From the NCBI GenBank assembly GCA_903907745.1, contig CAIVPF010000073.1, positions 1-64,000 of the forward strand: a DNA stretch of 64,000 nucleotides. The letters are read 5' to 3'. Below the pieces are notes generated by a model that made no database searches, was not told where the DNA came from, and saw nothing but the letters and a program-made list of their open reading frames with translations. The stretch's first letter is position 1. Each line of letters opens with the position of its first letter. Positions 1-64,000 of the stretch are shown here, piece after piece. Origin of the DNA: an uncultured Cytophagaceae bacterium. Lineage in GTDB: Bacteria; Bacteroidota; Bacteroidia; Cytophagales; Spirosomataceae. Made by a program: the position numbers and the translations under genes.

Positions 1-88
1 CACCTCTTCCCATCTCGAACAGAGAAGTTAAGCCCCGCACCGCTGATGATACTGGGATCAAACCCGGGAAAGTAAGTAAGCTCCAAAT
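1..88 (+). rRNA. rrf: 5S ribosomal RNA, 3' part (partial)
   Basis: The window opens inside a 5S rRNA gene. The conserved core (CATCTCGAACAGAGAAGTTAAG, here split by the quoting limit) and the closing arm around GGGAAAGTAAGTAAGC are present, while the 5' third lies outside the window. The rest of an rRNA operon (16S, 23S) should therefore lie to the left. The exact 3' end is estimated from where pairing with the missing 5' arm would finish. A strong terminator follows ten bases later. Confidence 0.88.
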
Positions 89-97
89 TATTAACAC

Positions 98-130
98 AAA
101 AAACCGCTCCCTAAACAGAGCGGTTTTTTT
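98..130 (+). terminator. rRNA operon terminator
   Basis: A perfect 12-base inverted repeat (AAAAAACCGCTC / GAGCGGTTTTTT) with an eight-base loop ends in a T run directly after the 5S rRNA. This is a classic rho-independent terminator for the rRNA operon. Confidence 0.9.
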
Positions 131-145
131 ATGGCCGAAAATATG

Positions 146-190
146 AATAGGCCATAGGCCGAAGGTGAAATAGGCCATAGTCCGAAGAAC
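146..190. repeat. two-copy 23-bp direct repeat
   Basis: The motif AATAGGCCATAGGCCGAA at about 146-163 recurs as AATAGGCCATAGTCCGAA at about 169-186, a period of 23 bases with one mismatch in the shared core. A further partial copy (ATGGCCGAA) sits just upstream at 131-139. Confidence 0.7.
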
Positions 191-238
191 CCATTACCTA
201 ATTCAAGGATATGAATCGACGCATACTGAGTCTCAAAC

Positions 239-358
239 TTTGGCAAACCTTCAAGGTTTGCCAAAGGTACGGCAGCCTTGAAGGTTTGCCAAAGGTACAG
301 CAGCCTTGAAGGTTTGCCAAAGTTACGGCAGCCATGAAGGTTTGCCTAAGGTCCGGCC
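239..358. repeat. palindrome leading into four 28-bp tandem repeats
   Basis: Units of exactly 28 bases start at about 250, 278, 306 and 334, each carrying AAGGTTTGCC followed by (A/T)AAGGTACGGCAG-type sequence; the fourth copy is shortened and more diverged. The first unit is preceded by its own inverted arm, so 239-265 forms a near-perfect palindrome (TTTGGCAAACCTT, one centre base, AAGGTTTGCCAAA). There are no spacers, so this is not a CRISPR array. A related copy in the opposite orientation lies at 19894-19928. Confidence 0.85.
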
Positions 359-481
359 ATTAGCTTCGAACTATTGCCTCCGAACTTCCATGATACTCAT
401 TATTTTTTGATTCCCAACTAGTAGTTCAATTACCTAATTTACCTTAATTTTTTTCTATCTTGCGCGTAGTTCGTTATATCC

Positions 482-1924
482 ATGTCTAAAAATCATATAT
501 TCTTTTTCGTATTTTATGTGCTTTCTATTTGTGTAAAAGCTGATATTCAAATCCCTTTTTTACACCCTACGCTCGCCTATCCATATAAAATTGACCTTTT
601 TTCTCGAAAATTAGAGAAATTGAATCCCCAAGGTACTTGGGATTTCGTAAGTTCTATCCAAGTGGACTCCAATGTAATGAATGACTTACCCGATTATTCT
701 AAATTTTCGTATATCCCTAACGAAAAAAACACAGCCGTATATTTTTTTGAACAATGCACCAACAAAGTATTTCTCTTTGACCTAAAAAATCAATCTTTTA
801 AACGGCTTGATCAAACCTATTACCGAGGAAATAATTGCCGATCCTATCGTTTTCTAGCCAATAACACCATTTATTCCCTCGGGGGATATGGGTTTTGGCA
901 AACCAATAACCTCTTAACCTATTTTGATAAAAGATCTGATGAATGGGAAGCTGTGAATTCTCTTGGAAGCCCTCCCAAAGGTATTTTTAGAGGATACTCC
1001 GCCTATTTGCCAGAACGAAAAGAAATTATTTCTTTTTCTAATTTTTCCCACAACATCTCCGAAAACGCCGGAAAACTTTTAATTGACAATCATATTTATC
1101 GTTTTTCCTTTGCCCAAAAAAATTGGGAAATGATAGGAGAAATTAGTTTAGAGCCTATTAAATCAATTTTAACTAATTTAGAGCTCATTCAACGCGACGA
1201 TGTTATCTATTCCGGCCAATATTTTTTGATTCAATCAAACCAAGAAACAGTCGGTGTTCGCGCCTTTTATTTCATTAACCCAAGGACACTCGCCGTATCA
1301 AAATTTGAAGATACCGCGCAAGAATTCTCCACCTTTGCCATCATTGGCGACCGAGGAGACAATAACCAAGTTTATCGCGCTGGCCCCTATATTTTCAATT
1401 TCTTAGCCCAATCCAAAATGGGTTCAAGAAAACGCTTACAAAAAATCAATATTGACGAATTAGCCAAACGCGCCGTTTTCATAGGCTACCTCACCGATAA
1501 ACCCTGGTATTTTTCCAATTGGTTTCGTGGATTCCTTCTATTAACCATTTTAGCAGGAATCCTTAAGCTTTGGTTTAATCGCCGCCTCTTCCTTCCTAAG
1601 TCTAAAAAAACCATAAAAGAAACTGCATTTTCTCCCGAAATTTTAGACGAGATTAGTAAAAATGTCATTCGTGAATTGTTAATTCACGTCGAACAAGAAG
1701 GCATCGATGTAATTACCCTAACAGATTTATTGGGATTAAGCGAATTAGCACCCGATGCCCAACGCTATAAACGATCTGCACTCATCAATGAACTAAATGG
1801 TAAATTAGCCCTACTAACCCATTGTAATCAAACCATTCTTCGGATTGATTCATCCCTGGATCGCCGACAAAAACGATACGTCCTCGACCCAAGCACCATT
1901 AAAGTCCTTCAAAAAATTAAATAA
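482..1924 (+). CDS. kelch-like beta-propeller membrane protein, function unknown
   Basis: The protein has 480 residues with an N-terminal signal peptide (hydrophobic stretch about 6-18, likely cut after VKA near residue 20). Residues about 30-320 resemble a kelch/galactose-oxidase type propeller: a repeat such as IYSLGGYGFWQTNNL followed by a spaced W (DEWEAV) is visible. A single membrane helix lies near residues 348-366 (FRGFLLLTILAGILKLWF), followed by a basic stretch and a soluble C-terminal domain of about 110 residues with predicted helices that I cannot assign. The layout implies an exported propeller joined through the membrane to a cytoplasmic domain, possibly a signalling or regulatory one; that is inference. 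Its 3' end overlaps the fur-like gene on the other strand by 8 bases. Its coding strand is unusually C-rich compared with most genes here. Confidence 0.6.
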   Translation: MSKNHIFFFVFYVLSICVKADIQIPFLHPTLAYPYKIDLFSRKLEKLNPQGTWDFVSSIQVDSNVMNDLPDYSKFSYIPNEKNTAVYFFEQCTNKVFLFDLKNQSFKRLDQTYYRGNNCRSYRFLANNTIYSLGGYGFWQTNNLLTYFDKRSDEWEAVNSLGSPPKGIFRGYSAYLPERKEIISFSNFSHNISENAGKLLIDNHIYRFSFAQKNWEMIGEISLEPIKSILTNLELIQRDDVIYSGQYFLIQSNQETVGVRAFYFINPRTLAVSKFEDTAQEFSTFAIIGDRGDNNQVYRAGPYIFNFLAQSKMGSRKRLQKINIDELAKRAVFIGYLTDKPWYFSNWFRGFLLLTILAGILKLWFNRRLFLPKSKKTIKETAFSPEILDEISKNVIRELLIHVEQEGIDVITLTDLLGLSELAPDAQRYKRSALINELNGKLALLTHCNQTILRIDSSLDRRQKRYVLDPSTIKVLQKIK

Positions 1925-2345
1925 TCGGATTACAGTGTTCGCAAATACCCTGTATCAGTAAATTACTCTCGTGCTTGATGAATTTCGAAGGCAATGGAAT
2001 CGTCGGAATAATCACCGTTTCCAAACAAATTGTCTGCCCGCAACTTTGACATTTAAAATGCACATGATCGTGCTGATGGACATGTTCTCCCTGATGGCAT
2101 AATTCCTTGCAAAGCGCATACTTCGTACTTCCATGGTCATCCAATACCTTATGAATTAAACCTTGGGTCAAAAAACTTTTCAATGTCCGATAAATCGTTA
2201 CCCGATCAAATTGCGAACTCAATGATTGCTCAATGTCATATTGGCTTAAGGCATAATCGACCAATTGAAACGCGGAAAGAACTTCGTTCCGACAAGCCGT
2301 CGGCCGTAAATTAAAATCCCCTAAACTCAATTTCGAATCCGCCAT
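1917..2345 (-). CDS. Fur family transcriptional regulator
   Basis: This 142-residue protein has the length and layout of a Fur/Zur/PerR regulator. The N-terminal half is a winged helix (VTIYRTLKSFLTQGLIHKV is the typical recognition region, about residues 49-67). The C-terminal half holds a histidine-rich metal site (HVHQHDHVHFKC) and two Cys pairs, CQSC (99/102) and CEHC (135/138), expected to bind structural zinc. Which metal it senses cannot be told from sequence alone; the family also includes zinc and peroxide sensors. It is the last gene of a tightly spaced operon valS-gldB-ABC-fur, five bases after the ABC transporter gene. Confidence 0.88.
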   Translation of the reverse strand: MADSKLSLGDFNLRPTACRNEVLSAFQLVDYALSQYDIEQSLSSQFDRVTIYRTLKSFLTQGLIHKVLDDHGSTKYALCKELCHQGEHVHQHDHVHFKCQSCGQTICLETVIIPTIPLPSKFIKHESNLLIQGICEHCNPII

Positions 2346-2350
2346 GAATC

Positions 2351-4159
2351 TTATGCCTGTAAATGATCAGTTTGCAATTTGACCATTTTTTGATAAATCC
2401 CCTGTTTTTTAGCCATCAAAATTTCATGCGTCCCCACTTCGACAATCTTTCCATGTTCCATCACGAGGATTTGATCCGCCGAACGGATCGTCGACAAACG
2501 ATGTGCAATAATCAAACTCGTCCGATTTTTCATTAACTCCTCCAAGGCCGATTGCACCCATTTTTCCGATTCGGAATCCAAAGCACTTGTCGCCTCATCC
2601 AATAATAATAAATGCGGATTTTTTAAAATCGCCCGAGCAATCGCAATGCGTTGGCGCTGACCGCCCGATAATTTCACACCTCGCTCACCGACCAAAGTAT
2701 CCCACTTTTCTGGAAATGCCTCAATAAATTCTTTGGCATAAGCTAATTCCGCAGCCTGATATATCTCCTCTTCCGTCGCATCCGGCTTTCCATAGGCAAT
2801 GTTTTCACGGATACTACCCCCAAACAACAAGACCTCTTGTGGCACTAAAGCCACCATTTTCCGCCAAGCCAACACATCCAAGTCCTGAATATTTTGCCCA
2901 CCCATTAAAATAGCCCCAGCATTCGGTTGATAAAAGCGCATCATCAGCTGGGCCAAGGTCGATTTCCCCGTCCCCGAGGTCCCAACAATCGCCACTTTTT
3001 GACCCGGTTCAATCGTAATCGAAATACCCTTCAAAATCTCCACCGATGGCCTACTCGGATATGAAAAATGAACATCCTGGATTTCGATCTTCCCAAAATC
3101 AATCGCTTCGCTTTTCGAGTTATCCGTCACATCCATCTCCGAAGGATCCTGTAAAATCTCTAAAATCCGATCCGAAGCCCCAATCGTCTTCTGCAACTGC
3201 GCATAAATATCCCCCAAACCTCCCACAGAACCCCCAATGAATGCCGTGTAAAAAATAAAGGTCAATAAATCCGCCAAAATCAAATCCCCCTGCGCCACCA
3301 AACGCGCCCCGAACCAAACTACCCCAACAATCCCCCCAAACAAAGCAAATATGATAAAACTTACAAAGCCACCACGCAAAGTCGCCGCCTTCAAAGCCTC
3401 CTGCAAAACTTTGTTCAATGATTTCGTATAGCGATTCACCTCAAATTGCTCATTCGTAAAGGCCTTCACCGCCTGAATCGACTGAAAGGTTTCTTCCACA
3501 ATGATGTTCGTATTCGCCAATTCATCCTGCGCCTTCTTCGAAATTTTCCGAATAAACTTCCCAAATACAATCGCCGAAATCACCAAAACCGGGAAGGTGG
3601 CCAACATAAACAAAGTCAATTTCCACGACAAATACGTTATCAAAGCGACTCCCGCCACCAAGGTGAAAATTTGCCTAAAAAATTCCGCTAAGGTTATCGA
3701 TAACACATCCTGCAATTGCGTAATGTCTGACGTTATCCGACTCATTAATTCACCTACCCGACGCTTTTCAAAATGGAAAATCGGCAACGTAATAATTTTC
3801 GCATACAAAGTTTGGCGCACATCCCGCATGGCCTTTTCCGACACCTGCGCAAACGTATAAATTCTAAAAAAGGACAGAATCGCCTGAATAATCAACACCC
3901 CAAAGAAAAATACCGTCACTTCATTAATCTGATACTTCGATTTCCCCTCGATTACTTTCGTCATTTCTCCGATCAAGAGCGGGAAACTTAATGTGGTCAT
4001 GTTCGAAAACAACAAGAAAACCATTCCCAGGATAAAAGTCCATTTATAAGGAACCACGAAACGGAAGATTTTCATCGCATTCGATAAGGATTCCTTATTT
4101 ACTTTAACGGCATCCTTGGGTTCTACCCCCGCACCAAATTTTTCGTGTCGCTTAGCCAT
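2351..4159 (-). CDS. ABC exporter, fused permease and ATPase (MsbA-like)
   Basis: The 602-residue protein is a half-transporter with an N-terminal six-helix ABC type I exporter domain (about residues 35-330) and a C-terminal nucleotide-binding domain. The ATPase motifs are complete: Walker A GTSGTGKS, Q-loop, signature LSGGQRQR, Walker B LLLLDEATSALD and the H-loop IIAHRLS. Half-transporters work as dimers. The family includes lipid A flippase MsbA and various drug or peptide exporters; the substrate cannot be fixed from sequence. It lies one base after gldB and five bases before the Fur-type gene, all on the minus strand, so it is probably co-transcribed with them. Confidence 0.9.
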   Translation of the reverse strand: MAKRHEKFGAGVEPKDAVKVNKESLSNAMKIFRFVVPYKWTFILGMVFLLFSNMTTLSFPLLIGEMTKVIEGKSKYQINEVTVFFFGVLIIQAILSFFRIYTFAQVSEKAMRDVRQTLYAKIITLPIFHFEKRRVGELMSRITSDITQLQDVLSITLAEFFRQIFTLVAGVALITYLSWKLTLFMLATFPVLVISAIVFGKFIRKISKKAQDELANTNIIVEETFQSIQAVKAFTNEQFEVNRYTKSLNKVLQEALKAATLRGGFVSFIIFALFGGIVGVVWFGARLVAQGDLILADLLTFIFYTAFIGGSVGGLGDIYAQLQKTIGASDRILEILQDPSEMDVTDNSKSEAIDFGKIEIQDVHFSYPSRPSVEILKGISITIEPGQKVAIVGTSGTGKSTLAQLMMRFYQPNAGAILMGGQNIQDLDVLAWRKMVALVPQEVLLFGGSIRENIAYGKPDATEEEIYQAAELAYAKEFIEAFPEKWDTLVGERGVKLSGGQRQRIAIARAILKNPHLLLLDEATSALDSESEKWVQSALEELMKNRTSLIIAHRLSTIRSADQILVMEHGKIVEVGTHEILMAKKQGIYQKMVKLQTDHLQA

Positions 4160-4160
4160 A

Positions 4161-5177
4161 TTATTTTTTAAGTGGTTTACCTCGATATCCAGAAGCTAAA
4201 AACAAACGATTCGCTTCCTGATTCGACATCAATTTTTGTAGACGTATGCCTGGGTTTTGTTGCCAATACTGATCCACAATAACCCAGCCCAACCACCTCC
4301 CGATTCCGCCCGGACAAGCAGGTCCAATTTCCGGTGTTTTGGGCCGCTCACCTACATATTTTGTTTTGGTTGCCTCATCCTTTTTGAACAACAAAGATTG
4401 GTCAATAAAATGTTCCCAAACTTCCCCTTGAAATGCATTCGATTCCACTAATTCCTGCGTCGTATAGCCGAATAATAGTGTATCTGCCACATTCGGCAAA
4501 ATCTTCTTCGTGAATGCGTAGCTTTTTCCATACCAAATCATATCACTCAATAAGGTGTGATCCTCCGGATTTTGCTGATTAAAAAAGGCCGAATATTGTA
4601 AAATCAATTGGGGGATCAAGGCTTTGGGCTCTAATTTTCTTAGTTGATAATCATATACATTAGGAGGCAAAAACATACCCTTTTTTCCCATGAAAAAGTC
4701 CAATCCCACAATAATCAGCGTATCGGATATGACCATGTTTTGGGCAGAAAATTCCGGACTTAGCCCACCAAAACCCGAAAAAACAGTTCTGATTTTAGGC
4801 GTTTTCGTTTGCGGATATTCCTCGTAAATGCGCTGGAATGCGGCAGTTAATTGCTTTTCCAATCGATCCCCTCCATAAAATTCAGCTCCTTGACTTTGCA
4901 AATAAAATTTCCGTAAGGCCGGATTTTGAAATAGGCCAAACAAATCTTTAGCCAAAAAGGGTATCTTTTCCGGCGGACACTGAAAATAGCCCAGGGTTAT
5001 TTCAGGATGTTTTTTCAACAAACTATCGACCGATTGAACACTTTTTGCCTCGGCCAATAAACGATCCATACGAACAAAATCCAATTGGATTTTAGTCGTA
5101 GGCTTTTCTGCCTGGTCCTTTTTTTGACAAGCGCCGACGATACATCCCAAAATGACCAACAAGGGCAGAAATTTCAT
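4161..5177 (-). CDS. gldB: GldB-like gliding motility lipoprotein
   Basis: The 338-residue product starts with a lipoprotein signal ending in a lipobox (VGAC, Cys17), so it should be anchored to a membrane. The body resembles GldB of gliding Bacteroidota: a central part with IWYGKSYAFTKKILPN and a C-terminal block with WEHFIDQSLLF and GPACPGGIGRWLGWVIVDQY. GldB is essential for gliding motility in Flavobacterium johnsoniae, though many non-gliding Bacteroidota keep it and its molecular role is unclear. The start codon shares one base with the valS stop (TGATG), which indicates translational coupling. Together with the T9SS sorting domain protein elsewhere in the window it supports a Bacteroidota host. 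Confidence 0.78.
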   Translation of the reverse strand: MKFLPLLVILGCIVGACQKKDQAEKPTTKIQLDFVRMDRLLAEAKSVQSVDSLLKKHPEITLGYFQCPPEKIPFLAKDLFGLFQNPALRKFYLQSQGAEFYGGDRLEKQLTAAFQRIYEEYPQTKTPKIRTVFSGFGGLSPEFSAQNMVISDTLIIVGLDFFMGKKGMFLPPNVYDYQLRKLEPKALIPQLILQYSAFFNQQNPEDHTLLSDMIWYGKSYAFTKKILPNVADTLLFGYTTQELVESNAFQGEVWEHFIDQSLLFKKDEATKTKYVGERPKTPEIGPACPGGIGRWLGWVIVDQYWQQNPGIRLQKLMSNQEANRLFLASGYRGKPLKK

Positions 5178-7801
5178 CAGGCTAACCGGGCTAAAATTTC
5201 TTTCAATGACTTGATTTTATTTTCTGCATCCGATAATTTTTGTCGTTCACGTTCCACTAAATCTGCCTTTGCATTTTGCACAAATTTCTCATTGGCTAAT
5301 TTCGCCTCCACCGATTTTCTAAATCCTTCCAAATACGCCAGTTCCTTTTCTGATTCCGCCTTTAATTCTGCCGGATCTTGGTCTTTGGCCAAAGGCACAA
5401 AAAACTGATCTGATTTCACTACGAAGGTTTGGGCATCCACAATCGGTTCCGAAATAAAGGTAATCGACTCTAAATTCGCCAACTTCTGCATGATGACTTC
5501 CACAGCCGCATAGGCAGCGGGTTGGTCCGATTTTATACAAAGAGGCAAAGCTAATTTAGGCGATAATTGATTTGAATTACGGATCTCTCGTACTTTCGTT
5601 ACGACCTCAAACATCGCGTCAAACTGGGCAACTAAGGCATTATTTACAAGCTCCGCTTTCGGGTACTCAGCCGTACAAATGGTGTCTTTTTTGCCACGTT
5701 CCGCAATTGCTTGCCAGATTTCCTCGGTAATGAACGGCATGTATGGATGCATTAAACGCATCAACGAATCAAACAAGTCGAGCGCATCATGTAGGGTATC
5801 TCCTTGAATTGGGCTTTGATAAGCCGGCTTAATCATCTCTAAATACTTGCCACAGAAATCATCCCAAACTAAATTGTAAATACTTAACAAGGCATCCGAA
5901 ATCCGAAACTTGCTAAAGTAATCTTGTACGTCTATAATTGTCTGGCTTAACTTAGACTCAAACCAAGCAGTTGCTAGTGTGTGCTCAGGCAACGAGGCCC
6001 CTGGAACCACGTCCAAGCCCTTTAACAAACGAAAGGCATTCCAAATTTTATTCGAGAAGTTCCGACCCTGCTCACACAGTTTTTCATCGAACAACAAATC
6101 ATTTCCAGCCGGTGCCGAAAACAACAATCCCGACCGAACGCCATCCGCCCCAAATTTCTCGATCAATTCCAATGGATCCGGCGAATTTCCCAAGGATTTC
6201 GACATTTTACGCCCTTGTTTATCTCGTACGATTCCGGTTAAATAGACATTTCGAAACGGTAATTCGCCCCGCCATTCATAACCTGCCATAATCATACGCG
6301 CCACCCAGAAAAATAAAATATCGGGCCCAGTCACTAGGTCGTTGGTCGGATAATAATACGAGATCTCCTCGTTTTCCGGATTTTCAATGCCGTCAAACAC
6401 CGAAATCGGCCATAACCAAGACGAGAACCAAGTATCCAATACATCCGGGTCCTGCGTTAAATCATCTTCAATGAGGGCATATAATTGGTATGTATCCCGC
6501 GCGATTCGAAGTGCTTCTTTTTTGTCTTTGGCCACGATGAGTGTACCATCTTCTAGATAAAAAGCTGGAATTTGTTGGCCCCACCACAATTGACGTGAAA
6601 TACACCAATCCCGCACATTTTCCATCCAAGACCGATAGGTGTTTTTGAATTTAGCTGGGTGCAATTGGATATCATCGTTCATCACATGCTCCAAAGCCGG
6701 TTTGGCCAAATCCTCCATTTTTAAGAACCATTGCAGGGAGAGCTTTGGCTCAATCACCGCGCCCGTTCGTTCCGAGGTTCCCACGGAGGATTTGTATTCC
6801 TCTGTTTGAACCAAAAAGCCTTCTTCGGTCAATTGTTTCACAATTCGCCGCCGCGCATCAAAACGATCCACACCCACAAAAAGAATTGCTTTTTCATTCA
6901 GGGTTCCGTCGTCATTCAAGATGTCGATGACCGGTAATTTATGTTTTAAGCCTAATTCGTAGTCATTCAAATCATGGGCCGGTGTCACTTTGAGACATCC
7001 CGTTCCAAAATCCAATGTCACATATTCGTCTGCAATGATGCTGATTTCCCTGTCAATCAATGGAATACGAACTTTTTTCCCGTGTAAATGCACATAACGC
7101 TCATCGGCTGGATTCACACAAATCGCCGCATCTGCCATGATGGTTTCTGGGCGGGTAGTTGCGATTGTCACATGTCCTGAGCCATCGACCAAGGGATATT
7201 GGATATGGTATAATTTGGCCTGAACATCTTTGTGAATAACTTCTTCGTCGGACACTGCGGTTTTTCCCTGAGGATCCCAGTTGACCATCCGAACACCCCG
7301 ATAAATCAAACCTTTGTTGTACAAACGAACAAAAGTATCAATCACCGCTTGGTACAAGGACGGTTCCATGGTAAATCGAGTTCGATCCCAATCACAAGAA
7401 GCGCCTATTTTTTTTAACTGATCCAGAATAATTCCGCCGTATTTATCCTTCCATTCGAAAGCGTGGGTGAGGAATTCTTCCCGTGAAATATCTTTTTTCT
7501 CAATACCTTTTTCCTTTAACATCGCCACGACTTTCGCCTCCGTGGCAATCGACGCGTGGTCCGTTCCCGGCACCCAGCAGGCTTCCTTGCCTTCCATGCG
7601 CGCTTTCCGAATCAAAATATCTTGGATGGTATTGTTCAACATATGGCCCATGTGCAAGACACCCGTCACGTTTGGCGGGGGAATGACAATCGAATAAGGT
7701 TCCTTGTCCGGATTAGGTTTGGAGGCGAAGACCTTATTTTCTAACCAAAATGCGTACCATTTTTGCTCGATTTCTTGCGGCGCGTAATTTTTTTCAATCA
7801 T
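5177..7801 (-). CDS. valS: valine--tRNA ligase
   Basis: Valyl-tRNA synthetase charges tRNA-Val in the cytoplasm. The class I signatures are intact: the HIGH-type motif in PPNVTGVLHMGHM and KMSKS in GRKMSKSLGN. The C-terminal 70 residues form the coiled-coil arm typical of ValRS (repeated Lys/Glu/Leu). I use the ATG at 7801 (874 residues) and not the track's start at 7828. The longer version would begin inside a TAnnTTTG promoter element at 7826-7833, and MIEKNYAPQEIEQKW matches how ValRS proteins normally begin. It is the first gene of the valS-gldB-ABC-fur operon. Confidence 0.95.
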   Translation of the reverse strand: MIEKNYAPQEIEQKWYAFWLENKVFASKPNPDKEPYSIVIPPPNVTGVLHMGHMLNNTIQDILIRKARMEGKEACWVPGTDHASIATEAKVVAMLKEKGIEKKDISREEFLTHAFEWKDKYGGIILDQLKKIGASCDWDRTRFTMEPSLYQAVIDTFVRLYNKGLIYRGVRMVNWDPQGKTAVSDEEVIHKDVQAKLYHIQYPLVDGSGHVTIATTRPETIMADAAICVNPADERYVHLHGKKVRIPLIDREISIIADEYVTLDFGTGCLKVTPAHDLNDYELGLKHKLPVIDILNDDGTLNEKAILFVGVDRFDARRRIVKQLTEEGFLVQTEEYKSSVGTSERTGAVIEPKLSLQWFLKMEDLAKPALEHVMNDDIQLHPAKFKNTYRSWMENVRDWCISRQLWWGQQIPAFYLEDGTLIVAKDKKEALRIARDTYQLYALIEDDLTQDPDVLDTWFSSWLWPISVFDGIENPENEEISYYYPTNDLVTGPDILFFWVARMIMAGYEWRGELPFRNVYLTGIVRDKQGRKMSKSLGNSPDPLELIEKFGADGVRSGLLFSAPAGNDLLFDEKLCEQGRNFSNKIWNAFRLLKGLDVVPGASLPEHTLATAWFESKLSQTIIDVQDYFSKFRISDALLSIYNLVWDDFCGKYLEMIKPAYQSPIQGDTLHDALDLFDSLMRLMHPYMPFITEEIWQAIAERGKKDTICTAEYPKAELVNNALVAQFDAMFEVVTKVREIRNSNQLSPKLALPLCIKSDQPAAYAAVEVIMQKLANLESITFISEPIVDAQTFVVKSDQFFVPLAKDQDPAELKAESEKELAYLEGFRKSVEAKLANEKFVQNAKADLVERERQKLSDAENKIKSLKEILARLA

Positions 7802-7825
7802 GAAGCTTCTGCGAAATGTATCTTG

Positions 7826-7833
7826 CAAAGATA
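7826..7833 (-). promoter_or_regulatory. -7 promoter element for valS operon
   Basis: On the minus strand the sequence reads TATCTTTG, a full match to the Bacteroidota -7 consensus TAnnTTTG, about 25 bases upstream of the chosen valS ATG. No well-spaced TTTG -33 box was seen. Confidence 0.5.
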
Positions 7834-7910
7834 ATTGATTTCATTCAAAGCATGCGGTGGATTTTTAAAACAATTCGATGTAATTTCGGGTTCTGAAGCA
7901 AATTAAACGA

Positions 7911-8342
7911 ATGGGAATTTTACTCTGGTTGCTAACTTTTTTGGGGATGGAGGGCATGGCTTGGCTCACGCACAAGTACATCATGCATGGTTTTATGTGG
8001 CGCTGGCATGAATCCCACCATGTACATCACAAAAATCCCTTGGAAAAAAACGATTTGTTCTCCGTAGTTTTCGGGGTTGCCTCTACAATTACAATTATGT
8101 TAGGCGCTGAAATTCCTGCGCTTTGGCCGCTGTTTCCAATTGGTTTGGGCATCGCCACCTATGGCTTGTTTTACTTTATTTTTCATGATATCATCGTGCA
8201 CCGACGAATCAAAATCAAATACAAAGCCACCAGTCGTTACATGAAACGCATCATGAAAGCCCATTATGTGCATCATGAAGTACATACCAAAGATGGCGCT
8301 GAGGCCTTTGGTTTTCTCTACGCACCTAAAAAATTCGAATAA
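7911..8342 (+). CDS. crtZ: beta-carotene hydroxylase (fatty acid hydroxylase superfamily)
   Basis: This 143-residue integral membrane protein carries the histidine clusters of di-iron hydroxylases: HKYIMH, HESHHVHH near the start, then FHD, and HYVHHEVH near the end. The size and the N-terminal WLTHKYIMHGFMWRWHESHH block match bacterial CrtZ, which adds the 3-hydroxyl group to beta-carotene rings to give zeaxanthin-type pigments. The product implies a pigmented organism; other carotenoid genes are not in the window. It is monocistronic, divergent from valS and convergent with cysN three bases away. Confidence 0.88.
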   Translation: MGILLWLLTFLGMEGMAWLTHKYIMHGFMWRWHESHHVHHKNPLEKNDLFSVVFGVASTITIMLGAEIPALWPLFPIGLGIATYGLFYFIFHDIIVHRRIKIKYKATSRYMKRIMKAHYVHHEVHTKDGAEAFGFLYAPKKFE

Positions 8343-8345
8343 ATC

Positions 8346-9596
8346 TTAAGAAACAAAGCCTACGCCAACGGTCGAATTGGAGAATTCATCAATCAAAATA
8401 AAGGCGCCATTTGCCGGGTTTTCCGCATAGCGATCTGCGTGAATCGCCTGAGCTGTTCGCAAGGAAATTCGCCCTATTTCATTTAATTTCAAGGAATCCA
8501 CGTGTTCGGTGGAGGTTTGTGCTACCACATCTAATCGCTCGGTGATTTGAGAAATTTTGGCTTTGGTGATATGGATGCCGTGTTGCAATAAATAGGTTTT
8601 TCCTGCGCTCAGGGCTTGGTGGTCGAGCCAGCAAACTTGAGCCGAAAAGTCCTTCAATTGCGGTGCCATTTCCTCCGATGCTTTCACCAAGGTATTCCCT
8701 CGGGAAATATCAATATCCGTACTCAAGGTGATCACCACCGAATCTCCGGCTTCTGCTTTGGATAGTTTTTGATCGAATTTTTCGATACTTGCGATGGTAC
8801 TTTCTTGGCCCGTTGGCAATACCCGAACGGCATCTCCCACTTGAAACGTACCTGAACTTATTTTTCCGGCATAACCCCGGTAATCATGGTAGGCTTCGGT
8901 CATGGGACGAATGACAAATTGAACGGGAAAACGTGCCGCCGCTTTAGACTGCGTTTCGGCAAATTCGAATGCCTCTAATTCATCCAAAAGGGTATTTCCT
9001 TGGTACCAAGGCATTTGATCCGCTGGCTGAGTGATATTTTGTCCGTATAAGGACGAGATGGGCAAAAAGCTGATTTCTTGGCCCTCAAAGGTTGTTTGTG
9101 CGATTAAATCACTTAAACTATCCTGGATGGATTGGAAGGTTGTTTGTTGGTACTGCACCAAATCCATTTTATTGATACAAATGATAACTTTCGGAATGCG
9201 TAATAATGAGGCGATGGATAAATGTCGGGCGGTTTGTTCAACGACGCCTTGTCGAGCATCCACCAAAATCAACGAGACCTTCACATTGGAGGCGCCGGTA
9301 ACCATGTTACGTGTATATTCGACGTGGCCAGGGGTATCCGCGATGATGTATTTTCGAGTCGGAGTAGAAAAATAAATATGGGCGACGTCGATGGTGATTC
9401 CTTGTTCTCGCTCGGCGATGAGGCCGTCCGTTAACAAAGACAAATCCAAAAAATTCAATCCTTTTCGTTTCGATGCACTTTCGAGGGCTTCGATTTTGTC
9501 TTTGGTAATCGAATTGGTTTCATATAATAATCGGCCGATGAGGGTACTTTTCCCATCGTCTACGGAACCGGCTGTTGCTATGCGTAAAATATCCAT
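8346..9596 (-). CDS. cysN: sulfate adenylyltransferase subunit 1 (GTPase)
   Basis: CysN is the GTPase that drives ATP sulfurylase; with CysD it makes adenosine 5'-phosphosulfate (APS) from sulfate and ATP. The G-domain motifs are all visible: GSVDDGKST (P-loop), DTPGHVEYT and NKMD. These are followed by two beta-barrel domains as in EF-Tu-like proteins. At 416 residues it lacks a C-terminal CysC (APS kinase) fusion, which fits the APS-type reductase encoded in the same operon. It is the last gene of cysH-cysD-cysN, 18 bases after cysD. Confidence 0.95.
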   Translation of the reverse strand: MDILRIATAGSVDDGKSTLIGRLLYETNSITKDKIEALESASKRKGLNFLDLSLLTDGLIAEREQGITIDVAHIYFSTPTRKYIIADTPGHVEYTRNMVTGASNVKVSLILVDARQGVVEQTARHLSIASLLRIPKVIICINKMDLVQYQQTTFQSIQDSLSDLIAQTTFEGQEISFLPISSLYGQNITQPADQMPWYQGNTLLDELEAFEFAETQSKAAARFPVQFVIRPMTEAYHDYRGYAGKISSGTFQVGDAVRVLPTGQESTIASIEKFDQKLSKAEAGDSVVITLSTDIDISRGNTLVKASEEMAPQLKDFSAQVCWLDHQALSAGKTYLLQHGIHITKAKISQITERLDVVAQTSTEHVDSLKLNEIGRISLRTAQAIHADRYAENPANGAFILIDEFSNSTVGVGFVS

Positions 9597-9614
9597 GTTC
9601 TTGTCTCGCTCAAA

Positions 9615-10541
9615 TTAAAAATACCCTTGTTGTTTTCTTTTTTCCATGGCGGCTTCTGACCGTTTATCGTCGATGCGCGCGCCTCGTTCGGAGATTTCGG
9701 CCGAAAGAATTTCCTCGATAATCACATCGATTTCCACGGCATCCGAAGCCACAGCTGCGGTACACGTCATGTCCCCCACGGTTCTGAATCGGACGGTAGC
9801 CTCAAAAGGGATTTCGTCCGCTTCTTTATTCAGATGTTCTGAATCTGCCCAAAGCATCCCATCGCGTTCGATGACTTGCCGCTGATGGGAGAAATAGATA
9901 CTTGGGATTTCCATCTGTTCTTCTTTGATGTAATTCCAAACGTCGAGTTCGGTCCAATTGGAAATCGGAAAAACACGCACATTTTCGCCGACTGAAATGC
10001 GTCCGTTGAGCATATCGAATAATTCGGGGCGTTGGCGTTTGGCGTCCCATTGGCCAAAATCGTCCCGCACGGAAAAAATCCGTTCTTTGGCACGCGCTTT
10101 TTCTTCGTCGCGTCGCGCGCCTCCGATGCAGGCATCAAATTTAAATTCTTCAATCGTGTCTAATAAGGTGACGGTTTGAAGGACATTTCGGGAGGCATAT
10201 TTGCCTGACTCTTCTTTGACTTTTCCTTGGTCGATGGAATCTTGGACGTATCGTACGATGAGTTCGGCGCCCGTTTCTTTGGCGAGCCAATCGCGGAATT
10301 CAATCGTTTCTGGAAAGTTGTGCCCCGTATCTATATGAACCAAAGGGAAAGGAATTTTTCCCGGGAAGAATGCTTTTTGGGCTAATCGAACAAGGGTAAT
10401 GGAATCTTTGCCGCCGGAAAATAATAAGGCGGGGCGTTCGAATTGAGCGGCCACCTCTCGCATGATGTAGATGGATTCATCTTCCAGCCGGCGAGGGAAA
10501 TTTCCTATTTTATCCTGAATGCTTGTTTTTAGGGTACTCAT
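9615..10541 (-). CDS. cysD: sulfate adenylyltransferase subunit 2
   Basis: The 308-residue protein is the catalytic subunit of ATP sulfurylase and belongs to the PAPS reductase/PP-loop ATPase superfamily. The PP-loop is seen as LLFSGGKDS (about residues 38-46), and GGARRDEEKARAKER and FPISNWTELDVW are hallmark CysD blocks. It partners with the GTPase CysN encoded next. The gene lies nine bases after cysH, in one operon. Confidence 0.95.
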   Translation of the reverse strand: MSTLKTSIQDKIGNFPRRLEDESIYIMREVAAQFERPALLFSGGKDSITLVRLAQKAFFPGKIPFPLVHIDTGHNFPETIEFRDWLAKETGAELIVRYVQDSIDQGKVKEESGKYASRNVLQTVTLLDTIEEFKFDACIGGARRDEEKARAKERIFSVRDDFGQWDAKRQRPELFDMLNGRISVGENVRVFPISNWTELDVWNYIKEEQMEIPSIYFSHQRQVIERDGMLWADSEHLNKEADEIPFEATVRFRTVGDMTCTAAVASDAVEIDVIIEEILSAEISERGARIDDKRSEAAMEKRKQQGYF

Positions 10542-10550
10542 ATATATTAA

Positions 10551-11243
10551 TTAGGCGTGTAATCCACATTCTTTTTGGGAATTTTCCCACCACCATCGGC
10601 CAGCCCGTGGATGTTCTCCTTCCGCAATCGCTCGGGTACAAGGCGCGCATCCGATCGAAACGAAGCCTTTTTTGTGCAAGGGATTTTGGGGGATTTTATG
10701 GGTATGCAAATAGGATTCTAAGTCGGCAAATGTCCAATCCATCAGTGGATTGAATTTAAGGATATTTTTAGCCTCATCCCATTCGAGCATGGGCATGGAA
10801 GACCGATTGTCGGATTGCTCCGCGCGCAAGCCTGTTATCCAAATATGAGCACCCTCAAGCGCACGATTTAATGGTTCAATCTTTCGAATAAAGCAACATT
10901 CTTTCCGATTTTCAACCGATTGGTAAAAAGAATTAAAGCCTTTTTGAGCCACAAATTCTTCTGTTTTTTGCGTATTTGGGAAATAGGTTTTTAAGGCTAT
11001 TCCGTATTTTTTGGTGGTTAAATCGATGAGTTCGTAGCTTTCTTGAAATTGTCGGCCGGTGTCTAATGTAAAAATTTCAATGTCCAATGCCTCGGTGGCA
11101 ATGGCGTGCGTAATGGCTTGGTCTTCTTGCCCAAAGGAAGTTGAAAAAACAATACGATCCGCAGCAAAATGATTCCTGATCAGGCTTAATCTGCCGGCTA
11201 AGGAAAGAGTCTTTAGGGATTTTTCTACATCTGCTACTTGCAT
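10551..11243 (-). CDS. cysH: adenylyl-sulfate (APS) reductase, [4Fe-4S] type
   Basis: The 230-residue enzyme reduces activated sulfate to sulfite using thioredoxin. Its P-loop-like SFGQEDQ motif lies at about residues 36-42. Cys116-Cys117 (KECC) and Cys199/Cys202 (GCAPC) form the iron-sulfur cluster site that marks APS-reducing enzymes; true PAPS reductases lack these. The catalytic cysteine is in the C-terminal KECGLH (Cys226). It heads the cysH-cysD-cysN operon. No APS kinase gene is present, consistent with direct use of APS. NCBI-style names may read phosphoadenylyl-sulfate reductase. Confidence 0.92.
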   Translation of the reverse strand: MQVADVEKSLKTLSLAGRLSLIRNHFAADRIVFSTSFGQEDQAITHAIATEALDIEIFTLDTGRQFQESYELIDLTTKKYGIALKTYFPNTQKTEEFVAQKGFNSFYQSVENRKECCFIRKIEPLNRALEGAHIWITGLRAEQSDNRSSMPMLEWDEAKNILKFNPLMDWTFADLESYLHTHKIPQNPLHKKGFVSIGCAPCTRAIAEGEHPRAGRWWWENSQKECGLHA

Positions 11244-11258
11244 ACTTGGAAATTTTCA

Positions 11259-11266
11259 CAAAAATA
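11259..11266 (-). promoter_or_regulatory. -7 promoter element for cysHDN
   Basis: The minus strand reads TATTTTTG, a full TAnnTTTG match, 15 bases upstream of the cysH start codon, so the leader would be very short. No clear TTTG box lies at -33. Confidence 0.45.
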
Positions 11267-11366
11267 CACATTGTCTATTGAATTACTATACTAAGCCCTG
11301 AAAATTTTATTTTATCACAAAGGGAAAGATTTAAAACTTTTGTAAATTGAAACAGGTTTAGGAAAT

Positions 11367-12059
11367 ATGCGATCAGGATCAGAAATATTGTTGGATGCAT
11401 GGGATCGGGGGGAGGAAGAATGCTTAGATTTTAAGAATCTGAGGAATTTGGTGCGTCATGGAGAGGGTCAGCGATTGGAGTTTAAGATGAAGGTGAAGTT
11501 TCCTGAAAAAATAATCAAGGAGTTGGTCGCTTTTGCAAATTCGGATGGAGGTCATTTGTTTGTCGGGGTGGGTGATGAGGGCCAATTGGAAGGTTTGAAA
11601 TTTGCGGAGGAGGATCAGTTTTTATTGGAGCGGGCGATTGATAAATTTTGTTTTCCGGCATTTTCGTATCGGGTATATCCGGTGAGTTTGGAAAATGGTC
11701 GGAAGGTGTTGGTGTATCAGGTGTATGAAAGTGTGGATAAACCGCATTTTGTGCAGTTGGAAGGTGAGGAACAGCCCCATTGTTATGTTCGTGTAAAGGA
11801 TCGGACGGTGCAGGCGAGTAAGGAAATGAAGCAGATTTTACGTCGGGAACATCAGGACGGGATTTCGTTTTCGTATGGGGATTCGGAGCGTTGGTTGATG
11901 GATTATTTGCGGACACATGGGACGATTACGTTGCAGGAATTTTCGACCAAATTGGCTTTGCCGATGTGGTTAGCATCTCGGAAATTGGTTTTATTGGTCT
12001 TAACGAAGGTGTTAAAAGTAGAACCGAGGGAATCGGAGGATTTATATTCATTATTATGA
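11367..12059 (+). CDS. AlbA_2 (Schlafen-type) domain protein
   Basis: The protein has 230 residues. Residues about 28-150 match the AlbA_2 / Schlafen-like putative DNA-binding domain: GEGQRLEFKMK, then ELVAFANSDGGHLFVGVGD, with the characteristic N-S-D-G-G-x-L-x-x-G-V pattern. The last 60 residues look like a winged helix (WLMDYLRTHGTITLQEFSTKL). Proteins of this kind are usually annotated as ATP-binding or transcriptional regulators; the target is unknown. Its stop codon overlaps the start of the next gene (ATGA), so the two are translationally coupled. The coding strand is strikingly G-rich. Confidence 0.75.
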   Translation: MRSGSEILLDAWDRGEEECLDFKNLRNLVRHGEGQRLEFKMKVKFPEKIIKELVAFANSDGGHLFVGVGDEGQLEGLKFAEEDQFLLERAIDKFCFPAFSYRVYPVSLENGRKVLVYQVYESVDKPHFVQLEGEEQPHCYVRVKDRTVQASKEMKQILRREHQDGISFSYGDSERWLMDYLRTHGTITLQEFSTKLALPMWLASRKLVLLVLTKVLKVEPRESEDLYSLL

Positions 12060-13420
12060 GAATTACACTAGTATTTTTTGTTATGTTTCTGTGGAGCTGT
12101 TCGAAATCATCGATGGATCCGCAAACAAGCCCTACACCTCAGGCGACCGCTTTAGGGTCCTTTGATTTATTGCAGGACAAAGTGTTGACGCCAAGTTGCG
12201 CTTCATCCGGCTGTCATTTGTCCATTCAGGATGCTTCTTATGCCCAACATGGCTTGGTGTTAGCCAAGGGGCAATCCTACATGAATTTGATTGGTGTTAC
12301 GCCTAAAAATTCGGTCGCGCTTGCAAATAAAATTTTACGTGTCAAGAAATTTTCTTCAGCAGAAAGCCTTTTATATCATAAATTAAACTGGGACCTAAGC
12401 CATCATGTGATGGCGAATTATGGATCTCCGATGCCTCTGGGGGGTAAGCCGGTGAGTAAAGGCCAATTGGATTTTGTTCAAAAATGGATCGAAGCTGGTG
12501 CCCCGGAAAAAGGGGAAGTGGTGGATGCGAAGTTATTGGATGATACGACGCCGAGTTTCGTGGAGCCAACCGATTTTGTTGCCTTGGATCCGCCAGTAAA
12601 GGAGGGAAAGACGGGTTTACAATTGAAAGTAGATCGCTTTATCGTTGCGCCCAATTTTGAACGGGAATTATTTGTTCGCCGACCCTTGAATAATACCGAG
12701 CCAATTTATGTCAACCGAATTAAATTGAAATCTCGATCGAATTCGCATCACATGGTCTTGTATGATTTTCGATCCAAAACCGGATTGCCCTATTTGGACG
12801 AGGTGCGGGACCTTCGAAATTTAGATAATTCACTCAGCATTACCACGGTCATTCAGATGTCTAATCACATCTTTTTAGGGGGAGGGACCGATCCTAATTC
12901 GGACTATACCTTTCCGGAGGGAACTGCCTTGCTTTTGCCTGTGAATGCTTCGATCGATTTAAATCCTCATTATTTTAATAAAACGAAGGATAATTTATAC
13001 GGAGAAAATTATGTCAATCTATATACCGTTCCGGCCGCGCAGGTGAAAAAGGTGGTGAACATGATTGATTTCAATAATACCTCATTTTCATTGCCCGCCA
13101 ATCAAACGACGGTCATTTCAAAGAGTTTTACTTTCGATACCGATGTAGCGATTGTTTCTTTGACATCGCACACGCATGCACGAGGGAAGTTGTTTCAAAT
13201 CAAAATTAGAGGAGGTAGTCGGGACGGTGAAATCATCTACGAGGATACCGACTGGTCACATCCGAAGGTGATTAATTATGCCCAACCTATTTTGTTGAAA
13301 AAGGGGGAAGGACTAACCTCTGTCGTTACCTACGTGAATAATACGTCCAAAGCCCTTGGATTTGGATTAACCTCCGAAGACGAAATGGACATCATTTTTG
13401 GCTACTACTACAACCAATAA
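12056..13420 (+). CDS. lipoprotein with cytochrome-like motif and PHM-type copper monooxygenase domain
   Basis: I start at the ATG at 12056, which overlaps the preceding stop (ATGA) and gives a lipoprotein signal (MRITLVFFVMFLWSC, Cys15); the track's longer version would translate through the neighbour's frame. The 454-residue product has a heme-type motif CASSGCH (Cys48, Cys53, His54; CX4CH spacing). After it comes a domain whose ligands fall in the order and spacing of peptidylglycine monooxygenase-like copper enzymes: His231-His232 (SHHM), His305 (NPHY), His372/His374 (HTH) and Met444. Such enzymes hydroxylate substrates with copper, reductant and oxygen. Here the heme motif may deliver electrons, which is inference. 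The substrate is unknown. The location should be periplasmic or outer-membrane attached. Confidence 0.78.
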   Translation: MRITLVFFVMFLWSCSKSSMDPQTSPTPQATALGSFDLLQDKVLTPSCASSGCHLSIQDASYAQHGLVLAKGQSYMNLIGVTPKNSVALANKILRVKKFSSAESLLYHKLNWDLSHHVMANYGSPMPLGGKPVSKGQLDFVQKWIEAGAPEKGEVVDAKLLDDTTPSFVEPTDFVALDPPVKEGKTGLQLKVDRFIVAPNFERELFVRRPLNNTEPIYVNRIKLKSRSNSHHMVLYDFRSKTGLPYLDEVRDLRNLDNSLSITTVIQMSNHIFLGGGTDPNSDYTFPEGTALLLPVNASIDLNPHYFNKTKDNLYGENYVNLYTVPAAQVKKVVNMIDFNNTSFSLPANQTTVISKSFTFDTDVAIVSLTSHTHARGKLFQIKIRGGSRDGEIIYEDTDWSHPKVINYAQPILLKKGEGLTSVVTYVNNTSKALGFGLTSEDEMDIIFGYYYNQ

Positions 13421-13475
13421 AGCTTTCAAAGTCAAAGCCTTAAAAAAGGCATAGTAAGAAAATTCAAAAAGCCTA

Positions 13476-13505
13476 TTTGATATATCAAAATTGAAGGTAT
13501 ATTTG
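13476..13505 (+). promoter_or_regulatory. promoter of kup
   Basis: TTTG at 13476-13479 and TATATTTG at 13498-13505 are separated by 18 bases. Both match the Bacteroidota housekeeping consensus (TTTG, then TAnnTTTG), and the pair lies about 120 bases upstream of kup, leaving a leader of roughly 115 bases with no recognised riboswitch. Confidence 0.65.
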
Positions 13506-13626
13506 CCTCCGCTTCTTGAAATATGTCAAGAAATCAACGTAAAATAGTACAATTATTTGCAAAATTTGGATTCTAACGGCAAACCCTTTTTGATTGGATA
13601 AAATTTTATTTTCCCAAAAGCTTTAA

Positions 13627-15588
13627 ATGGAACAAAAACATAAAAATAAATTTACCGCGGCCGGACTTTTAGTGGCTATGGGAATCATTTATGGAGATAT
13701 CGGGACTTCTCCATTGTATGTGATGCAGGCGGTGATTGACAAAGAGCCCATTAACTCCATGACTGTGCTGGGTGGATTGTCCTGTATTTTCTGGACATTA
13801 ACCTTACAAACAACGCTTAAATATGTGATATTAATCCTTCGGGCGGATAACAAAGGAGAGGGCGGAATTTTTGCTCTTTTTGCCTTGGTTCGGAGGCATG
13901 CCAAATGGCTAACCTTGCCTGCGATTATTGGAGGGGCGACTTTATTGGCCGATGGAATCATCACTCCGCCTATTTCTGTGGCTTCGGCCGTGGAAGGGCT
14001 AAAAATGCTTCATCACAAAGATGGAACTCCTTTTGTGACGGATACGGTGCCGCTGGTTATCATTATTTTAACGGTTTTATTTCTGTTTCAAATCTTTGGA
14101 ACTAAGGTTGTGGGTAAGTTTTTCGGCCCCATCATGCTGCTTTGGTTTTCTATGTTAGGTGTGACGGGTCTTTTATGGATCCAACAAGATTGGTCCATTC
14201 TCCGTGCGGTTTCGCCGATGTATGCTTGGGAATTATTAACCACACATCAAGCCGGAAGTGCAGGTTTTTGGACTTTAGGAGCTGTATTTTTATGTACTAC
14301 GGGTGCGGAGGCTTTGTATTCCGACTTGGGTCATTGCGGGCGGGGTAACATTCGTATCTCCTGGATCTTCGTTAAAATCACTCTTTTATTACAATATTTC
14401 GGTCAAGGGGCATGGCTATTGGCCCACCAAGGCATGTTATTAGATGGTCGCAAACCGATCTTCGAATTATTGCCACGTGAATTCCTTTTCTCGGGGATTA
14501 TGGTGGCCACGGCGGCGGCGGTCATTGCGTCGCAAGCCTTAATTTCTGGTTCTTTCACATTGATTTCTGAAGCGATTCGCCTGAACTTTTGGCCAAAAGT
14601 ACGTTTGATTTATCCTTCAGATCAAAAAGGGCAATTATACGTACCATCCATTAATGTGCTTTTGTGGATGGGTTGCGTCGGGGTGGTACTTTGGTTTAGA
14701 GAATCTACCAATATGGAAGCGGCTTATGGATTAGCGATCACGATGACCATGTTAATGACGACTTCTTTGATGGCCTATTATTTGCATATCAAAAAGGTGG
14801 ACATGTGGTTTATACTGCTCTTCTTGCTGGTTTATGTGTCCTTAGAGGGATCCTTTTTGGTAGCGAACTTGCAAAAATTCACCCACGGAGGTTATGTGTC
14901 TTTATTCATCGCTGGGGTCATTATTTTAGTGATGTGGGTTTGGTTCCGCGCCTCTCGGATTAAGAATAAATTGACCGAATATGAGAAATTGGCCGATTAC
15001 ATTGAGCCTTTGAAAGACCTTAGTAAGGACGAAACGATTCCCAAATATGCGACGCATTTGGTGTTTATGTCGAATGCGGGTCGGGTAACGGACATCGAAT
15101 CTAAAATCATTTATTCGATCTTCCAACGACGCCCTAAGAAAGCCGATATCTATTGGTTTGTCCATGTCGATACCTTGGATGAACCCTATACGATGGATTA
15201 TAAAGTGACGGTGATCGAGCCAGATGACATCATCAAGGTGAATTTCAAATTAGGTTTCCGGGTGGAACAAAAAATCAATTTGTACTTCCGTAAAGTCGTA
15301 GAAGAAATGGTTTCTCGTGGAGAGGTGGATATTACTTCCCGGTATAAATCTTTGAATGAGCAAAATGTGATTGGAGATTTCCGTTTTGTCGTATTGGAAA
15401 AATTCCTTTCATTCGATAATGAATTGCCTTTATTAGACCGGATGGTCATGAAAGCCTATTTCTTTGTGAAGCAATTTACGCCTTCGGAGGATAAATGGTT
15501 TGGTTTGGATAGTGACGCGGTAAAATTGGAAAAGGTACCTTTGATTATCAAGCCGGTGTCTAAATGTAATTTACGACGGGTCGACTAA
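13627..15588 (+). CDS. kup: potassium uptake transporter of the KUP/HAK/KT family
   Basis: The 653-residue membrane protein opens with the family signature AMGIIYGDIGTSPLYV (about residues 17-32). About twelve hydrophobic segments follow up to residue about 445, then a hydrophilic cytoplasmic tail of around 200 residues. Kup proteins take up potassium, generally with protons, across the inner membrane. GAVFLCTTGAEALYSDLGH is another conserved block. The length agrees with the family (about 620-650). The HIT gene begins one base after its stop codon, so the two are probably co-transcribed. Confidence 0.95.
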   Translation: MEQKHKNKFTAAGLLVAMGIIYGDIGTSPLYVMQAVIDKEPINSMTVLGGLSCIFWTLTLQTTLKYVILILRADNKGEGGIFALFALVRRHAKWLTLPAIIGGATLLADGIITPPISVASAVEGLKMLHHKDGTPFVTDTVPLVIIILTVLFLFQIFGTKVVGKFFGPIMLLWFSMLGVTGLLWIQQDWSILRAVSPMYAWELLTTHQAGSAGFWTLGAVFLCTTGAEALYSDLGHCGRGNIRISWIFVKITLLLQYFGQGAWLLAHQGMLLDGRKPIFELLPREFLFSGIMVATAAAVIASQALISGSFTLISEAIRLNFWPKVRLIYPSDQKGQLYVPSINVLLWMGCVGVVLWFRESTNMEAAYGLAITMTMLMTTSLMAYYLHIKKVDMWFILLFLLVYVSLEGSFLVANLQKFTHGGYVSLFIAGVIILVMWVWFRASRIKNKLTEYEKLADYIEPLKDLSKDETIPKYATHLVFMSNAGRVTDIESKIIYSIFQRRPKKADIYWFVHVDTLDEPYTMDYKVTVIEPDDIIKVNFKLGFRVEQKINLYFRKVVEEMVSRGEVDITSRYKSLNEQNVIGDFRFVVLEKFLSFDNELPLLDRMVMKAYFFVKQFTPSEDKWFGLDSDAVKLEKVPLIIKPVSKCNLRRVD

Positions 15589-15589
15589 T

Positions 15590-15982
15590 ATGAGCACGAT
15601 ATTCACTAAGATTGTTCAACGGGAAATTCCTTGTCACCTCATCGCGGAGGATGATCGTTTCATGGCGTTCTTGGATGTGATGCCGCTGGTGGAGGGCCAT
15701 ACCTTAGTCATTCCAAAACAAGAGATAGATTATATTTTTGATTTGGAACCGGAGCTGTTGGGCGACTTGATGAAATTTGCCCAAAAAATAGCCCCAGCCA
15801 TCAAAAAAGCCATTCCATGTAAACGCGTGGGCGTGGCGGTGATCGGTTTAGAGGTGCCGCATGCGCATGTGCATTTGGTACCGATGAACCGGATGTTGGA
15901 CATTAATTTCTCCCAAGAAAAATTGAAACCAAGCCAAGAATCTTTGGCAAAAACTGCGGAACTAATACGTTCCTTTTTGTAA
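15590..15982 (+). CDS. HIT family nucleotide-binding protein
   Basis: This 130-residue protein has the histidine triad HAHVHLVP (His91, His93, His95) of the HIT superfamily and the N-terminal block TIFTKIVQREIPCHLI typical of the HINT branch. Such enzymes hydrolyse purine nucleoside phosphoramidates or dinucleotides; the physiological substrate in bacteria is often unclear. It begins one base after kup and ends base-to-base with gpsA on the other strand. Confidence 0.9.
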   Translation: MSTIFTKIVQREIPCHLIAEDDRFMAFLDVMPLVEGHTLVIPKQEIDYIFDLEPELLGDLMKFAQKIAPAIKKAIPCKRVGVAVIGLEVPHAHVHLVPMNRMLDINFSQEKLKPSQESLAKTAELIRSFL

Positions 15983-17008
15983 TTACTTCAGGAAACCTTT
16001 GAGTTTATTCATTTCCGTCATCGGATTTGCTTTTTCATAGACGATGTGATATACGGCGTCGATGATGGGCAATTGGATATGATGTTGCTTAGAAATCAAA
16101 TAAATACTTCGCACGGCATAATATCCCTCGGCGATCATGTTCATTTCGATTTGTGCGGATTTAACGGAATATCCCCGACCGATCATATTTCCAAAGGTCC
16201 GATTCCTCGAAAATTGAGAATAAGCCGTCACTAATAAATCCCCTAAGTAGCCTGAATTATTTAAATCGCGATTAGATTTCGGATATACCGCATCTAAGAA
16301 AATCTTGATTTCTTGCATCGCATTACTAACCAAAACTGCTTGGAAATTATCTCCAAAACCTAAGCCTCGTGTAATTCCGCAAGCCATGGCGATGATGTTT
16401 TTGATAACCGCACAATATTCCACTCCGTATAAATCCTCGATGGCATGGGCCTGCAAAAATCGACAATTCAATAAATTCGCAAAGGATTGCGCCACTTCTA
16501 AACTCGGGGAGGCAATCGTCAAATAGGATTGTTTTTCCAGGGCGACTTCTTCTGCGTGGCAAGGGCCTGCAATGACGCAAGTCTGACCGATGGGCAGGTT
16601 AAATTCCCGTTCAATCCAGTCGGTCACGAGCATATTTTCCTCGGGAATCATACCCTTGATGGCCGAAACGATTTTCTTTCCTTCGAAATGTTTTTTATTG
16701 AGATCCTTTAAAGTCGAGGGAATGAAAGCAGCGGGTATGGCTAAAATGATGAATTCTACACCTTGGAGCGCGTCGGACATTTTGCTATAGGTCTTAACCT
16801 TACGCGGGTTAATGGCTACATCTGTTAAATAGCTCGGATTGTGGTTGTATTTACGAATGAATTCGACGTCTGATTTCCGACGAATCCACCATTTGATTTT
16901 AACCTGATTTTCTGAAAGAATTTTCACGAGGGCTGTGGCCCAACTACCTCCACCGATCACCGCGATTTGTTTGGGGATCTTCTTTTTTAATTCTTCTAAA
17001 TTTGTCAT
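15983..17008 (-). CDS. gpsA: NAD(P)-dependent glycerol-3-phosphate dehydrogenase
   Basis: The 341-residue enzyme interconverts dihydroxyacetone phosphate and sn-glycerol 3-phosphate, the backbone for phospholipids. An N-terminal Rossmann fold is shown by IAVIGGGSWATALVKIL (about residues 14-30). The catalytic-domain block with GVEYCAVIKNIIAMACG contains the conserved lysine, and NSGYLGDLLVTAYSQFSRNRTFG matches the family's G-D-L-x-x-T-x-x-S-x-x-S-R-N-x-x-x-G signature. It is monocistronic. Its promoter element ends so close to the start codon that the mRNA may be nearly leaderless. Confidence 0.93.
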   Translation of the reverse strand: MTNLEELKKKIPKQIAVIGGGSWATALVKILSENQVKIKWWIRRKSDVEFIRKYNHNPSYLTDVAINPRKVKTYSKMSDALQGVEFIILAIPAAFIPSTLKDLNKKHFEGKKIVSAIKGMIPEENMLVTDWIEREFNLPIGQTCVIAGPCHAEEVALEKQSYLTIASPSLEVAQSFANLLNCRFLQAHAIEDLYGVEYCAVIKNIIAMACGITRGLGFGDNFQAVLVSNAMQEIKIFLDAVYPKSNRDLNNSGYLGDLLVTAYSQFSRNRTFGNMIGRGYSVKSAQIEMNMIAEGYYAVRSIYLISKQHHIQLPIIDAVYHIVYEKANPMTEMNKLKGFLK

Positions 17009-17012
17009 CCTA

Positions 17013-17020
17013 CAAAATTA
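17013..17020 (-). promoter_or_regulatory. -7 promoter element for gpsA
   Basis: The minus strand reads TAATTTTG (full TAnnTTTG match) only four bases before the gpsA ATG. Transcription would begin at or very near the start codon. The -33 region is AT-rich without a TTTG. Confidence 0.4.
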
Positions 17021-17092
17021 CCTTTAAAATTAAAATTAAACGGAAAGATGGAGTTTTTTTCCCAAATTTGTCGGAATAAACCTATTTAATCC

Positions 17093-19864
17093 ATGATGAA
17101 ATTTGCCTACCTAAGCATTTTGCTTATTTGTACTTCTGTCCTTTTTGGTCAAACAGTTGCCATACTTCCCGAACATCCTCGTCCTGATTTTGAACGGACG
17201 CAATGGCAAAATTTGAATGGCGATTGGGAATTTGCTTTTGATGCAAAAGACCAGGGGGAAAAAGAAACGTGGTTTAAAGCGGATCAAAAATTCAATCAAA
17301 CCATCCATGTGCCATTTCCTTGGGGGTCTGTTTTGTCGGGGGTCAAAGATGAGGCGGATATCGCTTGGTATCGCAAAAAAATCCAAGTGCCAGCGGATTG
17401 GAATGGCAAGCGTACGTTTGTGGTGATTGGGGCGTCGGATTGGAAAACGGATGTGTATTTGGATGGTCAAAAAATAGGTTCTCATGAAGGGGGATATACG
17501 CCTTTTTCGTTTGAATTAAGCAAATTTATCGTGGCCGGAAAGGCGCATTCGCTCGTGATTCGGGTGGATGATAAGCGTCGGATGTTTACGTTATACGGCA
17601 AGCAAGGATATGGAAATGCGCGGGGGATTTGGCAAACGATTTATTTAGAAGCACGTGGGACGCAATTTGTAGAAAAGGCGCAGGTGACACCGGATATCGA
17701 TCGGGCCACGGCATCCTTTCGTATACGCTTAGCGGAGGCGACAAAAGGAAATACAATTGTGAAGGTGGCATTGGCGAACGGCCAAATCCTGAGCCAGACT
17801 TTGTCGGCTGGTGTGCAAGAAGCTAAGCTAGTATTTTCATTACCGAGTCCACATCTTTGGACGTTGGAAGATCCATTTTTATACGATTACCAAATTACGC
17901 TCGGAGAGGGTGCGCAGGCGGACCAAGTGAAGGGCTATTTTGGTATGCGAAAAATATCGGTGATGTCCTTGCCGGGTACGACGATTCCGTACATTGCCTT
18001 GAATAATAAGCCGATTTATTTGCAATTGGCCCTCGATCAAAGTTATCATCCAGAGGGTTTTTATACCTTCCCCACGGATGATTTTATGCGGGAAGAAATC
18101 ATGCGGAGTAAGCGTATAGGTTTAAATGGGATACGGACGCACGTGAAAATCGAGGTGCCTCGCAAATTATATTGGGCGGATAAATTAGGTTTATTGGTCA
18201 TGGCGGATGTGCCTAATTCGTGGGGCGAGCCGGATGCGGACATGCGGAAGGAGACGGAGATGACCTTGAAAGAGATGATAGACCGGGATTTTAATCATCC
18301 ATCGATTTTTTCTTGGATTACGTTTAATGAAACGTGGGGATTGCAAACGGAGACGCTGGTGAATGGAAAAAAGCGGAGGGAGTATACGCCGGAAACGCAA
18401 CAATGGGTGGCTTCGGTGTATCGTTTGGCGAAAACGTTGGATGCGACGAGGTTAGTGGAGGATAATTCGATTTGTTGTGGCAAGGGGCATACGGAAACGG
18501 ATATACATTCGTGGCATTCGTATTTGCCGGGATATGAGTGGGAGAAATTTATGAAGGAGCAATCGGATAAAACGTTTCCAGGCAGTACCTGGAATTTTGA
18601 GAAGGGTTATGCGCAGGGGGGCCAACCGATGATTAATTCGGAGTTTGGAAATGTGTGGGGTTATGATGGGAGTACGGGGGATGTGGATTATACCTGGGAT
18701 TATCACAAGGCGATGAATGTGTTTCGGACCTATCCTAAAATGGCGGGATGGTTGTATACGGAGCACCACGATGTGATTAATGAGTGGAATGGTTATTATC
18801 GATTTGATCGGACGGAAAAGGAAACGGGTTTGTCGGCCATCGCGCTGGGGATGAGCTTGAAGGATTTTCATGGGCGGGTGTATTTGTCGACGGGGCAGGA
18901 AATTGCGTATGCGGGGAAGGCGGGACAATCTTTGGCGATTCCGCTGACTCTTTCGATGCTGACGGATGGTATGGGTTTTTCAAAGAATTTGACCTTGAGT
19001 TTGGAGTTTACGGGACAAAATTCCTTGGGTCAAAAGAAGGCATGGTGGACGAAAAAGATGCCATTGCCATGGACGCCTTGGTCGGTGAAAGCCTTGGATT
19101 CGCTGAAGATTGTGTTGCCACAGGATAAATCGGTGAATAAGTTGGTGATGCGGGTGGAAGATGCGGCGGGTCAGGTATTGCATACGAATTTTGTGCATGT
19201 GATTGTGGAGGAGGGGAATGTTCAGCCTGTGGATTCGAAACAGCGTGTTGTGTCTTTGCCGGTTTCGAAGGTGTCAAAATCGGAATGGTCAAAAAAGCAA
19301 TGGACGGGAGTTTTAGGGAATAAGTTGAATGGGGCAGGGGCTGGATATTTTGAATATGCGTTTCCGTGGCCTTCGTTGGCCGCCGCGGAGGTAGATCAAG
19401 TGAGCTTCTTTGTGGAGGCGAGTTCAAAACCGATGTTAGGAAAGGATCAGGCGAATGCGGGAATTGCGAATGGGGATTATATGTTGGGCAAAGGGACTTT
19501 TGATCCGAGCAAAAATGTCAATGCCTATCCGCAAACGGATTTAAAAATGAATCCTTCGGTGGTGGAGATTTCGGCGAATGGTTTGCATGCGGCAACGGTT
19601 GATTTAGTCGACGATCCTGCGGATCATCAAGGGGTGTTATCTTGGTTTTACCAGGCGCGTAATCATAAATTAGACGAACCCGGAACGTATGGATATTGGG
19701 TTCAATGTGCGGTTCCTCGTGCTGCGATCGAGGAGGCCTCCAAAACTGGAGTTTTACGAATTCGATTGACGGTTCCTGACGGTTACCCGAATGGTTTGTC
19801 GCTATATGGGGATCACTCTGGACGTTTCATTGCGAATCCAAGTATCCTAATTCAGCGGAAGTAG
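17093..19864 (+). CDS. secreted glycoside hydrolase family 2 protein
   Basis: The 923-residue protein begins with a signal peptide (about residues 1-19, cleaved after LFG or nearby). It then shows the GH2 order: a sugar-binding jelly roll (RPDFERTQWQNLNGDWEFAFD to about residue 200), an immunoglobulin-like domain, and a TIM barrel from about residue 300. The expected catalytic acids are Glu413 in FNETWG (acid/base) and Glu517 in NSEFGN (nucleophile). GH2 contains beta-galactosidases, beta-glucuronidases, beta-mannosidases and arabinosidases; the sequence alone does not fix the substrate. It faces the CE12-GH28 pectinase gene. The 3' half is extremely G-rich on the coding strand. No SusC/SusD pair lies beside it. 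Confidence 0.88.
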   Translation: MMKFAYLSILLICTSVLFGQTVAILPEHPRPDFERTQWQNLNGDWEFAFDAKDQGEKETWFKADQKFNQTIHVPFPWGSVLSGVKDEADIAWYRKKIQVPADWNGKRTFVVIGASDWKTDVYLDGQKIGSHEGGYTPFSFELSKFIVAGKAHSLVIRVDDKRRMFTLYGKQGYGNARGIWQTIYLEARGTQFVEKAQVTPDIDRATASFRIRLAEATKGNTIVKVALANGQILSQTLSAGVQEAKLVFSLPSPHLWTLEDPFLYDYQITLGEGAQADQVKGYFGMRKISVMSLPGTTIPYIALNNKPIYLQLALDQSYHPEGFYTFPTDDFMREEIMRSKRIGLNGIRTHVKIEVPRKLYWADKLGLLVMADVPNSWGEPDADMRKETEMTLKEMIDRDFNHPSIFSWITFNETWGLQTETLVNGKKRREYTPETQQWVASVYRLAKTLDATRLVEDNSICCGKGHTETDIHSWHSYLPGYEWEKFMKEQSDKTFPGSTWNFEKGYAQGGQPMINSEFGNVWGYDGSTGDVDYTWDYHKAMNVFRTYPKMAGWLYTEHHDVINEWNGYYRFDRTEKETGLSAIALGMSLKDFHGRVYLSTGQEIAYAGKAGQSLAIPLTLSMLTDGMGFSKNLTLSLEFTGQNSLGQKKAWWTKKMPLPWTPWSVKALDSLKIVLPQDKSVNKLVMRVEDAAGQVLHTNFVHVIVEEGNVQPVDSKQRVVSLPVSKVSKSEWSKKQWTGVLGNKLNGAGAGYFEYAFPWPSLAAAEVDQVSFFVEASSKPMLGKDQANAGIANGDYMLGKGTFDPSKNVNAYPQTDLKMNPSVVEISANGLHAATVDLVDDPADHQGVLSWFYQARNHKLDEPGTYGYWVQCAVPRAAIEEASKTGVLRIRLTVPDGYPNGLSLYGDHSGRFIANPSILIQRK

Positions 19865-19893
19865 AATATCAGAAACCTGAATTTTTTTCCCCT

Positions 19894-19928
19894 TACCTTT
19901 GCCAAACCGGCAAGGATTGGCAAAGGTA
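19894..19928. terminator. hairpin between convergent genes, likely bidirectional terminator; copy of the 28-bp repeat family
   Basis: A perfect 12-base inverted repeat (TACCTTTGCCAA / TTGGCAAAGGTA) with an 11-base loop fills the 66-base gap between the two convergent carbohydrate genes. A T run lies just upstream on the plus strand, so an A run follows for the minus strand; the U tract expected after the stem is poor in both directions. The minus-strand sequence matches the 28-bp repeat near the 5S gene at about 19 of 22 positions. Confidence 0.6.
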
Positions 19929-19930
19929 GG

Positions 19931-22129
19931 TTAATTGAGTTTCCAGTTTTTCACATGAATGAGCTCAGGTTTTTTGGGGCCAGTCTGTGTAAAATTGGCA
20001 TTTTGCAGCTTAATATCTGTCGCCTCAATAACCCGATATGTTTGTTTTGCCTCAATGTCCAAATTCGATAATTGGATATGGTGAATCGGCATTTCAGGTA
20101 AGCCACGAATCAATAAGCCCGTTTCAACTTCTTTCGCAACCACCCGATCCACAAAAATATATTTAAACTGCGGAGTTCCCGCATCCACCGGCATCGCCTG
20201 AATCACCGGCGTTGCATCGCCATTGCCATAGGTCGCCACCGGATCTTTACCTTGATAATACATGTCAAACAAAATCGCCTCGCCCGCAATGTTTTTCATC
20301 GAAATATCCTGAATAAACACATTCTCCACCACACCCCCCCGGCCCCGTGCCGTCTTAAACCGCAATCCCACATCCGTGCCTAAAAATTGGCAATTTGACA
20401 CAAATAAATCATGTACCCCGCCCGACATCTCACTGCCCACAACCACCCCTCCATGGCCATGGAAAACCACACAATTCTCGATCATAATATAGGCGGAAGG
20501 CCGACCCCGTTTCCGCCCCTCCGCATCCTTTCCCGATTTCAAACAAATTCCATCATCCCCAACATCAAACTGGGAATTTTTGACCGACACATATTCACAT
20601 GACTCAATGTCAATCCCATCCCCATTTTGCGCAAACCACGGGTTTTTAACCGAAATATTATCCACCGTCAAATGCTTACAAAGTAAAGGATGAATATTCC
20701 AAGCAGGCGAGTTTTGAAAAGTCACCCCTTCCAATAAAATCTGCTCACATTCCCGCAAGGAAATCATATTCGGCCGCAAAAATTCTTTAATTTCTTCTGC
20801 TTTTGCCTCCGTAAAACCAGCCGCCACGACACCCGGTTGGTCCATTTTCGACCCCTTCAATGCCCGTTCAGTCGGATACCATGTCTCCTTTTTATCATCT
20901 AACACCCCACCCGAACGAACCAATTTATCCCATTCTCCCGCCGTTAATTTTCCTTTTTTCACCGGCCTCCAGGCCTCACCCGCCCCATCAATAATTCCTG
21001 CACCCGTGATCGCAATGTTCCGTTCGCCTTTAGCCGAAATAGGCGATTGTGCCCGAATGGCTTCCACACCTTCCCAACTCGTTTTTACCAAAGGGTATTG
21101 CGCCGCATCCGAACTAAACTGCAATACCGCACCCGCATCTAAATGCAGATTAATATTCGATCGCAACGTTATCGCCCCCGTCACAAAAAATCCTGCAGGA
21201 ATTCGTACCATCCCACCCCCTTGTTTGGCGGCAATGTCTATCGCCTGCTGAATCGCCGTCGTATTCAAGGCCTTCGCGGAAGAAACTGCGCCGTACGAAA
21301 CAATATTAAACGTATCTTTTTTGAAGGCTGTACCCGCTACAGTTGGCAACTCAAATTCATATTTCTGCGGGAAAATCGACTTTTTTAGAAAACTGCGCAG
21401 ATGTTCATTGGACGAGAAAATCGCCGCCGCCACCATATCCGAAATTTTCATAGCTCCAAAAGGTGAGAAATGCGTATCATCCGCCACTCCTTTCATAAAC
21501 TTCTTAAAAATACCCACCGGATAATGCAGAAACATTTTCTTCGCACCCTCCGGCCCCTCCGCACTAATGTATTTTTTACTTTCTTTTTCGATGTCGATCA
21601 ACAAGACCTTTTCCTTTGCCGCCACCTCGCGTATGACTGCTGGATAATCGGCATGTTGGTCCACAAAAACACCCGTCGAGTCGAATTTTCGGCGTTGGGT
21701 CGGTGTCAATAATATAGGAATCCCACCCTTCGAACGAGTTTCCGCCACATAGCGCGTTAAATTTTCACGAAAATCTGTTTGAGCAGGCGCATAGCGAGAT
21801 GTATCGGAGGCTTTGGCATCATTATGACCAAATTGAATGAGCACATAATCCCCCTTTTTGATTTGTTGGAATACCTTTTTCCATCGCCCCTCCGTCCGAA
21901 AACTCTTCGTACTCCGGCCATTATAGGCATGATTTTGCACCTCCACCGCTTCATTGAATAAATGCGAAAAGGGCATTCCCCATCCCGTCTCAGGAAAATC
22001 AGCCGCTAACTTATCCGCCATCGTCGAATCCCCAATCAAAAAGACACGCAGGGGTTCTTTGGCACTAAAACTAAACAGGAAAAAAGCTAAACTTGCGAAT
22101 AGGAATATTCGATATTTCATACGATACAT
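19931..22129 (-). CDS. fusion of CE12-type acetylesterase (SGNH) and GH28 polygalacturonase
   Basis: The 732-residue protein has a signal peptide (about residues 1-23) and two catalytic domains. Residues about 26-245 are an SGNH hydrolase like rhamnogalacturonan acetylesterase: FLIGDSTMAD (Ser35), GRSTKSF, QFGHNDAK and the closing DTHFSPFGA. Residues about 265-730 are a GH28 beta-helix: FNIVSYGAV, then NGDGID (about 500), DVGDDGI (about 525) and HGHGGVVVGSE (about 557), which together supply the expected catalytic residues. It probably deacetylates and hydrolyses pectic polymers outside the cytoplasm. I keep the first ATG because AGGAATAA lies just before it; ATG at 22120 is possible. It is 29 bases after the MoxR gene. 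Confidence 0.9.
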   Translation of the reverse strand: MYRMKYRIFLFASLAFFLFSFSAKEPLRVFLIGDSTMADKLAADFPETGWGMPFSHLFNEAVEVQNHAYNGRSTKSFRTEGRWKKVFQQIKKGDYVLIQFGHNDAKASDTSRYAPAQTDFRENLTRYVAETRSKGGIPILLTPTQRRKFDSTGVFVDQHADYPAVIREVAAKEKVLLIDIEKESKKYISAEGPEGAKKMFLHYPVGIFKKFMKGVADDTHFSPFGAMKISDMVAAAIFSSNEHLRSFLKKSIFPQKYEFELPTVAGTAFKKDTFNIVSYGAVSSAKALNTTAIQQAIDIAAKQGGGMVRIPAGFFVTGAITLRSNINLHLDAGAVLQFSSDAAQYPLVKTSWEGVEAIRAQSPISAKGERNIAITGAGIIDGAGEAWRPVKKGKLTAGEWDKLVRSGGVLDDKKETWYPTERALKGSKMDQPGVVAAGFTEAKAEEIKEFLRPNMISLRECEQILLEGVTFQNSPAWNIHPLLCKHLTVDNISVKNPWFAQNGDGIDIESCEYVSVKNSQFDVGDDGICLKSGKDAEGRKRGRPSAYIMIENCVVFHGHGGVVVGSEMSGGVHDLFVSNCQFLGTDVGLRFKTARGRGGVVENVFIQDISMKNIAGEAILFDMYYQGKDPVATYGNGDATPVIQAMPVDAGTPQFKYIFVDRVVAKEVETGLLIRGLPEMPIHHIQLSNLDIEAKQTYRVIEATDIKLQNANFTQTGPKKPELIHVKNWKLN

Positions 22130-22158
22130 TTATTCCTAAAGGCGCACGCGATCGATTT

Positions 22159-23118
22159 TTACCTATTAATCGCCACGCTTCCCAGAATTGTTTGAATAAT
22201 TTGTAAGGTCGTGATATTATCCGCCTCCGCCTCATAGGTTAAAAGTATCCGATGATTCAGCACATCCGGCGTCATTTCCTTGATATCCTCCGGAAGTACA
22301 TAATCACGTCCCTCCAAATAAGCCATCACCTTCGCCGCTAAATTTAAATGAATACTCGCCCGAGGAGATGCCCCAAATTGAATGTAATCCGCCTCCCTCG
22401 TCAGGCCATATTCCGCCGGATTCCGCGTCGCAAAAATCAATTCAATAATGTATTTTTCCAAAGTCTCCGAAATCGTAATTTTATTAATTTCCTTCCGGAT
22501 TTGTTGGATATCTGTCAAAGTTAAAATGGCCTTTGGCTCATACTGAAAGTCCATATTCGACATCTTTCGCATCACCTCTAATTCCTGTTCCTTATCCAAA
22601 TAATTCAAGAAAACCTTCATCATAAAGCGATCCACTTGCGCCTCTGGCAACGGAAACGTACCCTCCTGTTCCACCGGATTTTGTGTTGCCAACACCAAAA
22701 ATGGCTTGTCCAACGGATAAGTCGTATCCCCAATCGTCACTTGCTTCTCCGCCATCGCTTCCAATAAAGCCGATTGTACCTTCGCCGGTGCCCGATTAAT
22801 CTCATCCGCCAAAATAATCTGCGCAAAAATAGGGCCCTTCTTTACCTCAAATTCATTTTTCAATGGATTGTAAATCATCGTCCCCACCAAATCAGCCGGC
22901 AATAAATCCGGCGTAAACTGAATCCGCTGAAAATGTAAATCCAAAATTTTGGCCAATGTATTAATCGTCAAAGTCTTAGCTAAACCCGGAACCCCCTCCA
23001 ACAACACATGGCCTCCCGTAAATAATCCCACCAGCAATCGATTAATCAATCGTTCTTGACCGATTACCACTTTGCCCATTTCCTCAACAGCCAGCTTTAT
23101 CTTATCTCTTAATTCCAT
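22159..23118 (-). CDS. MoxR-type AAA+ ATPase
   Basis: The 319-residue protein is a MoxR family ATPase. The Walker A is atypical (EGVPGLAKT), which is normal for this family; Walker B is ILADEINRAPAKVQ, followed by LVLATQNPVEQEGTFPLPEAQVDRF. MoxR proteins act as chaperones that help assemble or activate partner complexes, often with DUF58 and VWA proteins, but no such partner is next to it here. The gene lies ten bases after ettA and 29 bases before the CE12-GH28 gene. Confidence 0.92.
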   Translation of the reverse strand: MELRDKIKLAVEEMGKVVIGQERLINRLLVGLFTGGHVLLEGVPGLAKTLTINTLAKILDLHFQRIQFTPDLLPADLVGTMIYNPLKNEFEVKKGPIFAQIILADEINRAPAKVQSALLEAMAEKQVTIGDTTYPLDKPFLVLATQNPVEQEGTFPLPEAQVDRFMMKVFLNYLDKEQELEVMRKMSNMDFQYEPKAILTLTDIQQIRKEINKITISETLEKYIIELIFATRNPAEYGLTREADYIQFGASPRASIHLNLAAKVMAYLEGRDYVLPEDIKEMTPDVLNHRILLTYEAEADNITTLQIIQTILGSVAINR

Positions 23119-23128
23119 AATTGCTCCT

Positions 23129-24796
23129 TTATTGTAATTTTTTGTAACGTATCCGTTTCGGCGTCACATCATTTCCTAATCGCTTCTTACGCGCTTCTTC
23201 ATATTCCGAATAATTACCCTCAAAATACGTCACCTGCGAATCCCCCTCAAAAGCCAAAATATGCGTGGCAATCCGATCTAAAAACCAACGATCGTGAGAA
23301 ATAACCACCGCACACCCAGCAAAATTCTCCAATCCCTCCTCCAATGCCCGCAATGTATTCACATCCAAGTCGTTCGTCGGCTCATCCAACAAAAGCACAT
23401 TCGCACCTTCCTTCAACATCATCGCTAAATGTACCCGATTCCGCTCACCCCCCGACAAATTACCAATCTTCTTCTCCTGATCCGCCCCATTAAAATTAAA
23501 CTTACTCACATACGCCCGCGCATTCGATTGCTTACCGCCCAACATCACCCAATCATTCCCATCCGAAATCGTCTCAAAAACCGATTTTTCAGCCTGCAAA
23601 GAATCATGCTCCTGATCCACATAGGCCAATTTCACCGTTTCCCCCACCTCAAAAGAACCAGAATCCGGACTCAATTGACCCGTAATCAATTTAAACATCG
23701 TCGTTTTTCCCGCACCATTCGGCCCAATAATCCCCACAATCCCCGCCGGTGGCAATGAAAAACTTACATTTTCATATAACAATTTATCCCCAAATGATTT
23801 CGAAACCCCTTGAACTTCAATAACTTTATTACCCAAACGCGGTCCCGCCGGGATGTAAAGCTCCAACTTATCCTCTTTTTGTTTATTCTCCTCTGACAAC
23901 AATTTCTCATAGGCCCCGATTCTCGCCTTGGATTTTGCTTGTCGAGCCTTCGGCGCCATACGAACCCATTCTAATTCACGTTGCAAGGTTTTTTGTCGGC
24001 GCGATTCCGTCTTCTCCTCCTGCGATAAACGATTTTGTTTTTGTTCCAACCAAGACGAATAATTTCCCTTCCACGGAATTCCCTCCCCACGATCCAATTC
24101 CAAAATCCATCCCGCCACATTATCCAAGAAATACCGGTCGTGGGTAACGGCAATGACCGTTCCTTTGTATTGGCGTAAATGTTGCTCCAACCAATCCACG
24201 GACTCGGCATCCAAATGGTTCGTCGGTTCATCCAATAACAACACATCCGGCTCTTGCAACAATAAACGACACAATGCCACCCGCCGCTTTTCTCCCCCTG
24301 ACAACGTACTTATTTTCGCATCCGCATCCGGACAACGCAAAGCATCCATGGCTTTTTCAAGCCGCGTATCTAATTCCCAGGCATTGAAATGATCCAATTT
24401 TTCCTGAACCTCACCCTGCCTATTTAATAATTTATCAAAATCCGCATCCGGATCTGCAAAGGCCTCATTGATCTCATCAAATTCCTTCAGTAAATTTTTA
24501 ATCTCCACCACCGCTTCCTCCACAACCTCTAGAACCGTTTTGTTCGGGTCTAATTGGGGCTCTTGTTCCAACATCCCCACCGTATAGCCCGGAGACCAAA
24601 CCACATCACCCGTAAAGGATTTATCCATGCCCGCAATAATGCGCAATAGGGTCGACTTTCCCGAACCGTTTAAACCCAATACCCCGATTTTCGCCCCGTA
24701 AAAAAAAGATAAATAAATGTTTTTTATAATTGTTTTCTGTGGCGGAATGACCTTGGACACTCGCTCCATCGAAAAGATAATCGTCTCATTACTCAT
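23129..24796 (-). CDS. ettA: energy-dependent translational throttle protein EttA (ABC-F)
   Basis: EttA is a soluble ABC-F protein that binds the ribosomal E site and gates translation according to ATP/ADP ratio. Two ABC domains are seen: Walker A GLNGSGKS and GPNGAGKT, signatures LSGGEKRRV and LSGGERNRV, Walker B VLLLDEPTNHLD and VLLLDEPTNDLD. I use the ATG at 24796 (MSNETIIFSMERVSK), which gives 555 residues, the usual EttA length; the track's 45-residue extension is hydrophobic and unrelated to the family. It probably forms an operon with moxR. Confidence 0.93.
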   Translation of the reverse strand: MSNETIIFSMERVSKVIPPQKTIIKNIYLSFFYGAKIGVLGLNGSGKSTLLRIIAGMDKSFTGDVVWSPGYTVGMLEQEPQLDPNKTVLEVVEEAVVEIKNLLKEFDEINEAFADPDADFDKLLNRQGEVQEKLDHFNAWELDTRLEKAMDALRCPDADAKISTLSGGEKRRVALCRLLLQEPDVLLLDEPTNHLDAESVDWLEQHLRQYKGTVIAVTHDRYFLDNVAGWILELDRGEGIPWKGNYSSWLEQKQNRLSQEEKTESRRQKTLQRELEWVRMAPKARQAKSKARIGAYEKLLSEENKQKEDKLELYIPAGPRLGNKVIEVQGVSKSFGDKLLYENVSFSLPPAGIVGIIGPNGAGKTTMFKLITGQLSPDSGSFEVGETVKLAYVDQEHDSLQAEKSVFETISDGNDWVMLGGKQSNARAYVSKFNFNGADQEKKIGNLSGGERNRVHLAMMLKEGANVLLLDEPTNDLDVNTLRALEEGLENFAGCAVVISHDRWFLDRIATHILAFEGDSQVTYFEGNYSEYEEARKKRLGNDVTPKRIRYKKLQ

Positions 24797-24963
24797 ATTT
24801 TTTTTGCATTTTTTTGATAGAACCTGCAAAGAATGTGAATTTTGTCTAAAAATCTTAATTAATTCAAAGAATTTTAAATAAATTAGGCCTCCAAATGAAA
24901 CGGAATTAAAAATTATTACTTTTTGAGCCATAGCCTTGCTTGAAGCTCTTTGATTTAAAAAAA

Positions 24964-26238
24964 ATGAAATCTGCCAAAAAAAATGAATTTGGATTTTGCC
25001 AGGACGGCAAAGTTTTCATCAACGCCTATTTAAATTTTCCACAACGAGAAATTGGATTCGTCCGAAACACCGAAGAAGAGGCATTAGCCTATTTTGTAAA
25101 TCGATTTGACCTAGCAAAACGAAAAGTCGATCTTCTCTCTAGCGAAGTCGAAACGGTACAAAACAAAGGTTCTTTCCTAACCAAAGTAGTTCAAATGAAA
25201 GCCTATTTAGGCGAATTTGATGGCCTAGGGGATTTTAAACCTTTGTTCGACGAATTAGACCGCATGGAAAAATACCTGCGGGATTTGATTCAAAACAATC
25301 AAATCAAAAATTTAGAAATCAAACGCGCTTTAATCCAAGACGCCAAAAATATTTCTACCGAAGATGATATCGCTAAAGCCACCGACGAATTGATGGAAAT
25401 CAAATCGAAATGGGTAAAAACGGGTCCAGTAGATAAATTATTTCAAGAAGAACTGAGCCAGGAATTCCAAGTGGTATTAGATGAATTTTTCCTTCGTCGA
25501 CGCTTTTTCTTCGAAGAAAAAAATCGCCAAATCGACGAGAAAATTCTCACGCTTCAAGGCTTCATCGATGCAGTGCATCAACTTCGCAAAACGGAGGATT
25601 TGGACGTCGCAGTCATTCGCGTAAAAGAGTTACAAAAAGAATGGAAAACCGTACTAGGCCTACCCCCGAAAAAGCAATCCATGCTTTGGAAGAATTTCAA
25701 GAAAGCCAATGACATGTTTTTCGAGAAATATAACCGGGTCAAAGGCATCGAATATAAACCAAGAGTCGATCCTCGCATTCAAGAATTAACCACCATGACA
25801 GGTGAATTAGAATTGAAATTAAGCGATCAACCTAACATGGTGGCCACCGCAGAACTAGCCAAAGCCTACCTCGTGAAATGGAAAGAAGTTAGCGCCCAAG
25901 TGAAAATGATCGACCGCTCGATGGCAGAACGTTTCCGGAATGCCTGTGATAAAATTTTCGAAATGAATTATTTGTTGCGCGTCATTTCCTATCGCCACGC
26001 CAACCTGAACGAAAAACCCCGCATCGAACAATTGAAAATCATGATCAATCAAATGGATTACATGACCAAAAAAGAACGCGGGGAACTAGAAGATTTTATT
26101 GGACAATCAGAACGCGATGGCCAAATGGAAGAAAAACTCGTGCTAAGCAAAATCAATACCCAAAAGCGCAAAATCAGCATGAAAGAAATGCTTTTGACTG
26201 GATTTAAAGCGGAATTAGATACGATTTTAAACAGTTAA
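24964..26238 (+). CDS. DUF349 domain-containing protein
   Basis: I choose the ATG at 24964 (424 residues); the track uses a TTG at 24940. The protein is almost entirely helical and charged and contains repeats of the DUF349 type, for example SKWVKTGPVDK and KEWKTVLGLPPKKQSMLWKNFKKANDMFFEKYN. No signal peptide or membrane helix is seen. DUF349 proteins are widespread in Bacteroidota, but their biochemical role is unknown. The last 12 bases overlap the mpl gene on the opposite strand. Its coding strand has more C than most neighbours. Confidence 0.82.
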   Translation: MKSAKKNEFGFCQDGKVFINAYLNFPQREIGFVRNTEEEALAYFVNRFDLAKRKVDLLSSEVETVQNKGSFLTKVVQMKAYLGEFDGLGDFKPLFDELDRMEKYLRDLIQNNQIKNLEIKRALIQDAKNISTEDDIAKATDELMEIKSKWVKTGPVDKLFQEELSQEFQVVLDEFFLRRRFFFEEKNRQIDEKILTLQGFIDAVHQLRKTEDLDVAVIRVKELQKEWKTVLGLPPKKQSMLWKNFKKANDMFFEKYNRVKGIEYKPRVDPRIQELTTMTGELELKLSDQPNMVATAELAKAYLVKWKEVSAQVKMIDRSMAERFRNACDKIFEMNYLLRVISYRHANLNEKPRIEQLKIMINQMDYMTKKERGELEDFIGQSERDGQMEEKLVLSKINTQKRKISMKEMLLTGFKAELDTILNS

Positions 26239-27597
26239 TAAGCCTAAATCAACGGCCAAGGCCTTCAAATCTAAGCCATCAAAGGTACCCGAGGACATCA
26301 TCAATACGTTGCTGTCCTCTTTTTTATGCCCTAAAATCTCTGCCCGCAAGGCTTCTGAATCACGCAATACGATCAAATTTGGATGTTTGAAATAATCCTG
26401 AATGACCGATTCTTCGATCCGGTCCATCCGTTTAATGGCCCGAGCATGCTCACTTAAATAGACAATCGCCTTATCCGCCTGTGCCAAGGTACCTTGGTAT
26501 TGTGGAAGAAATACAGGATTTAAACTACTAAATGTATGTAATTCTAGGCAAGCGGTCAGTTGGCGCTCTGGAAATTGCGTTTTCAAGGCCCGCGTAGTCG
26601 CCTCCACTTTTGAGGGTGCGTGGGCAAAGTCCTTGTAAAGTAAGGAGTTTGCGTTTTGGCCAACTAATTCCAAACGTTTCGCCGCCCCCTTAAAGCCAGT
26701 AATCGCTTCGTAAAATTCGGAGGAAGAAATTCCGATTTGCTCGCATATCAAACGCGCGCCATTTAAATTTTTCAAGCTATGTTCCCCAAAAACCAAAATC
26801 TCATATTCCTTCCCATCCAAACCCTTCAACCATGTTTTTCCATTTTTGATAAAGGATGGATGCGCTTCATAGCCTTCTTTATCGCAATGCTCCGGACATG
26901 CCTCAATAAGGGCCTCCAACGTTCCGTCACTTTGATCAAAAAATAACTGACCGGCCTTAGGCATTTGACGAATTAATTTCGAAAAGGAATCTGTATAGGA
27001 TTCAAAGGTCGGATATACATTAATATGGTCCCAAGCGATCCCAGAAATGAGGGCTATGTGGGGTTGATATAATAAAAATTTAGCTTGTCGGTCGATCGGC
27101 GATGCCAAATATTCGTCTCCTTCGATCACGATGATCGGCGCATCAGACAGCGAGGCCATGAGCTCGAAGCCTTCGATGCGCGCGCCAACTAAATAATCAA
27201 AATGACGGCCTACACTTTTCAGCACATGCAAAATCATGGACGTGATGCTGGTTTTTCCATGACTGCCAGCGATGACAATCCGTTGCTTATGTTTACTTTC
27301 TTCGTATAAAAAGGAAGGATAAGATTCGATTTTGATACCTAATTCTTGGGCCTTTAAAAGCTCGGGGTTGTCTGCCCGCGCATGCATCCCGACAATCACG
27401 GCGTCTAGATCCGTCGTGATTTTCTCAGGAAACCAGCCGAATTGTTCTGGTAAGATACCATGATGAGCCAAGAGACTTTTAGAAGGTTCATAAATTTCAT
27501 CGTCTGAGCCGCTAATTTGGTAGCCTTTGGCTAAAAGCGCCAATGCTAAATTATGCATGGCTGCGCCTCCTATTGCGATAAAATGAATCTTTGGCAT
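26227..27597 (-). CDS. mpl: UDP-N-acetylmuramate:tripeptide ligase (Mpl), peptidoglycan recycling
   Basis: The 456-residue protein belongs to the Mur ligase family. It has the N-terminal HFIAIGGAAMHNLALALLAKGYQISGSDD block, and the ATP-binding GSHGKTSITSM motif near residue 112. Mpl attaches recycled L-Ala-gamma-D-Glu-meso-Dap directly to UDP-MurNAc. MurC is the closest alternative, but MurC has IGIGGIGMSG at the start and the AMHNLA variant is typical of Mpl. It is divergent from the arginine decarboxylase gene. Confidence 0.82.
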   Translation of the reverse strand: MPKIHFIAIGGAAMHNLALALLAKGYQISGSDDEIYEPSKSLLAHHGILPEQFGWFPEKITTDLDAVIVGMHARADNPELLKAQELGIKIESYPSFLYEESKHKQRIVIAGSHGKTSITSMILHVLKSVGRHFDYLVGARIEGFELMASLSDAPIIVIEGDEYLASPIDRQAKFLLYQPHIALISGIAWDHINVYPTFESYTDSFSKLIRQMPKAGQLFFDQSDGTLEALIEACPEHCDKEGYEAHPSFIKNGKTWLKGLDGKEYEILVFGEHSLKNLNGARLICEQIGISSSEFYEAITGFKGAAKRLELVGQNANSLLYKDFAHAPSKVEATTRALKTQFPERQLTACLELHTFSSLNPVFLPQYQGTLAQADKAIVYLSEHARAIKRMDRIEESVIQDYFKHPNLIVLRDSEALRAEILGHKKEDSNVLMMSSGTFDGLDLKALAVDLGLLTV

Positions 27598-27678
27598 ATT
27601 ATATTCAATGAATTTATTGCAAAGTACATACTTTTATTGCAGTTTTGCACGTTTTTCCACAAACTCAAAGGTTTAGAA

Positions 27679-29133
27679 ATGAAAAATTACATCGATCTAA
27701 TTGATCAAACCATCGAATTCCCTACACGGGAATTTAATATCAATGAGAACAATGAACTGTTGTTTAATAATGTGCCCTTAATGGAAATCATTAAGCAATA
27801 TGGAACCCCTTTGAAAATTTCCTATTTGCCGAAAATCTCAGAGCATATCGATAATGCCAAATTATTGTTCCGTAATGCGATTAAAAAGTACAATTACAAA
27901 GGAAACTATACCTATTGCTATTGTACCAAATCGTCTCATTTTTCATTTATTTTAGAGGAAGTGTTGAAACAACACGTCCATTTAGAAACAAGTAGTGCCT
28001 TCGATATTTCAATTATAAGAGACATGTACCTGCAAGGGAAAATCTCTAAATCCACGTATATTCTTTGTAACGGCTACAAACAACCTTTGTATACGCAATA
28101 CATTTCGGAGTTGATCAACGATGGATTTAATTGTATTCCTATCCTCGACAACCTCAAGGAAATCGATTTTTACGAAAAGTCGGTTAATGCTGACAAAGTG
28201 AATTTAGCCATTCGGATCGCCACAGATGAGGAGCCCGATTTTGCATTTTATACCTCCCGTTTAGGTTTACGTTATTCGGATGTCAATACCCTTTACGAAG
28301 AAAAAATTAAGCCGAATCCGCGCTTTAATTTAAAGATGTTGCATTTCTTCATTAACACGGGGATCAAAGATAGCGCCTATTACTGGTCAGAATTAAGCCG
28401 TTTTATTTACAAATATTGTGAAATGAAAAAGATCTGTCCGGAATTGGATTCGATCGATTTAGGTGGCGGCTTACCGATTCAAACTTCCTTGCAGTTTAAT
28501 TACGATTACCAAGCCATGGTGGATGAAATCGTGGAATCAATTTCTTGGATTTGCAATAAAAATAATGTGCCCGTTCCGAACATTTTTACGGAATTTGGTT
28601 CCTATACGGTAGGGGAAAGTGGAGCAGTTTTATATGAGATTATTGACCAAAAGCTTCAAAACGACAAGGAGTTATGGTACATGATCGATGGATCTTTCAT
28701 TACGCAATTGCCGGATTCATGGGGCATGAATCAAAAATACATTATGTTGCCAGTGAATAACTGGGGGATGCCTTATCAAAAAGTCAATTTGGGAGGACTA
28801 ACCTGCGACTCGATGGATTTTTATAATACCGAAGCGCATAGTTCTGATTTATATTTACCTATTTTTGAGGAGGAGTCAGAGCGACAGTTTGTCGGATTTT
28901 TCCATACTGGCGCCTATCAAGAGTCTTTGGGTGGATATGGAGGAATCCAACACTGCCTGATTCCCGCACCTAAGCACGTGATTGTAGATCGATTAGAGGA
29001 TGGAACGGTGACTACGCGATTGTTCTCTGAGGAACAATTAAGCGGTCCGATGCTCACGATTTTGGGATATAATGAAACCAATAACAATAAAACAGAAATT
29101 AAAGTCGTTACTAAAAAACTAGAAACTGTATAA
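27679..29133 (+). CDS. speA: arginine decarboxylase (biosynthetic, fold III PLP enzyme)
   Basis: I start at the ATG at 27679 (MKNYIDLIDQ), giving 484 residues; the track's first 42 residues run back through the mpl promoter region. The enzyme is an alanine racemase-fold decarboxylase. The PLP lysine should be in YCTKSS, the phosphate-binding glycines are in SIDLGGGLPI, and the C-terminal block has NTEAHSSDLYLP and FFHTGAYQ. Bacteroidota versions of this size are annotated as arginine decarboxylase, which makes agmatine for spermidine synthesis. They lack the insert that makes E. coli SpeA about 660 residues. A diaminopimelate decarboxylase-like role is less likely. A 43-residue lipoprotein gene follows two bases later. 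Confidence 0.78.
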   Translation: MKNYIDLIDQTIEFPTREFNINENNELLFNNVPLMEIIKQYGTPLKISYLPKISEHIDNAKLLFRNAIKKYNYKGNYTYCYCTKSSHFSFILEEVLKQHVHLETSSAFDISIIRDMYLQGKISKSTYILCNGYKQPLYTQYISELINDGFNCIPILDNLKEIDFYEKSVNADKVNLAIRIATDEEPDFAFYTSRLGLRYSDVNTLYEEKIKPNPRFNLKMLHFFINTGIKDSAYYWSELSRFIYKYCEMKKICPELDSIDLGGGLPIQTSLQFNYDYQAMVDEIVESISWICNKNNVPVPNIFTEFGSYTVGESGAVLYEIIDQKLQNDKELWYMIDGSFITQLPDSWGMNQKYIMLPVNNWGMPYQKVNLGGLTCDSMDFYNTEAHSSDLYLPIFEEESERQFVGFFHTGAYQESLGGYGGIQHCLIPAPKHVIVDRLEDGTVTTRLFSEEQLSGPMLTILGYNETNNNKTEIKVVTKKLETV

Positions 29134-29135
29134 TT

Positions 29136-29267
29136 ATGAAAAAATACTTCGCCGTTTTTGCCTTTAGCCTGTTGTTGCTTCAGGGTTGCCCGTCTTCCCA
29201 ATCATCATCAGCGAATTGTCCAGCATATGGAACGACTTCAGTTGACCGGGAAAACCACCGCATTTAA
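29136..29267 (+). CDS. 43-residue small lipoprotein with CPAY motif
   Basis: This gene is too short for the ORF track. It starts two bases after the arginine decarboxylase stop and ends four bases inside the convergent glpK gene. The product has a clear lipoprotein signal ([18 protein letters not shown], Cys18) followed by only 25 residues that are Ser-rich and contain NCPAYGTTS. The near-perfect signal peptide, tight spacing to an upstream gene and a recognisable short tail argue that it is real. The function is unknown. Confidence 0.7.
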
Positions 29268-30757
29268 TCTACGGACCAGTCAAAGCTTTTAGTAACTGCT
29301 TTTTTCCATTGTTGGCGCATCTTTTCACGCTTGCTTGATTCCATATTTGGTTTCCACGTATGCGCAATCGCCCAGTTTTTACGTAAATCATCCAGATTTT
29401 CCCAATAGCCCACCGCCAAACCTGCTGCATACGCAGCACCTAAGGCAGTGGTTTCAATGATTTTTGGACAAATCACTTCTTCGCCTAAAATGTCGGACTG
29501 AAATTGCATCAGCAATTGGTTCACCACCATGCCGCCATCGACGCGCAAGGAAGTTATCGATATTCCTGCATCTTTTTCCATCGCTTCCAAAACCTCCCAG
29601 GTTTGGAAAGCCGTAGCTTCCAAGGCCGCGCGCGCGATGTGTGATTTATTAATGTACCGTGTAAGCCCCACTAAAACACCCCGCGCATCTTGTTTCCAAT
29701 AGGGCGCGTAGAGGCCTGAAAACGCGGGTACGAAATAGCAACCGCCATTGTCTTCCACTTCTTTCGCCAACTTTTCAATATCCGGGCTATGTTTAATGAT
29801 GCCCAGGTTATCCCGTAGCCATTGGACCAATGCCCCTGTGATGGCCACAGATCCCTCCAATGCATAGTGGACAGGCTCATCACCTAATTGGTAGGCCACG
29901 GTCGTTAGCAAGCCAAATGCGGATGGAATCGCTTTCGTCCCCGTATTCATGAGAAGAAAACATCCTGTGCCATAGGTATTTTTGCCTTGTCCGGGATTGA
30001 AACAGGTTTGACCGACGAGCGCCGCTTGTTGGTCTCCCAAAATTCCCGCTAAAGGAACTCCGCCGAGGACGCCTTTGGCTTTGGCGTAAACTTTCGAACT
30101 GGAGGTGATTTCTGGTAGCATTACTTTAGGAATTCCTAAAACCGATAAGATTTCATCGTCCCATTGGCATGTTTGTAAATCCATTAATTGGGTTCTACTC
30201 GCATTTGTCACATCCGTGATGTGAATGCCGCCATCGGTTCCCCCAGTTAAATTCCAGGCGATGAAGGTATCCATATTGCCAAAAACCGCTTCGCCTTTTT
30301 CAGCGTCCGCCCGCAACCCTTCGATGTTATTTAGCAACCAGCGCAATTTCAATCCGCTGAAATAGGTCGCCAGTGGCAAACCCGTTTTCGCCCGGAAGCG
30401 GTCCATGCCACCGTCTTTGGCGAGTTCCGCTAATTCAGAACCGACACGTGTGTCCTGCCACACGATGGCATTGTAATACGGTTTTCCGGTGATTTTATTC
30501 CAAACGAGGGTGGTTTCTCTTTGGTTGGTGATTCCCACCGCAGCTAAATCTTTGGCGGATAAATTCGCTTTTCCGAGGGCGAGCCCGATGACCTCTTGGG
30601 TATTTCGCCAAATTTCATCTGAGTCATGTTCGACCCATCCGGCTTGCGGGTAAATTTGTTTGTGCTCTTTTTGGCCTACGGAAATAATTTCCCCGCCTTT
30701 ATTAAAAATAATGAATCGGGAACTCGTGGTTCCTTGATCAATGGATCCGATGTACAT
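29264..30757 (-). CDS. glpK: glycerol kinase
   Basis: The 497-residue enzyme phosphorylates glycerol to glycerol 3-phosphate. FGGY-family blocks are clear: the N-terminal [14 protein letters not shown] with the phosphate loop, [35 protein letters not shown] and [17 protein letters not shown] near the C-terminus. The length matches the family (about 495-505). It lies six bases after the glpF-like gene on the same strand, so transport and phosphorylation of glycerol are coupled. glpD, which uses the product, lies about 11 kb away. Confidence 0.97.
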
Positions 30758-30763
30758 AGGAAA

Positions 30764-31465
30764 TTAGTTTAAAGTCAAAATAAAGGCACCCAAAATGGCA
30801 CCTGCCGCTGGACCCAACACGGGAATCCATGCATAGGACCAGTCAGAGCTTCCTTTGTTTGGAATAGGTAAAATGGCATGCATGATGCGTGGGCCCAAAT
30901 CACGAGCAGGATTAATCGCATATCCTGTGGTTCCGCCTAAGCCTAGGCCAACTGCCCACACTAAAATCCCCACCAAAAATGGCCCTAAACCATGTTCGAT
31001 GCTCGAAAACGAGCCTAAAGCCACAATAGCTAAGGCAGAAGCAAAAGCCTCTGAAATAAAATTAAAAAGGGTATTCGGTATAGCTGGATCGGTACAAAAA
31101 GATCCTTTGATAGCTCCAGCGTCTTCTGTGGCGTCATAATGGGGTTTGTAGTGCAACCAAACTAATAATTGACCTAGCATCGCGCCGAGTAATTGAGCGC
31201 CTACGAAAGTTGGGAACAAAGACCAATCACCAGATTTCACACATCCTGCGATGGTGACGATGGGATTTAGATGCGCGGCAGCACTACCGAAATAGGTAGA
31301 AACAAAAATACCCATGGTGACAGCGAAGGCCCAACATGCGGCGATTGCAAGTAATCCAGTCCCATTTCCTTTGGTTCCTTTTAAAACAACATTGGCTACG
31401 ACTCCGTTTCCAAGGTAAAGAAGTGTGGCAGTTCCAGCGAGTTCGCCGATAAAAATTGATGACAT
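30764..31465 (-). CDS. glpF: aquaglyceroporin / glycerol uptake facilitator (MIP family)
   Basis: The 233-residue protein has six hydrophobic helices and the two half-helix motifs of the MIP family. The second is canonical (NPARDLGPR), and the arginine and GLGGTTGYAINPARD favour a glycerol facilitator. The first motif reads HLNPIVTIAG, with Ile replacing the usual Ala of NPA. The inner-membrane channel should let glycerol diffuse in for glpK, whose gene follows six bases later. A TAnnTTTG element lies just upstream. Confidence 0.92.
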   Translation of the reverse strand: MSSIFIGELAGTATLLYLGNGVVANVVLKGTKGNGTGLLAIAACWAFAVTMGIFVSTYFGSAAAHLNPIVTIAGCVKSGDWSLFPTFVGAQLLGAMLGQLLVWLHYKPHYDATEDAGAIKGSFCTDPAIPNTLFNFISEAFASALAIVALGSFSSIEHGLGPFLVGILVWAVGLGLGGTTGYAINPARDLGPRIMHAILPIPNKGSSDWSYAWIPVLGPAAGAILGAFILTLN

Positions 31466-31491
31466 AGTTTTAGGTTCTTAATTTGGTTTTT

Positions 31492-31499
31492 CAAAACTA
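31492..31499 (-). promoter_or_regulatory. -7 promoter element for glpF-glpK
   Basis: The minus strand reads TAGTTTTG, matching TAnnTTTG, 26 bases before the glpF start. The -33 region holds a T run and no TTTG. Confidence 0.45.
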
Positions 31500-31522
31500 T
31501 GAAATCTTCGCAATAAAAAAAT

Positions 31523-31530
31523 TATCTTTG
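31523..31530 (+). promoter_or_regulatory. -7 promoter element for ruvB
   Basis: TATCTTTG matches TAnnTTTG and lies 28 bases upstream of the ruvB ATG. No good -33 box was found. It sits back to back with the glpF element, so the two divergent promoters share this 93-base gap. Confidence 0.45.
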
Positions 31531-31558
31531 ATTTCAATTTTTAAAGATCACGCACGAT

Positions 31559-32584
31559 ATGCGAGAAGATTATTTAACCGGTGATTCGGAATCCTTAAAT
31601 CCACAGGAAAAAGAGTTCGATAAGGCTTTACGGCCTTTGAGTTTTTTCGATTTTTCGGGCCAAGGAAAAATTGTGGACAATTTGAAAATTTTCGTCGGTG
31701 CAGCCAAAGCGCGCGAGGAGGCCTTGGATCACGTCCTCTTGCACGGGCCTCCGGGTTTAGGGAAAACGACTTTATCGCATATTATTGCCAATGAATTAGG
31801 GTCTACTTTGCGAATTTCCTCTGGCCCTGTACTCGATAAACCTTCAGATTTGGCGGGTTTGTTGACCAATTTGCAACCCTTTGATGTATTATTTATCGAT
31901 GAAATTCATCGGTTAAACCCCATCGTAGAAGAATATTTGTATTCAGCGATGGAGGATTATAAGATTGATATTATGTTGGATTCCGGTCCAAACGCGCGGT
32001 CGATCCAAATTGGTCTCAATCCATTTACATTGATCGGCGCCACAACGCGCGCCGGATTATTGACATCTCCTTTGCGGGCTCGTTTTGGGATTAATGCACG
32101 TTTGGAATATTATGATGCGGCTTTATTGACGAAAATTGTCAAACGATCGGCGGCTATTTTGAAGATGCCGATCGATGAGAAGGGTGCCTATGAAATTGCA
32201 CGTCGGAGCCGTGGTACGCCTCGAATTGCCAATAATTTATTACGTCGGACACGGGATTTTGCTCAAGTAAAAGGTTCTGGGATCATTGACATCGACATTG
32301 CGCAAATTGCCTTAAATGCCTTGGATGTGGACCAAAATGGCTTGGATGAAATGGATAATCGGATTTTGATGACGATCATCGATAAATTCAAAGGTGGCCC
32401 CGTGGGCTTGAGTACCATCGCCACGGCCTGTGGGGAAGAGGCCGAAACCATCGAGGAGGTATATGAGCCATTCTTAATCCAAGAAGGTTTTTTAAAACGT
32501 ACCTCGCGAGGTCGTGAGGCGACGGAAAAGGCCTATCGGCACGTGGGCATCGAACCGAAACCACAAACAGGAAGTTTATTTTAA
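31559..32584 (+). CDS. ruvB: Holliday junction branch migration ATPase RuvB
   Basis: The 341-residue AAA+ motor moves Holliday junctions with RuvA. Walker A is [13 protein letters not shown] (about residues 62-74), Walker B is LFIDEIHRL, sensor 1 lies in [18 protein letters not shown], and the C-terminal winged helix contains [19 protein letters not shown]. The length is normal. Neither ruvA nor ruvC is adjacent. The oligopeptidase gene starts 14 bases downstream, so the two may be co-transcribed. Confidence 0.97.
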
Positions 32585-32598
32585 AATTCATCAATCAT

Positions 32599-34701
32599 AT
32601 GTTAAACAATCGTTTTTTCTGGCTCCTATTGGGGCTCAATTTCTCCGCTATGGCGCAAATTAAATATCCGCAAACGCGCGAAGTAAATCATGTAGATGTC
32701 TACCACGGCGTGACGGTGGCAGATCCCTATCGCTGGCTCGAAGATGATACGAGCGAAGAAACCAAGGACTGGGTCAAGGCTCAAAATGTGGTGACCTTTG
32801 GTCAATTGGATCAGATCAGCTCGCGCGATTGGTTCAAACAACGCATCAAAACCCTGAGTGATTATGAGAAATTAACCGCACCCTTCAAAAAAGGGGATTG
32901 GTATTACTTTTATAAAAACAGCGGTTTGCAGAATCAATCGGTCTTGTATCGCCAAAAGGGTTTAGAAGGCAAGCCAGAGGAAGTTTTAGATCCGAATAAA
33001 TTATCCACGGATGCGACTACCCGACTCACTATTTTTAGCCTCAGTAAAAATGGCAAATATGCCTGTGTGGGTTTAAGTAAAGGCGGGAGCGATTGGCAAA
33101 ATTTCTATGTCCGCGACATGGAAACTGGTAAAAATTTGGACGACGAATTGTTGTGGGTCAAAGTCAGTGGCGTGGCTTGGAAAGGCGACGGCTTTTATTA
33201 TTCCCGCTATCCCGCACCTGAAAAAGGGAAGGAATTGAGTACCAAAAATGAGTTCCATCAAGTATGGTTTCACCGGGTCGGGACCTCCCAAAATCAGGAT
33301 TTACTCGTGTATGAAGATGTTAAAAATCCTCAGCGTTTCCATACGGTATCTACCTCTGACGATGAAAAATATGCCTTTTTAACCATCAGCGACCGGGGCA
33401 AAGGATTGGATGGGAATGCACTTTGGTATTTGTCCACATCCGCACCTGGGGCCGCTTTCAAAGCCCTCATCGCTGAACCGGGGAAATACCATTATTCTGT
33501 GGTTGACAACGATGGTGATTTAATTTTAGTGGAAACCAATGAAGGTGCACCCAATCAAAAAATCATACAAATCAATCCCAATCATCCTGAAAAGGCTATG
33601 TGGAAAACGATTGTCGCGGAAAAAAAGGAGCCTTTACAAGGTGTGAGCACGGTGGGTGGCCGTTTGTATTTGAATTATTTAAAAGATGTAAGCACTCAAA
33701 TCAATATATGTGATTATCAAGGGAAGGCATTAGGCATTGTTCAATTGCCAGGCCTTGGGAATGCCAGTGGATTTGGGGGTGAGAAGGAGGATAAAATGGC
33801 TTTTTTCACGTATTCGTCCTTTAATTTTCCGCCGACAATTTACCACTATGATGTGGCCAAAAATCAATATAAGCTTTTTCAACAACCGAAATTGGCCTTT
33901 AAGCCCGAGGATTATGTAGTAACCCAACAATTTTATCCTTCCAAAGATGGCACCAAAATCCCTATGTTCATTGTCAGCAAAAAAGGCTTGGTGTTGAACG
34001 GAAAAAACCCGACGATTTTATATGGCTATGGTGGATTTAATATTTCCTCCATGCCCACATTTAGTGCGAGTTTAATTCCTTGGATGGAAAAAGGCGGCGT
34101 TTATGTAGTAGCGAATTTACGTGGAGGAAGTGAATATGGCGAAAAATGGCATGAGGCCGGGATGAAATTAAAAAAGCAAAATGTGTTTGATGATTTTATC
34201 GCAGCGGCTGAGTTTTTAATCGTGAAAAAATATACTTCACCGAAATATTTAGCGGCCTCAGGTCGGTCGAATGGCGGTTTATTAGTCGGTGCGGTGATTA
34301 ACCAGCGCCCCGATTTATTTGGGGTAGCCCTTCCTGGCGTAGGTGTGATGGATATGTTACGCTTTCAAAAATTCACGATTGGTTGGAACTGGATTGCCGA
34401 TTATGGCAGCAGCGATCAGCCGGAGGAATTTAAAGTGCTGCGTTCTTATTCACCTTTGCATAACATCGAGGGGAAGAAATATCCGGCTACGTTAATTTAT
34501 ACGGCTGATCATGACGATCGTGTAGTACCAGCACATTCATTTAAATATGCGGCGACCCTTCAGAAAAAGAATACATCGGATAAGCCTATTTTAATTCGAA
34601 TCGATACAAATAGTGGCCATGGATCTAGCAATACGGCGAAATTAATTGATTTGACGGCCGACATGTATGGATTCACGCTATTCCATATGGGTATCAAATA
34701 A
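32599..34701 (+). CDS. secreted prolyl oligopeptidase family peptidase (S9)
   Basis: The 700-residue protein has a signal peptide (MLNNRFFWLLLGLNFSAMAQ) followed by an S9 N-terminal beta-propeller (VDVYHGVTVADPYRWLEDD) and an alpha/beta hydrolase domain. The catalytic triad is visible: Ser557 in GRSNGG, Asp640 in HDDRVV and His674 in SGHGSS. Such enzymes cleave short peptides after proline; the signal peptide places this one in the periplasm or outside the cell. A rho-independent terminator follows at once. Confidence 0.94.
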   Translation: MLNNRFFWLLLGLNFSAMAQIKYPQTREVNHVDVYHGVTVADPYRWLEDDTSEETKDWVKAQNVVTFGQLDQISSRDWFKQRIKTLSDYEKLTAPFKKGDWYYFYKNSGLQNQSVLYRQKGLEGKPEEVLDPNKLSTDATTRLTIFSLSKNGKYACVGLSKGGSDWQNFYVRDMETGKNLDDELLWVKVSGVAWKGDGFYYSRYPAPEKGKELSTKNEFHQVWFHRVGTSQNQDLLVYEDVKNPQRFHTVSTSDDEKYAFLTISDRGKGLDGNALWYLSTSAPGAAFKALIAEPGKYHYSVVDNDGDLILVETNEGAPNQKIIQINPNHPEKAMWKTIVAEKKEPLQGVSTVGGRLYLNYLKDVSTQINICDYQGKALGIVQLPGLGNASGFGGEKEDKMAFFTYSSFNFPPTIYHYDVAKNQYKLFQQPKLAFKPEDYVVTQQFYPSKDGTKIPMFIVSKKGLVLNGKNPTILYGYGGFNISSMPTFSASLIPWMEKGGVYVVANLRGGSEYGEKWHEAGMKLKKQNVFDDFIAAAEFLIVKKYTSPKYLAASGRSNGGLLVGAVINQRPDLFGVALPGVGVMDMLRFQKFTIGWNWIADYGSSDQPEEFKVLRSYSPLHNIEGKKYPATLIYTADHDDRVVPAHSFKYAATLQKKNTSDKPILIRIDTNSGHGSSNTAKLIDLTADMYGFTLFHMGIK

Positions 34702-34707
34702 ACAAGA

Positions 34708-34735
34708 AAAAGGTCAGGAAGTCCTGACCTTTTCT
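34708..34735 (+). terminator. rho-independent terminator after the oligopeptidase gene
   Basis: A perfect 12-base inverted repeat (AAAAGGTCAGGA / TCCTGACCTTTT) with a very short loop ends in a T-rich stretch, 6 bases after the stop codon. A and T runs on both sides mean it could also serve the convergent T9SS gene. Confidence 0.85.
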
Positions 34736-34763
34736 GTTTTCAAACCTTAAGCGAATTGAATAA

Positions 34764-35606
34764 TTAATCTATTTTAACCCGACGAACGGCTCCGTCGTTT
34801 CCTTGGCTTACGCGGATGAAATACACCCCTGCGCCTGATTTTTTTAGGTCGATTTGTCCTAAGTAAACGCCTTGAAAGTCTTTTAATTGTTCCGTTGCGA
34901 TTTCTTTTCCATTCACATCACTTACGGCGATGCTCACATTCCCTTTTTCTGGGACATTGAAACGGATGTTTAATTTTCCATTGAAAGGTTTATTGGGATA
35001 AGCAAAAAGTCCTTTCACCGTTTTCGAGGCTTGTTTCATGTGCTCTTCCATCATGTCTTTTCTCTTTTTACGGAAAGCTTTCATTTGAGCGCCCATGGGG
35101 CCATTCATTCCGGCACCCATGCGCCCTTTAAATCGCATCGGACCGTCAATAAGGCCTGGACCTCCAGGTCTTTCGATTTGAATATTAAATGATTCTTCTG
35201 GACCACCTTTTCCGTCTTCTATGACGATTCCACCTTCTTTTCCGCCATCATTTTTAAATATCATGATGTCTTTCGGAGCATTTCCGTTGCGAAGAATTCT
35301 CATGCGACGCTGCACGGGATCTTTTGGACCCTCTGGGCCGGTGATTGTCGTGCCTATACTTTTGTTGACATCCACTCGGACGATTTTATTTTTTCCGCCA
35401 GAAGCAGAAATATTGATGTCTAAGGAATCAGATAGTTTTTTAATCTCTTTATCAGCCTGATTGATATCTGCAAATTTGCGTTCAATGACTTTTTCTTTGC
35501 CGTTTTCGATGATGACAATTTTAACAGTCGCCTCTTTTTTTTCCTGTTGGGCCCAGGCCTGTACCGTGCAAACGCTTAAAAGTGCGCTGATGAATAGATA
35601 TTTCAT
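34764..35606 (-). CDS. T9SS C-terminal sorting domain protein
   Basis: The 280-residue protein has a signal peptide (about residues 1-19, ending in AWA) and a type A T9SS sorting domain over the last 75 residues: a LFAYPNKPFNGKLNIRF-type start, VSIAVSDVNGKEIATEQL, and SGAGVYFIRVSQG near the end. Cargo with such a tail crosses the outer membrane by the type IX system. The middle part is Gly, Met, Pro and Lys rich with no recognised enzyme domain; a stretch with MGAGMNGPMGAQMKAFRKK is followed by a helical segment. It is divergent from a histidine kinase/response regulator pair, which may control it. Confidence 0.82.
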   Translation of the reverse strand: MKYLFISALLSVCTVQAWAQQEKKEATVKIVIIENGKEKVIERKFADINQADKEIKKLSDSLDINISASGGKNKIVRVDVNKSIGTTITGPEGPKDPVQRRMRILRNGNAPKDIMIFKNDGGKEGGIVIEDGKGGPEESFNIQIERPGGPGLIDGPMRFKGRMGAGMNGPMGAQMKAFRKKRKDMMEEHMKQASKTVKGLFAYPNKPFNGKLNIRFNVPEKGNVSIAVSDVNGKEIATEQLKDFQGVYLGQIDLKKSGAGVYFIRVSQGNDGAVRRVKID

Positions 35607-35628
35607 ATTTTTTTGATTTTGAGTGCTG

Positions 35629-35636
35629 CAAACTTA
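35629..35636 (-). promoter_or_regulatory. -7 promoter element for the T9SS protein
   Basis: The minus strand reads TAAGTTTG, matching TAnnTTTG, 22 bases upstream of the start codon. The -33 region shows no TTTG. Confidence 0.45.
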
Positions 35637-35711
35637 CTAAATCCTTAAGAAATTAGATTGTTAAAGAATGTTAAGAGCTTTAAAGAAAGGAATTTGATAT
35701 AAAATATCTTG

Positions 35712-35719
35712 TAAATTTG
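35712..35719 (+). promoter_or_regulatory. -7 promoter element for the histidine kinase gene
   Basis: TAAATTTG matches TAnnTTTG and lies 22 bases before the kinase start. A TTTG sits 15 bases upstream, a little closer than the usual spacing. Confidence 0.5.
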
Positions 35720-35741
35720 AACTCTTTAAAATGTTTTTCAC

Positions 35742-37550
35742 ATGTCCCAACGAAAAATCAGGTTAATCATAAGTGCCATGGCTTTTGCCTTATTGGGCCT
35801 TATTGCCTTTCAGGCCTATTGGCTTGGCTTCATGTTGGAAACTAAAAAGGAACAATTTGCGGCCGATGTGCGCTCGAGTTTGGACCAAGTGGTCCGTAAA
35901 TTAGAGAAACAAGAATTATTCATTCTGGCTCAAAAACAAAAAAAATTAGAAGCCCAGCAAGAAAAATTAGCCTCCGTTACCCAAAAATTATCCACCAAAC
36001 CAAAGCCGGTTAAGCCCCAACAAGAATCTATTCCTGACCAATTAGCCTTAGCTTTTGCGAATGAAAATCTAGATATCCAACGGTCCTTTCAAGAGGAAAT
36101 CCCCAATGACATTGTCTATGTTCGGAAATCAATTCTATTGCCCAACGGACAAGTCGCCGAAATTACGGAACAATATGAGGTGAATAACCAGGTCGAAAAT
36201 ATTACTCGGAGGTTACGTGAAGAACAACAATTGAACGAGTTGTTTACCGGAAATCAACCTAAAATCTTAAAGGAGTTAAATCGCATAAAGAACCGAAGAA
36301 ATAAACCTTTGGTTCGTCAGCGCCAAAAAGTCTTGAACGCGATTTCGAAAATTAAAAAAGCTGGTCAGGAGCGCATTCAGAATTTGCAGGGAAACGTGGA
36401 CAAAGAGAAAGCGGAGAAACAGGAACTTCAAAAAGTCTTGAAAAAAACCGAAATGGCAAAGGAAGTCTTTGCGGATTTTTTGTTTAAAGAGCGCCCGATT
36501 GAACAGCGCGTTTCACCTAGTTACATCGACAGCCTCATCAAACGGGAACTAAAAGAAAAGCAGATCGATTTGCCCTATGTCTTTGGGATTGGATCTAATC
36601 AGAAACAAAAGCCTTGGGTCTACGCGTCCTCACCCTCGTTAAAACGTCCGGAAGTACAACAGGCGGCCTTTATTTCTCCCTTGTTTCCGAATGATTTGAC
36701 GAATACGGGTCATGTGCTTGAGGTGTTTTTCCCGGCGCAAAAGGCTTATATCTGGCAAACGATGGGTCTAAGTTTAGTGGCTTCGGGTATGTTGTTACTG
36801 ATTATGTTGGCCTGTTTTTATGTGGCGGTCAATACGATTTTAAAACAAAAGAAATTGGCCGAAGTAAAAAATGATTTCATCAATAACATGACGCATGAAT
36901 TCAAAACGCCTATTTCGACGATTTCGTTAGCGACCCAATTGATTCAAGACGAGCCGCAGGTAGCTAAGAATGAAAATATTTTGCGCTATTTGGGCATTAT
37001 TAAGGATGAAAATATTCGCTTAGGAAGGCAAGTGGAGCGTGTGCTTCAAACCGCCCAAATGGAAAAGGAAAATGTGATTTTGAAAAAAAGGACTTTGGAT
37101 ATGCATAATTTGATCCAACAAATTGTAGCGATTAACGATCCTTTATTACAAGCCAATCATGGAAAAGTAAACTTGTTTTTACAGGCAAATCCATCCTTGC
37201 TCCCGTTGGATGAGGTCCATATTTCAAATGTCTTAAATAACTTATTGGACAATGCGATTAAATATTCGCTGTTTATGCCCAGTATTACGATTGCAACCGA
37301 ATCGCGAAAAGGCGAATTTCTTATCTCGGTGACGGATCAAGGGATAGGTATGGCAAAAGATGTTTTAGGCTCCGTTTTTGAACCATTTTACCGAGTACCC
37401 ACGGGAAATGTACACAATGTCAAAGGTTTCGGTTTAGGTTTAAGTTATGTTAAAAAGATCGTGGAGGCCCATGGGGGACAGGTTTCAGTGAAAAGTAAAT
37501 TAGGGGAGGGTAGTACCTTTGAAATCTCATTGCCTTATGGAAACGAATAA
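35742..37550 (+). CDS. sensor histidine kinase
   Basis: The 602-residue inner-membrane kinase has one helix near residues 9-29 and a second near 344-366. The sensor region between them is rich in Lys, Gln and Glu, with long predicted coiled coils. The cytoplasmic part has the H-box NNMTHEFKTPIS (His385), the N-box LNNLLDNAIKYS, and G-boxes DQGIGM and GFGLGLSYV. It should phosphorylate the response regulator encoded next, whose start overlaps this gene by 14 bases. The signal is unknown. The T9SS protein transcribed in the opposite direction is a plausible target. Confidence 0.93.
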   Translation: MSQRKIRLIISAMAFALLGLIAFQAYWLGFMLETKKEQFAADVRSSLDQVVRKLEKQELFILAQKQKKLEAQQEKLASVTQKLSTKPKPVKPQQESIPDQLALAFANENLDIQRSFQEEIPNDIVYVRKSILLPNGQVAEITEQYEVNNQVENITRRLREEQQLNELFTGNQPKILKELNRIKNRRNKPLVRQRQKVLNAISKIKKAGQERIQNLQGNVDKEKAEKQELQKVLKKTEMAKEVFADFLFKERPIEQRVSPSYIDSLIKRELKEKQIDLPYVFGIGSNQKQKPWVYASSPSLKRPEVQQAAFISPLFPNDLTNTGHVLEVFFPAQKAYIWQTMGLSLVASGMLLLIMLACFYVAVNTILKQKKLAEVKNDFINNMTHEFKTPISTISLATQLIQDEPQVAKNENILRYLGIIKDENIRLGRQVERVLQTAQMEKENVILKKRTLDMHNLIQQIVAINDPLLQANHGKVNLFLQANPSLLPLDEVHISNVLNNLLDNAIKYSLFMPSITIATESRKGEFLISVTDQGIGMAKDVLGSVFEPFYRVPTGNVHNVKGFGLGLSYVKKIVEAHGGQVSVKSKLGEGSTFEISLPYGNE

Positions 37551-38247
37551 GCAGCCGCATATTTTATTGGCGGAAGATGATCCGAATTTAGGTTTATTGT
37601 TGGCCGAATTTTTGCGTAAAAAGGGCTTTCAAGTGACCTGGGCCCAAAACGGTGATGAGGCATTGGATTTTTTTGTGCAAGGGACTTTTGACCTTTGTGT
37701 CCTAGATGTCATGATGCCTAAAAAGGATGGTTTTACTTTGGCGAAGGATATCCGTGCGAATCATCATCAGGTTCCTATTATTTTTCTTACTGCCAAAGCG
37801 ATGGAGGAAGATACCCTACAAGGCTTTAAAGTAGGAGCGGATGATTATTTGACGAAACCTTTTTCGATGGAGGTATTAGTCGCGCGGATGGAAGCTGTTT
37901 TACGTCGTTCGCATTCCGATAAGACACTGCCTGCGCTGGCGGATGAAATAAGCTTGGGTTCTTTTCGCTATTTTCCTCAGAAGATGCGTTTGATTTTGGA
38001 GGGTCAGGAACAAAAATTCACGCCCAAGGAAAACGAGTTGATGAAATTACTGTGTGAAAATTTGGGCCGACCGGTTAGCCGCAGTTATGCACTCAAATTA
38101 ATTTGGGGGGATGACACCTATTTTAACGCCCGGAGCATGGATGTGTACATGACGAAATTACGCAAGATTTTAAAAGAAGACCCTCGCGTACAATTAATTA
38201 ATTTGCACGGCGAGGGCTTTCGATTGAGTGTCGAGGGAATTAGCTGA
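37537..38247 (+). CDS. response regulator, OmpR family
   Basis: I use the internal ATG at 37537 (METNKQPHILLAEDDPN), giving 236 residues. The receiver domain has the acidic pocket AEDD, the phosphoacceptor Asp57 in CVLDVMMP and the lysine in LTKPF. The C-terminal half is an OmpR/PhoB winged helix (FTPKENELMKLL, SMDVYMTKLRKIL, GEGFRL). It is translationally coupled to the kinase gene by a 14-base overlap. Its last 8 bases overlap serS on the other strand. Confidence 0.94.
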   Translation: METNKQPHILLAEDDPNLGLLLAEFLRKKGFQVTWAQNGDEALDFFVQGTFDLCVLDVMMPKKDGFTLAKDIRANHHQVPIIFLTAKAMEEDTLQGFKVGADDYLTKPFSMEVLVARMEAVLRRSHSDKTLPALADEISLGSFRYFPQKMRLILEGQEQKFTPKENELMKLLCENLGRPVSRSYALKLIWGDDTYFNARSMDVYMTKLRKILKEDPRVQLINLHGEGFRLSVEGIS

Positions 38248-39511
38248 TATGTGTAAATCCCGTATAAGGCACTAAAACCTCTGGCATTTTAATACCATCT
38301 GGTCCTTGATTGTTTTCTAAAATAGCGGCGACGATCCTCGGCAAAGCTAAGGCTGAGCCATTCAATGTGTGACATAGGATTGATTTCCCGTCGACCTTCG
38401 TTCTTAACTTCAATCGGTTCGCTTGGAATGTCTCAAAATTAGAGACAGAACTTACCTCCAACCAGCGATTTTGTGCGCCGGACCAAACTTCCATATCGTA
38501 AGTTAAGGCCGAAGCAAAGCCCATATCTCCTCCGCATAAACGTAATACGCGATAATGTAAACCTAATTTTTGAAGGATACGCTGAACATGTTGAGACATT
38601 TCCTCTAACGCTGCATAGGAATTTTCGGGCATTTGAATTTGTACGATTTCGATTTTATCGAATTGATGCAAGCGGTTTAGTCCACGTACGTGAGCACCCC
38701 ATGAGCCAGCTTCCCGACGAAAACAAGGGGTGTGACCTACGTTTTTGATGGGTAATTCTTTTTCGTTCACGATGACATCCCGGTATAAATTTGTGATGGG
38801 CACCTCGGCAGTTGGGATTAAATAAAGTCCTTCTTCTTTAGTGACGTACATTTGGCCTTCTTTATCGGGCAATTGTCCCGTACCAAAACCTGAATCCTCA
38901 TTGATTAAAATGGGCGGTTGGATTTCATAATACCCCGCATGGATGGCTTCGTCTAAGAAGAAATTAATTAGGGCGCGTTGTAATCGAGCTCCTTTTCCTT
39001 TGTACACGGGAAATCCAGCACCGGTTATTTTATTACCTAAATCAAAATCGATGATATCGTATTTTTTAATTAAATCCCAGTGGGGCTGGGCGTCGGAAGC
39101 CAAGCTTGGCACGGAACCCCATGTGAAGGTAATCTCGTTATCCTCTGCGGTTTTTCCTGCTGGAACGGAGCTGTGAGGAAGATTAGGCAGTGTTACCAAA
39201 AGGTCCAGCATCGCCTTTTCAGCCACTTTCGCTGCTTCCTCGCGTTCTTTAATGGTGGATTTTAAGGCAGCCGTTTCACTGCGTTTGGCCTCGGCTAATT
39301 CTTTTTGGCCGGATTGCATGAGACCACCGATTTCCTTGGCTGCGGCATTTGATTTTTCTAACAGCGCTTCCGCTTGTTGCAACAAAGTTTTGCGCGCATC
39401 GTCCATCGAAAGCACTTGGTTCACGATTTCCGCGGCATTAGCCACGTGTTTTTTGCGTAAGCCTTGGATGGTCACCTCGGAATTGGCACGGATAAATGGA
39501 ATCGTTAACAT
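38240..39511 (-). CDS. serS: serine--tRNA ligase
   Basis: The 423-residue class II synthetase has the N-terminal coiled-coil arm that holds tRNA-Ser (about residues 30-100) and a catalytic domain. The motif 2 region reads HTPCFRREAGSWGAHVRGLNRLHQFDKIE, and motif 3 lies in NGSALALPRIVAAILENNQ. The length agrees with the family. It follows the aspartokinase gene by nine bases in a minus-strand run that also includes ribH. Confidence 0.97.
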   Translation of the reverse strand: MLTIPFIRANSEVTIQGLRKKHVANAAEIVNQVLSMDDARKTLLQQAEALLEKSNAAAKEIGGLMQSGQKELAEAKRSETAALKSTIKEREEAAKVAEKAMLDLLVTLPNLPHSSVPAGKTAEDNEITFTWGSVPSLASDAQPHWDLIKKYDIIDFDLGNKITGAGFPVYKGKGARLQRALINFFLDEAIHAGYYEIQPPILINEDSGFGTGQLPDKEGQMYVTKEEGLYLIPTAEVPITNLYRDVIVNEKELPIKNVGHTPCFRREAGSWGAHVRGLNRLHQFDKIEIVQIQMPENSYAALEEMSQHVQRILQKLGLHYRVLRLCGGDMGFASALTYDMEVWSGAQNRWLEVSSVSNFETFQANRLKLRTKVDGKSILCHTLNGSALALPRIVAAILENNQGPDGIKMPEVLVPYTGFTHIS

Positions 39512-39520
39512 AGCCTGAAT

Positions 39521-40840
39521 TTAAAAAAGTCCTTCATTTAATGCGTTTAATGCATCATTTTTATGTACTGCATCGACCAAAAGCGAAATATTATGTTCCG
39601 ATGCGCCATAGGAAATCATGCGAATCGGAATATTTTTCATCGCGTTCAAAACCTTGATGGCGATGCCTGCTTTGTCTGCCCAGAAATTACCTACGATGCA
39701 AATAATGACTTGATCATTATCGGGATCCTCTAATTCCGCAAATTCGCGTAATTCGGTCATGATGGCATCCAAATGCGTCGTTTGATCGATGGTCACAGAA
39801 ACCGAAACTTCGGAGGTCGTAATCATATCCACCGGCGTTTTGTATTTCTCAAAAATCTCAAACACACGCTTTAAAAACCCGTAAGCATTTAACATGCGGG
39901 TTGAATGAATGTAAATGGCAGTGATGTTATCCTTGGCGGCAATGGCTTTGATTTCAATGTTGGTCGTCTTTTCAGAAATCAAAGTTCCAAATGCGCTCGG
40001 TTCCATGGTATTTTTTAATCGAACCGGTACGCCTTTCATTTTAGCTGGCGTGATCGTACTTGGATGCAAGATTTTCGCACCAAAATAGGCGAGTTCGGCG
40101 GCTTCAGCAAAAGACAATTCGCGAATCGGGAATGTATTTTTGACGATACGTGGATCGTTATTATGCATGCCGTCGATGTCCGTCCATATTTGAACTTCCT
40201 CGGCTTGTATGGCTCCACCGATCAATGAGGCCGTATAATCCGAACCTCCGCGTTTTAAATTATCAATTTCCCCAGCTGGATTCCGACAAATAAATCCTTG
40301 GGTGATAAAAATCTGTTTGTTTCTCACGGGCGCGATTACCTTGGCTAGATTGACTTCGATTTGTGATAGGATCGGTTCATTATCTTCGTCGATGACCATA
40401 AAATCCAAGGCCGGCAATAAGTAGGAATCCACGCCTTCTTCTTGCAAATAAGCCTCAAAAATTTGGGTAGACAATAATTCTCCCAAGGCCACCATTTCCT
40501 TTTCCTGTTTACTCGTATAGGGTGCGGTGGCGATTAATTGCTCAATCACATTAAATTCTTTGCTTAAAATTGCTTGGCCTTTGGCTAAGCCTTCTGTGGA
40601 GCTATATAATTCCTGAATGAAGCTTTCATAATGCGCACGAAGAGCTGCTGCCTTGTCCTTGGCGTCCTGGATTTGTAAGGCGATGATGGATTCTGAAATC
40701 AAAAGCAGCGTATTGGTGCTGCCTGAGAGTGCGGATAAAACGACAATTTTAGGCTTTCCATCCTCCGTAATGAGGTGACGAATGGATTGCATTCTTTCCG
40801 GTTTCCCAACGGAGGTTCCTCCAAATTTCCAAACTTGCAT
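39521..40840 (-). CDS. aspartate kinase
   Basis: The 439-residue enzyme makes aspartyl phosphate, the first step to lysine, threonine and methionine. The N-terminal signature VWKFGGTSVGKPERM and the block GFICRNPAGEIDNLKRGGSDYTASL are typical. Two ACT regulatory domains occupy about residues 290-439 (STRMLNAYGFLKRVFEIFEKY, TSEVSVSVTID), so feedback control by an amino acid is expected. It is monofunctional, with no homoserine dehydrogenase domain. ribH lies six bases upstream and serS nine bases downstream. Confidence 0.94.
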   Translation of the reverse strand: MQVWKFGGTSVGKPERMQSIRHLITEDGKPKIVVLSALSGSTNTLLLISESIIALQIQDAKDKAAALRAHYESFIQELYSSTEGLAKGQAILSKEFNVIEQLIATAPYTSKQEKEMVALGELLSTQIFEAYLQEEGVDSYLLPALDFMVIDEDNEPILSQIEVNLAKVIAPVRNKQIFITQGFICRNPAGEIDNLKRGGSDYTASLIGGAIQAEEVQIWTDIDGMHNNDPRIVKNTFPIRELSFAEAAELAYFGAKILHPSTITPAKMKGVPVRLKNTMEPSAFGTLISEKTTNIEIKAIAAKDNITAIYIHSTRMLNAYGFLKRVFEIFEKYKTPVDMITTSEVSVSVTIDQTTHLDAIMTELREFAELEDPDNDQVIICIVGNFWADKAGIAIKVLNAMKNIPIRMISYGASEHNISLLVDAVHKNDALNALNEGLF

Positions 40841-40846
40841 ACGTAA

Positions 40847-41332
40847 TTATTTAATAGCTAACATCTTAATGGCTGTTATGGCCGCTTCATCGCCCTTATT
40901 GCCATGTTTTCCGCCCGCGCGGTCCATGGCTTGTGCCTGGTTGTTCGGAGTTAATACCCCAAATATCACCGGCTTATCATATTTCAAACTGACGTTTGTG
41001 ATCCCATCCGCGACCGCTTGGCATATAAAATCAAAATGCCTCGTTTCCCCTTGAATCACACAACCCAAACAAATCACCGCATCCACATCGGCCTTTTGGG
41101 CCATTTTTTGGGCGCCTAAACTCAATTCAAAACTCCCCGGCACGGTAATCGTATGGATGTTTTCCGCGACTGCGCCATGGGCTAACAAAGTTTGTAGGGC
41201 ACCCGCATAGAGGGCTCCTGTCACTTCGGTATTCCATTCGGCGACGACAATCGCAAATTGTTTATCCTGGATGTCAGGTAAATTTGCGGTTGAAAAGTCA
41301 CTTAAATTTTTATGTACAGAAGACATATTCAA
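40847..41332 (-). CDS. ribH: 6,7-dimethyl-8-ribityllumazine synthase
   Basis: The 161-residue enzyme condenses 5-amino-6-ribitylaminouracil with 3,4-dihydroxy-2-butanone 4-phosphate in riboflavin synthesis. Family blocks are clear: VVAEWNTEVTGALYAGA, TVPGSFELSLGAQKMA and VICLGCVIQGETRHFDFIC, with the catalytic His in the last. GVLTPNNQAQAMDRAG is also conserved. No other rib genes are near. The start may be Met1 or Met3. A 10-bp hairpin precedes the gene. Confidence 0.96.
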   Translation of the reverse strand: MNMSSVHKNLSDFSTANLPDIQDKQFAIVVAEWNTEVTGALYAGALQTLLAHGAVAENIHTITVPGSFELSLGAQKMAQKADVDAVICLGCVIQGETRHFDFICQAVADGITNVSLKYDKPVIFGVLTPNNQAQAMDRAGGKHGNKGDEAAITAIKMLAIK

Positions 41333-41346
41333 TGGGGTTAAATGAA

Positions 41347-41378
41347 TAAGGGATAAAAGCGTTTGCCCTTATCCCTTA
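41347..41378 (-). terminator. hairpin between TPR gene and ribH (terminator or attenuator)
   Basis: A perfect 10-base inverted repeat (TAAGGGATAA / TTATCCCTTA) with a 12-base loop lies in the 66 bases between the TPR gene stop and the ribH start. On the minus strand the tail after the stem is TTCATTT, a weak U tract. It could end part of the upstream transcripts or set the ribH level. Confidence 0.5.
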
Positions 41379-41398
41379 CACATATAATGCTTGTATGT

Positions 41399-42076
41399 TT
41401 ATTCAGAGATAGAGCTTTCTAATTGCGCTTTATACTTTTTCGCTGGTGTGGCTTCTGCTGACTCAGCAAATTTCTCCGTGATTTGCGTATAGATATCCAA
41501 TGCTTCCTTTGGCTGTTTATTCGCTTCGTAAGCAATGGCTAATTTCAAAAGATAGCTTGGCGAGAAAAATTTGTTCGCTTTATAATCCGAAGCCTTTTGG
41601 TAATATTCAATCGCCTCCGAAAATGATTTTTTCTCCGAATAAGCATCGCCGATTAATGAATAAGCCCGCGCCTGAACTAGTAAATCCGAACTGCTGAAAT
41701 TCTTTAATTTTTCAATCGCTTGGTCAAATTTCCCTTGCTTTAACAAGGTAGAACCTAAATACAAATCAGCTAAATTTTGCGTATTTCCACCAAAATCATC
41801 GGAAACCTTTCCTAATTCTTTTGCTGCCGCGGACAAAGAATCCGCCTCAAAAGCATACACCGCTTTATATAATTTCTTTTCGCCTTCTGCATCTTGCGTA
41901 GCAGTGTACCAATTGTACCCGAAATAGCCTGCAATCACCACGACCAATACGCCAACAAGCGTTAATACACTCGATTTATTTTGTTCAAAATATCCAGTTA
42001 CTTTGGAAACTTCTTGTTGAAGAGCCTCTGGACTTTCAATCATTGCGATGCTTTCTTTATTTTCTTTCTTTGCCAT
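41399..42076 (-). CDS. membrane-anchored tetratricopeptide repeat protein (YfgM-like)
   Basis: The 225-residue protein has a short charged N-terminus, one membrane helix near residues 37-56 (SVLTLVGVLVVVIAGYFGYNWY) and then TPR-like helical repeats (LADLYLGSTLLKQGKFDQAIEKL, ARAYSLIGDAYSEKKSFSEAIEYYQKA, LLKLAIAYEANKQPKEALDIYTQI). The topology resembles YfgM, an ancillary protein of the secretion translocon, but the similarity is general. It probably serves as a periplasmic scaffold. It leads the minus-strand run TPR-ribH-aspartokinase-serS and has a well-formed promoter upstream. Confidence 0.78.
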   Translation of the reverse strand: MAKKENKESIAMIESPEALQQEVSKVTGYFEQNKSSVLTLVGVLVVVIAGYFGYNWYTATQDAEGEKKLYKAVYAFEADSLSAAAKELGKVSDDFGGNTQNLADLYLGSTLLKQGKFDQAIEKLKNFSSSDLLVQARAYSLIGDAYSEKKSFSEAIEYYQKASDYKANKFFSPSYLLKLAIAYEANKQPKEALDIYTQITEKFAESAEATPAKKYKAQLESSISE

Positions 42077-42148
42077 AATAATCCTTTTTCAGGAATCTAA
42101 TTTAAATGCTTTTAATCCTTACCTTCACCTAGGGAAGCCAAAGGACTG

Positions 42149-42180
42149 CAAAATTATAAAATCTCTTTCATTTATATCAA
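42149..42180 (-). promoter_or_regulatory. promoter of the TPR-ribH run
   Basis: On the minus strand TTG (42180-42178) is followed after 21 bases by TAATTTTG (42156-42149). Both fit the Bacteroidota consensus TTG-N17-23-TAnnTTTG. The leader would be roughly 65 bases. Confidence 0.6.
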
Positions 42181-42262
42181 TATTAATGGAATCTTTTGCG
42201 TTTTATTTTATAGTTATCAGTAATTTAGACCTTTCTGAAGTTTATTAGGTAATTAAATTTAG

Positions 42263-43828
42263 ATGTCCTTTCGCCGAGTTGATCAATTTGCCAAACTAAA
42301 AGATTCCTATGATCTCTGTATCATCGGAGGTGGGGCTACGGGGGCGGGAGTAGCCTTGGATGCGACTTTACGCGGGTATTCTGTTTTACTCATCGAAAAA
42401 GGAGATTTTGCCTGTCAAACCTCTTCCAAATCCACCAAATTAGTTCATGGCGGCGTTCGTTATTTAGAACAGGCCGTACGAAATGTGGATTGGCAGCAGT
42501 TTAAAATGGTGTACAAAGCCCTACATGAACGGAAAATCATCCTTCAAAATGCGCCTCATTTAGCACATCCCTTAGCCTTATTAACCCCTTGTTATTCGTG
42601 GTGGGATCGCATGTATTACCGAATCGGAATGTGGTTATATGATAAAATTGCAGGCTCGACGAATATAAAAGATTCCCGAGGCTTGGGTTTGAACCAAATC
42701 AAAAGAGAGGTGCCTGGTTTAGAAACGAATCGAATAAAAGGCGGGATTTTGTATTATGACGGCCAATTAAACGATGCCCGCTATGCCCTCAGTATTCTTC
42801 AAGAAGCGGAACGCCTGGGTGCTACGATCATCAATTATTGTGAATTAACTTCCTTTTTTTGTAGCCCGAAATCCCTAAAAATCAAGCATGTACATTTTAA
42901 GGATTTAGTAGGCGACATCGAACATTCTGCTTCTGTTCGCGCAGTGGTGAATGCCACGGGTCCATATACGGATGCGATTCGCAAAATGGCGAATCCGAAA
43001 TTAGCTTCGCGGATGAAGGTGAGTCGGGGTGCGCATATCGTCCTACCTCATTCGTTTTGGCCAAGTGAAACGGCTTTATTGATTCCCAAAACGGATGACG
43101 GTCGTGTGGTCTTTTTGATTCCCTGGCGGGGCTATGTTTTGGTTGGCACCACGGATGACCCAGATGAGATTTCGGATCAGCCTGAAATTTTGGACGAGGA
43201 AAAGGTCTATTTATTGGAATATTTTAATCGTTTCGCGAAACAAAAAGCGAATTTAGCGGACATATCATCTCATTTTGTGGGTCAGCGGCCACTGCTTCAG
43301 GTCCAATTAAACGACGCCATGCAAAGTGATACGAAATCATTGGTGCGGGATCATGAGGTCGAGGTGGACCAGCGAAGTAAATTAGTTAGTATTATGGGTG
43401 GGAAATGGACGACTTATCGCATCATGGCCTTAGATACCATGGATTTAGTGGAAACGGAGGTTTTTCATGTGAATAAGTCGGTCTGCAAAACGAAACATCA
43501 TGCCTTAGGCATTTCAGTTCCGGTCAATTTTTCAAAGGAAATAAGTCAGAGAGATGTGTCATTAGAAACGGCGAAGCATTTGGAAGAGACCTATGGCGGA
43601 CATGCACGAAATGTGTGGGAATTTTGCCAAAAAGAACCCGCAGGAACACAGGTAATTGATCGCGGATTACCTTATTTAGAAGGGGAAATAGAATATCTAA
43701 AGCAATTTGAAATGGCGACGAGTTGGGATGATGTCCTCAAACGCCGTTGGGGGATAGCCTTGCGGGATGAGGCTTTGGCAAGCCGACTGGTGGCCATAAA
43801 AAAAGAGGCTTTCGCCTCTTTGGATTAA
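42263..43828 (+). CDS. glpD: glycerol-3-phosphate dehydrogenase/oxidase (FAD)
   Basis: The 521-residue flavoprotein oxidises glycerol 3-phosphate to dihydroxyacetone phosphate, passing electrons to the quinone pool at the inner membrane. The FAD motif is YDLCIIGGGATGAGVALDA (about residues 15-33). Other family blocks are TSSKSTKLVHGGVRYLEQA, FLIPWRGYVLVGTTDDP and SIMGGKWTTYR. The C-terminal cap domain is present. It is divergent from the TPR gene. Its last 35 bases contain a terminator that serves the opposite-strand DUF2795 gene, and the two genes overlap by four bases. Confidence 0.95.
   Translation: MSFRRVDQFAKLKDSYDLCIIGGGATGAGVALDATLRGYSVLLIEKGDFACQTSSKSTKLVHGGVRYLEQAVRNVDWQQFKMVYKALHERKIILQNAPHLAHPLALLTPCYSWWDRMYYRIGMWLYDKIAGSTNIKDSRGLGLNQIKREVPGLETNRIKGGILYYDGQLNDARYALSILQEAERLGATIINYCELTSFFCSPKSLKIKHVHFKDLVGDIEHSASVRAVVNATGPYTDAIRKMANPKLASRMKVSRGAHIVLPHSFWPSETALLIPKTDDGRVVFLIPWRGYVLVGTTDDPDEISDQPEILDEEKVYLLEYFNRFAKQKANLADISSHFVGQRPLLQVQLNDAMQSDTKSLVRDHEVEVDQRSKLVSIMGGKWTTYRIMALDTMDLVETEVFHVNKSVCKTKHHALGISVPVNFSKEISQRDVSLETAKHLEETYGGHARNVWEFCQKEPAGTQVIDRGLPYLEGEIEYLKQFEMATSWDDVLKRRWGIALRDEALASRLVAIKKEAFASLD
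43797..43821 (-). terminator. rho-independent terminator for the DUF2795 gene, inside glpD
   Basis: Read on the minus strand the sequence is AAAGAGGC-GAAA-GCCTCTTT followed by more Ts: an eight-base perfect stem with a GNRA tetraloop and a U tract of about seven. It begins four bases after the DUF2795 stop codon. On the plus strand the same bases encode the last residues of GlpD (KKEAFASLD). Confidence 0.82.
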
Positions 43829-44046
43829 TATTCGTCTTCGTTGAAGAAAAAATCGTCTTTGGTTGGATAATCTGGCCAAATTTCTTCGATGCTTTCGAAA
43901 GGTTGACCGTCGTCTTCCAATTCTTGTAAGTTTTCTACGACTTCCAAAGGAGATCCGGTACGAATGGCAAAGTCGATTAATTCGTCTTTAGAAGCAGGCC
44001 AAGGGGCATCTTCTAAGTAGGAGGCAAGTTCTAGTGTCCAGTACAT
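43825..44046 (-). CDS. DUF2795 domain protein
   Basis: The 73-residue acidic protein matches the small DUF2795 family common in Bacteroidota: YWTLELASYLEDAPWPASKDELIDFA, then a block with PLEVVENLQELEDDG and a DDFFFNEDEY tail. It is predicted to be soluble and cytoplasmic. The function is not known. It is monocistronic with its own -7 element and a strong terminator that lies inside the convergent glpD gene. Confidence 0.85.
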   Translation of the reverse strand: MYWTLELASYLEDAPWPASKDELIDFAIRTGSPLEVVENLQELEDDGQPFESIEEIWPDYPTKDDFFFNEDEY

Positions 44047-44086
44047 GTGTTATTATGATTAATGCTGTAAATGATTGTTCGGTCTG

Positions 44087-44094
44087 CAAAAGTA
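44087..44094 (-). promoter_or_regulatory. -7 promoter element for the DUF2795 gene
   Basis: The minus strand reads TACTTTTG, a full TAnnTTTG match, about 40 bases before the start codon. The -33 region is AT-rich with no TTTG. Confidence 0.45.
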
Positions 44095-44161
44095 AAATAA
44101 AAAAATATTTATAAAAGATTTATTTTTTAAATTTTCATTATAAATCAAAAAAGCCCTTTTT

Positions 44162-44917
44162 ATGAGAATTAAACAAGATATTTCAGTCGAGGTTTGTGCC
44201 TATTCCCTTTTTTCTTGTCTTGCGGCTGAGCAGGCAGGGGCAAATCGGGTCGAATTATGTGCTTCGCCTTGGGAAGGGGGGACGACTCCGTCTCAAGGGC
44301 TTCTTCAAGTGGTTTTGGCAAAAACGAATATCGAGGTTCATGCCATGTTGCGTCCTCGTGGAGGAGATTTTTGTTATGATAGCTATGAAAAGGCGACGAT
44401 GCTGGCAGAGGTGGAGGCTTTTGTCGATGCGGGCGTTCATGGAATTGTGGTCGGCGCTTTATTGCCTGATGGAAGTTTAGATGTTCCTTTTTTAACTGAA
44501 ATTAAGGCCTTGGTGGGCAATTTGCCTTTGACTTGCCATCGAGCGATTGATGTCAGTCGGGATCCAATTCAGGTGATGGAGGACTTAATTTCTTTGGGTT
44601 TTCAGCGGATTTTAACTTCGGGTCAAAAGGATCGTGCCTTGGATGGCTTGGAGCAAATTGCGGATATGGTTCAGGCCGCTGATGGCCGGATAGAAATTAT
44701 GGCGGGCAGTGGGGTTAATCCACAAAACTGTGTTCAATTTTTGCAGGTCGGCGTAAACGCTGTGCATTTGAGCGCACGAACAACCCGTGAGTCGGACATG
44801 GATTATCGCCGACCTGGTATTTCCATGGGAGGGGTTACTGCGATTTCGGAATTTGAAATTGCGTATGCGAGTGAAGCCTTAATTCGGGAAACCGTGGAGA
44901 AAGTTTCTTCGGTTTAA
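44162..44917 (+). CDS. cutC: copper homeostasis protein CutC
   Basis: The 251-residue protein is a TIM-barrel CutC homologue: VEVCAYSLFSCLAAEQAGANRVELCASPWEGGTTPS at the start, then EVHAMLRPRGGDFCYD and LPLTCHRAIDVSRDP, with ILTSGQ and IMAGSGVNPQN later. The name comes from a copper phenotype, but the true reaction is still debated in this family. It overlaps the ftsZ stop on the other strand by four bases. Its coding strand is G-rich. Confidence 0.93.
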   Translation: MRIKQDISVEVCAYSLFSCLAAEQAGANRVELCASPWEGGTTPSQGLLQVVLAKTNIEVHAMLRPRGGDFCYDSYEKATMLAEVEAFVDAGVHGIVVGALLPDGSLDVPFLTEIKALVGNLPLTCHRAIDVSRDPIQVMEDLISLGFQRILTSGQKDRALDGLEQIADMVQAADGRIEIMAGSGVNPQNCVQFLQVGVNAVHLSARTTRESDMDYRRPGISMGGVTAISEFEIAYASEALIRETVEKVSSV

Positions 44918-46194
44918 TCTTCGTATAGTGCGGTTTCTACCCATTTGGTTTGCGGCACTGTTCTTAAATCGTAGAGAGGCACATGATTGCGTTGGTAGGT
45001 TGGTATCGCAAAATCGCTTTCAGATGGGCCACCTACTTTGTATTGGTCTACTAATTTGGCAAATCGAATCACTTCATTTTCTGGTTCCCCTTGAAGTACG
45101 CCATCTTGTTCATCGAAACTAATCGTTTCACCGGGACGCAGGGTGGTAGCGCCTTGTTGGTAGCCTAAGGTACTTCCTCGGTGGAATTTATCTAGGTCGT
45201 CATTTTCATGTTCAAATCCAGCAGCAATGACGGTCAGGTATAAATCGTCGCCTAATTCATCGTCGGTTGAAATACCAAATTTGATCATGTCCGCTTGTTC
45301 ACTAATACGGGATTGCAGATAATCAATGATCACATCTTGTTCACTCATGACCAAATCACGTTGGCTACTCGTCGAAACGGTTACAAGCACACGCTTGGCG
45401 CCTTTGATTTCCTGAGAGTTTAAAAGTGGAGATTCCAATGCCTCGGTAATGGCATTGATTGCTCGATCTTCTCCTCGACCTAATGCAGAGCTCATCATGG
45501 CTTGGCCTGCGTTTTTCAAAACTTTTTTGACATCCATGAAGTCAGTGTTGACATCCCCAGGCTTCGCAATCACATCCACGACGCTTTTTACGGCCTTGGC
45601 TAAAACATCATCCGCTTTCGAAAAAGCATCCCGCAAGGGTAGGTCTCGGTGAATTTCAGCTAATTTATCATTCATCACGACCAATACGGTATCGCAATAG
45701 GTTTTTAATTCTTCAATGCCATGTAAGGCATAGGTGATTTTTTCTTTACCTTCCCATCTGTATGGGGCTGTTACGACCCCAACGGTCAATAAGCCTTTTT
45801 CACGGGCTAATTCGGCTACCACGGGCGCGGCTCCCGTTCCAGTTCCTCCACCCATTCCCGCTGTGATGAAAACCATTTCAGTCTCATCTGTTAAGATTTT
45901 CCGAAGTTCATCTTGACTTTCAATGGCCGCCTGACGACCCACCTCTGGATCCGTACCGGCCCCTAATCCGTGTATGCCTAATTTAATTTTTGTTTTAACA
46001 GAATTTGAGGCAAGGGCCTGCGAATCCGTATTGCAAATGATTAGATCCGCCCCCTTAATTTTCAATTTGTCCATATGGCGGACGGCATTTGAGCCACCTC
46101 CCCCGATGCCGATTACCTTAATAATGGATTTAAAAGAAGACTCCGGGACAATGTCCATAGAATGATCAAAAAAAGAGGGGTTGTTGGTTGTCAT
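44914..46194 (-). CDS. ftsZ: cell division GTPase FtsZ
   Basis: The 426-residue tubulin homologue forms the division ring. The GTP-binding motifs are all seen: [37 protein letters not shown] (tubulin signature) and VMNDKLAEI. The C-terminal linker is short, and the usual conserved C-terminal peptide appears as [16 protein letters not shown], with a further 15 residues after it. ftsZ normally follows ftsA in the dcw cluster, but here it stands alone, 57 bases after an M28 peptidase gene and convergent with cutC. Confidence 0.95.
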
Positions 46195-46251
46195 GCTTGA
46201 TAGAACTTATGTAAAAGTTAGAAAAGTAAATTTAATAAATTGGATTCAAAT

Positions 46252-47739
46252 TTAATCATTTCCCCACCGCCATTCATTGCCTAATTCTAATTCCCGACGT
46301 AAATTTTGCTTAATGAAAAAATCTCTCGTGGAATAAAAATCTAATTTTTGCGCAGGGATCTTGGGTGCATTCGCTAACCCATATAATAACATCGAAGTAT
46401 ATTTGACGGTATTTTCCATTTCTTTTTTGTTGACCAAATTAAATCCATCACAATTAGCATGGTAACAATCCAATACCTCTTTTTTAAGTCCTCCCATCGG
46501 GCTGCTGGCCGGAATGCCCTCCAACAAAAACGATTGATGATCAGAATGCAAACCGGCCGAATTAGCTAATTGATTCTTGAAATCACCATCAATCGATTTG
46601 ATTTTATCCCCAATTTCTTTCAATAAGCCCATCATCTCTTGGCGGCCTCCCCCGTTAAACCCGCTGACATTATTGGTCATGTCGAGGTTAACCATATAGA
46701 CAATTTTGTCCAATTCCCCCATCCGTTTTGCCCGTTCGATATAGGCTTTAGATCCCAAAAGACCTTCTTCTTCACCCATAAAGGCAACAAATTCAATGGT
46801 CCTTTTGCTAGTCAGGCCCAAGGCTTTAAATGTTCTGGCAATGTCAATGATTGAAAAAGAACCGATACCATTATCAATCGCCCCCGTGGCCAAATCCCAT
46901 GAATCGAGGTGCCCACCGATGATGATTTTTTCTTGTCTATATTTCCGATTATCGCCCTTGAGTGTTGCGACTACATTCCGCGCCTTAATCGGTTGACTTA
47001 CATTGTGCATTTCGATCATCCCCAATAAACCAGGTTGATCACCTAACCATTTTCTGATTTCAGTGCCACTTTCCAAGGAAATACAAACTGCAGGAATCGA
47101 AATCAAATTGCCTGTAACCGAAGCTGTTCCAGTAAGTAAAACCTGCCCTTTTACGGTATTGACAAAAATAACGCCAATGGCTCCATATTGAATGGCTAGG
47201 GCTGTTTTTTCTGAACGATGTAAATTTCGAGTGCCTTCCTTTGCATCCAATAAGCCTATATTTGCCAAAACCACTTTGCCTTTCACCAAGTCTTTTTTTT
47301 CTTCAAAATTAGCATCAAGGCCATTTCCTACATCCACAATGGTTCCTTGGATATTCGCCTCCACCGGAGTTAATGCCAGAGAAACCACGGGAATTTCTCT
47401 AAAGTCATCTGATTTGGGAGGTGCCACGGAAAGAGTTACCGTATCGCGGGCCCATGCCTCTACTTGAAACCCTTGGTATTTAACATCCCGAAATCCATAT
47501 TCTTTGAATAATTTGAAAGCAAACTCTTCTGCTTTTTTGCCATGTGCACTCCCCGTAAGTCGGTGACCGATCGAAGCACATGCTTTTTCTAAACTAGTGT
47601 AGGCTTTCGAATTCGCGTCGACCTCCTCTTTTATACGTTTAAAAACGCTTTCCAAGCTTTCTTCCCCTAAAATGGGTTTCGAACTGCTGGTGCCAAATAG
47701 AACTAGAACAAAGATTAATAACGAAATTGAACGTTTCAT
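46252..47739 (-). CDS. secreted M28 family metallopeptidase with PA domain
   Basis: The 495-residue protein has a signal peptide (about residues 1-20). A protease-associated insert lies at about residues 120-250, and a M28 zinc peptidase domain follows. Metal ligands can be seen in IGGHLDSWDLATGAIDNGIG (His and Asp) and EEEG (Glu), plus a late HSDHQSF. It resembles plasma glutamate carboxypeptidase/carboxypeptidase Q types found in Bacteroidota. It probably trims peptides in the periplasm or outside the cell. The next gene upstream on its strand encodes a thioredoxin-fold protein. Confidence 0.9.
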   Translation of the reverse strand: MKRSISLLIFVLVLFGTSSSKPILGEESLESVFKRIKEEVDANSKAYTSLEKACASIGHRLTGSAHGKKAEEFAFKLFKEYGFRDVKYQGFQVEAWARDTVTLSVAPPKSDDFREIPVVSLALTPVEANIQGTIVDVGNGLDANFEEKKDLVKGKVVLANIGLLDAKEGTRNLHRSEKTALAIQYGAIGVIFVNTVKGQVLLTGTASVTGNLISIPAVCISLESGTEIRKWLGDQPGLLGMIEMHNVSQPIKARNVVATLKGDNRKYRQEKIIIGGHLDSWDLATGAIDNGIGSFSIIDIARTFKALGLTSKRTIEFVAFMGEEEGLLGSKAYIERAKRMGELDKIVYMVNLDMTNNVSGFNGGGRQEMMGLLKEIGDKIKSIDGDFKNQLANSAGLHSDHQSFLLEGIPASSPMGGLKKEVLDCYHANCDGFNLVNKKEMENTVKYTSMLLYGLANAPKIPAQKLDFYSTRDFFIKQNLRRELELGNEWRWGND

Positions 47740-47826
47740 ACGACATTGGATAACTCAAATAAAAAACATAAGAAAATTACTTTTTTTTTAGCAAAAAGAC
47801 AAGAAATAGTGGCCTCTGCTAGTAAT

Positions 47827-48849
47827 TTAAGGTAAGGGACAGGCTGAATCTTTCGGTTGGACTCGGGTCAATTGCTTACACCAAAATTCTTTTTCTCGTT
47901 CTGGAATCGCTTTTCCCGCATAAAAACGTAGAATTTTGGCTTTGGCTTTTTCTACATCTTGATGATCTAAATCGATTAACACCTCTAAAACAATGGTGCG
48001 CATCGTAATTTGAGAATCCGGCAGACCTAATTTTCGAAGCCCTTGTTTGATGCTATGAATGCGGTCTGGACTGTAAGCCCTAGCCCGACTGCAATATAAA
48101 CTCGACATCAAAACATTCTCAGCCGATTGCAAGACATTCAAGGAATCAAATTTATTTTTATAGGTTGCTAAATTGGAAATAAAATGTTGGAATAATGGGT
48201 TATCATCATCCAGCATCATTTTTTGGATGATTAAAAAGGAACGCTCGTCCTGATATTGTTCCTTCGGTAATTGCCGGACGATCTCATTCACGATGTCTAG
48301 TGTGTGGGTGGTATCCATACTCAACCGGCTAAAATATCCTGCAGATAGCATCAAATCCATCGATTTCTCTCCTTGTATATATTTTTGTAAGAGGCTTGCT
48401 GAATTTGCTTGTGGATTTTTCGCTCGATTTAAAATTTGTTGGATTCCCACAACGGAATTCGTTTCATCGCCCAATGGGTCAATATCCATAATTTTTCCAT
48501 CCGATGAAAATACGATAAATGAAGGTGTTGAGGGGACGAAAATATGGTATTTACGTAAAAAAAGATTGTTTTCTTTTTTGCTCAGATCCAATTGATAAGC
48601 TAAAAAATTCGCCTGCAAATAGGCCTTTAATGTTGGATCTCGTAATGTTTTATCATAGGCTATGCAATGGGAGCATGTCGGCAAATAGGCTTCAAACAAA
48701 ATGGGCTTTTTCTCCTTGGCCGCGAGTTTAAAGAGCTCTTCAAAGGGGATCAAAGCTCGAAAGGACGGATTGCTGGCTTTTTCTTGTGCTTGTACTTGAC
48801 TCATGACAAGCATCCACAAGCACATGATCTGCGCTATTTTTTTTATCAT
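47827..48849 (-). CDS. periplasmic thioredoxin-fold protein
   Basis: The 340-residue protein has a signal peptide (cut near VQA, residue 21). A thioredoxin-like domain follows (about residues 35-150), with PILFEAYLPTCSHCIAYDK holding a CxxC site (Cys59, Cys62) and a cis-proline region at VPSTPSF. The remaining 190 residues are helical, with no recognised domain. The fold resembles SoxW/DUF255-like thiol proteins. A role in disulfide handling is likely but the partner is unknown. It lies 27 bases after the YifB gene on the same strand. Confidence 0.82.
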   Translation of the reverse strand: MIKKIAQIMCLWMLVMSQVQAQEKASNPSFRALIPFEELFKLAAKEKKPILFEAYLPTCSHCIAYDKTLRDPTLKAYLQANFLAYQLDLSKKENNLFLRKYHIFVPSTPSFIVFSSDGKIMDIDPLGDETNSVVGIQQILNRAKNPQANSASLLQKYIQGEKSMDLMLSAGYFSRLSMDTTHTLDIVNEIVRQLPKEQYQDERSFLIIQKMMLDDDNPLFQHFISNLATYKNKFDSLNVLQSAENVLMSSLYCSRARAYSPDRIHSIKQGLRKLGLPDSQITMRTIVLEVLIDLDHQDVEKAKAKILRFYAGKAIPEREKEFWCKQLTRVQPKDSACPLP

Positions 48850-48876
48850 TTCCTAGATTATTTTTTCAAAAATACA

Positions 48877-50415
48877 TCATCCCGCCCAATTTTCCCTATC
48901 TAAACTTCGATAGGTAATCGCTTCTGCTACATGTTGGCTCGCAATTTCCATTGCCCCGTCTAAATCGGCAATCGTTCGGGCCACTTTCACGATCCGGTCA
49001 TAAGCCCGAGCAGACAATTTCAAATGGTCCATCGCTTTTTTTAATAAGAATTGTGAGGGGATATCTAGCGGACAACAGGTTTTTACCATCGGCGAGGACA
49101 TGCTGGCATTTGAATGAATTTGAGGAAATTTTTCAAATCGCTTTTCCTGCATTTTGCGGGCCTGAATGACGCGTTCGCGGATGGCCCAACTTCCTTCTTG
49201 GCTTTGATTCGATGTCATTTGTTCAAAACGCACCGGACTCACTTCTACATGCAAATCCATCCGATCCAAAAGTGGCCCTGAGACTTTATTCAAGTATTTT
49301 TCAACCACCTCCGTTCCACAGGTGCAGTCTTTTTCTGGATGCGTATAATACCCGCAAGGGCAGGGATTCATGCTGGCGACCAACATGAAATTGGCCGGAA
49401 ATTCAACCGAAAATCGGGCCCTTGCTATATGAATATGCCGATCTTCCAATGGCTGCCGCATCGCCTCCAAGGTATTTCGAGGAAATTCCGGTAATTCATC
49501 CAAAAATAAAACCCCATTATGCGCCAAACTGATTTCACCCGGCTGGGGTACCGCCCCACCGCCAAGTAAAGCCGCCGCAGAAACCGAATGATGAGGCGCG
49601 CGAAAGGGCCTTTGCGATATCAGCGCTATTTTTCCTACCAGTTTCCCGGCCACGGAATGGATTTTCGTTGTTTCCAAAGCCTCTTTCAAACTCATGGGTG
49701 GTAGGATGCTAGAAAGGCGTTTGGCCAGCATCGTTTTACCTGCGCCTGGCGGTCCGATCATCATCATATTATGCCCCCCAGAAGCCGCAATTTCCAAGGC
49801 CCTTTTAACGGTTTCCTGTCCCTGAACTTCCGCAAAATCGATATCTGCTTCGATCGCTGGGCGTTTAAAAAAACCATGGTTTGGAATAGGATGCCGCATG
49901 TGAAACGTTTTTCCACGAAGAAATTGGACTGTTTCTTGTAATGTTTTCATGCCAAAAACCTCCACTTGACGTACAATCGCCGCCTCTTCCGCGTTTTCTT
50001 GGGGTAGGATGATTTTGGAGATCCCTTGTTTCTTCGCCTCCATCACCATCGGAAGGGCCCCTTTGATCGGCCGTAAGGCTCCATCCAAGCCGAGTTCGCC
50101 CATAATGACGAAGGAGGCTAAGTCAGCAAAGCTCACTTGTTCTGAGGCATGTAAAATGGATAATGCAATAGGAAGGTCATAGGCGCTACCTTCTTTACGA
50201 ATGTCAGCCGGCGCTAAATTAATCACCACTTTCCTCCGCGGGAATAAAAAGCCGATTTGTTTTAAAGCAGACTCTACGCGTAAAATGGATTCCTTAATGG
50301 TAGAATCTGGCAGGCCAACCAAAAAACAATTGGTTCCTTGTCCCACATGGGTTTCGATGGTTATCAGGGATGCGGAAACTCCAAAAACAGAACTTCCAAA
50401 GGTTTTTGCTAACAT
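48877..50415 (-). CDS. YifB/ComM-family Mg chelatase-like AAA+ ATPase
   Basis: I use the second ATG at 50415 (MLAKTFGSSVFGVSA), which fits how the family starts, giving 512 residues; the track start is four codons earlier. The N-terminal part is a Lon-like S5 fold (about 1-170). The AAA+ domain has Walker A GPPGAGKTMLAK and Walker B GVLFLDELPEF. A four-cysteine segment CPCGYYTHPEKDCTCG follows, then the C-terminal Mg-chelatase domain (LLDRMDLHVEV). ComM in other bacteria is a helicase that aids branch migration in natural transformation. Confidence 0.93.
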   Translation of the reverse strand: MLAKTFGSSVFGVSASLITIETHVGQGTNCFLVGLPDSTIKESILRVESALKQIGFLFPRRKVVINLAPADIRKEGSAYDLPIALSILHASEQVSFADLASFVIMGELGLDGALRPIKGALPMVMEAKKQGISKIILPQENAEEAAIVRQVEVFGMKTLQETVQFLRGKTFHMRHPIPNHGFFKRPAIEADIDFAEVQGQETVKRALEIAASGGHNMMMIGPPGAGKTMLAKRLSSILPPMSLKEALETTKIHSVAGKLVGKIALISQRPFRAPHHSVSAAALLGGGAVPQPGEISLAHNGVLFLDELPEFPRNTLEAMRQPLEDRHIHIARARFSVEFPANFMLVASMNPCPCGYYTHPEKDCTCGTEVVEKYLNKVSGPLLDRMDLHVEVSPVRFEQMTSNQSQEGSWAIRERVIQARKMQEKRFEKFPQIHSNASMSSPMVKTCCPLDIPSQFLLKKAMDHLKLSARAYDRIVKVARTIADLDGAMEIASQHVAEAITYRSLDRENWAG

Positions 50416-50468
50416 ATTTTTGATCATTCGTGGTGCCCAAAACTACCAGGAATGAAGGAAAAATAAGC

Positions 50469-51371
50469 CTAGATTTGACCAGTTACTTGGACTTTTTCGG
50501 AATTGATCAATAAGTTGATTTTTGTACCAAATGGCAAGGCAAAATTTCCAGGGATATGCCCCAAAGGTACATCAAAGGCGATCGGGTAGGAGGTGCCTTC
50601 TGTATGTTCAAGAATGATTTCTTGGTAGCTTTTGCCTATCGTCAGGCTCGCCTCATCGCAATCCGTAAAACCTCCCACCAGCAAACCAGCGAGATTCTTT
50701 AGATAGCCCGACCGTTTTAATTGGACCATCATCCGATCGACATGATATAGGCGTTCGCCCACTTCCTCCAGACAAAGGATTTTACCCGCCGGATTTTCAA
50801 AACTGGAACTACCTACTAAATGGGTAAGCAAGGAGAGATTTCCCCCGAGGATATTTCCGGAACTTTCACCCTGTCGGTTGTAAGGAGAGCCAGGGGCTTC
50901 AAGCCTCGTTTCTCCCTGAAATAAAAGCCGATGTAGGGATTCCAGAGCTAATTCGCCTCCATTTTGGCAAAAATTATGGGGCATAGGTCCATGAATGCTA
51001 GCTATTCCAAGTGAATCCAAATGGACCAAAAGAGCGGTAATATCGGAAAAACCAACCATCCATTTGGACGACCGCTTCATTTCCGAAAAATCCAATGAAT
51101 CCAATAATCGGCTCGCGCCATATCCACCGCGGATCGGAAAAATAGCCTTGATGTTTGGGTCGTTTAATCCAACTTGTAAATCTTCCAAACGCGCTTCATC
51201 CGTCCCTCCAAAACCTTCATATGCCGATAAATAATGTTTTCCACGATGCACTTTTAGGCCCCAAGCTTCCAAAACCTCGATGCCTTGGATCCACCGATCG
51301 GTCGTCGGGTGGGATGATGGTGAAATCACGAGGACCTCATCGCCAGGAACTAATAAGGGTGGAATGGTCAT
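50469..51371 (-). CDS. LD-carboxypeptidase (peptidase S66)
   Basis: The 300-residue enzyme trims the terminal D-Ala from recycled muropeptide tetrapeptides in the cytoplasm. The S66 layout is visible: IFPIRGGYGASRLL, nucleophile serine in VGFSDITALL, Glu in LCLEEVGERLYHVDRMM and His in VPLGHIPGN. No signal peptide is seen. The product fits with Mpl, also encoded in the window, since both act in peptidoglycan recycling. It lies 53 bases upstream of the YifB gene on the same strand. Confidence 0.93.
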   Translation of the reverse strand: MTIPPLLVPGDEVLVISPSSHPTTDRWIQGIEVLEAWGLKVHRGKHYLSAYEGFGGTDEARLEDLQVGLNDPNIKAIFPIRGGYGASRLLDSLDFSEMKRSSKWMVGFSDITALLVHLDSLGIASIHGPMPHNFCQNGGELALESLHRLLFQGETRLEAPGSPYNRQGESSGNILGGNLSLLTHLVGSSSFENPAGKILCLEEVGERLYHVDRMMVQLKRSGYLKNLAGLLVGGFTDCDEASLTIGKSYQEIILEHTEGTSYPIAFDVPLGHIPGNFALPFGTKINLLINSEKVQVTGQI

Positions 51372-51451
51372 GCTTGGAATTTATTTTATCAAATATCTGC
51401 GTTTTTTTATTCAAACCCAACCTTGAATTTTCGTAATATTGCAAAAAAATA

Positions 51452-52186
51452 TTGGCTTTGCATCCTCAAAAAACGCTTGATATCGTACACCCCTTATACA
51501 ATCCGCCCATGGCTTGGGAAGAGGATTTGCTACGCTATTATCGGGAATTTGTGGGTCAATTACCCAAGGAAACCCTTGTTTCTGTGTATGTGGTGAATGA
51601 TGGAAGTAGTCGGGGTATTTTAGCTGAACATTTGGCCTTATTGCAAAAAGAAATTCCCAGGTTTACTTACTTAGATTTACCAAAAAATCTAGGTAAGGGA
51701 GGCGCATTGCGCGAAGCGGTGGGTAAAACCGAAGGAGATTTGGTGATTTACACGGATGCCGATTATCCCTATTTGATCCAAAATGCCCTTGACATGTTTG
51801 ATCGATTGAATCGGGAAGAGGCTGATCTGGTCGTTGGGGTTCGGGATGAACAATATTATGATCAATTGCCGCTGCCGCGCAAGATTTTTTCCTTGAGCCT
51901 AAAGGTGATGAATTATTTATTTTTTCCTCGCTTGAAGGTCAAAGACACGCAATCGGGTTTGAAGGGATTTAACCGAAAAGGGAAAGAAATCTTCTTAAAA
52001 ACGAAGATTCCAGCCTTTTTATTTGATATGGAATTTTTGGTTTTGGCCTCATATGCCAAGGACATCAAAACAGCATGGATTTATGTGCAGGCGCGGGAAG
52101 GTGTGCAGTTCTCAAGCATGCGTTTCAAAACGATTTTGACGGAATTAGTAAATTTTGGACTTATTCTGTGGCGAAAAGGGAATTAA
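51452..52186 (+). CDS. glycosyltransferase family 2 (dolichyl-phosphate sugar synthase-like)
   Basis: No ATG fits: the frame opens after a TAA at 51434, and the first plausible starts are TTG at 51452 or 51458, giving about 242-244 residues. The GT-A fold motifs are clear: LDIVHPLYNPP, VYVVNDGSS, NLGKGGALREAV, YTDADYPY (DxD-type metal site) and KDTQSGLKGF. This pattern matches polyprenyl-phosphate glucose or mannose synthases. The predicted product is a lipid-linked sugar donor at the cytoplasmic face. It begins a three-gene operon with a polysaccharide deacetylase and a GT87-like membrane protein. Confidence 0.85.
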   Translation: MALHPQKTLDIVHPLYNPPMAWEEDLLRYYREFVGQLPKETLVSVYVVNDGSSRGILAEHLALLQKEIPRFTYLDLPKNLGKGGALREAVGKTEGDLVIYTDADYPYLIQNALDMFDRLNREEADLVVGVRDEQYYDQLPLPRKIFSLSLKVMNYLFFPRLKVKDTQSGLKGFNRKGKEIFLKTKIPAFLFDMEFLVLASYAKDIKTAWIYVQAREGVQFSSMRFKTILTELVNFGLILWRKGN

Positions 52187-52188
52187 AC

Positions 52189-52986
52189 ATGCAGGCAAAA
52201 AGTCCTATTTTACTAACGATAGACGTGGAGGAATGCGACATTCCTTTGGAGTATGGCATTTCCATCGAATTAGATGAGCAATTACGTATTTCCAAGGAGG
52301 GCTTGGATCGATTTATGGCTTTGGTTGATGCTTTGGAAATTCCGGTGACCATTTTTTGTACCGCCGTGTTTGCGCAAAACCATCCGGAATGGATTAAAAA
52401 TATTCATCCTCGCCATGAATTGGCATCCCATGGGTTTTACCATGGAAAATTCGATGCTACAACGGATTTAATGGCCTCCAAAAATCTCTTAGAGGAGCTT
52501 TCAGGCAGGGAAATTCAGGGTTTTCGGATGGCAAGGATGCAGCAGGTGGATGAGTCAGAGATTTTAAAAGCAGGGTATCGCTATCATTCTTCATTAAATC
52601 CGACCTGGATTCCGGGGCGTTATAACCATCTCGATAAGCCCAAACATCCCTTTTTCGAACAGGGTTTATGGAACGTGCCTGCTTCGGTGAGTCCGGATTT
52701 TCGGATTCCTTTGTTTTGGTTGGCCTTTAAAAACTTCCCTTTGTTTTTATACCGTTATTTGGCTGCGCGCGCTTTGAGGGGAAACGGCTATTTAAATATT
52801 TATTTTCATCCTTGGGAATTTTCAGATTTGGGACGCTACGCATTGCCGGCACATGTGAAGCGTGGGCATGGCGAGCCCTTATTGGCGAAATTGGAATCCT
52901 TATTAAAAGGATGGAAGCGGGATGCAAGCGGGGAATTTGTGACGATGCAAAGTTATGTAAACAATTTATCAGATGGAATCAAGTAA
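52189..52986 (+). CDS. polysaccharide deacetylase family protein
   Basis: I use the ATG at 52189 (MQAKSPILLTIDVEECD), two bases after the GT2 stop, giving 265 residues; the track's 38-residue extension lies in the GT2 frame overlap. The NodB-like fold is indicated by LTIDVEECD (catalytic and metal Asp), IFCTAVFAQNHPEWIK, ELASHGFYHGKF (metal His pair) and FYFHPWEF-like text NIYFHPWEF. It probably removes acetyl groups from a glycan intermediate. The next gene overlaps its end by 14 bases. Confidence 0.87.
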   Translation: MQAKSPILLTIDVEECDIPLEYGISIELDEQLRISKEGLDRFMALVDALEIPVTIFCTAVFAQNHPEWIKNIHPRHELASHGFYHGKFDATTDLMASKNLLEELSGREIQGFRMARMQQVDESEILKAGYRYHSSLNPTWIPGRYNHLDKPKHPFFEQGLWNVPASVSPDFRIPLFWLAFKNFPLFLYRYLAARALRGNGYLNIYFHPWEFSDLGRYALPAHVKRGHGEPLLAKLESLLKGWKRDASGEFVTMQSYVNNLSDGIK

Positions 52987-54127
52987 ATGGTATATGAAGG
53001 CTTGGGTGTTGGGGCCAATCTGGGTTTTAGCGGGGATTGTGACGGGATGGAAGCAATATAATTTATCGGGCTTACATTCGTTTGTCAATAATTTCGTGAT
53101 TTTCAAATCGAGTTTTGGCCATTTTATCCATCATCTTCCGCTGTATTTGGAATACCCTAAGGAGTATTTTGACCTCTATTTATATGGGCCAGTCTTTGCG
53201 TTGTTGATGGCTCCTTTTGCGATCTTGCCTTTGGGGATATCGGTGGTTTTATGGAATGTATTGAATGCGATGCTTTTGTTTTGGGCATTGATGGAATTGC
53301 CTTTGGGTATGCCTAAGAAATCGGCAATTCTTTGGATCGCATTGAATTCTTTGCTGACGGCTTTATTGAATACGCAGTTTCATGCGATTTGCATTTCGAT
53401 GATTATATGGAGTTATATTTTTGTACAAAGGGGCCGTGATTTTTGGTCGGCTGCGCTGATTGTGTTGGGGGTATTGATCAAATTTTATGGCATTGTGGGT
53501 TTGGCATTTTTCTTTTTTTCCAAAGAACGTTTGCGTTTCGCGGGCTATTTGGTTTTTTGGTTAGTTGCTTGGGGCATTCTGCCGGTGCTTTTGGGTGGGA
53601 TGGACTACGGCTTAGGTACGTATGCGGAGTGGTGGGGAATTATACAACATAAAAATGAGTTAAATGTAGACGTGACGAATTTGCGGACGGATGTATGTGT
53701 AATGGGGATGGTTCGGCGTTTGATGGGAGATGGGACGATATCGAACGCTTGGTTTTTGTTGCCCTCGATGCTATTGAATATAGTCGTCTATTTTCAACCA
53801 AAGAAATGGCCGGATTTGACATTTCAATTACGGATTTTGGCATTTGTGAGTATTTATTTGATGTTGGCCAGCACGGGGACGGAGTCGCCTACCTTATTAA
53901 TGGCGATGCCAGGACTGGGAATTTGGTTTGTATTGAGTGATCAAAAGAAATGGCAATGGGGCTTATTGATGATGACCTTGTTGATTTCCAGTTTTTCGCC
54001 CACGGATGTATTTCCAAAATTTCTTCGGGAGGCTTATATTAATCGCTATGGTTTGATGATTTTGCCCTTGCTAGGTGTTTGGTTGGCCTTGGCGTATGAT
54101 TTACTTAGAGGAAAACAACCTCTTTGA
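52973..54127 (+). CDS. GT87-like polytopic membrane glycosyltransferase
   Basis: The 384-residue protein has about ten hydrophobic segments. An early loop with YPKEYFDLYLYGPVFALLMAPF, acidic residues before the next helix, resembles polyprenyl-phosphate-dependent GT-C enzymes of family GT87 (DUF2029). Such enzymes transfer a sugar from a lipid-linked donor on the outer side of the inner membrane. That would fit the GT2 at the start of the operon as donor maker. Specificity is unknown. It overlaps the deacetylase gene by 14 bases and the convergent DUF721 gene by 23 bases. Confidence 0.75.
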   Translation: MESSKWYMKAWVLGPIWVLAGIVTGWKQYNLSGLHSFVNNFVIFKSSFGHFIHHLPLYLEYPKEYFDLYLYGPVFALLMAPFAILPLGISVVLWNVLNAMLLFWALMELPLGMPKKSAILWIALNSLLTALLNTQFHAICISMIIWSYIFVQRGRDFWSAALIVLGVLIKFYGIVGLAFFFFSKERLRFAGYLVFWLVAWGILPVLLGGMDYGLGTYAEWWGIIQHKNELNVDVTNLRTDVCVMGMVRRLMGDGTISNAWFLLPSMLLNIVVYFQPKKWPDLTFQLRILAFVSIYLMLASTGTESPTLLMAMPGLGIWFVLSDQKKWQWGLLMMTLLISSFSPTDVFPKFLREAYINRYGLMILPLLGVWLALAYDLLRGKQPL

Positions 54128-54434
54128 TGAGTTCTTGTTGGGAGGATTTGTTGATGAGCTCGATTAATTGTTGTTTCGCCATCATGAGTTCCTTCTTCAA
54201 AGGGGCTGAATCGAGTTGCAAAAATAGTTTTTGATTGCTTACGTATACTTGCTGCGTTCTTGCGGCGATGGGTTTGCCCATAATCTCTTCCCAATGCGCT
54301 GTGAGGTATGTTTCGTCGTATTTTGCTTGTAATTTATAGATTCTAAGGAGCGATTCGATGGCCTCTTTGAGGCTTGAGCTGTCGCTTTTTCGAGAAGAGG
54401 CTCTTGGACCTTTGGGGCTGAAGGGGGAGTCCAT
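54105..54434 (-). CDS. DUF721 (DciA-like) domain protein
   Basis: The 109-residue basic protein matches the DUF721 family: LKEAIESLLRIYKLQAKYDETYLTAHWEEIMGKPIAARTQQVYV and a final helical part. Some DUF721 proteins (DciA) load the replicative helicase in bacteria that lack DnaC, and many Bacteroidota carry short versions. Whether this one does so is not shown by the sequence. The 5' tail is Ser- and Pro-rich. The gene overlaps the GT87-like gene end by 23 bases. Confidence 0.83.
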   Translation of the reverse strand: MDSPFSPKGPRASSRKSDSSSLKEAIESLLRIYKLQAKYDETYLTAHWEEIMGKPIAARTQQVYVSNQKLFLQLDSAPLKKELMMAKQQLIELINKSSQQELIKEVVFL

Positions 54435-54773
54435 GACGGGCTAAATTAGTATTTGAAATTACGCTAAATTCTTGGGTTTTGTCGATTTATTAATTTTTTT
54501 TTAATTTTTTTTAATTTTTCGATTCCCGAAAAAGTACCCTATATATGGTGGTATTTTGGATAAAATATTAAGATAGTACAATAGTCCCTTCGTTGTGTAG
54601 AGAAATTTCATCAGGATATAATTTGAAGCATGTAAAAATTAAATTAGAATTGCATTACTTTTGCTTTTACTGAAAATGTCGATGAAGCGATAAATTATGA
54701 AAACTACGCGTCAGGTATTTTTAAAAAGTGTTACGTAAACAATTAATTTTTTAACCCCAAATTTACCAAACTA
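54435..54773. other. 339-bp AT-rich intergenic region upstream of exbB
   Basis: No protein gene of normal size fits here. The left half contains long T and A runs. A -7 element (TACTTTTG) lies at 54656-54663 and would give a leader of about 105 bases before exbB. The leader contains a 13-codon open frame (54697-54738, MKTTRQVFLKSVT) that might be a leader peptide or chance. Confidence 0.6.
54656..54663 (+). promoter_or_regulatory. -7 promoter element for the exbB operon
   Basis: TACTTTTG fully matches TAnnTTTG. The nearest TTTG upstream (54622) is about 30 bases away, too far for a standard -33 box. Confidence 0.45.
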
Positions 54774-55610
54774 ATGAGTACACAACAACCAAAGCCAGCT
54801 GCTAAGCCAGCTGCAACTGACAAAAAATCTGGCGGTATTTCTGCAGGTTTAATTTTAATTATTTTATTTGTTATTGCCATTGCTATTTACACATTTGTGA
54901 TGGGAGATGGTTCACACTTTGAGGGTGGAACAAATGAAGGTCATCCACTTCCAGGCGATTACTTTGGTATCGTTTATAAGGGGGGTGTGATTGTACCGGT
55001 TTTGATGACGTGTTTCTTAACGGCATTAACGTTTTCAATTGAGCGTTTATTGACTATTGGAAAAGCGAAAGGAACTGGCGATGTAAATGCATTCGTACGT
55101 TCGATTCAAGCATCTTTGGATAAGGATGATTCTGATGCAGCGATCGCAGCATGTAACAAGCAAAAAGGATCTGTTGGAAACGTAACACTTTCTGCAGTAA
55201 AAAAATACAAGCAATTAACTGGTGACAAGTCATTAGATAAGGAGCAAAAATTAGCTGCTTTAAGCAAAGAAGTTGAGGAAGCTACTTCATTAGAATTACC
55301 TATGTTAGAGAAAAACTTAACGATCATTGCTACATTAGCTTCGGTATCTACGTTAATTGGTCTTTTAGGAACGGTAATCGGTATGATTAAGGCGTTCTCT
55401 GCCTTAGGAAATTCAGGTGGATCTACGGATTCAACAGCATTAGCGAATGGTATCTCTGAGGCGCTTGTAAATACAGCCTTAGGAATTGGTACTTCAGCGA
55501 TCTGTATCATTGCGTATAACTTATTTACATCTAAAATTGATGAATTAACTTATAGCATTGATGAGATTGGTTTGAGCGTTAACCAAAATTATGCTACGCA
55601 TCATAATTAA
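54774..55610 (+). CDS. exbB: ExbB/TolQ/MotA family proton channel
   Basis: The 278-residue inner-membrane protein has an Ala/Lys/Pro-rich N-terminus, a first helix near residues 25-43, a second near 72-92 and two later helices. The family block TLIGLLGTVIGMIKAF lies about residues 190-205, followed by ISEALVNTALGIGTSAICIIAYN. Together with ExbD it uses the proton gradient to energise TonB. It heads an operon exbB-exbD-exbD-tonB with its own promoter element. Confidence 0.92.
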   Translation: MSTQQPKPAAKPAATDKKSGGISAGLILIILFVIAIAIYTFVMGDGSHFEGGTNEGHPLPGDYFGIVYKGGVIVPVLMTCFLTALTFSIERLLTIGKAKGTGDVNAFVRSIQASLDKDDSDAAIAACNKQKGSVGNVTLSAVKKYKQLTGDKSLDKEQKLAALSKEVEEATSLELPMLEKNLTIIATLASVSTLIGLLGTVIGMIKAFSALGNSGGSTDSTALANGISEALVNTALGIGTSAICIIAYNLFTSKIDELTYSIDEIGLSVNQNYATHHN

Positions 55611-55675
55611 TATTTGAACCTTTTGGGCGAGAGCCTATTTTAAATTATTTTTCACAGTTCAAATTATTAATTGTT

Positions 55676-56281
55676 ATGCCAAAAGTTAAAGCCAAACGAC
55701 AAAGTGTATCACTCGATATGACAGCGATGTGTGACGTGGCTTTCCTTTTGTTGACGTTCTTCATGTTAACCGCGAAGTTCCGTCCAGAGGAGGCAGTTAC
55801 GATTACACCCCCATCATCTATTTCAGAGAAGCCTTTGAATGCGAAAGATGGAATGTTAACGATCAGTGTTTCGCCAGAAGGCGGGGTATATTTGGCAACT
55901 GATGATCAATTAGCAAGAGAATTTATGTTAGAGCGCATGGCAAGTCGCTATGGAGTAGCTTTAACTGCTGCGATGAAGAAGAACTATATGAGTTCAGAAA
56001 TCGTAGGATATCCTGCTGGTGCGATGCGTCAGGTGTTGAGTATCAAACCGTCTGAAGCTAAGGATAAGGGTTTTATTAAGGGTATCCCTGTCGATTCAGC
56101 TAATAACGAGCTGTCGTATTGGGTAGGATACGCTAAATTGTCCAATCCAAATTTGAAGATTGCAATCAAAGGAGATCAGAATTCAGGTTATGATACCTTT
56201 TCTGACATTATCGGTACTTTGCAAGCGCAAAATATCAATATATTCCAGTTGATTACGTCTCCAGAGAACAAACCCAAATAA
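55676..56281 (+). CDS. exbD: ExbD/TolR family biopolymer transport protein (first copy)
   Basis: The 201-residue protein has one N-terminal helix with the family pattern SLDMTAMCDVAFLLLTFFMLTAKF, including the conserved Asp for proton passage, and a periplasmic domain. The periplasmic part is longer than in classical ExbD (about 140 residues) and contains a central insert before YDTFSDIIGTLQAQNI. Bacteroidota often carry two ExbD paralogues side by side. It lies 65 bases after exbB and 25 before the second ExbD gene. Confidence 0.9.
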   Translation: MPKVKAKRQSVSLDMTAMCDVAFLLLTFFMLTAKFRPEEAVTITPPSSISEKPLNAKDGMLTISVSPEGGVYLATDDQLAREFMLERMASRYGVALTAAMKKNYMSSEIVGYPAGAMRQVLSIKPSEAKDKGFIKGIPVDSANNELSYWVGYAKLSNPNLKIAIKGDQNSGYDTFSDIIGTLQAQNINIFQLITSPENKPK

Positions 56282-56306
56282 GTATTCATTTTAATTCGAA
56301 TAAGAA

Positions 56307-56825
56307 ATGGCAGAAATAGATAGCTCCGGTGGGGGTAAGAAAGGCGGAGGGAAGAAGCGAAGTAAAAAAATGTCAACCAAAATTGACATGACACCGATGG
56401 TGGACTTAGGCTTCTTGCTAATCACTTTCTTTATGTTAACGACTACGTTAGCAAAGCCCGTGACCATGCAATTAAACATGCCTGATAAGACGGATACGAA
56501 GGAAACATCGCCTGTAAAATTATCGGAAACCCTTACGGTGATTCCAGATGAATTTAAGGTGTATTATTACCAAGGTATCCCGACAGAAGCAGGTACAAAA
56601 TTAGAGGTTACTGATTATTCAGATACAGGCATTCGTAAGGTAATTGCGGATTTGAAGAAGAAAATCGGGAACAATTTTACGCTCGTTATTAAGCCAACAA
56701 AAAAAGCAAAATACCGTAATATGGTGGATATGCTTGATGAATGTGCGATCACCAACAATAAGCGTTATGCTTTGTTAGCGATCGATCCAGCATCTGAGGA
56801 TTTAATTAAACGCTCGGGTAAATAA
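56307..56825 (+). CDS. exbD: ExbD/TolR family biopolymer transport protein (second copy)
   Basis: The 172-residue paralogue starts with a Gly/Lys-rich stretch (SSGGGKKGGGKKRSKK). Its membrane helix carries STKIDMTPMVDLGFLLITFF, with the conserved Asp, and a periplasmic domain follows ending in KYRNMVDMLDECAIT. The two ExbD copies differ greatly in the periplasmic part, so they may not be interchangeable. It precedes tonB by 44 bases. Confidence 0.9.
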   Translation: MAEIDSSGGGKKGGGKKRSKKMSTKIDMTPMVDLGFLLITFFMLTTTLAKPVTMQLNMPDKTDTKETSPVKLSETLTVIPDEFKVYYYQGIPTEAGTKLEVTDYSDTGIRKVIADLKKKIGNNFTLVIKPTKKAKYRNMVDMLDECAITNNKRYALLAIDPASEDLIKRSGK

Positions 56826-56869
56826 AAAGGCATAAGCCTATTTAATAAAATTTTAAATTAAGAAATACT

Positions 56870-57688
56870 ATGTCACAAGTAATAAGCCAAGATGCTACAT
56901 TGGATGACATTATCTTTAGAGAAAAGAACCGTGAGTTTGGTGCTTTTGTTTTAAGGACAACGTATCCAAAGGTTATCAAACGGTCGGTATTACTAGGCTC
57001 TGCTCTTTTCGTAGGTGCATTGTTGATTGCAGCATTCTGGAAACAGTTGACAGCAAACCTCACTACCAAGGAAGAAATCACGGCTGAAGTAATGAAATTA
57101 GACGCGCCACCTCCTTCCAAAAAGGTTGAGTTGCCGCCACCGCCACCACCCCCACCACCCAAGGAAATCCCTAAGGTAACGACTACGAAGTTCTTACCTC
57201 CGGAGATTAAGCATGATGAAGAGGTGACCAAACCAGAACCTCCACCAGAAGAGGTAAAAGGAAATACAGCTTCGGAAACAGTGAAAGGGGAATCAGAGAC
57301 TTACGAGCCTCCTGTGGATCCGGATGCGAAAGGACCTGAGCCGGTTGAACCTCCTAAACCTGCTGAAGATGAAATCTTTACAGCGGTGGAGCAACAAGCA
57401 GAATTCCCTGGTGGACCACGTGCCTTTGGTGCGTTCCTTCAGCGTAACTTGAAATACCCTTCTGCAGCACAGCGTGCTAACGTAGGTGGTAAGGTATATG
57501 TTCAATTCGTTGTTAATACGGATGGAACAATCCAAGACGTTCAAGTTTTGAAATCTGTAGGTTTTGGTTGCGACGAAGAAGCGATTCGTGTAATTAAATC
57601 GGTACCAAAATGGAATCCAGGCAAGCAGTCTGGCCGTGCGGTTCGTTCACGATTTACACAACCGATTACATTCGTACTTTCAGAATAA
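56870..57688 (+). CDS. tonB: TonB family energy transducer
   Basis: The 272-residue protein has a cytoplasmic N-terminus, one helix near residues 37-57, a proline-rich periplasmic linker (PPPPPPPPPKE, and PEPPPEEVKG) and a C-terminal TonB domain (EFPGGPRAFGAFLQRNLKYP, then VYVQFVVNTDGTIQDVQVLKS and the closing RFTQPITFVL). It transmits ExbBD energy to outer-membrane transporters such as SusC-type receptors. A hairpin with a modest T tract follows the stop codon. Confidence 0.94.
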   Translation: MSQVISQDATLDDIIFREKNREFGAFVLRTTYPKVIKRSVLLGSALFVGALLIAAFWKQLTANLTTKEEITAEVMKLDAPPPSKKVELPPPPPPPPPKEIPKVTTTKFLPPEIKHDEEVTKPEPPPEEVKGNTASETVKGESETYEPPVDPDAKGPEPVEPPKPAEDEIFTAVEQQAEFPGGPRAFGAFLQRNLKYPSAAQRANVGGKVYVQFVVNTDGTIQDVQVLKSVGFGCDEEAIRVIKSVPKWNPGKQSGRAVRSRFTQPITFVLSE

Positions 57689-57706
57689 GCTCGAATTCAA
57701 TAAATT

Positions 57707-57748
57707 TCAGACCTGCTAAATGTATTTTTGGCAGGTCTGATTGTTTTA
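57707..57748 (+). terminator. hairpin after tonB, probable terminator
   Basis: A perfect 10-base inverted repeat (TCAGACCTGC / GCAGGTCTGA) with a 14-base loop is followed by TTGTTTT. It lies 18 bases after tonB and just before the next gene, so it may reduce but not abolish read-through into the PstS-like gene pair. Confidence 0.7.
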
Positions 57749-57760
57749 AACCCTGCTCAT

Positions 57761-58003
57761 ATGAAATTACCACTGGCAATGATTATTAATTTGGCTTTTC
57801 GAATCATCGCTGCTTTCGCCTATATTACCCTTGGGGTTTATGTAGGTTTTATGGCTGATTATTCCTTAGGCTCGTGGTTCGGTGTTCCGATCACCCTATT
57901 TCTAGGAATTTTATTTATCTTGTATGGGCTTTTTAGATGCTGGCGAGCCAATGCCTATTATCAAGAATTAAGAGAGGATGAATATGGAAAATACGATGCG
58001 TAA
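57761..58003 (+). CDS. small membrane protein, two predicted helices
   Basis: I use the ATG at 57761, giving 80 residues; the track's TTG start at 57728 lies inside the terminator-like hairpin. Two hydrophobic segments (about residues 5-28 and 41-60) flank a short loop, and the tail is charged (YYQELREDEYGKYDA). I do not recognise a family. It overlaps the start of the following lipoprotein gene and lies in the TonB block, so a link with that system is possible. Confidence 0.7.
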   Translation: MKLPLAMIINLAFRIIAAFAYITLGVYVGFMADYSLGSWFGVPITLFLGILFILYGLFRCWRANAYYQELREDEYGKYDA

Positions 58004-58937
58004 TTATTTTGTTTTGGCTATGCTAGCTTGCGGCCTATCTTCTTGCTTTTTATTTAGCTCTAAGGAAGCGCCCAAGGATGGGCCTGCGCAAGGGGAAATT
58101 GTCATCGCGGCGGATGAATCATTTCAGCCCTTGGTCCAAGCCGAAGAAACCGCATTTGAAAATAATTATCATTTTGCCAAATTAACCATTCGCTATACGC
58201 CTGAAAATGAGGCAGTAGCGGATTTATTGAACGAAAAAGTGCGCTCGATCGTCGTATCCCGTGAATTAACCACTAAAGAAAAAGAGATTTTCACGCGGGA
58301 AAAAGTTAGTTATCGCAGTTTTCGATTTGCGGCTGATGGAGTGGCCTTATTAACGAACATCGCGAATCAAGATACACTGATTACATTGCCGGTATTGAAA
58401 GGCTTGTTGGACGGCAGCTTGACAAATTGGTCTTCCTTAGGTGCTAAAAATAAAAAAGGGGAGGTGGTTCTTGTGGTGGATAAGGCGAATTCGAGTAATA
58501 TTAAATTTTTAATTGACCGTTTAGGAATTCCGTCTACTCAGTCTTTACGTGTTTTTGCTGCGGGCTCCAATCCCAAGGTGATTGCTTATGTCAAGGAGCA
58601 TCCCAATGCGATTGGGATCATTGGGTCTAATTGGATTAGTGATGGGGACAATCCGACCTCGCTTGGATTTATTCGTTCCGTGCATGTGATGTCTGTGGCT
58701 GAAAAGGAGGGATTAGATAAAACTAAATATACCCAACCATTTGGCTATAATTTGGCTTTAAAAACCTATCCTTTACGCCGTGAAATTAAAATGATTTTAA
58801 AAGAATCACATTTGGGATTAGGAACGGGATTTGTGAATTATGTGTGTGGAGAAATGGGTCAATTGATCGTTTTGAAGGCGGGCTTAATTCCGCTGACCCG
58901 ACCTATCACGATTCGAACCTATCAAATTAACCAATAA
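57984..58937 (+). CDS. PstS-like substrate-binding lipoprotein
   Basis: The start at 57984 has AGAGG six bases before it and gives 317 residues; 57978 and 57996 are alternatives. A lipoprotein signal (LACGLSSC) is followed by a type 2 periplasmic binding protein fold like phosphate-binding PstS: GEIVIAADESFQPLV, VVSRELTTKE, GLLDGSLTNWSSLG and a later AIGIIGSNWI. No Pst permease genes are nearby. In many Bacteroidota such a protein sits between tonB and a large TPR protein, so its job may be linked to the TonB module and not to phosphate import. Confidence 0.82.
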   Translation: MENTMRNYFVLAMLACGLSSCFLFSSKEAPKDGPAQGEIVIAADESFQPLVQAEETAFENNYHFAKLTIRYTPENEAVADLLNEKVRSIVVSRELTTKEKEIFTREKVSYRSFRFAADGVALLTNIANQDTLITLPVLKGLLDGSLTNWSSLGAKNKKGEVVLVVDKANSSNIKFLIDRLGIPSTQSLRVFAAGSNPKVIAYVKEHPNAIGIIGSNWISDGDNPTSLGFIRSVHVMSVAEKEGLDKTKYTQPFGYNLALKTYPLRREIKMILKESHLGLGTGFVNYVCGEMGQLIVLKAGLIPLTRPITIRTYQINQ

Positions 58938-58983
58938 AGAAGAATTTGTTCGTTTATTAATTCAAATTCTAAAGATTTATAAT

Positions 58984-58991
58984 TAAATTTG
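58984..58991 (+). promoter_or_regulatory. -7 promoter element for the large TPR gene
   Basis: TAAATTTG matches TAnnTTTG about 96 bases before the TPR gene. The leader includes a 7-bp hairpin (TTGAACA / TGTTCAA, 59027-59046). Confidence 0.45.
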
Positions 58992-59086
58992 TGATTCTGA
59001 ATTAATTACACTTTTTAATTAAAATATTGAACATTTCGGTGTTCAAGGCCTGAGAAAATAAAAATTTAAAACATTTAATAATTACA

Positions 59087-60793
59087 ATGATGAAATTGAA
59101 ATCGTGGATATTAGGAGTGGGATTATTGGTATCTAATATGATATTTGCCCAAACGGCACAAGAAGGTATTCATTTATTAGACCGTCACCAGCCATCAAGG
59201 GCTAAGCAGGTATTTGAGGCCCTAGTTTCGGCTTCTCCCACCGGTGAAAATTATTTTTATTTGGGCTACTATTATTTGAACCAAAGGGATTGGGTAAACG
59301 CAAAAGCTACCTTCGAAAAAGGTAAAGTGGCGGATCCGAAAAATTATTTGAATCAAGTTGGCTTGGCTTCTATTTTGGTAGGACAAAATAATGTTTCTGC
59401 GGCAAAGGTTGAATTCGATCGTATTTTGGCAGAAACGAAATTAAAGAACATTGATGTGATGTATCGTATTGCGGAAGCCTATGCGATGTACTACATTTTA
59501 GGGAAAGAGGATAGTTTTAATGCGAATAACAATGATCCAGGTGAGGCGATTCGCTTGATCGATGTCATTCAAGATCGTTTATTAAAGGATAAAAAAATGC
59601 CTTCAGCTGAACATTACCTTGTTAAAGGAGATGCTTATTTAATTAAAAATGACGGAGGAAATGCGGTGACGGCCTATGAAGCTGCGGTTTCTCAGGATCC
59701 AAGAAATGTAAAAGCGAAAGTGCGTATCGGTACGGTTTATTTACGTGGGAAGAACTACAAGGAGACACAAGCACGTTACAAAGAGGCTTTGGATTTAGAT
59801 TCCAACTATGCACCAGGCCACCGTCGTTATGGTGAGTATTTGATCGTAGGAGGTCAATACAAAAATGCATCTCGGTATTTCAGAAAGTATTTAGAGAAAG
59901 CGGAGGCTACGCCTGAGGTGACGTTGGAAACTGCGAAGCTTTTGTTCTTATCGAAAGATTACGAGGGAGCGATGAAATTTACTGATGAAGCGGATAAGAA
60001 GGGTGTTCGCGATAATGATATTTTCCGTATGCGTGGATATTCGCATGTGGAGATGGGGAATTTCCAACAAGGAATTGATAATTTGGACGGCATGGTGAAA
60101 CGTGGCGTAAAACCATATTTCATGGATGATTTGTATTTCGGTAAGGGATACCAAGGATTAGGAAAGGATTCTATGGCTATCGCTTACATGGAAAAAGCGG
60201 CACCTTTGGATACGAATAATAACGTGTATTCTTTGATTCACGATATTCGCTATAAACAAAAGCGTTATTTAGATGCATCAGAGGCGGGGAAAAAAGCGAT
60301 TCAATGGAAAGAGAAAAAAGCGCTAGCCGTGGGTTCTGGAGATTACTTTAAAGTAGCGATGGACTTATATTTAACAGCTGCTTTTATTAACAAAGTAGAT
60401 ACGATCGGTCGTCCGGCGATGGCGATGCGTGCGGATACCATGTTTGCAAAGGCGATCGCTGTGAATGAAAAATGGCCTCCGTTCTATATCAATCGTGCTC
60501 GTGCGAATAACTTGATCGATTACAATGGAACTAAATGGTTAGGAGCTCCGTACTATGATAAGTTTGTTGCCACGGTCGAGCAATTGCGCGCCGAAAAAAG
60601 TACGCAATACAAGGAAGATAAAAATCAATTGTTTGAAGCCTATAAGTTTTTAGGTGGATATAATTTGTCGGTGACGAAGGACGATGCGAAGGTGAAGGAT
60701 TTGTTTACGAAAGCTCAAGCTATTAAAGCAGATGATCCTGACATTAATGCTTATTTTAATCCGGCCCCTGCCACAGCGGCACCGAAAAAGTAA
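59087..60793 (+). CDS. large periplasmic tetratricopeptide repeat protein
   Basis: The 568-residue protein has a signal peptide (about residues 1-23, ending in IFA) and many TPR-type helix pairs, for example PTGENYFYLGYYYLNQRDWVNAKATFEKG-like repeats, VKAKVRIGTVYLRGKNYKETQARYKEAL and RRYGEYLIVGGQYKNASRYF. There is no enzyme motif. It is the last gene in the TonB/PstS-like block, but has its own -7 element. TPR arrays usually hold protein partners; a scaffold role for an envelope complex is likely. A strong terminator follows. Confidence 0.85.
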   Translation: MMKLKSWILGVGLLVSNMIFAQTAQEGIHLLDRHQPSRAKQVFEALVSASPTGENYFYLGYYYLNQRDWVNAKATFEKGKVADPKNYLNQVGLASILVGQNNVSAAKVEFDRILAETKLKNIDVMYRIAEAYAMYYILGKEDSFNANNNDPGEAIRLIDVIQDRLLKDKKMPSAEHYLVKGDAYLIKNDGGNAVTAYEAAVSQDPRNVKAKVRIGTVYLRGKNYKETQARYKEALDLDSNYAPGHRRYGEYLIVGGQYKNASRYFRKYLEKAEATPEVTLETAKLLFLSKDYEGAMKFTDEADKKGVRDNDIFRMRGYSHVEMGNFQQGIDNLDGMVKRGVKPYFMDDLYFGKGYQGLGKDSMAIAYMEKAAPLDTNNNVYSLIHDIRYKQKRYLDASEAGKKAIQWKEKKALAVGSGDYFKVAMDLYLTAAFINKVDTIGRPAMAMRADTMFAKAIAVNEKWPPFYINRARANNLIDYNGTKWLGAPYYDKFVATVEQLRAEKSTQYKEDKNQLFEAYKFLGGYNLSVTKDDAKVKDLFTKAQAIKADDPDINAYFNPAPATAAPKK

Positions 60794-60795
60794 TC

Positions 60796-60825
60796 AAAAA
60801 AGCTGCTCTCGGGCAGCTTTTTTTT
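60796..60825 (+). terminator. rho-independent terminator after the TPR gene
   Basis: AAAAAAGCTGC and GCAGCTTTTTT pair perfectly around a six-base loop and run into eight Ts, three bases after the stop codon. Confidence 0.92.
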
Positions 60826-60851
60826 CGTTTTTAAAATAATTTATATACACT

Positions 60852-61628
60852 ATGTCGTACGCATTAGTTACAGGAGCGAGTAAAGGAATTGGCAAGGAAA
60901 TCGCGATGGAATTAGCTGATCGCGGATATGAGCTTTTGCTCGTGGCACGGAATTCGTATGAACTCCAACAAGTTAAGGAGGAAATTCAAAAAAAATACGC
61001 CGTTTCGGTTGATTATTTAGTTGTGGATTTAAGCGAGCCAACGTCCGTGGAGCGGCTTTTCAACTGGGTCCTGGAAAAGCAAATAGATCTTCGAATTTTA
61101 GTAAATAATGCAGGATATGGATTAGTCGGGGAATTTGAATCCTATGCGTATGATGAGCATCAAAAAATGATGCAAGTAAACATGAATGCCTTGGTGGAAG
61201 CATGTTATCGTTTTTTTCCGATGCTATCTGGCAAAGGGCAGGCCTATGTATTAAATATCGCAAGTTCCTCAGCCTATCAAGCGATCCCATTGATGAGTTT
61301 ATATGCTGCATCTAAAGTATTTGTTCTGAATTTCTCCCGTGGATTATTTCATGAGTGGAAGGGGAAAGGTATTTCGGTAACGGCTGTCAGCCCAGGGGCA
61401 ACGACCAGTTCATTTAATGACCGAGCTAATTTACCAGACAAGGCTAGAAGTGCAGCAAAAAAAATAACCATGACGGCTGGGTCTGTGGCTAAGATGGCGG
61501 TGAATGGTATGTTTGCCAAAAAGCCTGAGGTAATCACGGGATTAATTAATCAGTTAGGTGCATTTTTGGCGTGGATTGCGCCCAAATCCATCAGCGAAAA
61601 GGTGGCCAAGGGCATTTACGAAAAATAG
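60852..61628 (+). CDS. short-chain dehydrogenase/reductase
   Basis: The 258-residue oxidoreductase has the SDR cofactor loop TGASKGIG (about residues 7-14), NNAGYG, the catalytic serine region NIASSSAYQ and the active-site YAASK. Lengths and motifs match classical SDR enzymes that prefer NADP(H). ARNSYELQQV at the cofactor second strand supports NADP(H) use. The substrate is unknown. It is followed six bases later by the DUF2231-LRR gene. Confidence 0.9.
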   Translation: MSYALVTGASKGIGKEIAMELADRGYELLLVARNSYELQQVKEEIQKKYAVSVDYLVVDLSEPTSVERLFNWVLEKQIDLRILVNNAGYGLVGEFESYAYDEHQKMMQVNMNALVEACYRFFPMLSGKGQAYVLNIASSSAYQAIPLMSLYAASKVFVLNFSRGLFHEWKGKGISVTAVSPGATTSSFNDRANLPDKARSAAKKITMTAGSVAKMAVNGMFAKKPEVITGLINQLGAFLAWIAPKSISEKVAKGIYEK

Positions 61629-61634
61629 GGCATC

Positions 61635-62636
61635 ATGGAAAGGCTGGGCCATTTACATCCGTTGATGATTCATTTCCCCATAGGATTGCTTTTGGTGGCA
61701 AGCTTTTTAAATATCTATGCGCATTTTGCCAACAAGGATTTTGATCAGGTAATTCACATTAGTTTATGGCTTGGTTTTCTATTTTCATTATTGGCCTGTG
61801 TGTCGGGTTGGTTTTTATCGAATTACACGGAACAAGCTAGTAATCCTCTTTTCTGGCATCAATGGTCAGGCATTATGACTTGCTTGCTCAGTGGGATTGC
61901 GCTGCGCTTCCAAAAATGGAGGTTATATTTCAGTTTTATTTTGATTGGGTCAGTTTGTTTGACGGGCCATCTAGGTTCGGTGTTGACCTATGGAGATAAT
62001 TATTTTTCCTTGGCACAAAAAAAAGTAGTAGCATTATTGGCCCCGATTCAAGCCAAATCCTTGGTTTTACCCAGGGAACCTCAACCTGTTTCTAGCAGGT
62101 CGCTTGCTCCGCCTATCGTCGTGCCACCTCGAATCGATGCACCTAATCCTAGCTTACTACAAGAATTTCAGGCGAGGCAAATTAGTCTTGTCGCCCATGG
62201 TGACCATGGGCTTTCGGCCAATTTCGTCATGGTTAAAAATGATTTTTCAGTTGTTTTTCGTGATTTTCAAAAATTAGCGCCTTGGGTGACCCAATTGAAA
62301 CTAGCGAATCAAAAAAATATTGATTTTTCATTAATGAGCCAATTTACTCATGTAGAGGATTTGGATCTTTCAAAAACAAACCTGGCAAATGCGGATTTGA
62401 TATATATACGTACGTTGAATAATCTACAGCGATTAAATCTACATGGGACTAAGGTGTCGGATGAAGGATTAGCGTCCTTAATGGCATTGAAACACCTAAA
62501 AAAAGTGTATGTTTGGCAAAGTTCCTTAAGCCCACAGGCTTTGGAAAAGTGGAAACAAGCAAATCCCGGTCTTGTGATTGAAAATGGTAATTTTTCATTT
62601 GCTAAACCTGATACGAGTAAACCGTTGACCCGATGA
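61635..62636 (+). CDS. DUF2231-type membrane protein with leucine-rich repeats
   Basis: The 333-residue protein has an N-terminal four-helix domain of the DUF2231 type (LGHLHPLMIHFPIGLLLVASF, with further helices to about residue 120 and a GHLGSVLTYGDNY end), a Pro-rich linker, and a C-terminal leucine-rich repeat region (LDLSKTNLANADLIYIRTLNNLQRLNLHGTKVSDEGLASL). Related proteins often have a cytochrome c domain (CxxCH) between these parts; none is visible here. The conserved HPLMIHFP histidines may bind heme b. The stop overlaps the next start as ATGA, so the two are translationally coupled. Confidence 0.78.
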   Translation: MERLGHLHPLMIHFPIGLLLVASFLNIYAHFANKDFDQVIHISLWLGFLFSLLACVSGWFLSNYTEQASNPLFWHQWSGIMTCLLSGIALRFQKWRLYFSFILIGSVCLTGHLGSVLTYGDNYFSLAQKKVVALLAPIQAKSLVLPREPQPVSSRSLAPPIVVPPRIDAPNPSLLQEFQARQISLVAHGDHGLSANFVMVKNDFSVVFRDFQKLAPWVTQLKLANQKNIDFSLMSQFTHVEDLDLSKTNLANADLIYIRTLNNLQRLNLHGTKVSDEGLASLMALKHLKKVYVWQSSLSPQALEKWKQANPGLVIENGNFSFAKPDTSKPLTR

Positions 62637-64000
62637 AGTTTTTTGTTCTTTTGTTTTTCATGGGCTTTTTTACCCTACCGCTGTTGGCAGGGCCTAAGGA
62701 AAAATTGGCCTTGCCCTCGGATGTGGTGCAGGCGATGCGGGAATTACCGAGTGCTTTGGATTTTAATATCGATGTAAAACCGATTTTGTCGGACAAATGC
62801 TTTTCGTGTCATGGACCGGATAAGGCTAAACAAAAGGCCGGTTTGCGTTTGGATATGTCAGACCATGCGTATGGGGAATTGCCTGAAAGTCCTGGAAAGT
62901 TCGCCATCGTGCGGGGTAATATAGGGAATAGTGAAATGGTGCACCGTATATTGTCGAAGGACCCCAAATATGTCATGCCATCACCCAAATCCCATTTAGA
63001 ATTATCGCCAAAGGAAAAGGCTGTTTTGGTCAAATGGATTCAAAACGGTGCGGAATATAAGCCCCATTGGGCATTTGTAAAGCCGATCAAAAAAGAAGTT
63101 CCTGAAGGCAAAAATCCAGTGGATTATTTTGTGCAGTCCAAATTAAAAGCGCTCAATTTAGGTAGCTCACCCAAGGCGAATCGTCATTTTTTATTGCGTC
63201 GCTTATCTTTTGATTTAACGGGTTTACCGCCTACGTCTCAGGAAATTCGGGAATTTGTGGAAGATTCAAGTCCGAATGCCTACGAAAAACAAGTAGATCG
63301 TTTATTAAATTCTGCGCATTTTGGGGAGCGGATGGCGGCTGACTGGTTGGACATCGCCCGATTCGCCGATTCGCATGGCTATACGATTGATCGGATTCGG
63401 GACATGTCGCCCTATCGCGATTGGGTGATTCAGGCATTTAATCGGAATATGCCTTATGATCGTTTTATTCATTACCAATTAGCTGGAGATTTAATGCCGA
63501 ATCCAAGCAAGGATATGTTGATCGCTACGGCCTTTAATCGCAATCATCCCCAAAATACGGAGGGAGGAATCGTGGAGGAAGAATTCCAAATGGAATATGT
63601 ATTGGATCGCGTGAATACCTTTGGTGATGCGTTTTTAGGCTTATCGACGGGATGTGCGCGCTGCCATGACCATAAATTCGACCCGATTTCGCAAAAAAAT
63701 TATTATCAATTAAGTAGTTTTTTTAATACCGTTCGCGAAGCTGGACAGATTTCCTATAATGACGATATGCCGAGTCCGACGATGTTGTTGCCAACGGCCA
63801 AGCAAGAAGAGGTGTTGACTTTCATTAAAACCAAGATTCAACGTGCGGAGGAAAAGCTAAAGGCACATCAGGTGGTGAATGAGGCGCGTAAAGGATGGTT
63901 GGCCTCTGAGGAAGCCAAAGGATTAGCCGCTGCCGCCCAACCTAGCACGCGCGGGCTTCAAGCGCATTTTTCATTCGAGGGTAATTTGACCTCAAAGCTT
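62633..64000 (+). CDS. DUF1549/PSCyt1 domain cytochrome protein, 3' end beyond window
   Basis: The open frame runs from ATG 62633 to the window edge (456 codons) and is absent from the ORF track because it is cut. It has a signal peptide (FFVLLFFMGFFTLPLLAG). A planctomycete-type cytochrome c domain follows, with the heme motif CFSCHGPDKAKQKAGLRL near residue 60. The DUF1549 domain follows (LRRLSFDLTGLPPTS, then GCARCHDHKFDP with a second CxxCH). The visible end (RGLQAHFSFEGNLTSK) looks like the start of a LamG-like domain; a DUF1553 domain would be expected next. Such proteins are typically found beside DUF1501 sulfatase-like proteins and act in the envelope, with unknown substrate. Confidence 0.88.
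   Translation, partial: MKFFVLLFFMGFFTLPLLAGPKEKLALPSDVVQAMRELPSALDFNIDVKPILSDKCFSCHGPDKAKQKAGLRLDMSDHAYGELPESPGKFAIVRGNIGNSEMVHRILSKDPKYVMPSPKSHLELSPKEKAVLVKWIQNGAEYKPHWAFVKPIKKEVPEGKNPVDYFVQSKLKALNLGSSPKANRHFLLRRLSFDLTGLPPTSQEIREFVEDSSPNAYEKQVDRLLNSAHFGERMAADWLDIARFADSHGYTIDRIRDMSPYRDWVIQAFNRNMPYDRFIHYQLAGDLMPNPSKDMLIATAFNRNHPQNTEGGIVEEEFQMEYVLDRVNTFGDAFLGLSTGCARCHDHKFDPISQKNYYQLSSFFNTVREAGQISYNDDMPSPTMLLPTAKQEEVLTFIKTKIQRAEEKLKAHQVVNEARKGWLASEEAKGLAAAAQPSTRGLQAHFSFEGNLTSKL

Follow-up and report, generated by a model that had tools for sequence, protein, structure and literature searches.

What kind of enzyme is encoded by a bacterial gene whose product seems to join a heme motif to a two-copper site of the animal type, and does the putative regulator gene that it overlaps have anything to do with its function? 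The animal two-copper enzymes make noradrenaline and amidated peptide hormones and take their electrons from vitamin C. The window analyzed here, a 64,000-nucleotide stretch of a contig from an uncultured Cytophagaceae bacterium, encodes a 454-residue lipoprotein for which an earlier note, made from the sequence alone, had proposed a PHM-type copper site and an N-terminal heme motif. The open reading frame, the lipobox-like sequence LWS-C15, the CX4CH motif, and the six candidate copper ligands were all found where they had first been noted. The features, all on the forward strand, are as follows.

11367 to 12059, forward strand: SLFN_AlbA_2 protein of 230 residues, whose stop overlaps the monooxygenase start (ATGA) (Pfam match; junctions)
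12056 to 13420, forward strand: 454-residue lipoprotein with a predicted cytochrome-c-like domain and a predicted PHM/DBH-type dicopper monooxygenase core (open reading frame, translation, Cu2_monoox_C match, AlphaFold2 and Foldseek)
12056 to 12100, forward strand: signal peptide with lipobox-like ...LWS-C15 (sequence; C15 unchanged across the 28 aligned proteins)
12158 to 12508, forward strand: PSCyt1-like cytochrome c domain, about residues 35 to 151 (hhalign match to the genome's own PSCyt1 domains)
12197 to 12217, forward strand: putative heme attachment motif CX4CH, C48-x4-C53-H54 (invariant; alternates with CX2CH among relatives)
12431 to 12433, forward strand: Met126 in the motif G-x-P-M-P, proposed distal axial heme ligand (invariant; aligned to the MP of PSCyt1)
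12746 to 12751, forward strand: His231-His232, predicted CuH ligands, equivalent to PHM H107/H108 (alignments)
12968 to 12970, forward strand: His305, predicted CuH ligand, equivalent to PHM H172 (alignments)
13169 to 13177, forward strand: His372-x-His374, predicted CuM ligands, equivalent to PHM H242/H244 (alignments, including profile against DBH)
13385 to 13387, forward strand: Met444 in the DEM motif, predicted CuM ligand, equivalent to PHM M314 (alignments, including profile against DBH)

The predicted copper core and its six candidate ligands

The protein matches the Pfam family Cu2_monoox_C (E = 1.8e-6, 28 bits against a curated cut-off of 23), as do 28 of 28 homologs. We fetched 42 loci encoding relatives, 91 to 40% identical, from Cytophagales, other Bacteroidota, and one member of the Gemmatimonadota. 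The profile check was only partly borne out, in that the N-terminal Pfam half, Cu2_monooxygen (PF01082), was not matched by the 454-residue protein; because the fold match spans about 290 columns, this absence is a weak criterion. Longer, more distant relatives gave weak, sub-threshold matches to Cytochrom_C or Cytochrome_CBB3 and to Cu2_monooxygen, and an NCBIfam search with the monooxygenase protein gave zero matches. The overlay on PHM that had been suggested as a check did find a match: an AlphaFold2 model of the protein (pLDDT 79, pTM 0.76), compared with the PDB using Foldseek, retrieved DBH at 1.7e-11 and PHM at about 1e-10, with a probability of 1.00, and the top 31 matches were all DBH or PHM, with TM scores of up to 0.65 when normalized on PHM length.

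In PHM, CuM is held by what we take to be H242, H244, and M314. The CuH ligands of PHM are H107, H108, and H172 (PMC6123673), and those of DBH are H262, H263, and H333 at CuH and H412, H414, and M487 at CuM (PMC4846438). In a pairwise alignment with rat PHM, the reference sequence being identical to PDB 1yip, the six candidate ligands fall on H107, H108, H172, H242, H244, and M314, and in joint alignments with PHM they co-align in 39 of 39 bacterial proteins under three strategies and without manual placement. When the copper domain was shuffled (300 trials), at most three of the six ligands were aligned, compared with six of six for the real domain. Furthermore, the six ligands, together with C15, C48, C53, H54, and M126, are invariant in 28 full-length homologs with identity down to 40%. 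A phmmer search of the PDB with the single protein returned nothing relevant, and the profile of the 28 homologs, run against PDB sequences, had human DBH as its sole and weak match (E = 0.34), with HTH and EM in register. Similarly, hhalign of the single sequence with rat PHM was not significant (probability 0.6%), but HTH and DEM were nonetheless aligned correctly. In line with the earlier proposal that all six PHM-type ligands could be placed, the Pfam match, the predicted fold, and the ligand conservation support a PHM/DBH-type dicopper core. The HTH-to-Met interval had also been presented as equal to the 72 residues of PHM, and this value is correct, but we rejected it as a diagnostic of PHM: it is 72 in many close relatives and 75 or 82 to 85 in others of the family (a range of 72 to 85), and human DBH has 75 (H412-M487).

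The predicted cytochrome c domain and the probable location of the protein

Compared profile to profile, the N-terminal domain aligns with PSCyt1 domains encoded in the window genome (hhalign probability 92%, E = 6e-7) in a register that puts C53-H54 on the CH of PSCyt1 and M126 on its MP. Like PSCyt1 (PF07635), a planctomycete-type cytochrome c, the domain has the CH of the heme motif, a distal MP, and a W-x-x-x-GA ending; it differs in having CX4CH instead of CX2CH, in scoring below the Pfam threshold for that family, and in being fused to a copper monooxygenase. A stand-alone model of the domain, built without heme and of medium confidence (pLDDT 79), had zero fold matches in the PDB. Every relative that bears the heme domain has an MP[LP] motif farther along the chain than CXnCH, and five members of the same subfamily (L053, L079, L080, L081, and L089) have CX2CH in the column occupied by CX4CH in the query. 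On the copper-domain tree the motif length switches roughly three times, and supported branches force no fewer than two of these switches; the window genome encodes cytochrome c assembly proteins. The CX4CH heme site is credible because C48, C53, and H54 are invariant together with M126, because CX4CH alternates with CX2CH, because the domain aligns with PSCyt1, and because the assembly proteins are present. The earlier suggestion that this motif could bind heme is supported, and more strongly than it had been put forward: homology and the invariant distal Met point to a predicted N-terminal heme c domain. As for the further suggestion that the heme feeds electrons in place of ascorbate, such a domain could do so. 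The PSCyt1 domain at 62798 to 62980 of the window is one of ten PSCyt1 matches above the cut-off in the 2.8-Mb window genome, a number that looks high for a Cytophagales genome of this small size.

The earlier note had described a surface redox enzyme. An acidic signal for surface export is known from lipoproteins of Bacteroidota. The lipoprotein Cys is present here, but no acidic surface-export signal was seen after C15 of the monooxygenase, where the sequence reads CSKSSMD, and because of this a periplasm-facing position appears more likely than a surface one.

Distribution in Bacteroidota and relation to PHM and DBH

The product of 12056 to 13420 is the only PF03712 protein of the window genome. 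We extracted 31 further PF03712 proteins, 29 from a scan of 393 Bacteroidota genomes and two from the relatives; all 31 have the HH, HxH, and (x)EM motifs, and 30 have CX2CH or CX4CH in front of the copper core. On this count, the predicted fusion of a cytochrome to the copper core is the normal layout in Bacteroidota, beyond the window genome alone. The heme domain is not universal in the family, since L084 (L103:8217-9140) is a 307-residue lipoprotein with the full set of copper ligands and without a heme domain; it offers a natural heme-less comparison for the cytochrome fusion. The bacterial PF03712 proteins form two deeply separated subfamilies in a tree, neither of which was matched in the plasmid collection. 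Bacteroidota proteins with a Cu2_monoox_C match and CXXCH, such as L063, L066, and L079, resemble the query in combining a cytochrome c domain with a six-ligand core. L063 and L066, however, belong to the longer subfamily, with CXXCH and MPP, and lie far off on the tree, L066 differing further in its type IX secretion tail, whereas L079 shares the subfamily of the query and differs from it in having CX2CH.

Like PHM (PDB 1PHM and 1SDW), the protein has a predicted two-domain beta fold (Foldseek about 1e-10), six copper ligands, a DEM motif, and a CuM interval of 72 residues. In contrast to PHM, to which it is about 16% identical, it is a bacterial lipoprotein apparently fused to a c-type cytochrome, and its catalytic domains are free of cysteines, whereas PHM has many, in disulfides. 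C15, C48, and C53 are the sole cysteines in the translation, and the conserved PHM disulfides are accordingly absent. The peptide-carboxylate anchors of PHM are presumably R240, N316, and Y318. In the joint alignment these positions are taken by T370, I446, and F448, which are invariant in the 28 homologs; because these residues cannot anchor a carboxylate, the protein probably does not amidate peptides, and the replacement argues for a less polar substrate. DBH (PDB 4ZEL) is the best structural match (1.7e-11) and shares the presence of an extra N-terminal domain ahead of the copper core, but this is a DOMON domain in DBH and a predicted cytochrome c here, and the cysteines for the DBH disulfides are missing. 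For DBH, a comparison has been drawn between the DOMON domain and the cytochrome (heme) domain of cellobiose dehydrogenase (PMC4846438).

The PHM/DBH core has so far been regarded as a eukaryotic ascorbate enzyme, and in a review table from 2020 PHM and DBM appear under eukaryotic cuproproteins only (PMC7435645); yet, as judged by a PF03712 match, the fold family is represented in 36 of the 393 Bacteroidota genomes sampled. In the collection of non-subscription papers that we searched, bacterial cytochrome-PHM fusions were not the subject of any study, although Pfam and the sequence databases already contain such bacterial proteins. It is possible, and we put this forward tentatively, that Bacteroidota hold a class of self-wired dicopper monooxygenases in which a cytochrome c, as a rule joined to the PHM/DBH core, stands in for ascorbate, and that the eukaryotic enzymes derive from, or share ancestry with, heme-wired ones. 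The route of the electrons to the two uncoupled coppers in PHM and DBH is a long-standing question, and so is the origin of these enzymes. A natural single-chain version with a spectroscopically visible donor would allow the step-by-step transfer of electrons to CuH and CuM to be watched directly.

Proposed working, neighboring genes, and rival readings

We consider it probable, from the sequence and the predicted structure, that the protein is a copper monooxygenase with the PHM/DBH fold and a c-type cytochrome of its own, anchored by lipid and most likely facing the periplasm. In the working that we propose, a periplasmic donor, either a respiratory cytochrome c or another reductant, would reduce heme c at C48/C53, the axial ligands of which would be H54 and M126, and the heme would hand electrons singly to CuH (H231, H232, and H305). 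O2 would bind and be activated at CuM (H372, H374, and M444), CuM would hydroxylate a small substrate, lodged between the two copper domains, at one of its C-H bonds, and the second electron would reach CuM via CuH. In this scheme we infer the metal and heme occupancy, the direction of electron flow, and the O2 chemistry, and covalent heme, rather than ascorbate, is probably the reductant of CuH.

The upstream gene, which had been read as AlbA_2/Schlafen-like, does encode an SLFN_AlbA_2 protein (Pfam E = 7e-21), and the ATGA overlap of its stop with the monooxygenase start is present and kept at every genus-level locus with a readable junction. Within the genus, the order cysN-cysD-cysH / AlbA_2-monooxygenase-kup-HIT / gpsA is a fixed block, and the order AlbA_2-monooxygenase-kup recurs, without the overlap, in Pseudarcicella (L023) and in L026. 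The overlap and this closeness in the two outgroup loci speak for a regulator and a redox enzyme acting as one functional unit, the unusual pairing to which the earlier note had drawn attention. However, in seven congeneric genomes (G002, G007, G013, G019, G021, G023, and G030) AlbA_2 adjoins kup and the monooxygenase gene is cleanly absent, about 170 to 240 bases remaining between AlbA_2 and kup (L046, L047, L048, L049, L050, L051, and L052). Moreover, in L029 AlbA_2 is inverted and 5 kb distant, and the flanks of the remaining distant monooxygenase loci lack it; in other families it occurs without the monooxygenase or without the remaining block, in ten further genomes of this order it lies in unrelated contexts, and elsewhere in the order it is common and the monooxygenase is found in other contexts. 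As AlbA_2 is kept at the locus in seven genomes without the monooxygenase, we rejected it as a functional partner and regard a functional unit of the two as highly improbable. Their adjacency, which is not confined to the window genome but is kept in the genus and at two outgroup loci and breaks down elsewhere, is inherited synteny with translational overlap, a link by position only. In a kup tree with modest internal supports, the monooxygenase-lacking genomes fall in one subgroup, within which L015 carries the gene. Because this subgroup is nested in a clade whose outgroups carry the gene, loss in the congeneric subgroup is the simplest reading, and the seven genomes (L046 to L052) are a ready comparison for the phenotype of the monooxygenase.

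No gene family was found to recur beside the monooxygenase across families, and a conserved neighborhood was rejected as a clue to the substrate, only lineage-specific genes recurring: MbnP/MbnH in Runella, a CCP_MauG gene near L097, AhpC/TSA-type redoxins (L093 and L104), and GH113 and protease genes (L099/L100/L107). The lack of a conserved partner gene and of a recognizable substrate anchor, together with the habit of heme c domains of exchanging electrons with respiratory chains, would suit an oxidoreductase of the same fold run backwards, in which copper oxidizes a substrate or Cu(I) and the heme passes electrons to the respiratory chain without oxygen insertion. We think this rather unlikely, given that the full CuH/CuM ligand set, including the CuM Met, is strictly conserved, as in O2-activating monooxygenases. 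In Runella, the copper-linked MbnP/MbnH genes lie about 1 to 3 kb upstream of the cytochrome-PHM gene. Across the 393 genomes MbnP and PF03712 occur together more often than expected: MbnP is found in 25 of the 36 PF03712-positive genomes and 75 of the 357 others or, by genus, in 17 of 27 with PF03712 and 38 of 153 others, neither count taking account of phylogeny. This co-occurrence hints at copper supply, and it also fits a lipoprotein that stores, senses, or delivers copper, with the PHM fold retained but without catalysis. Such a role seems to us improbable, since the two copper sites and the heme site have stayed intact over deep divergence, which is more than binding alone needs, and the window genome has no MbnP above the cut-off. 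A heme-fed monooxygenase is the reading that we prefer.

Two further observations concern the neighborhoods of relatives. At L035:3172-5073 in Runella (also L034, L042, and L094), the cytochrome-PHM gene is closely preceded by genes for MbnP (PF20243), a MauG-type di-heme peroxidase (MbnH-like), and a PAS protein. In Aquirufa (L017:7402-8262), the monooxygenase gene is separated from kup by a gene whose product looks, by eye, like a dienelactone hydrolase.
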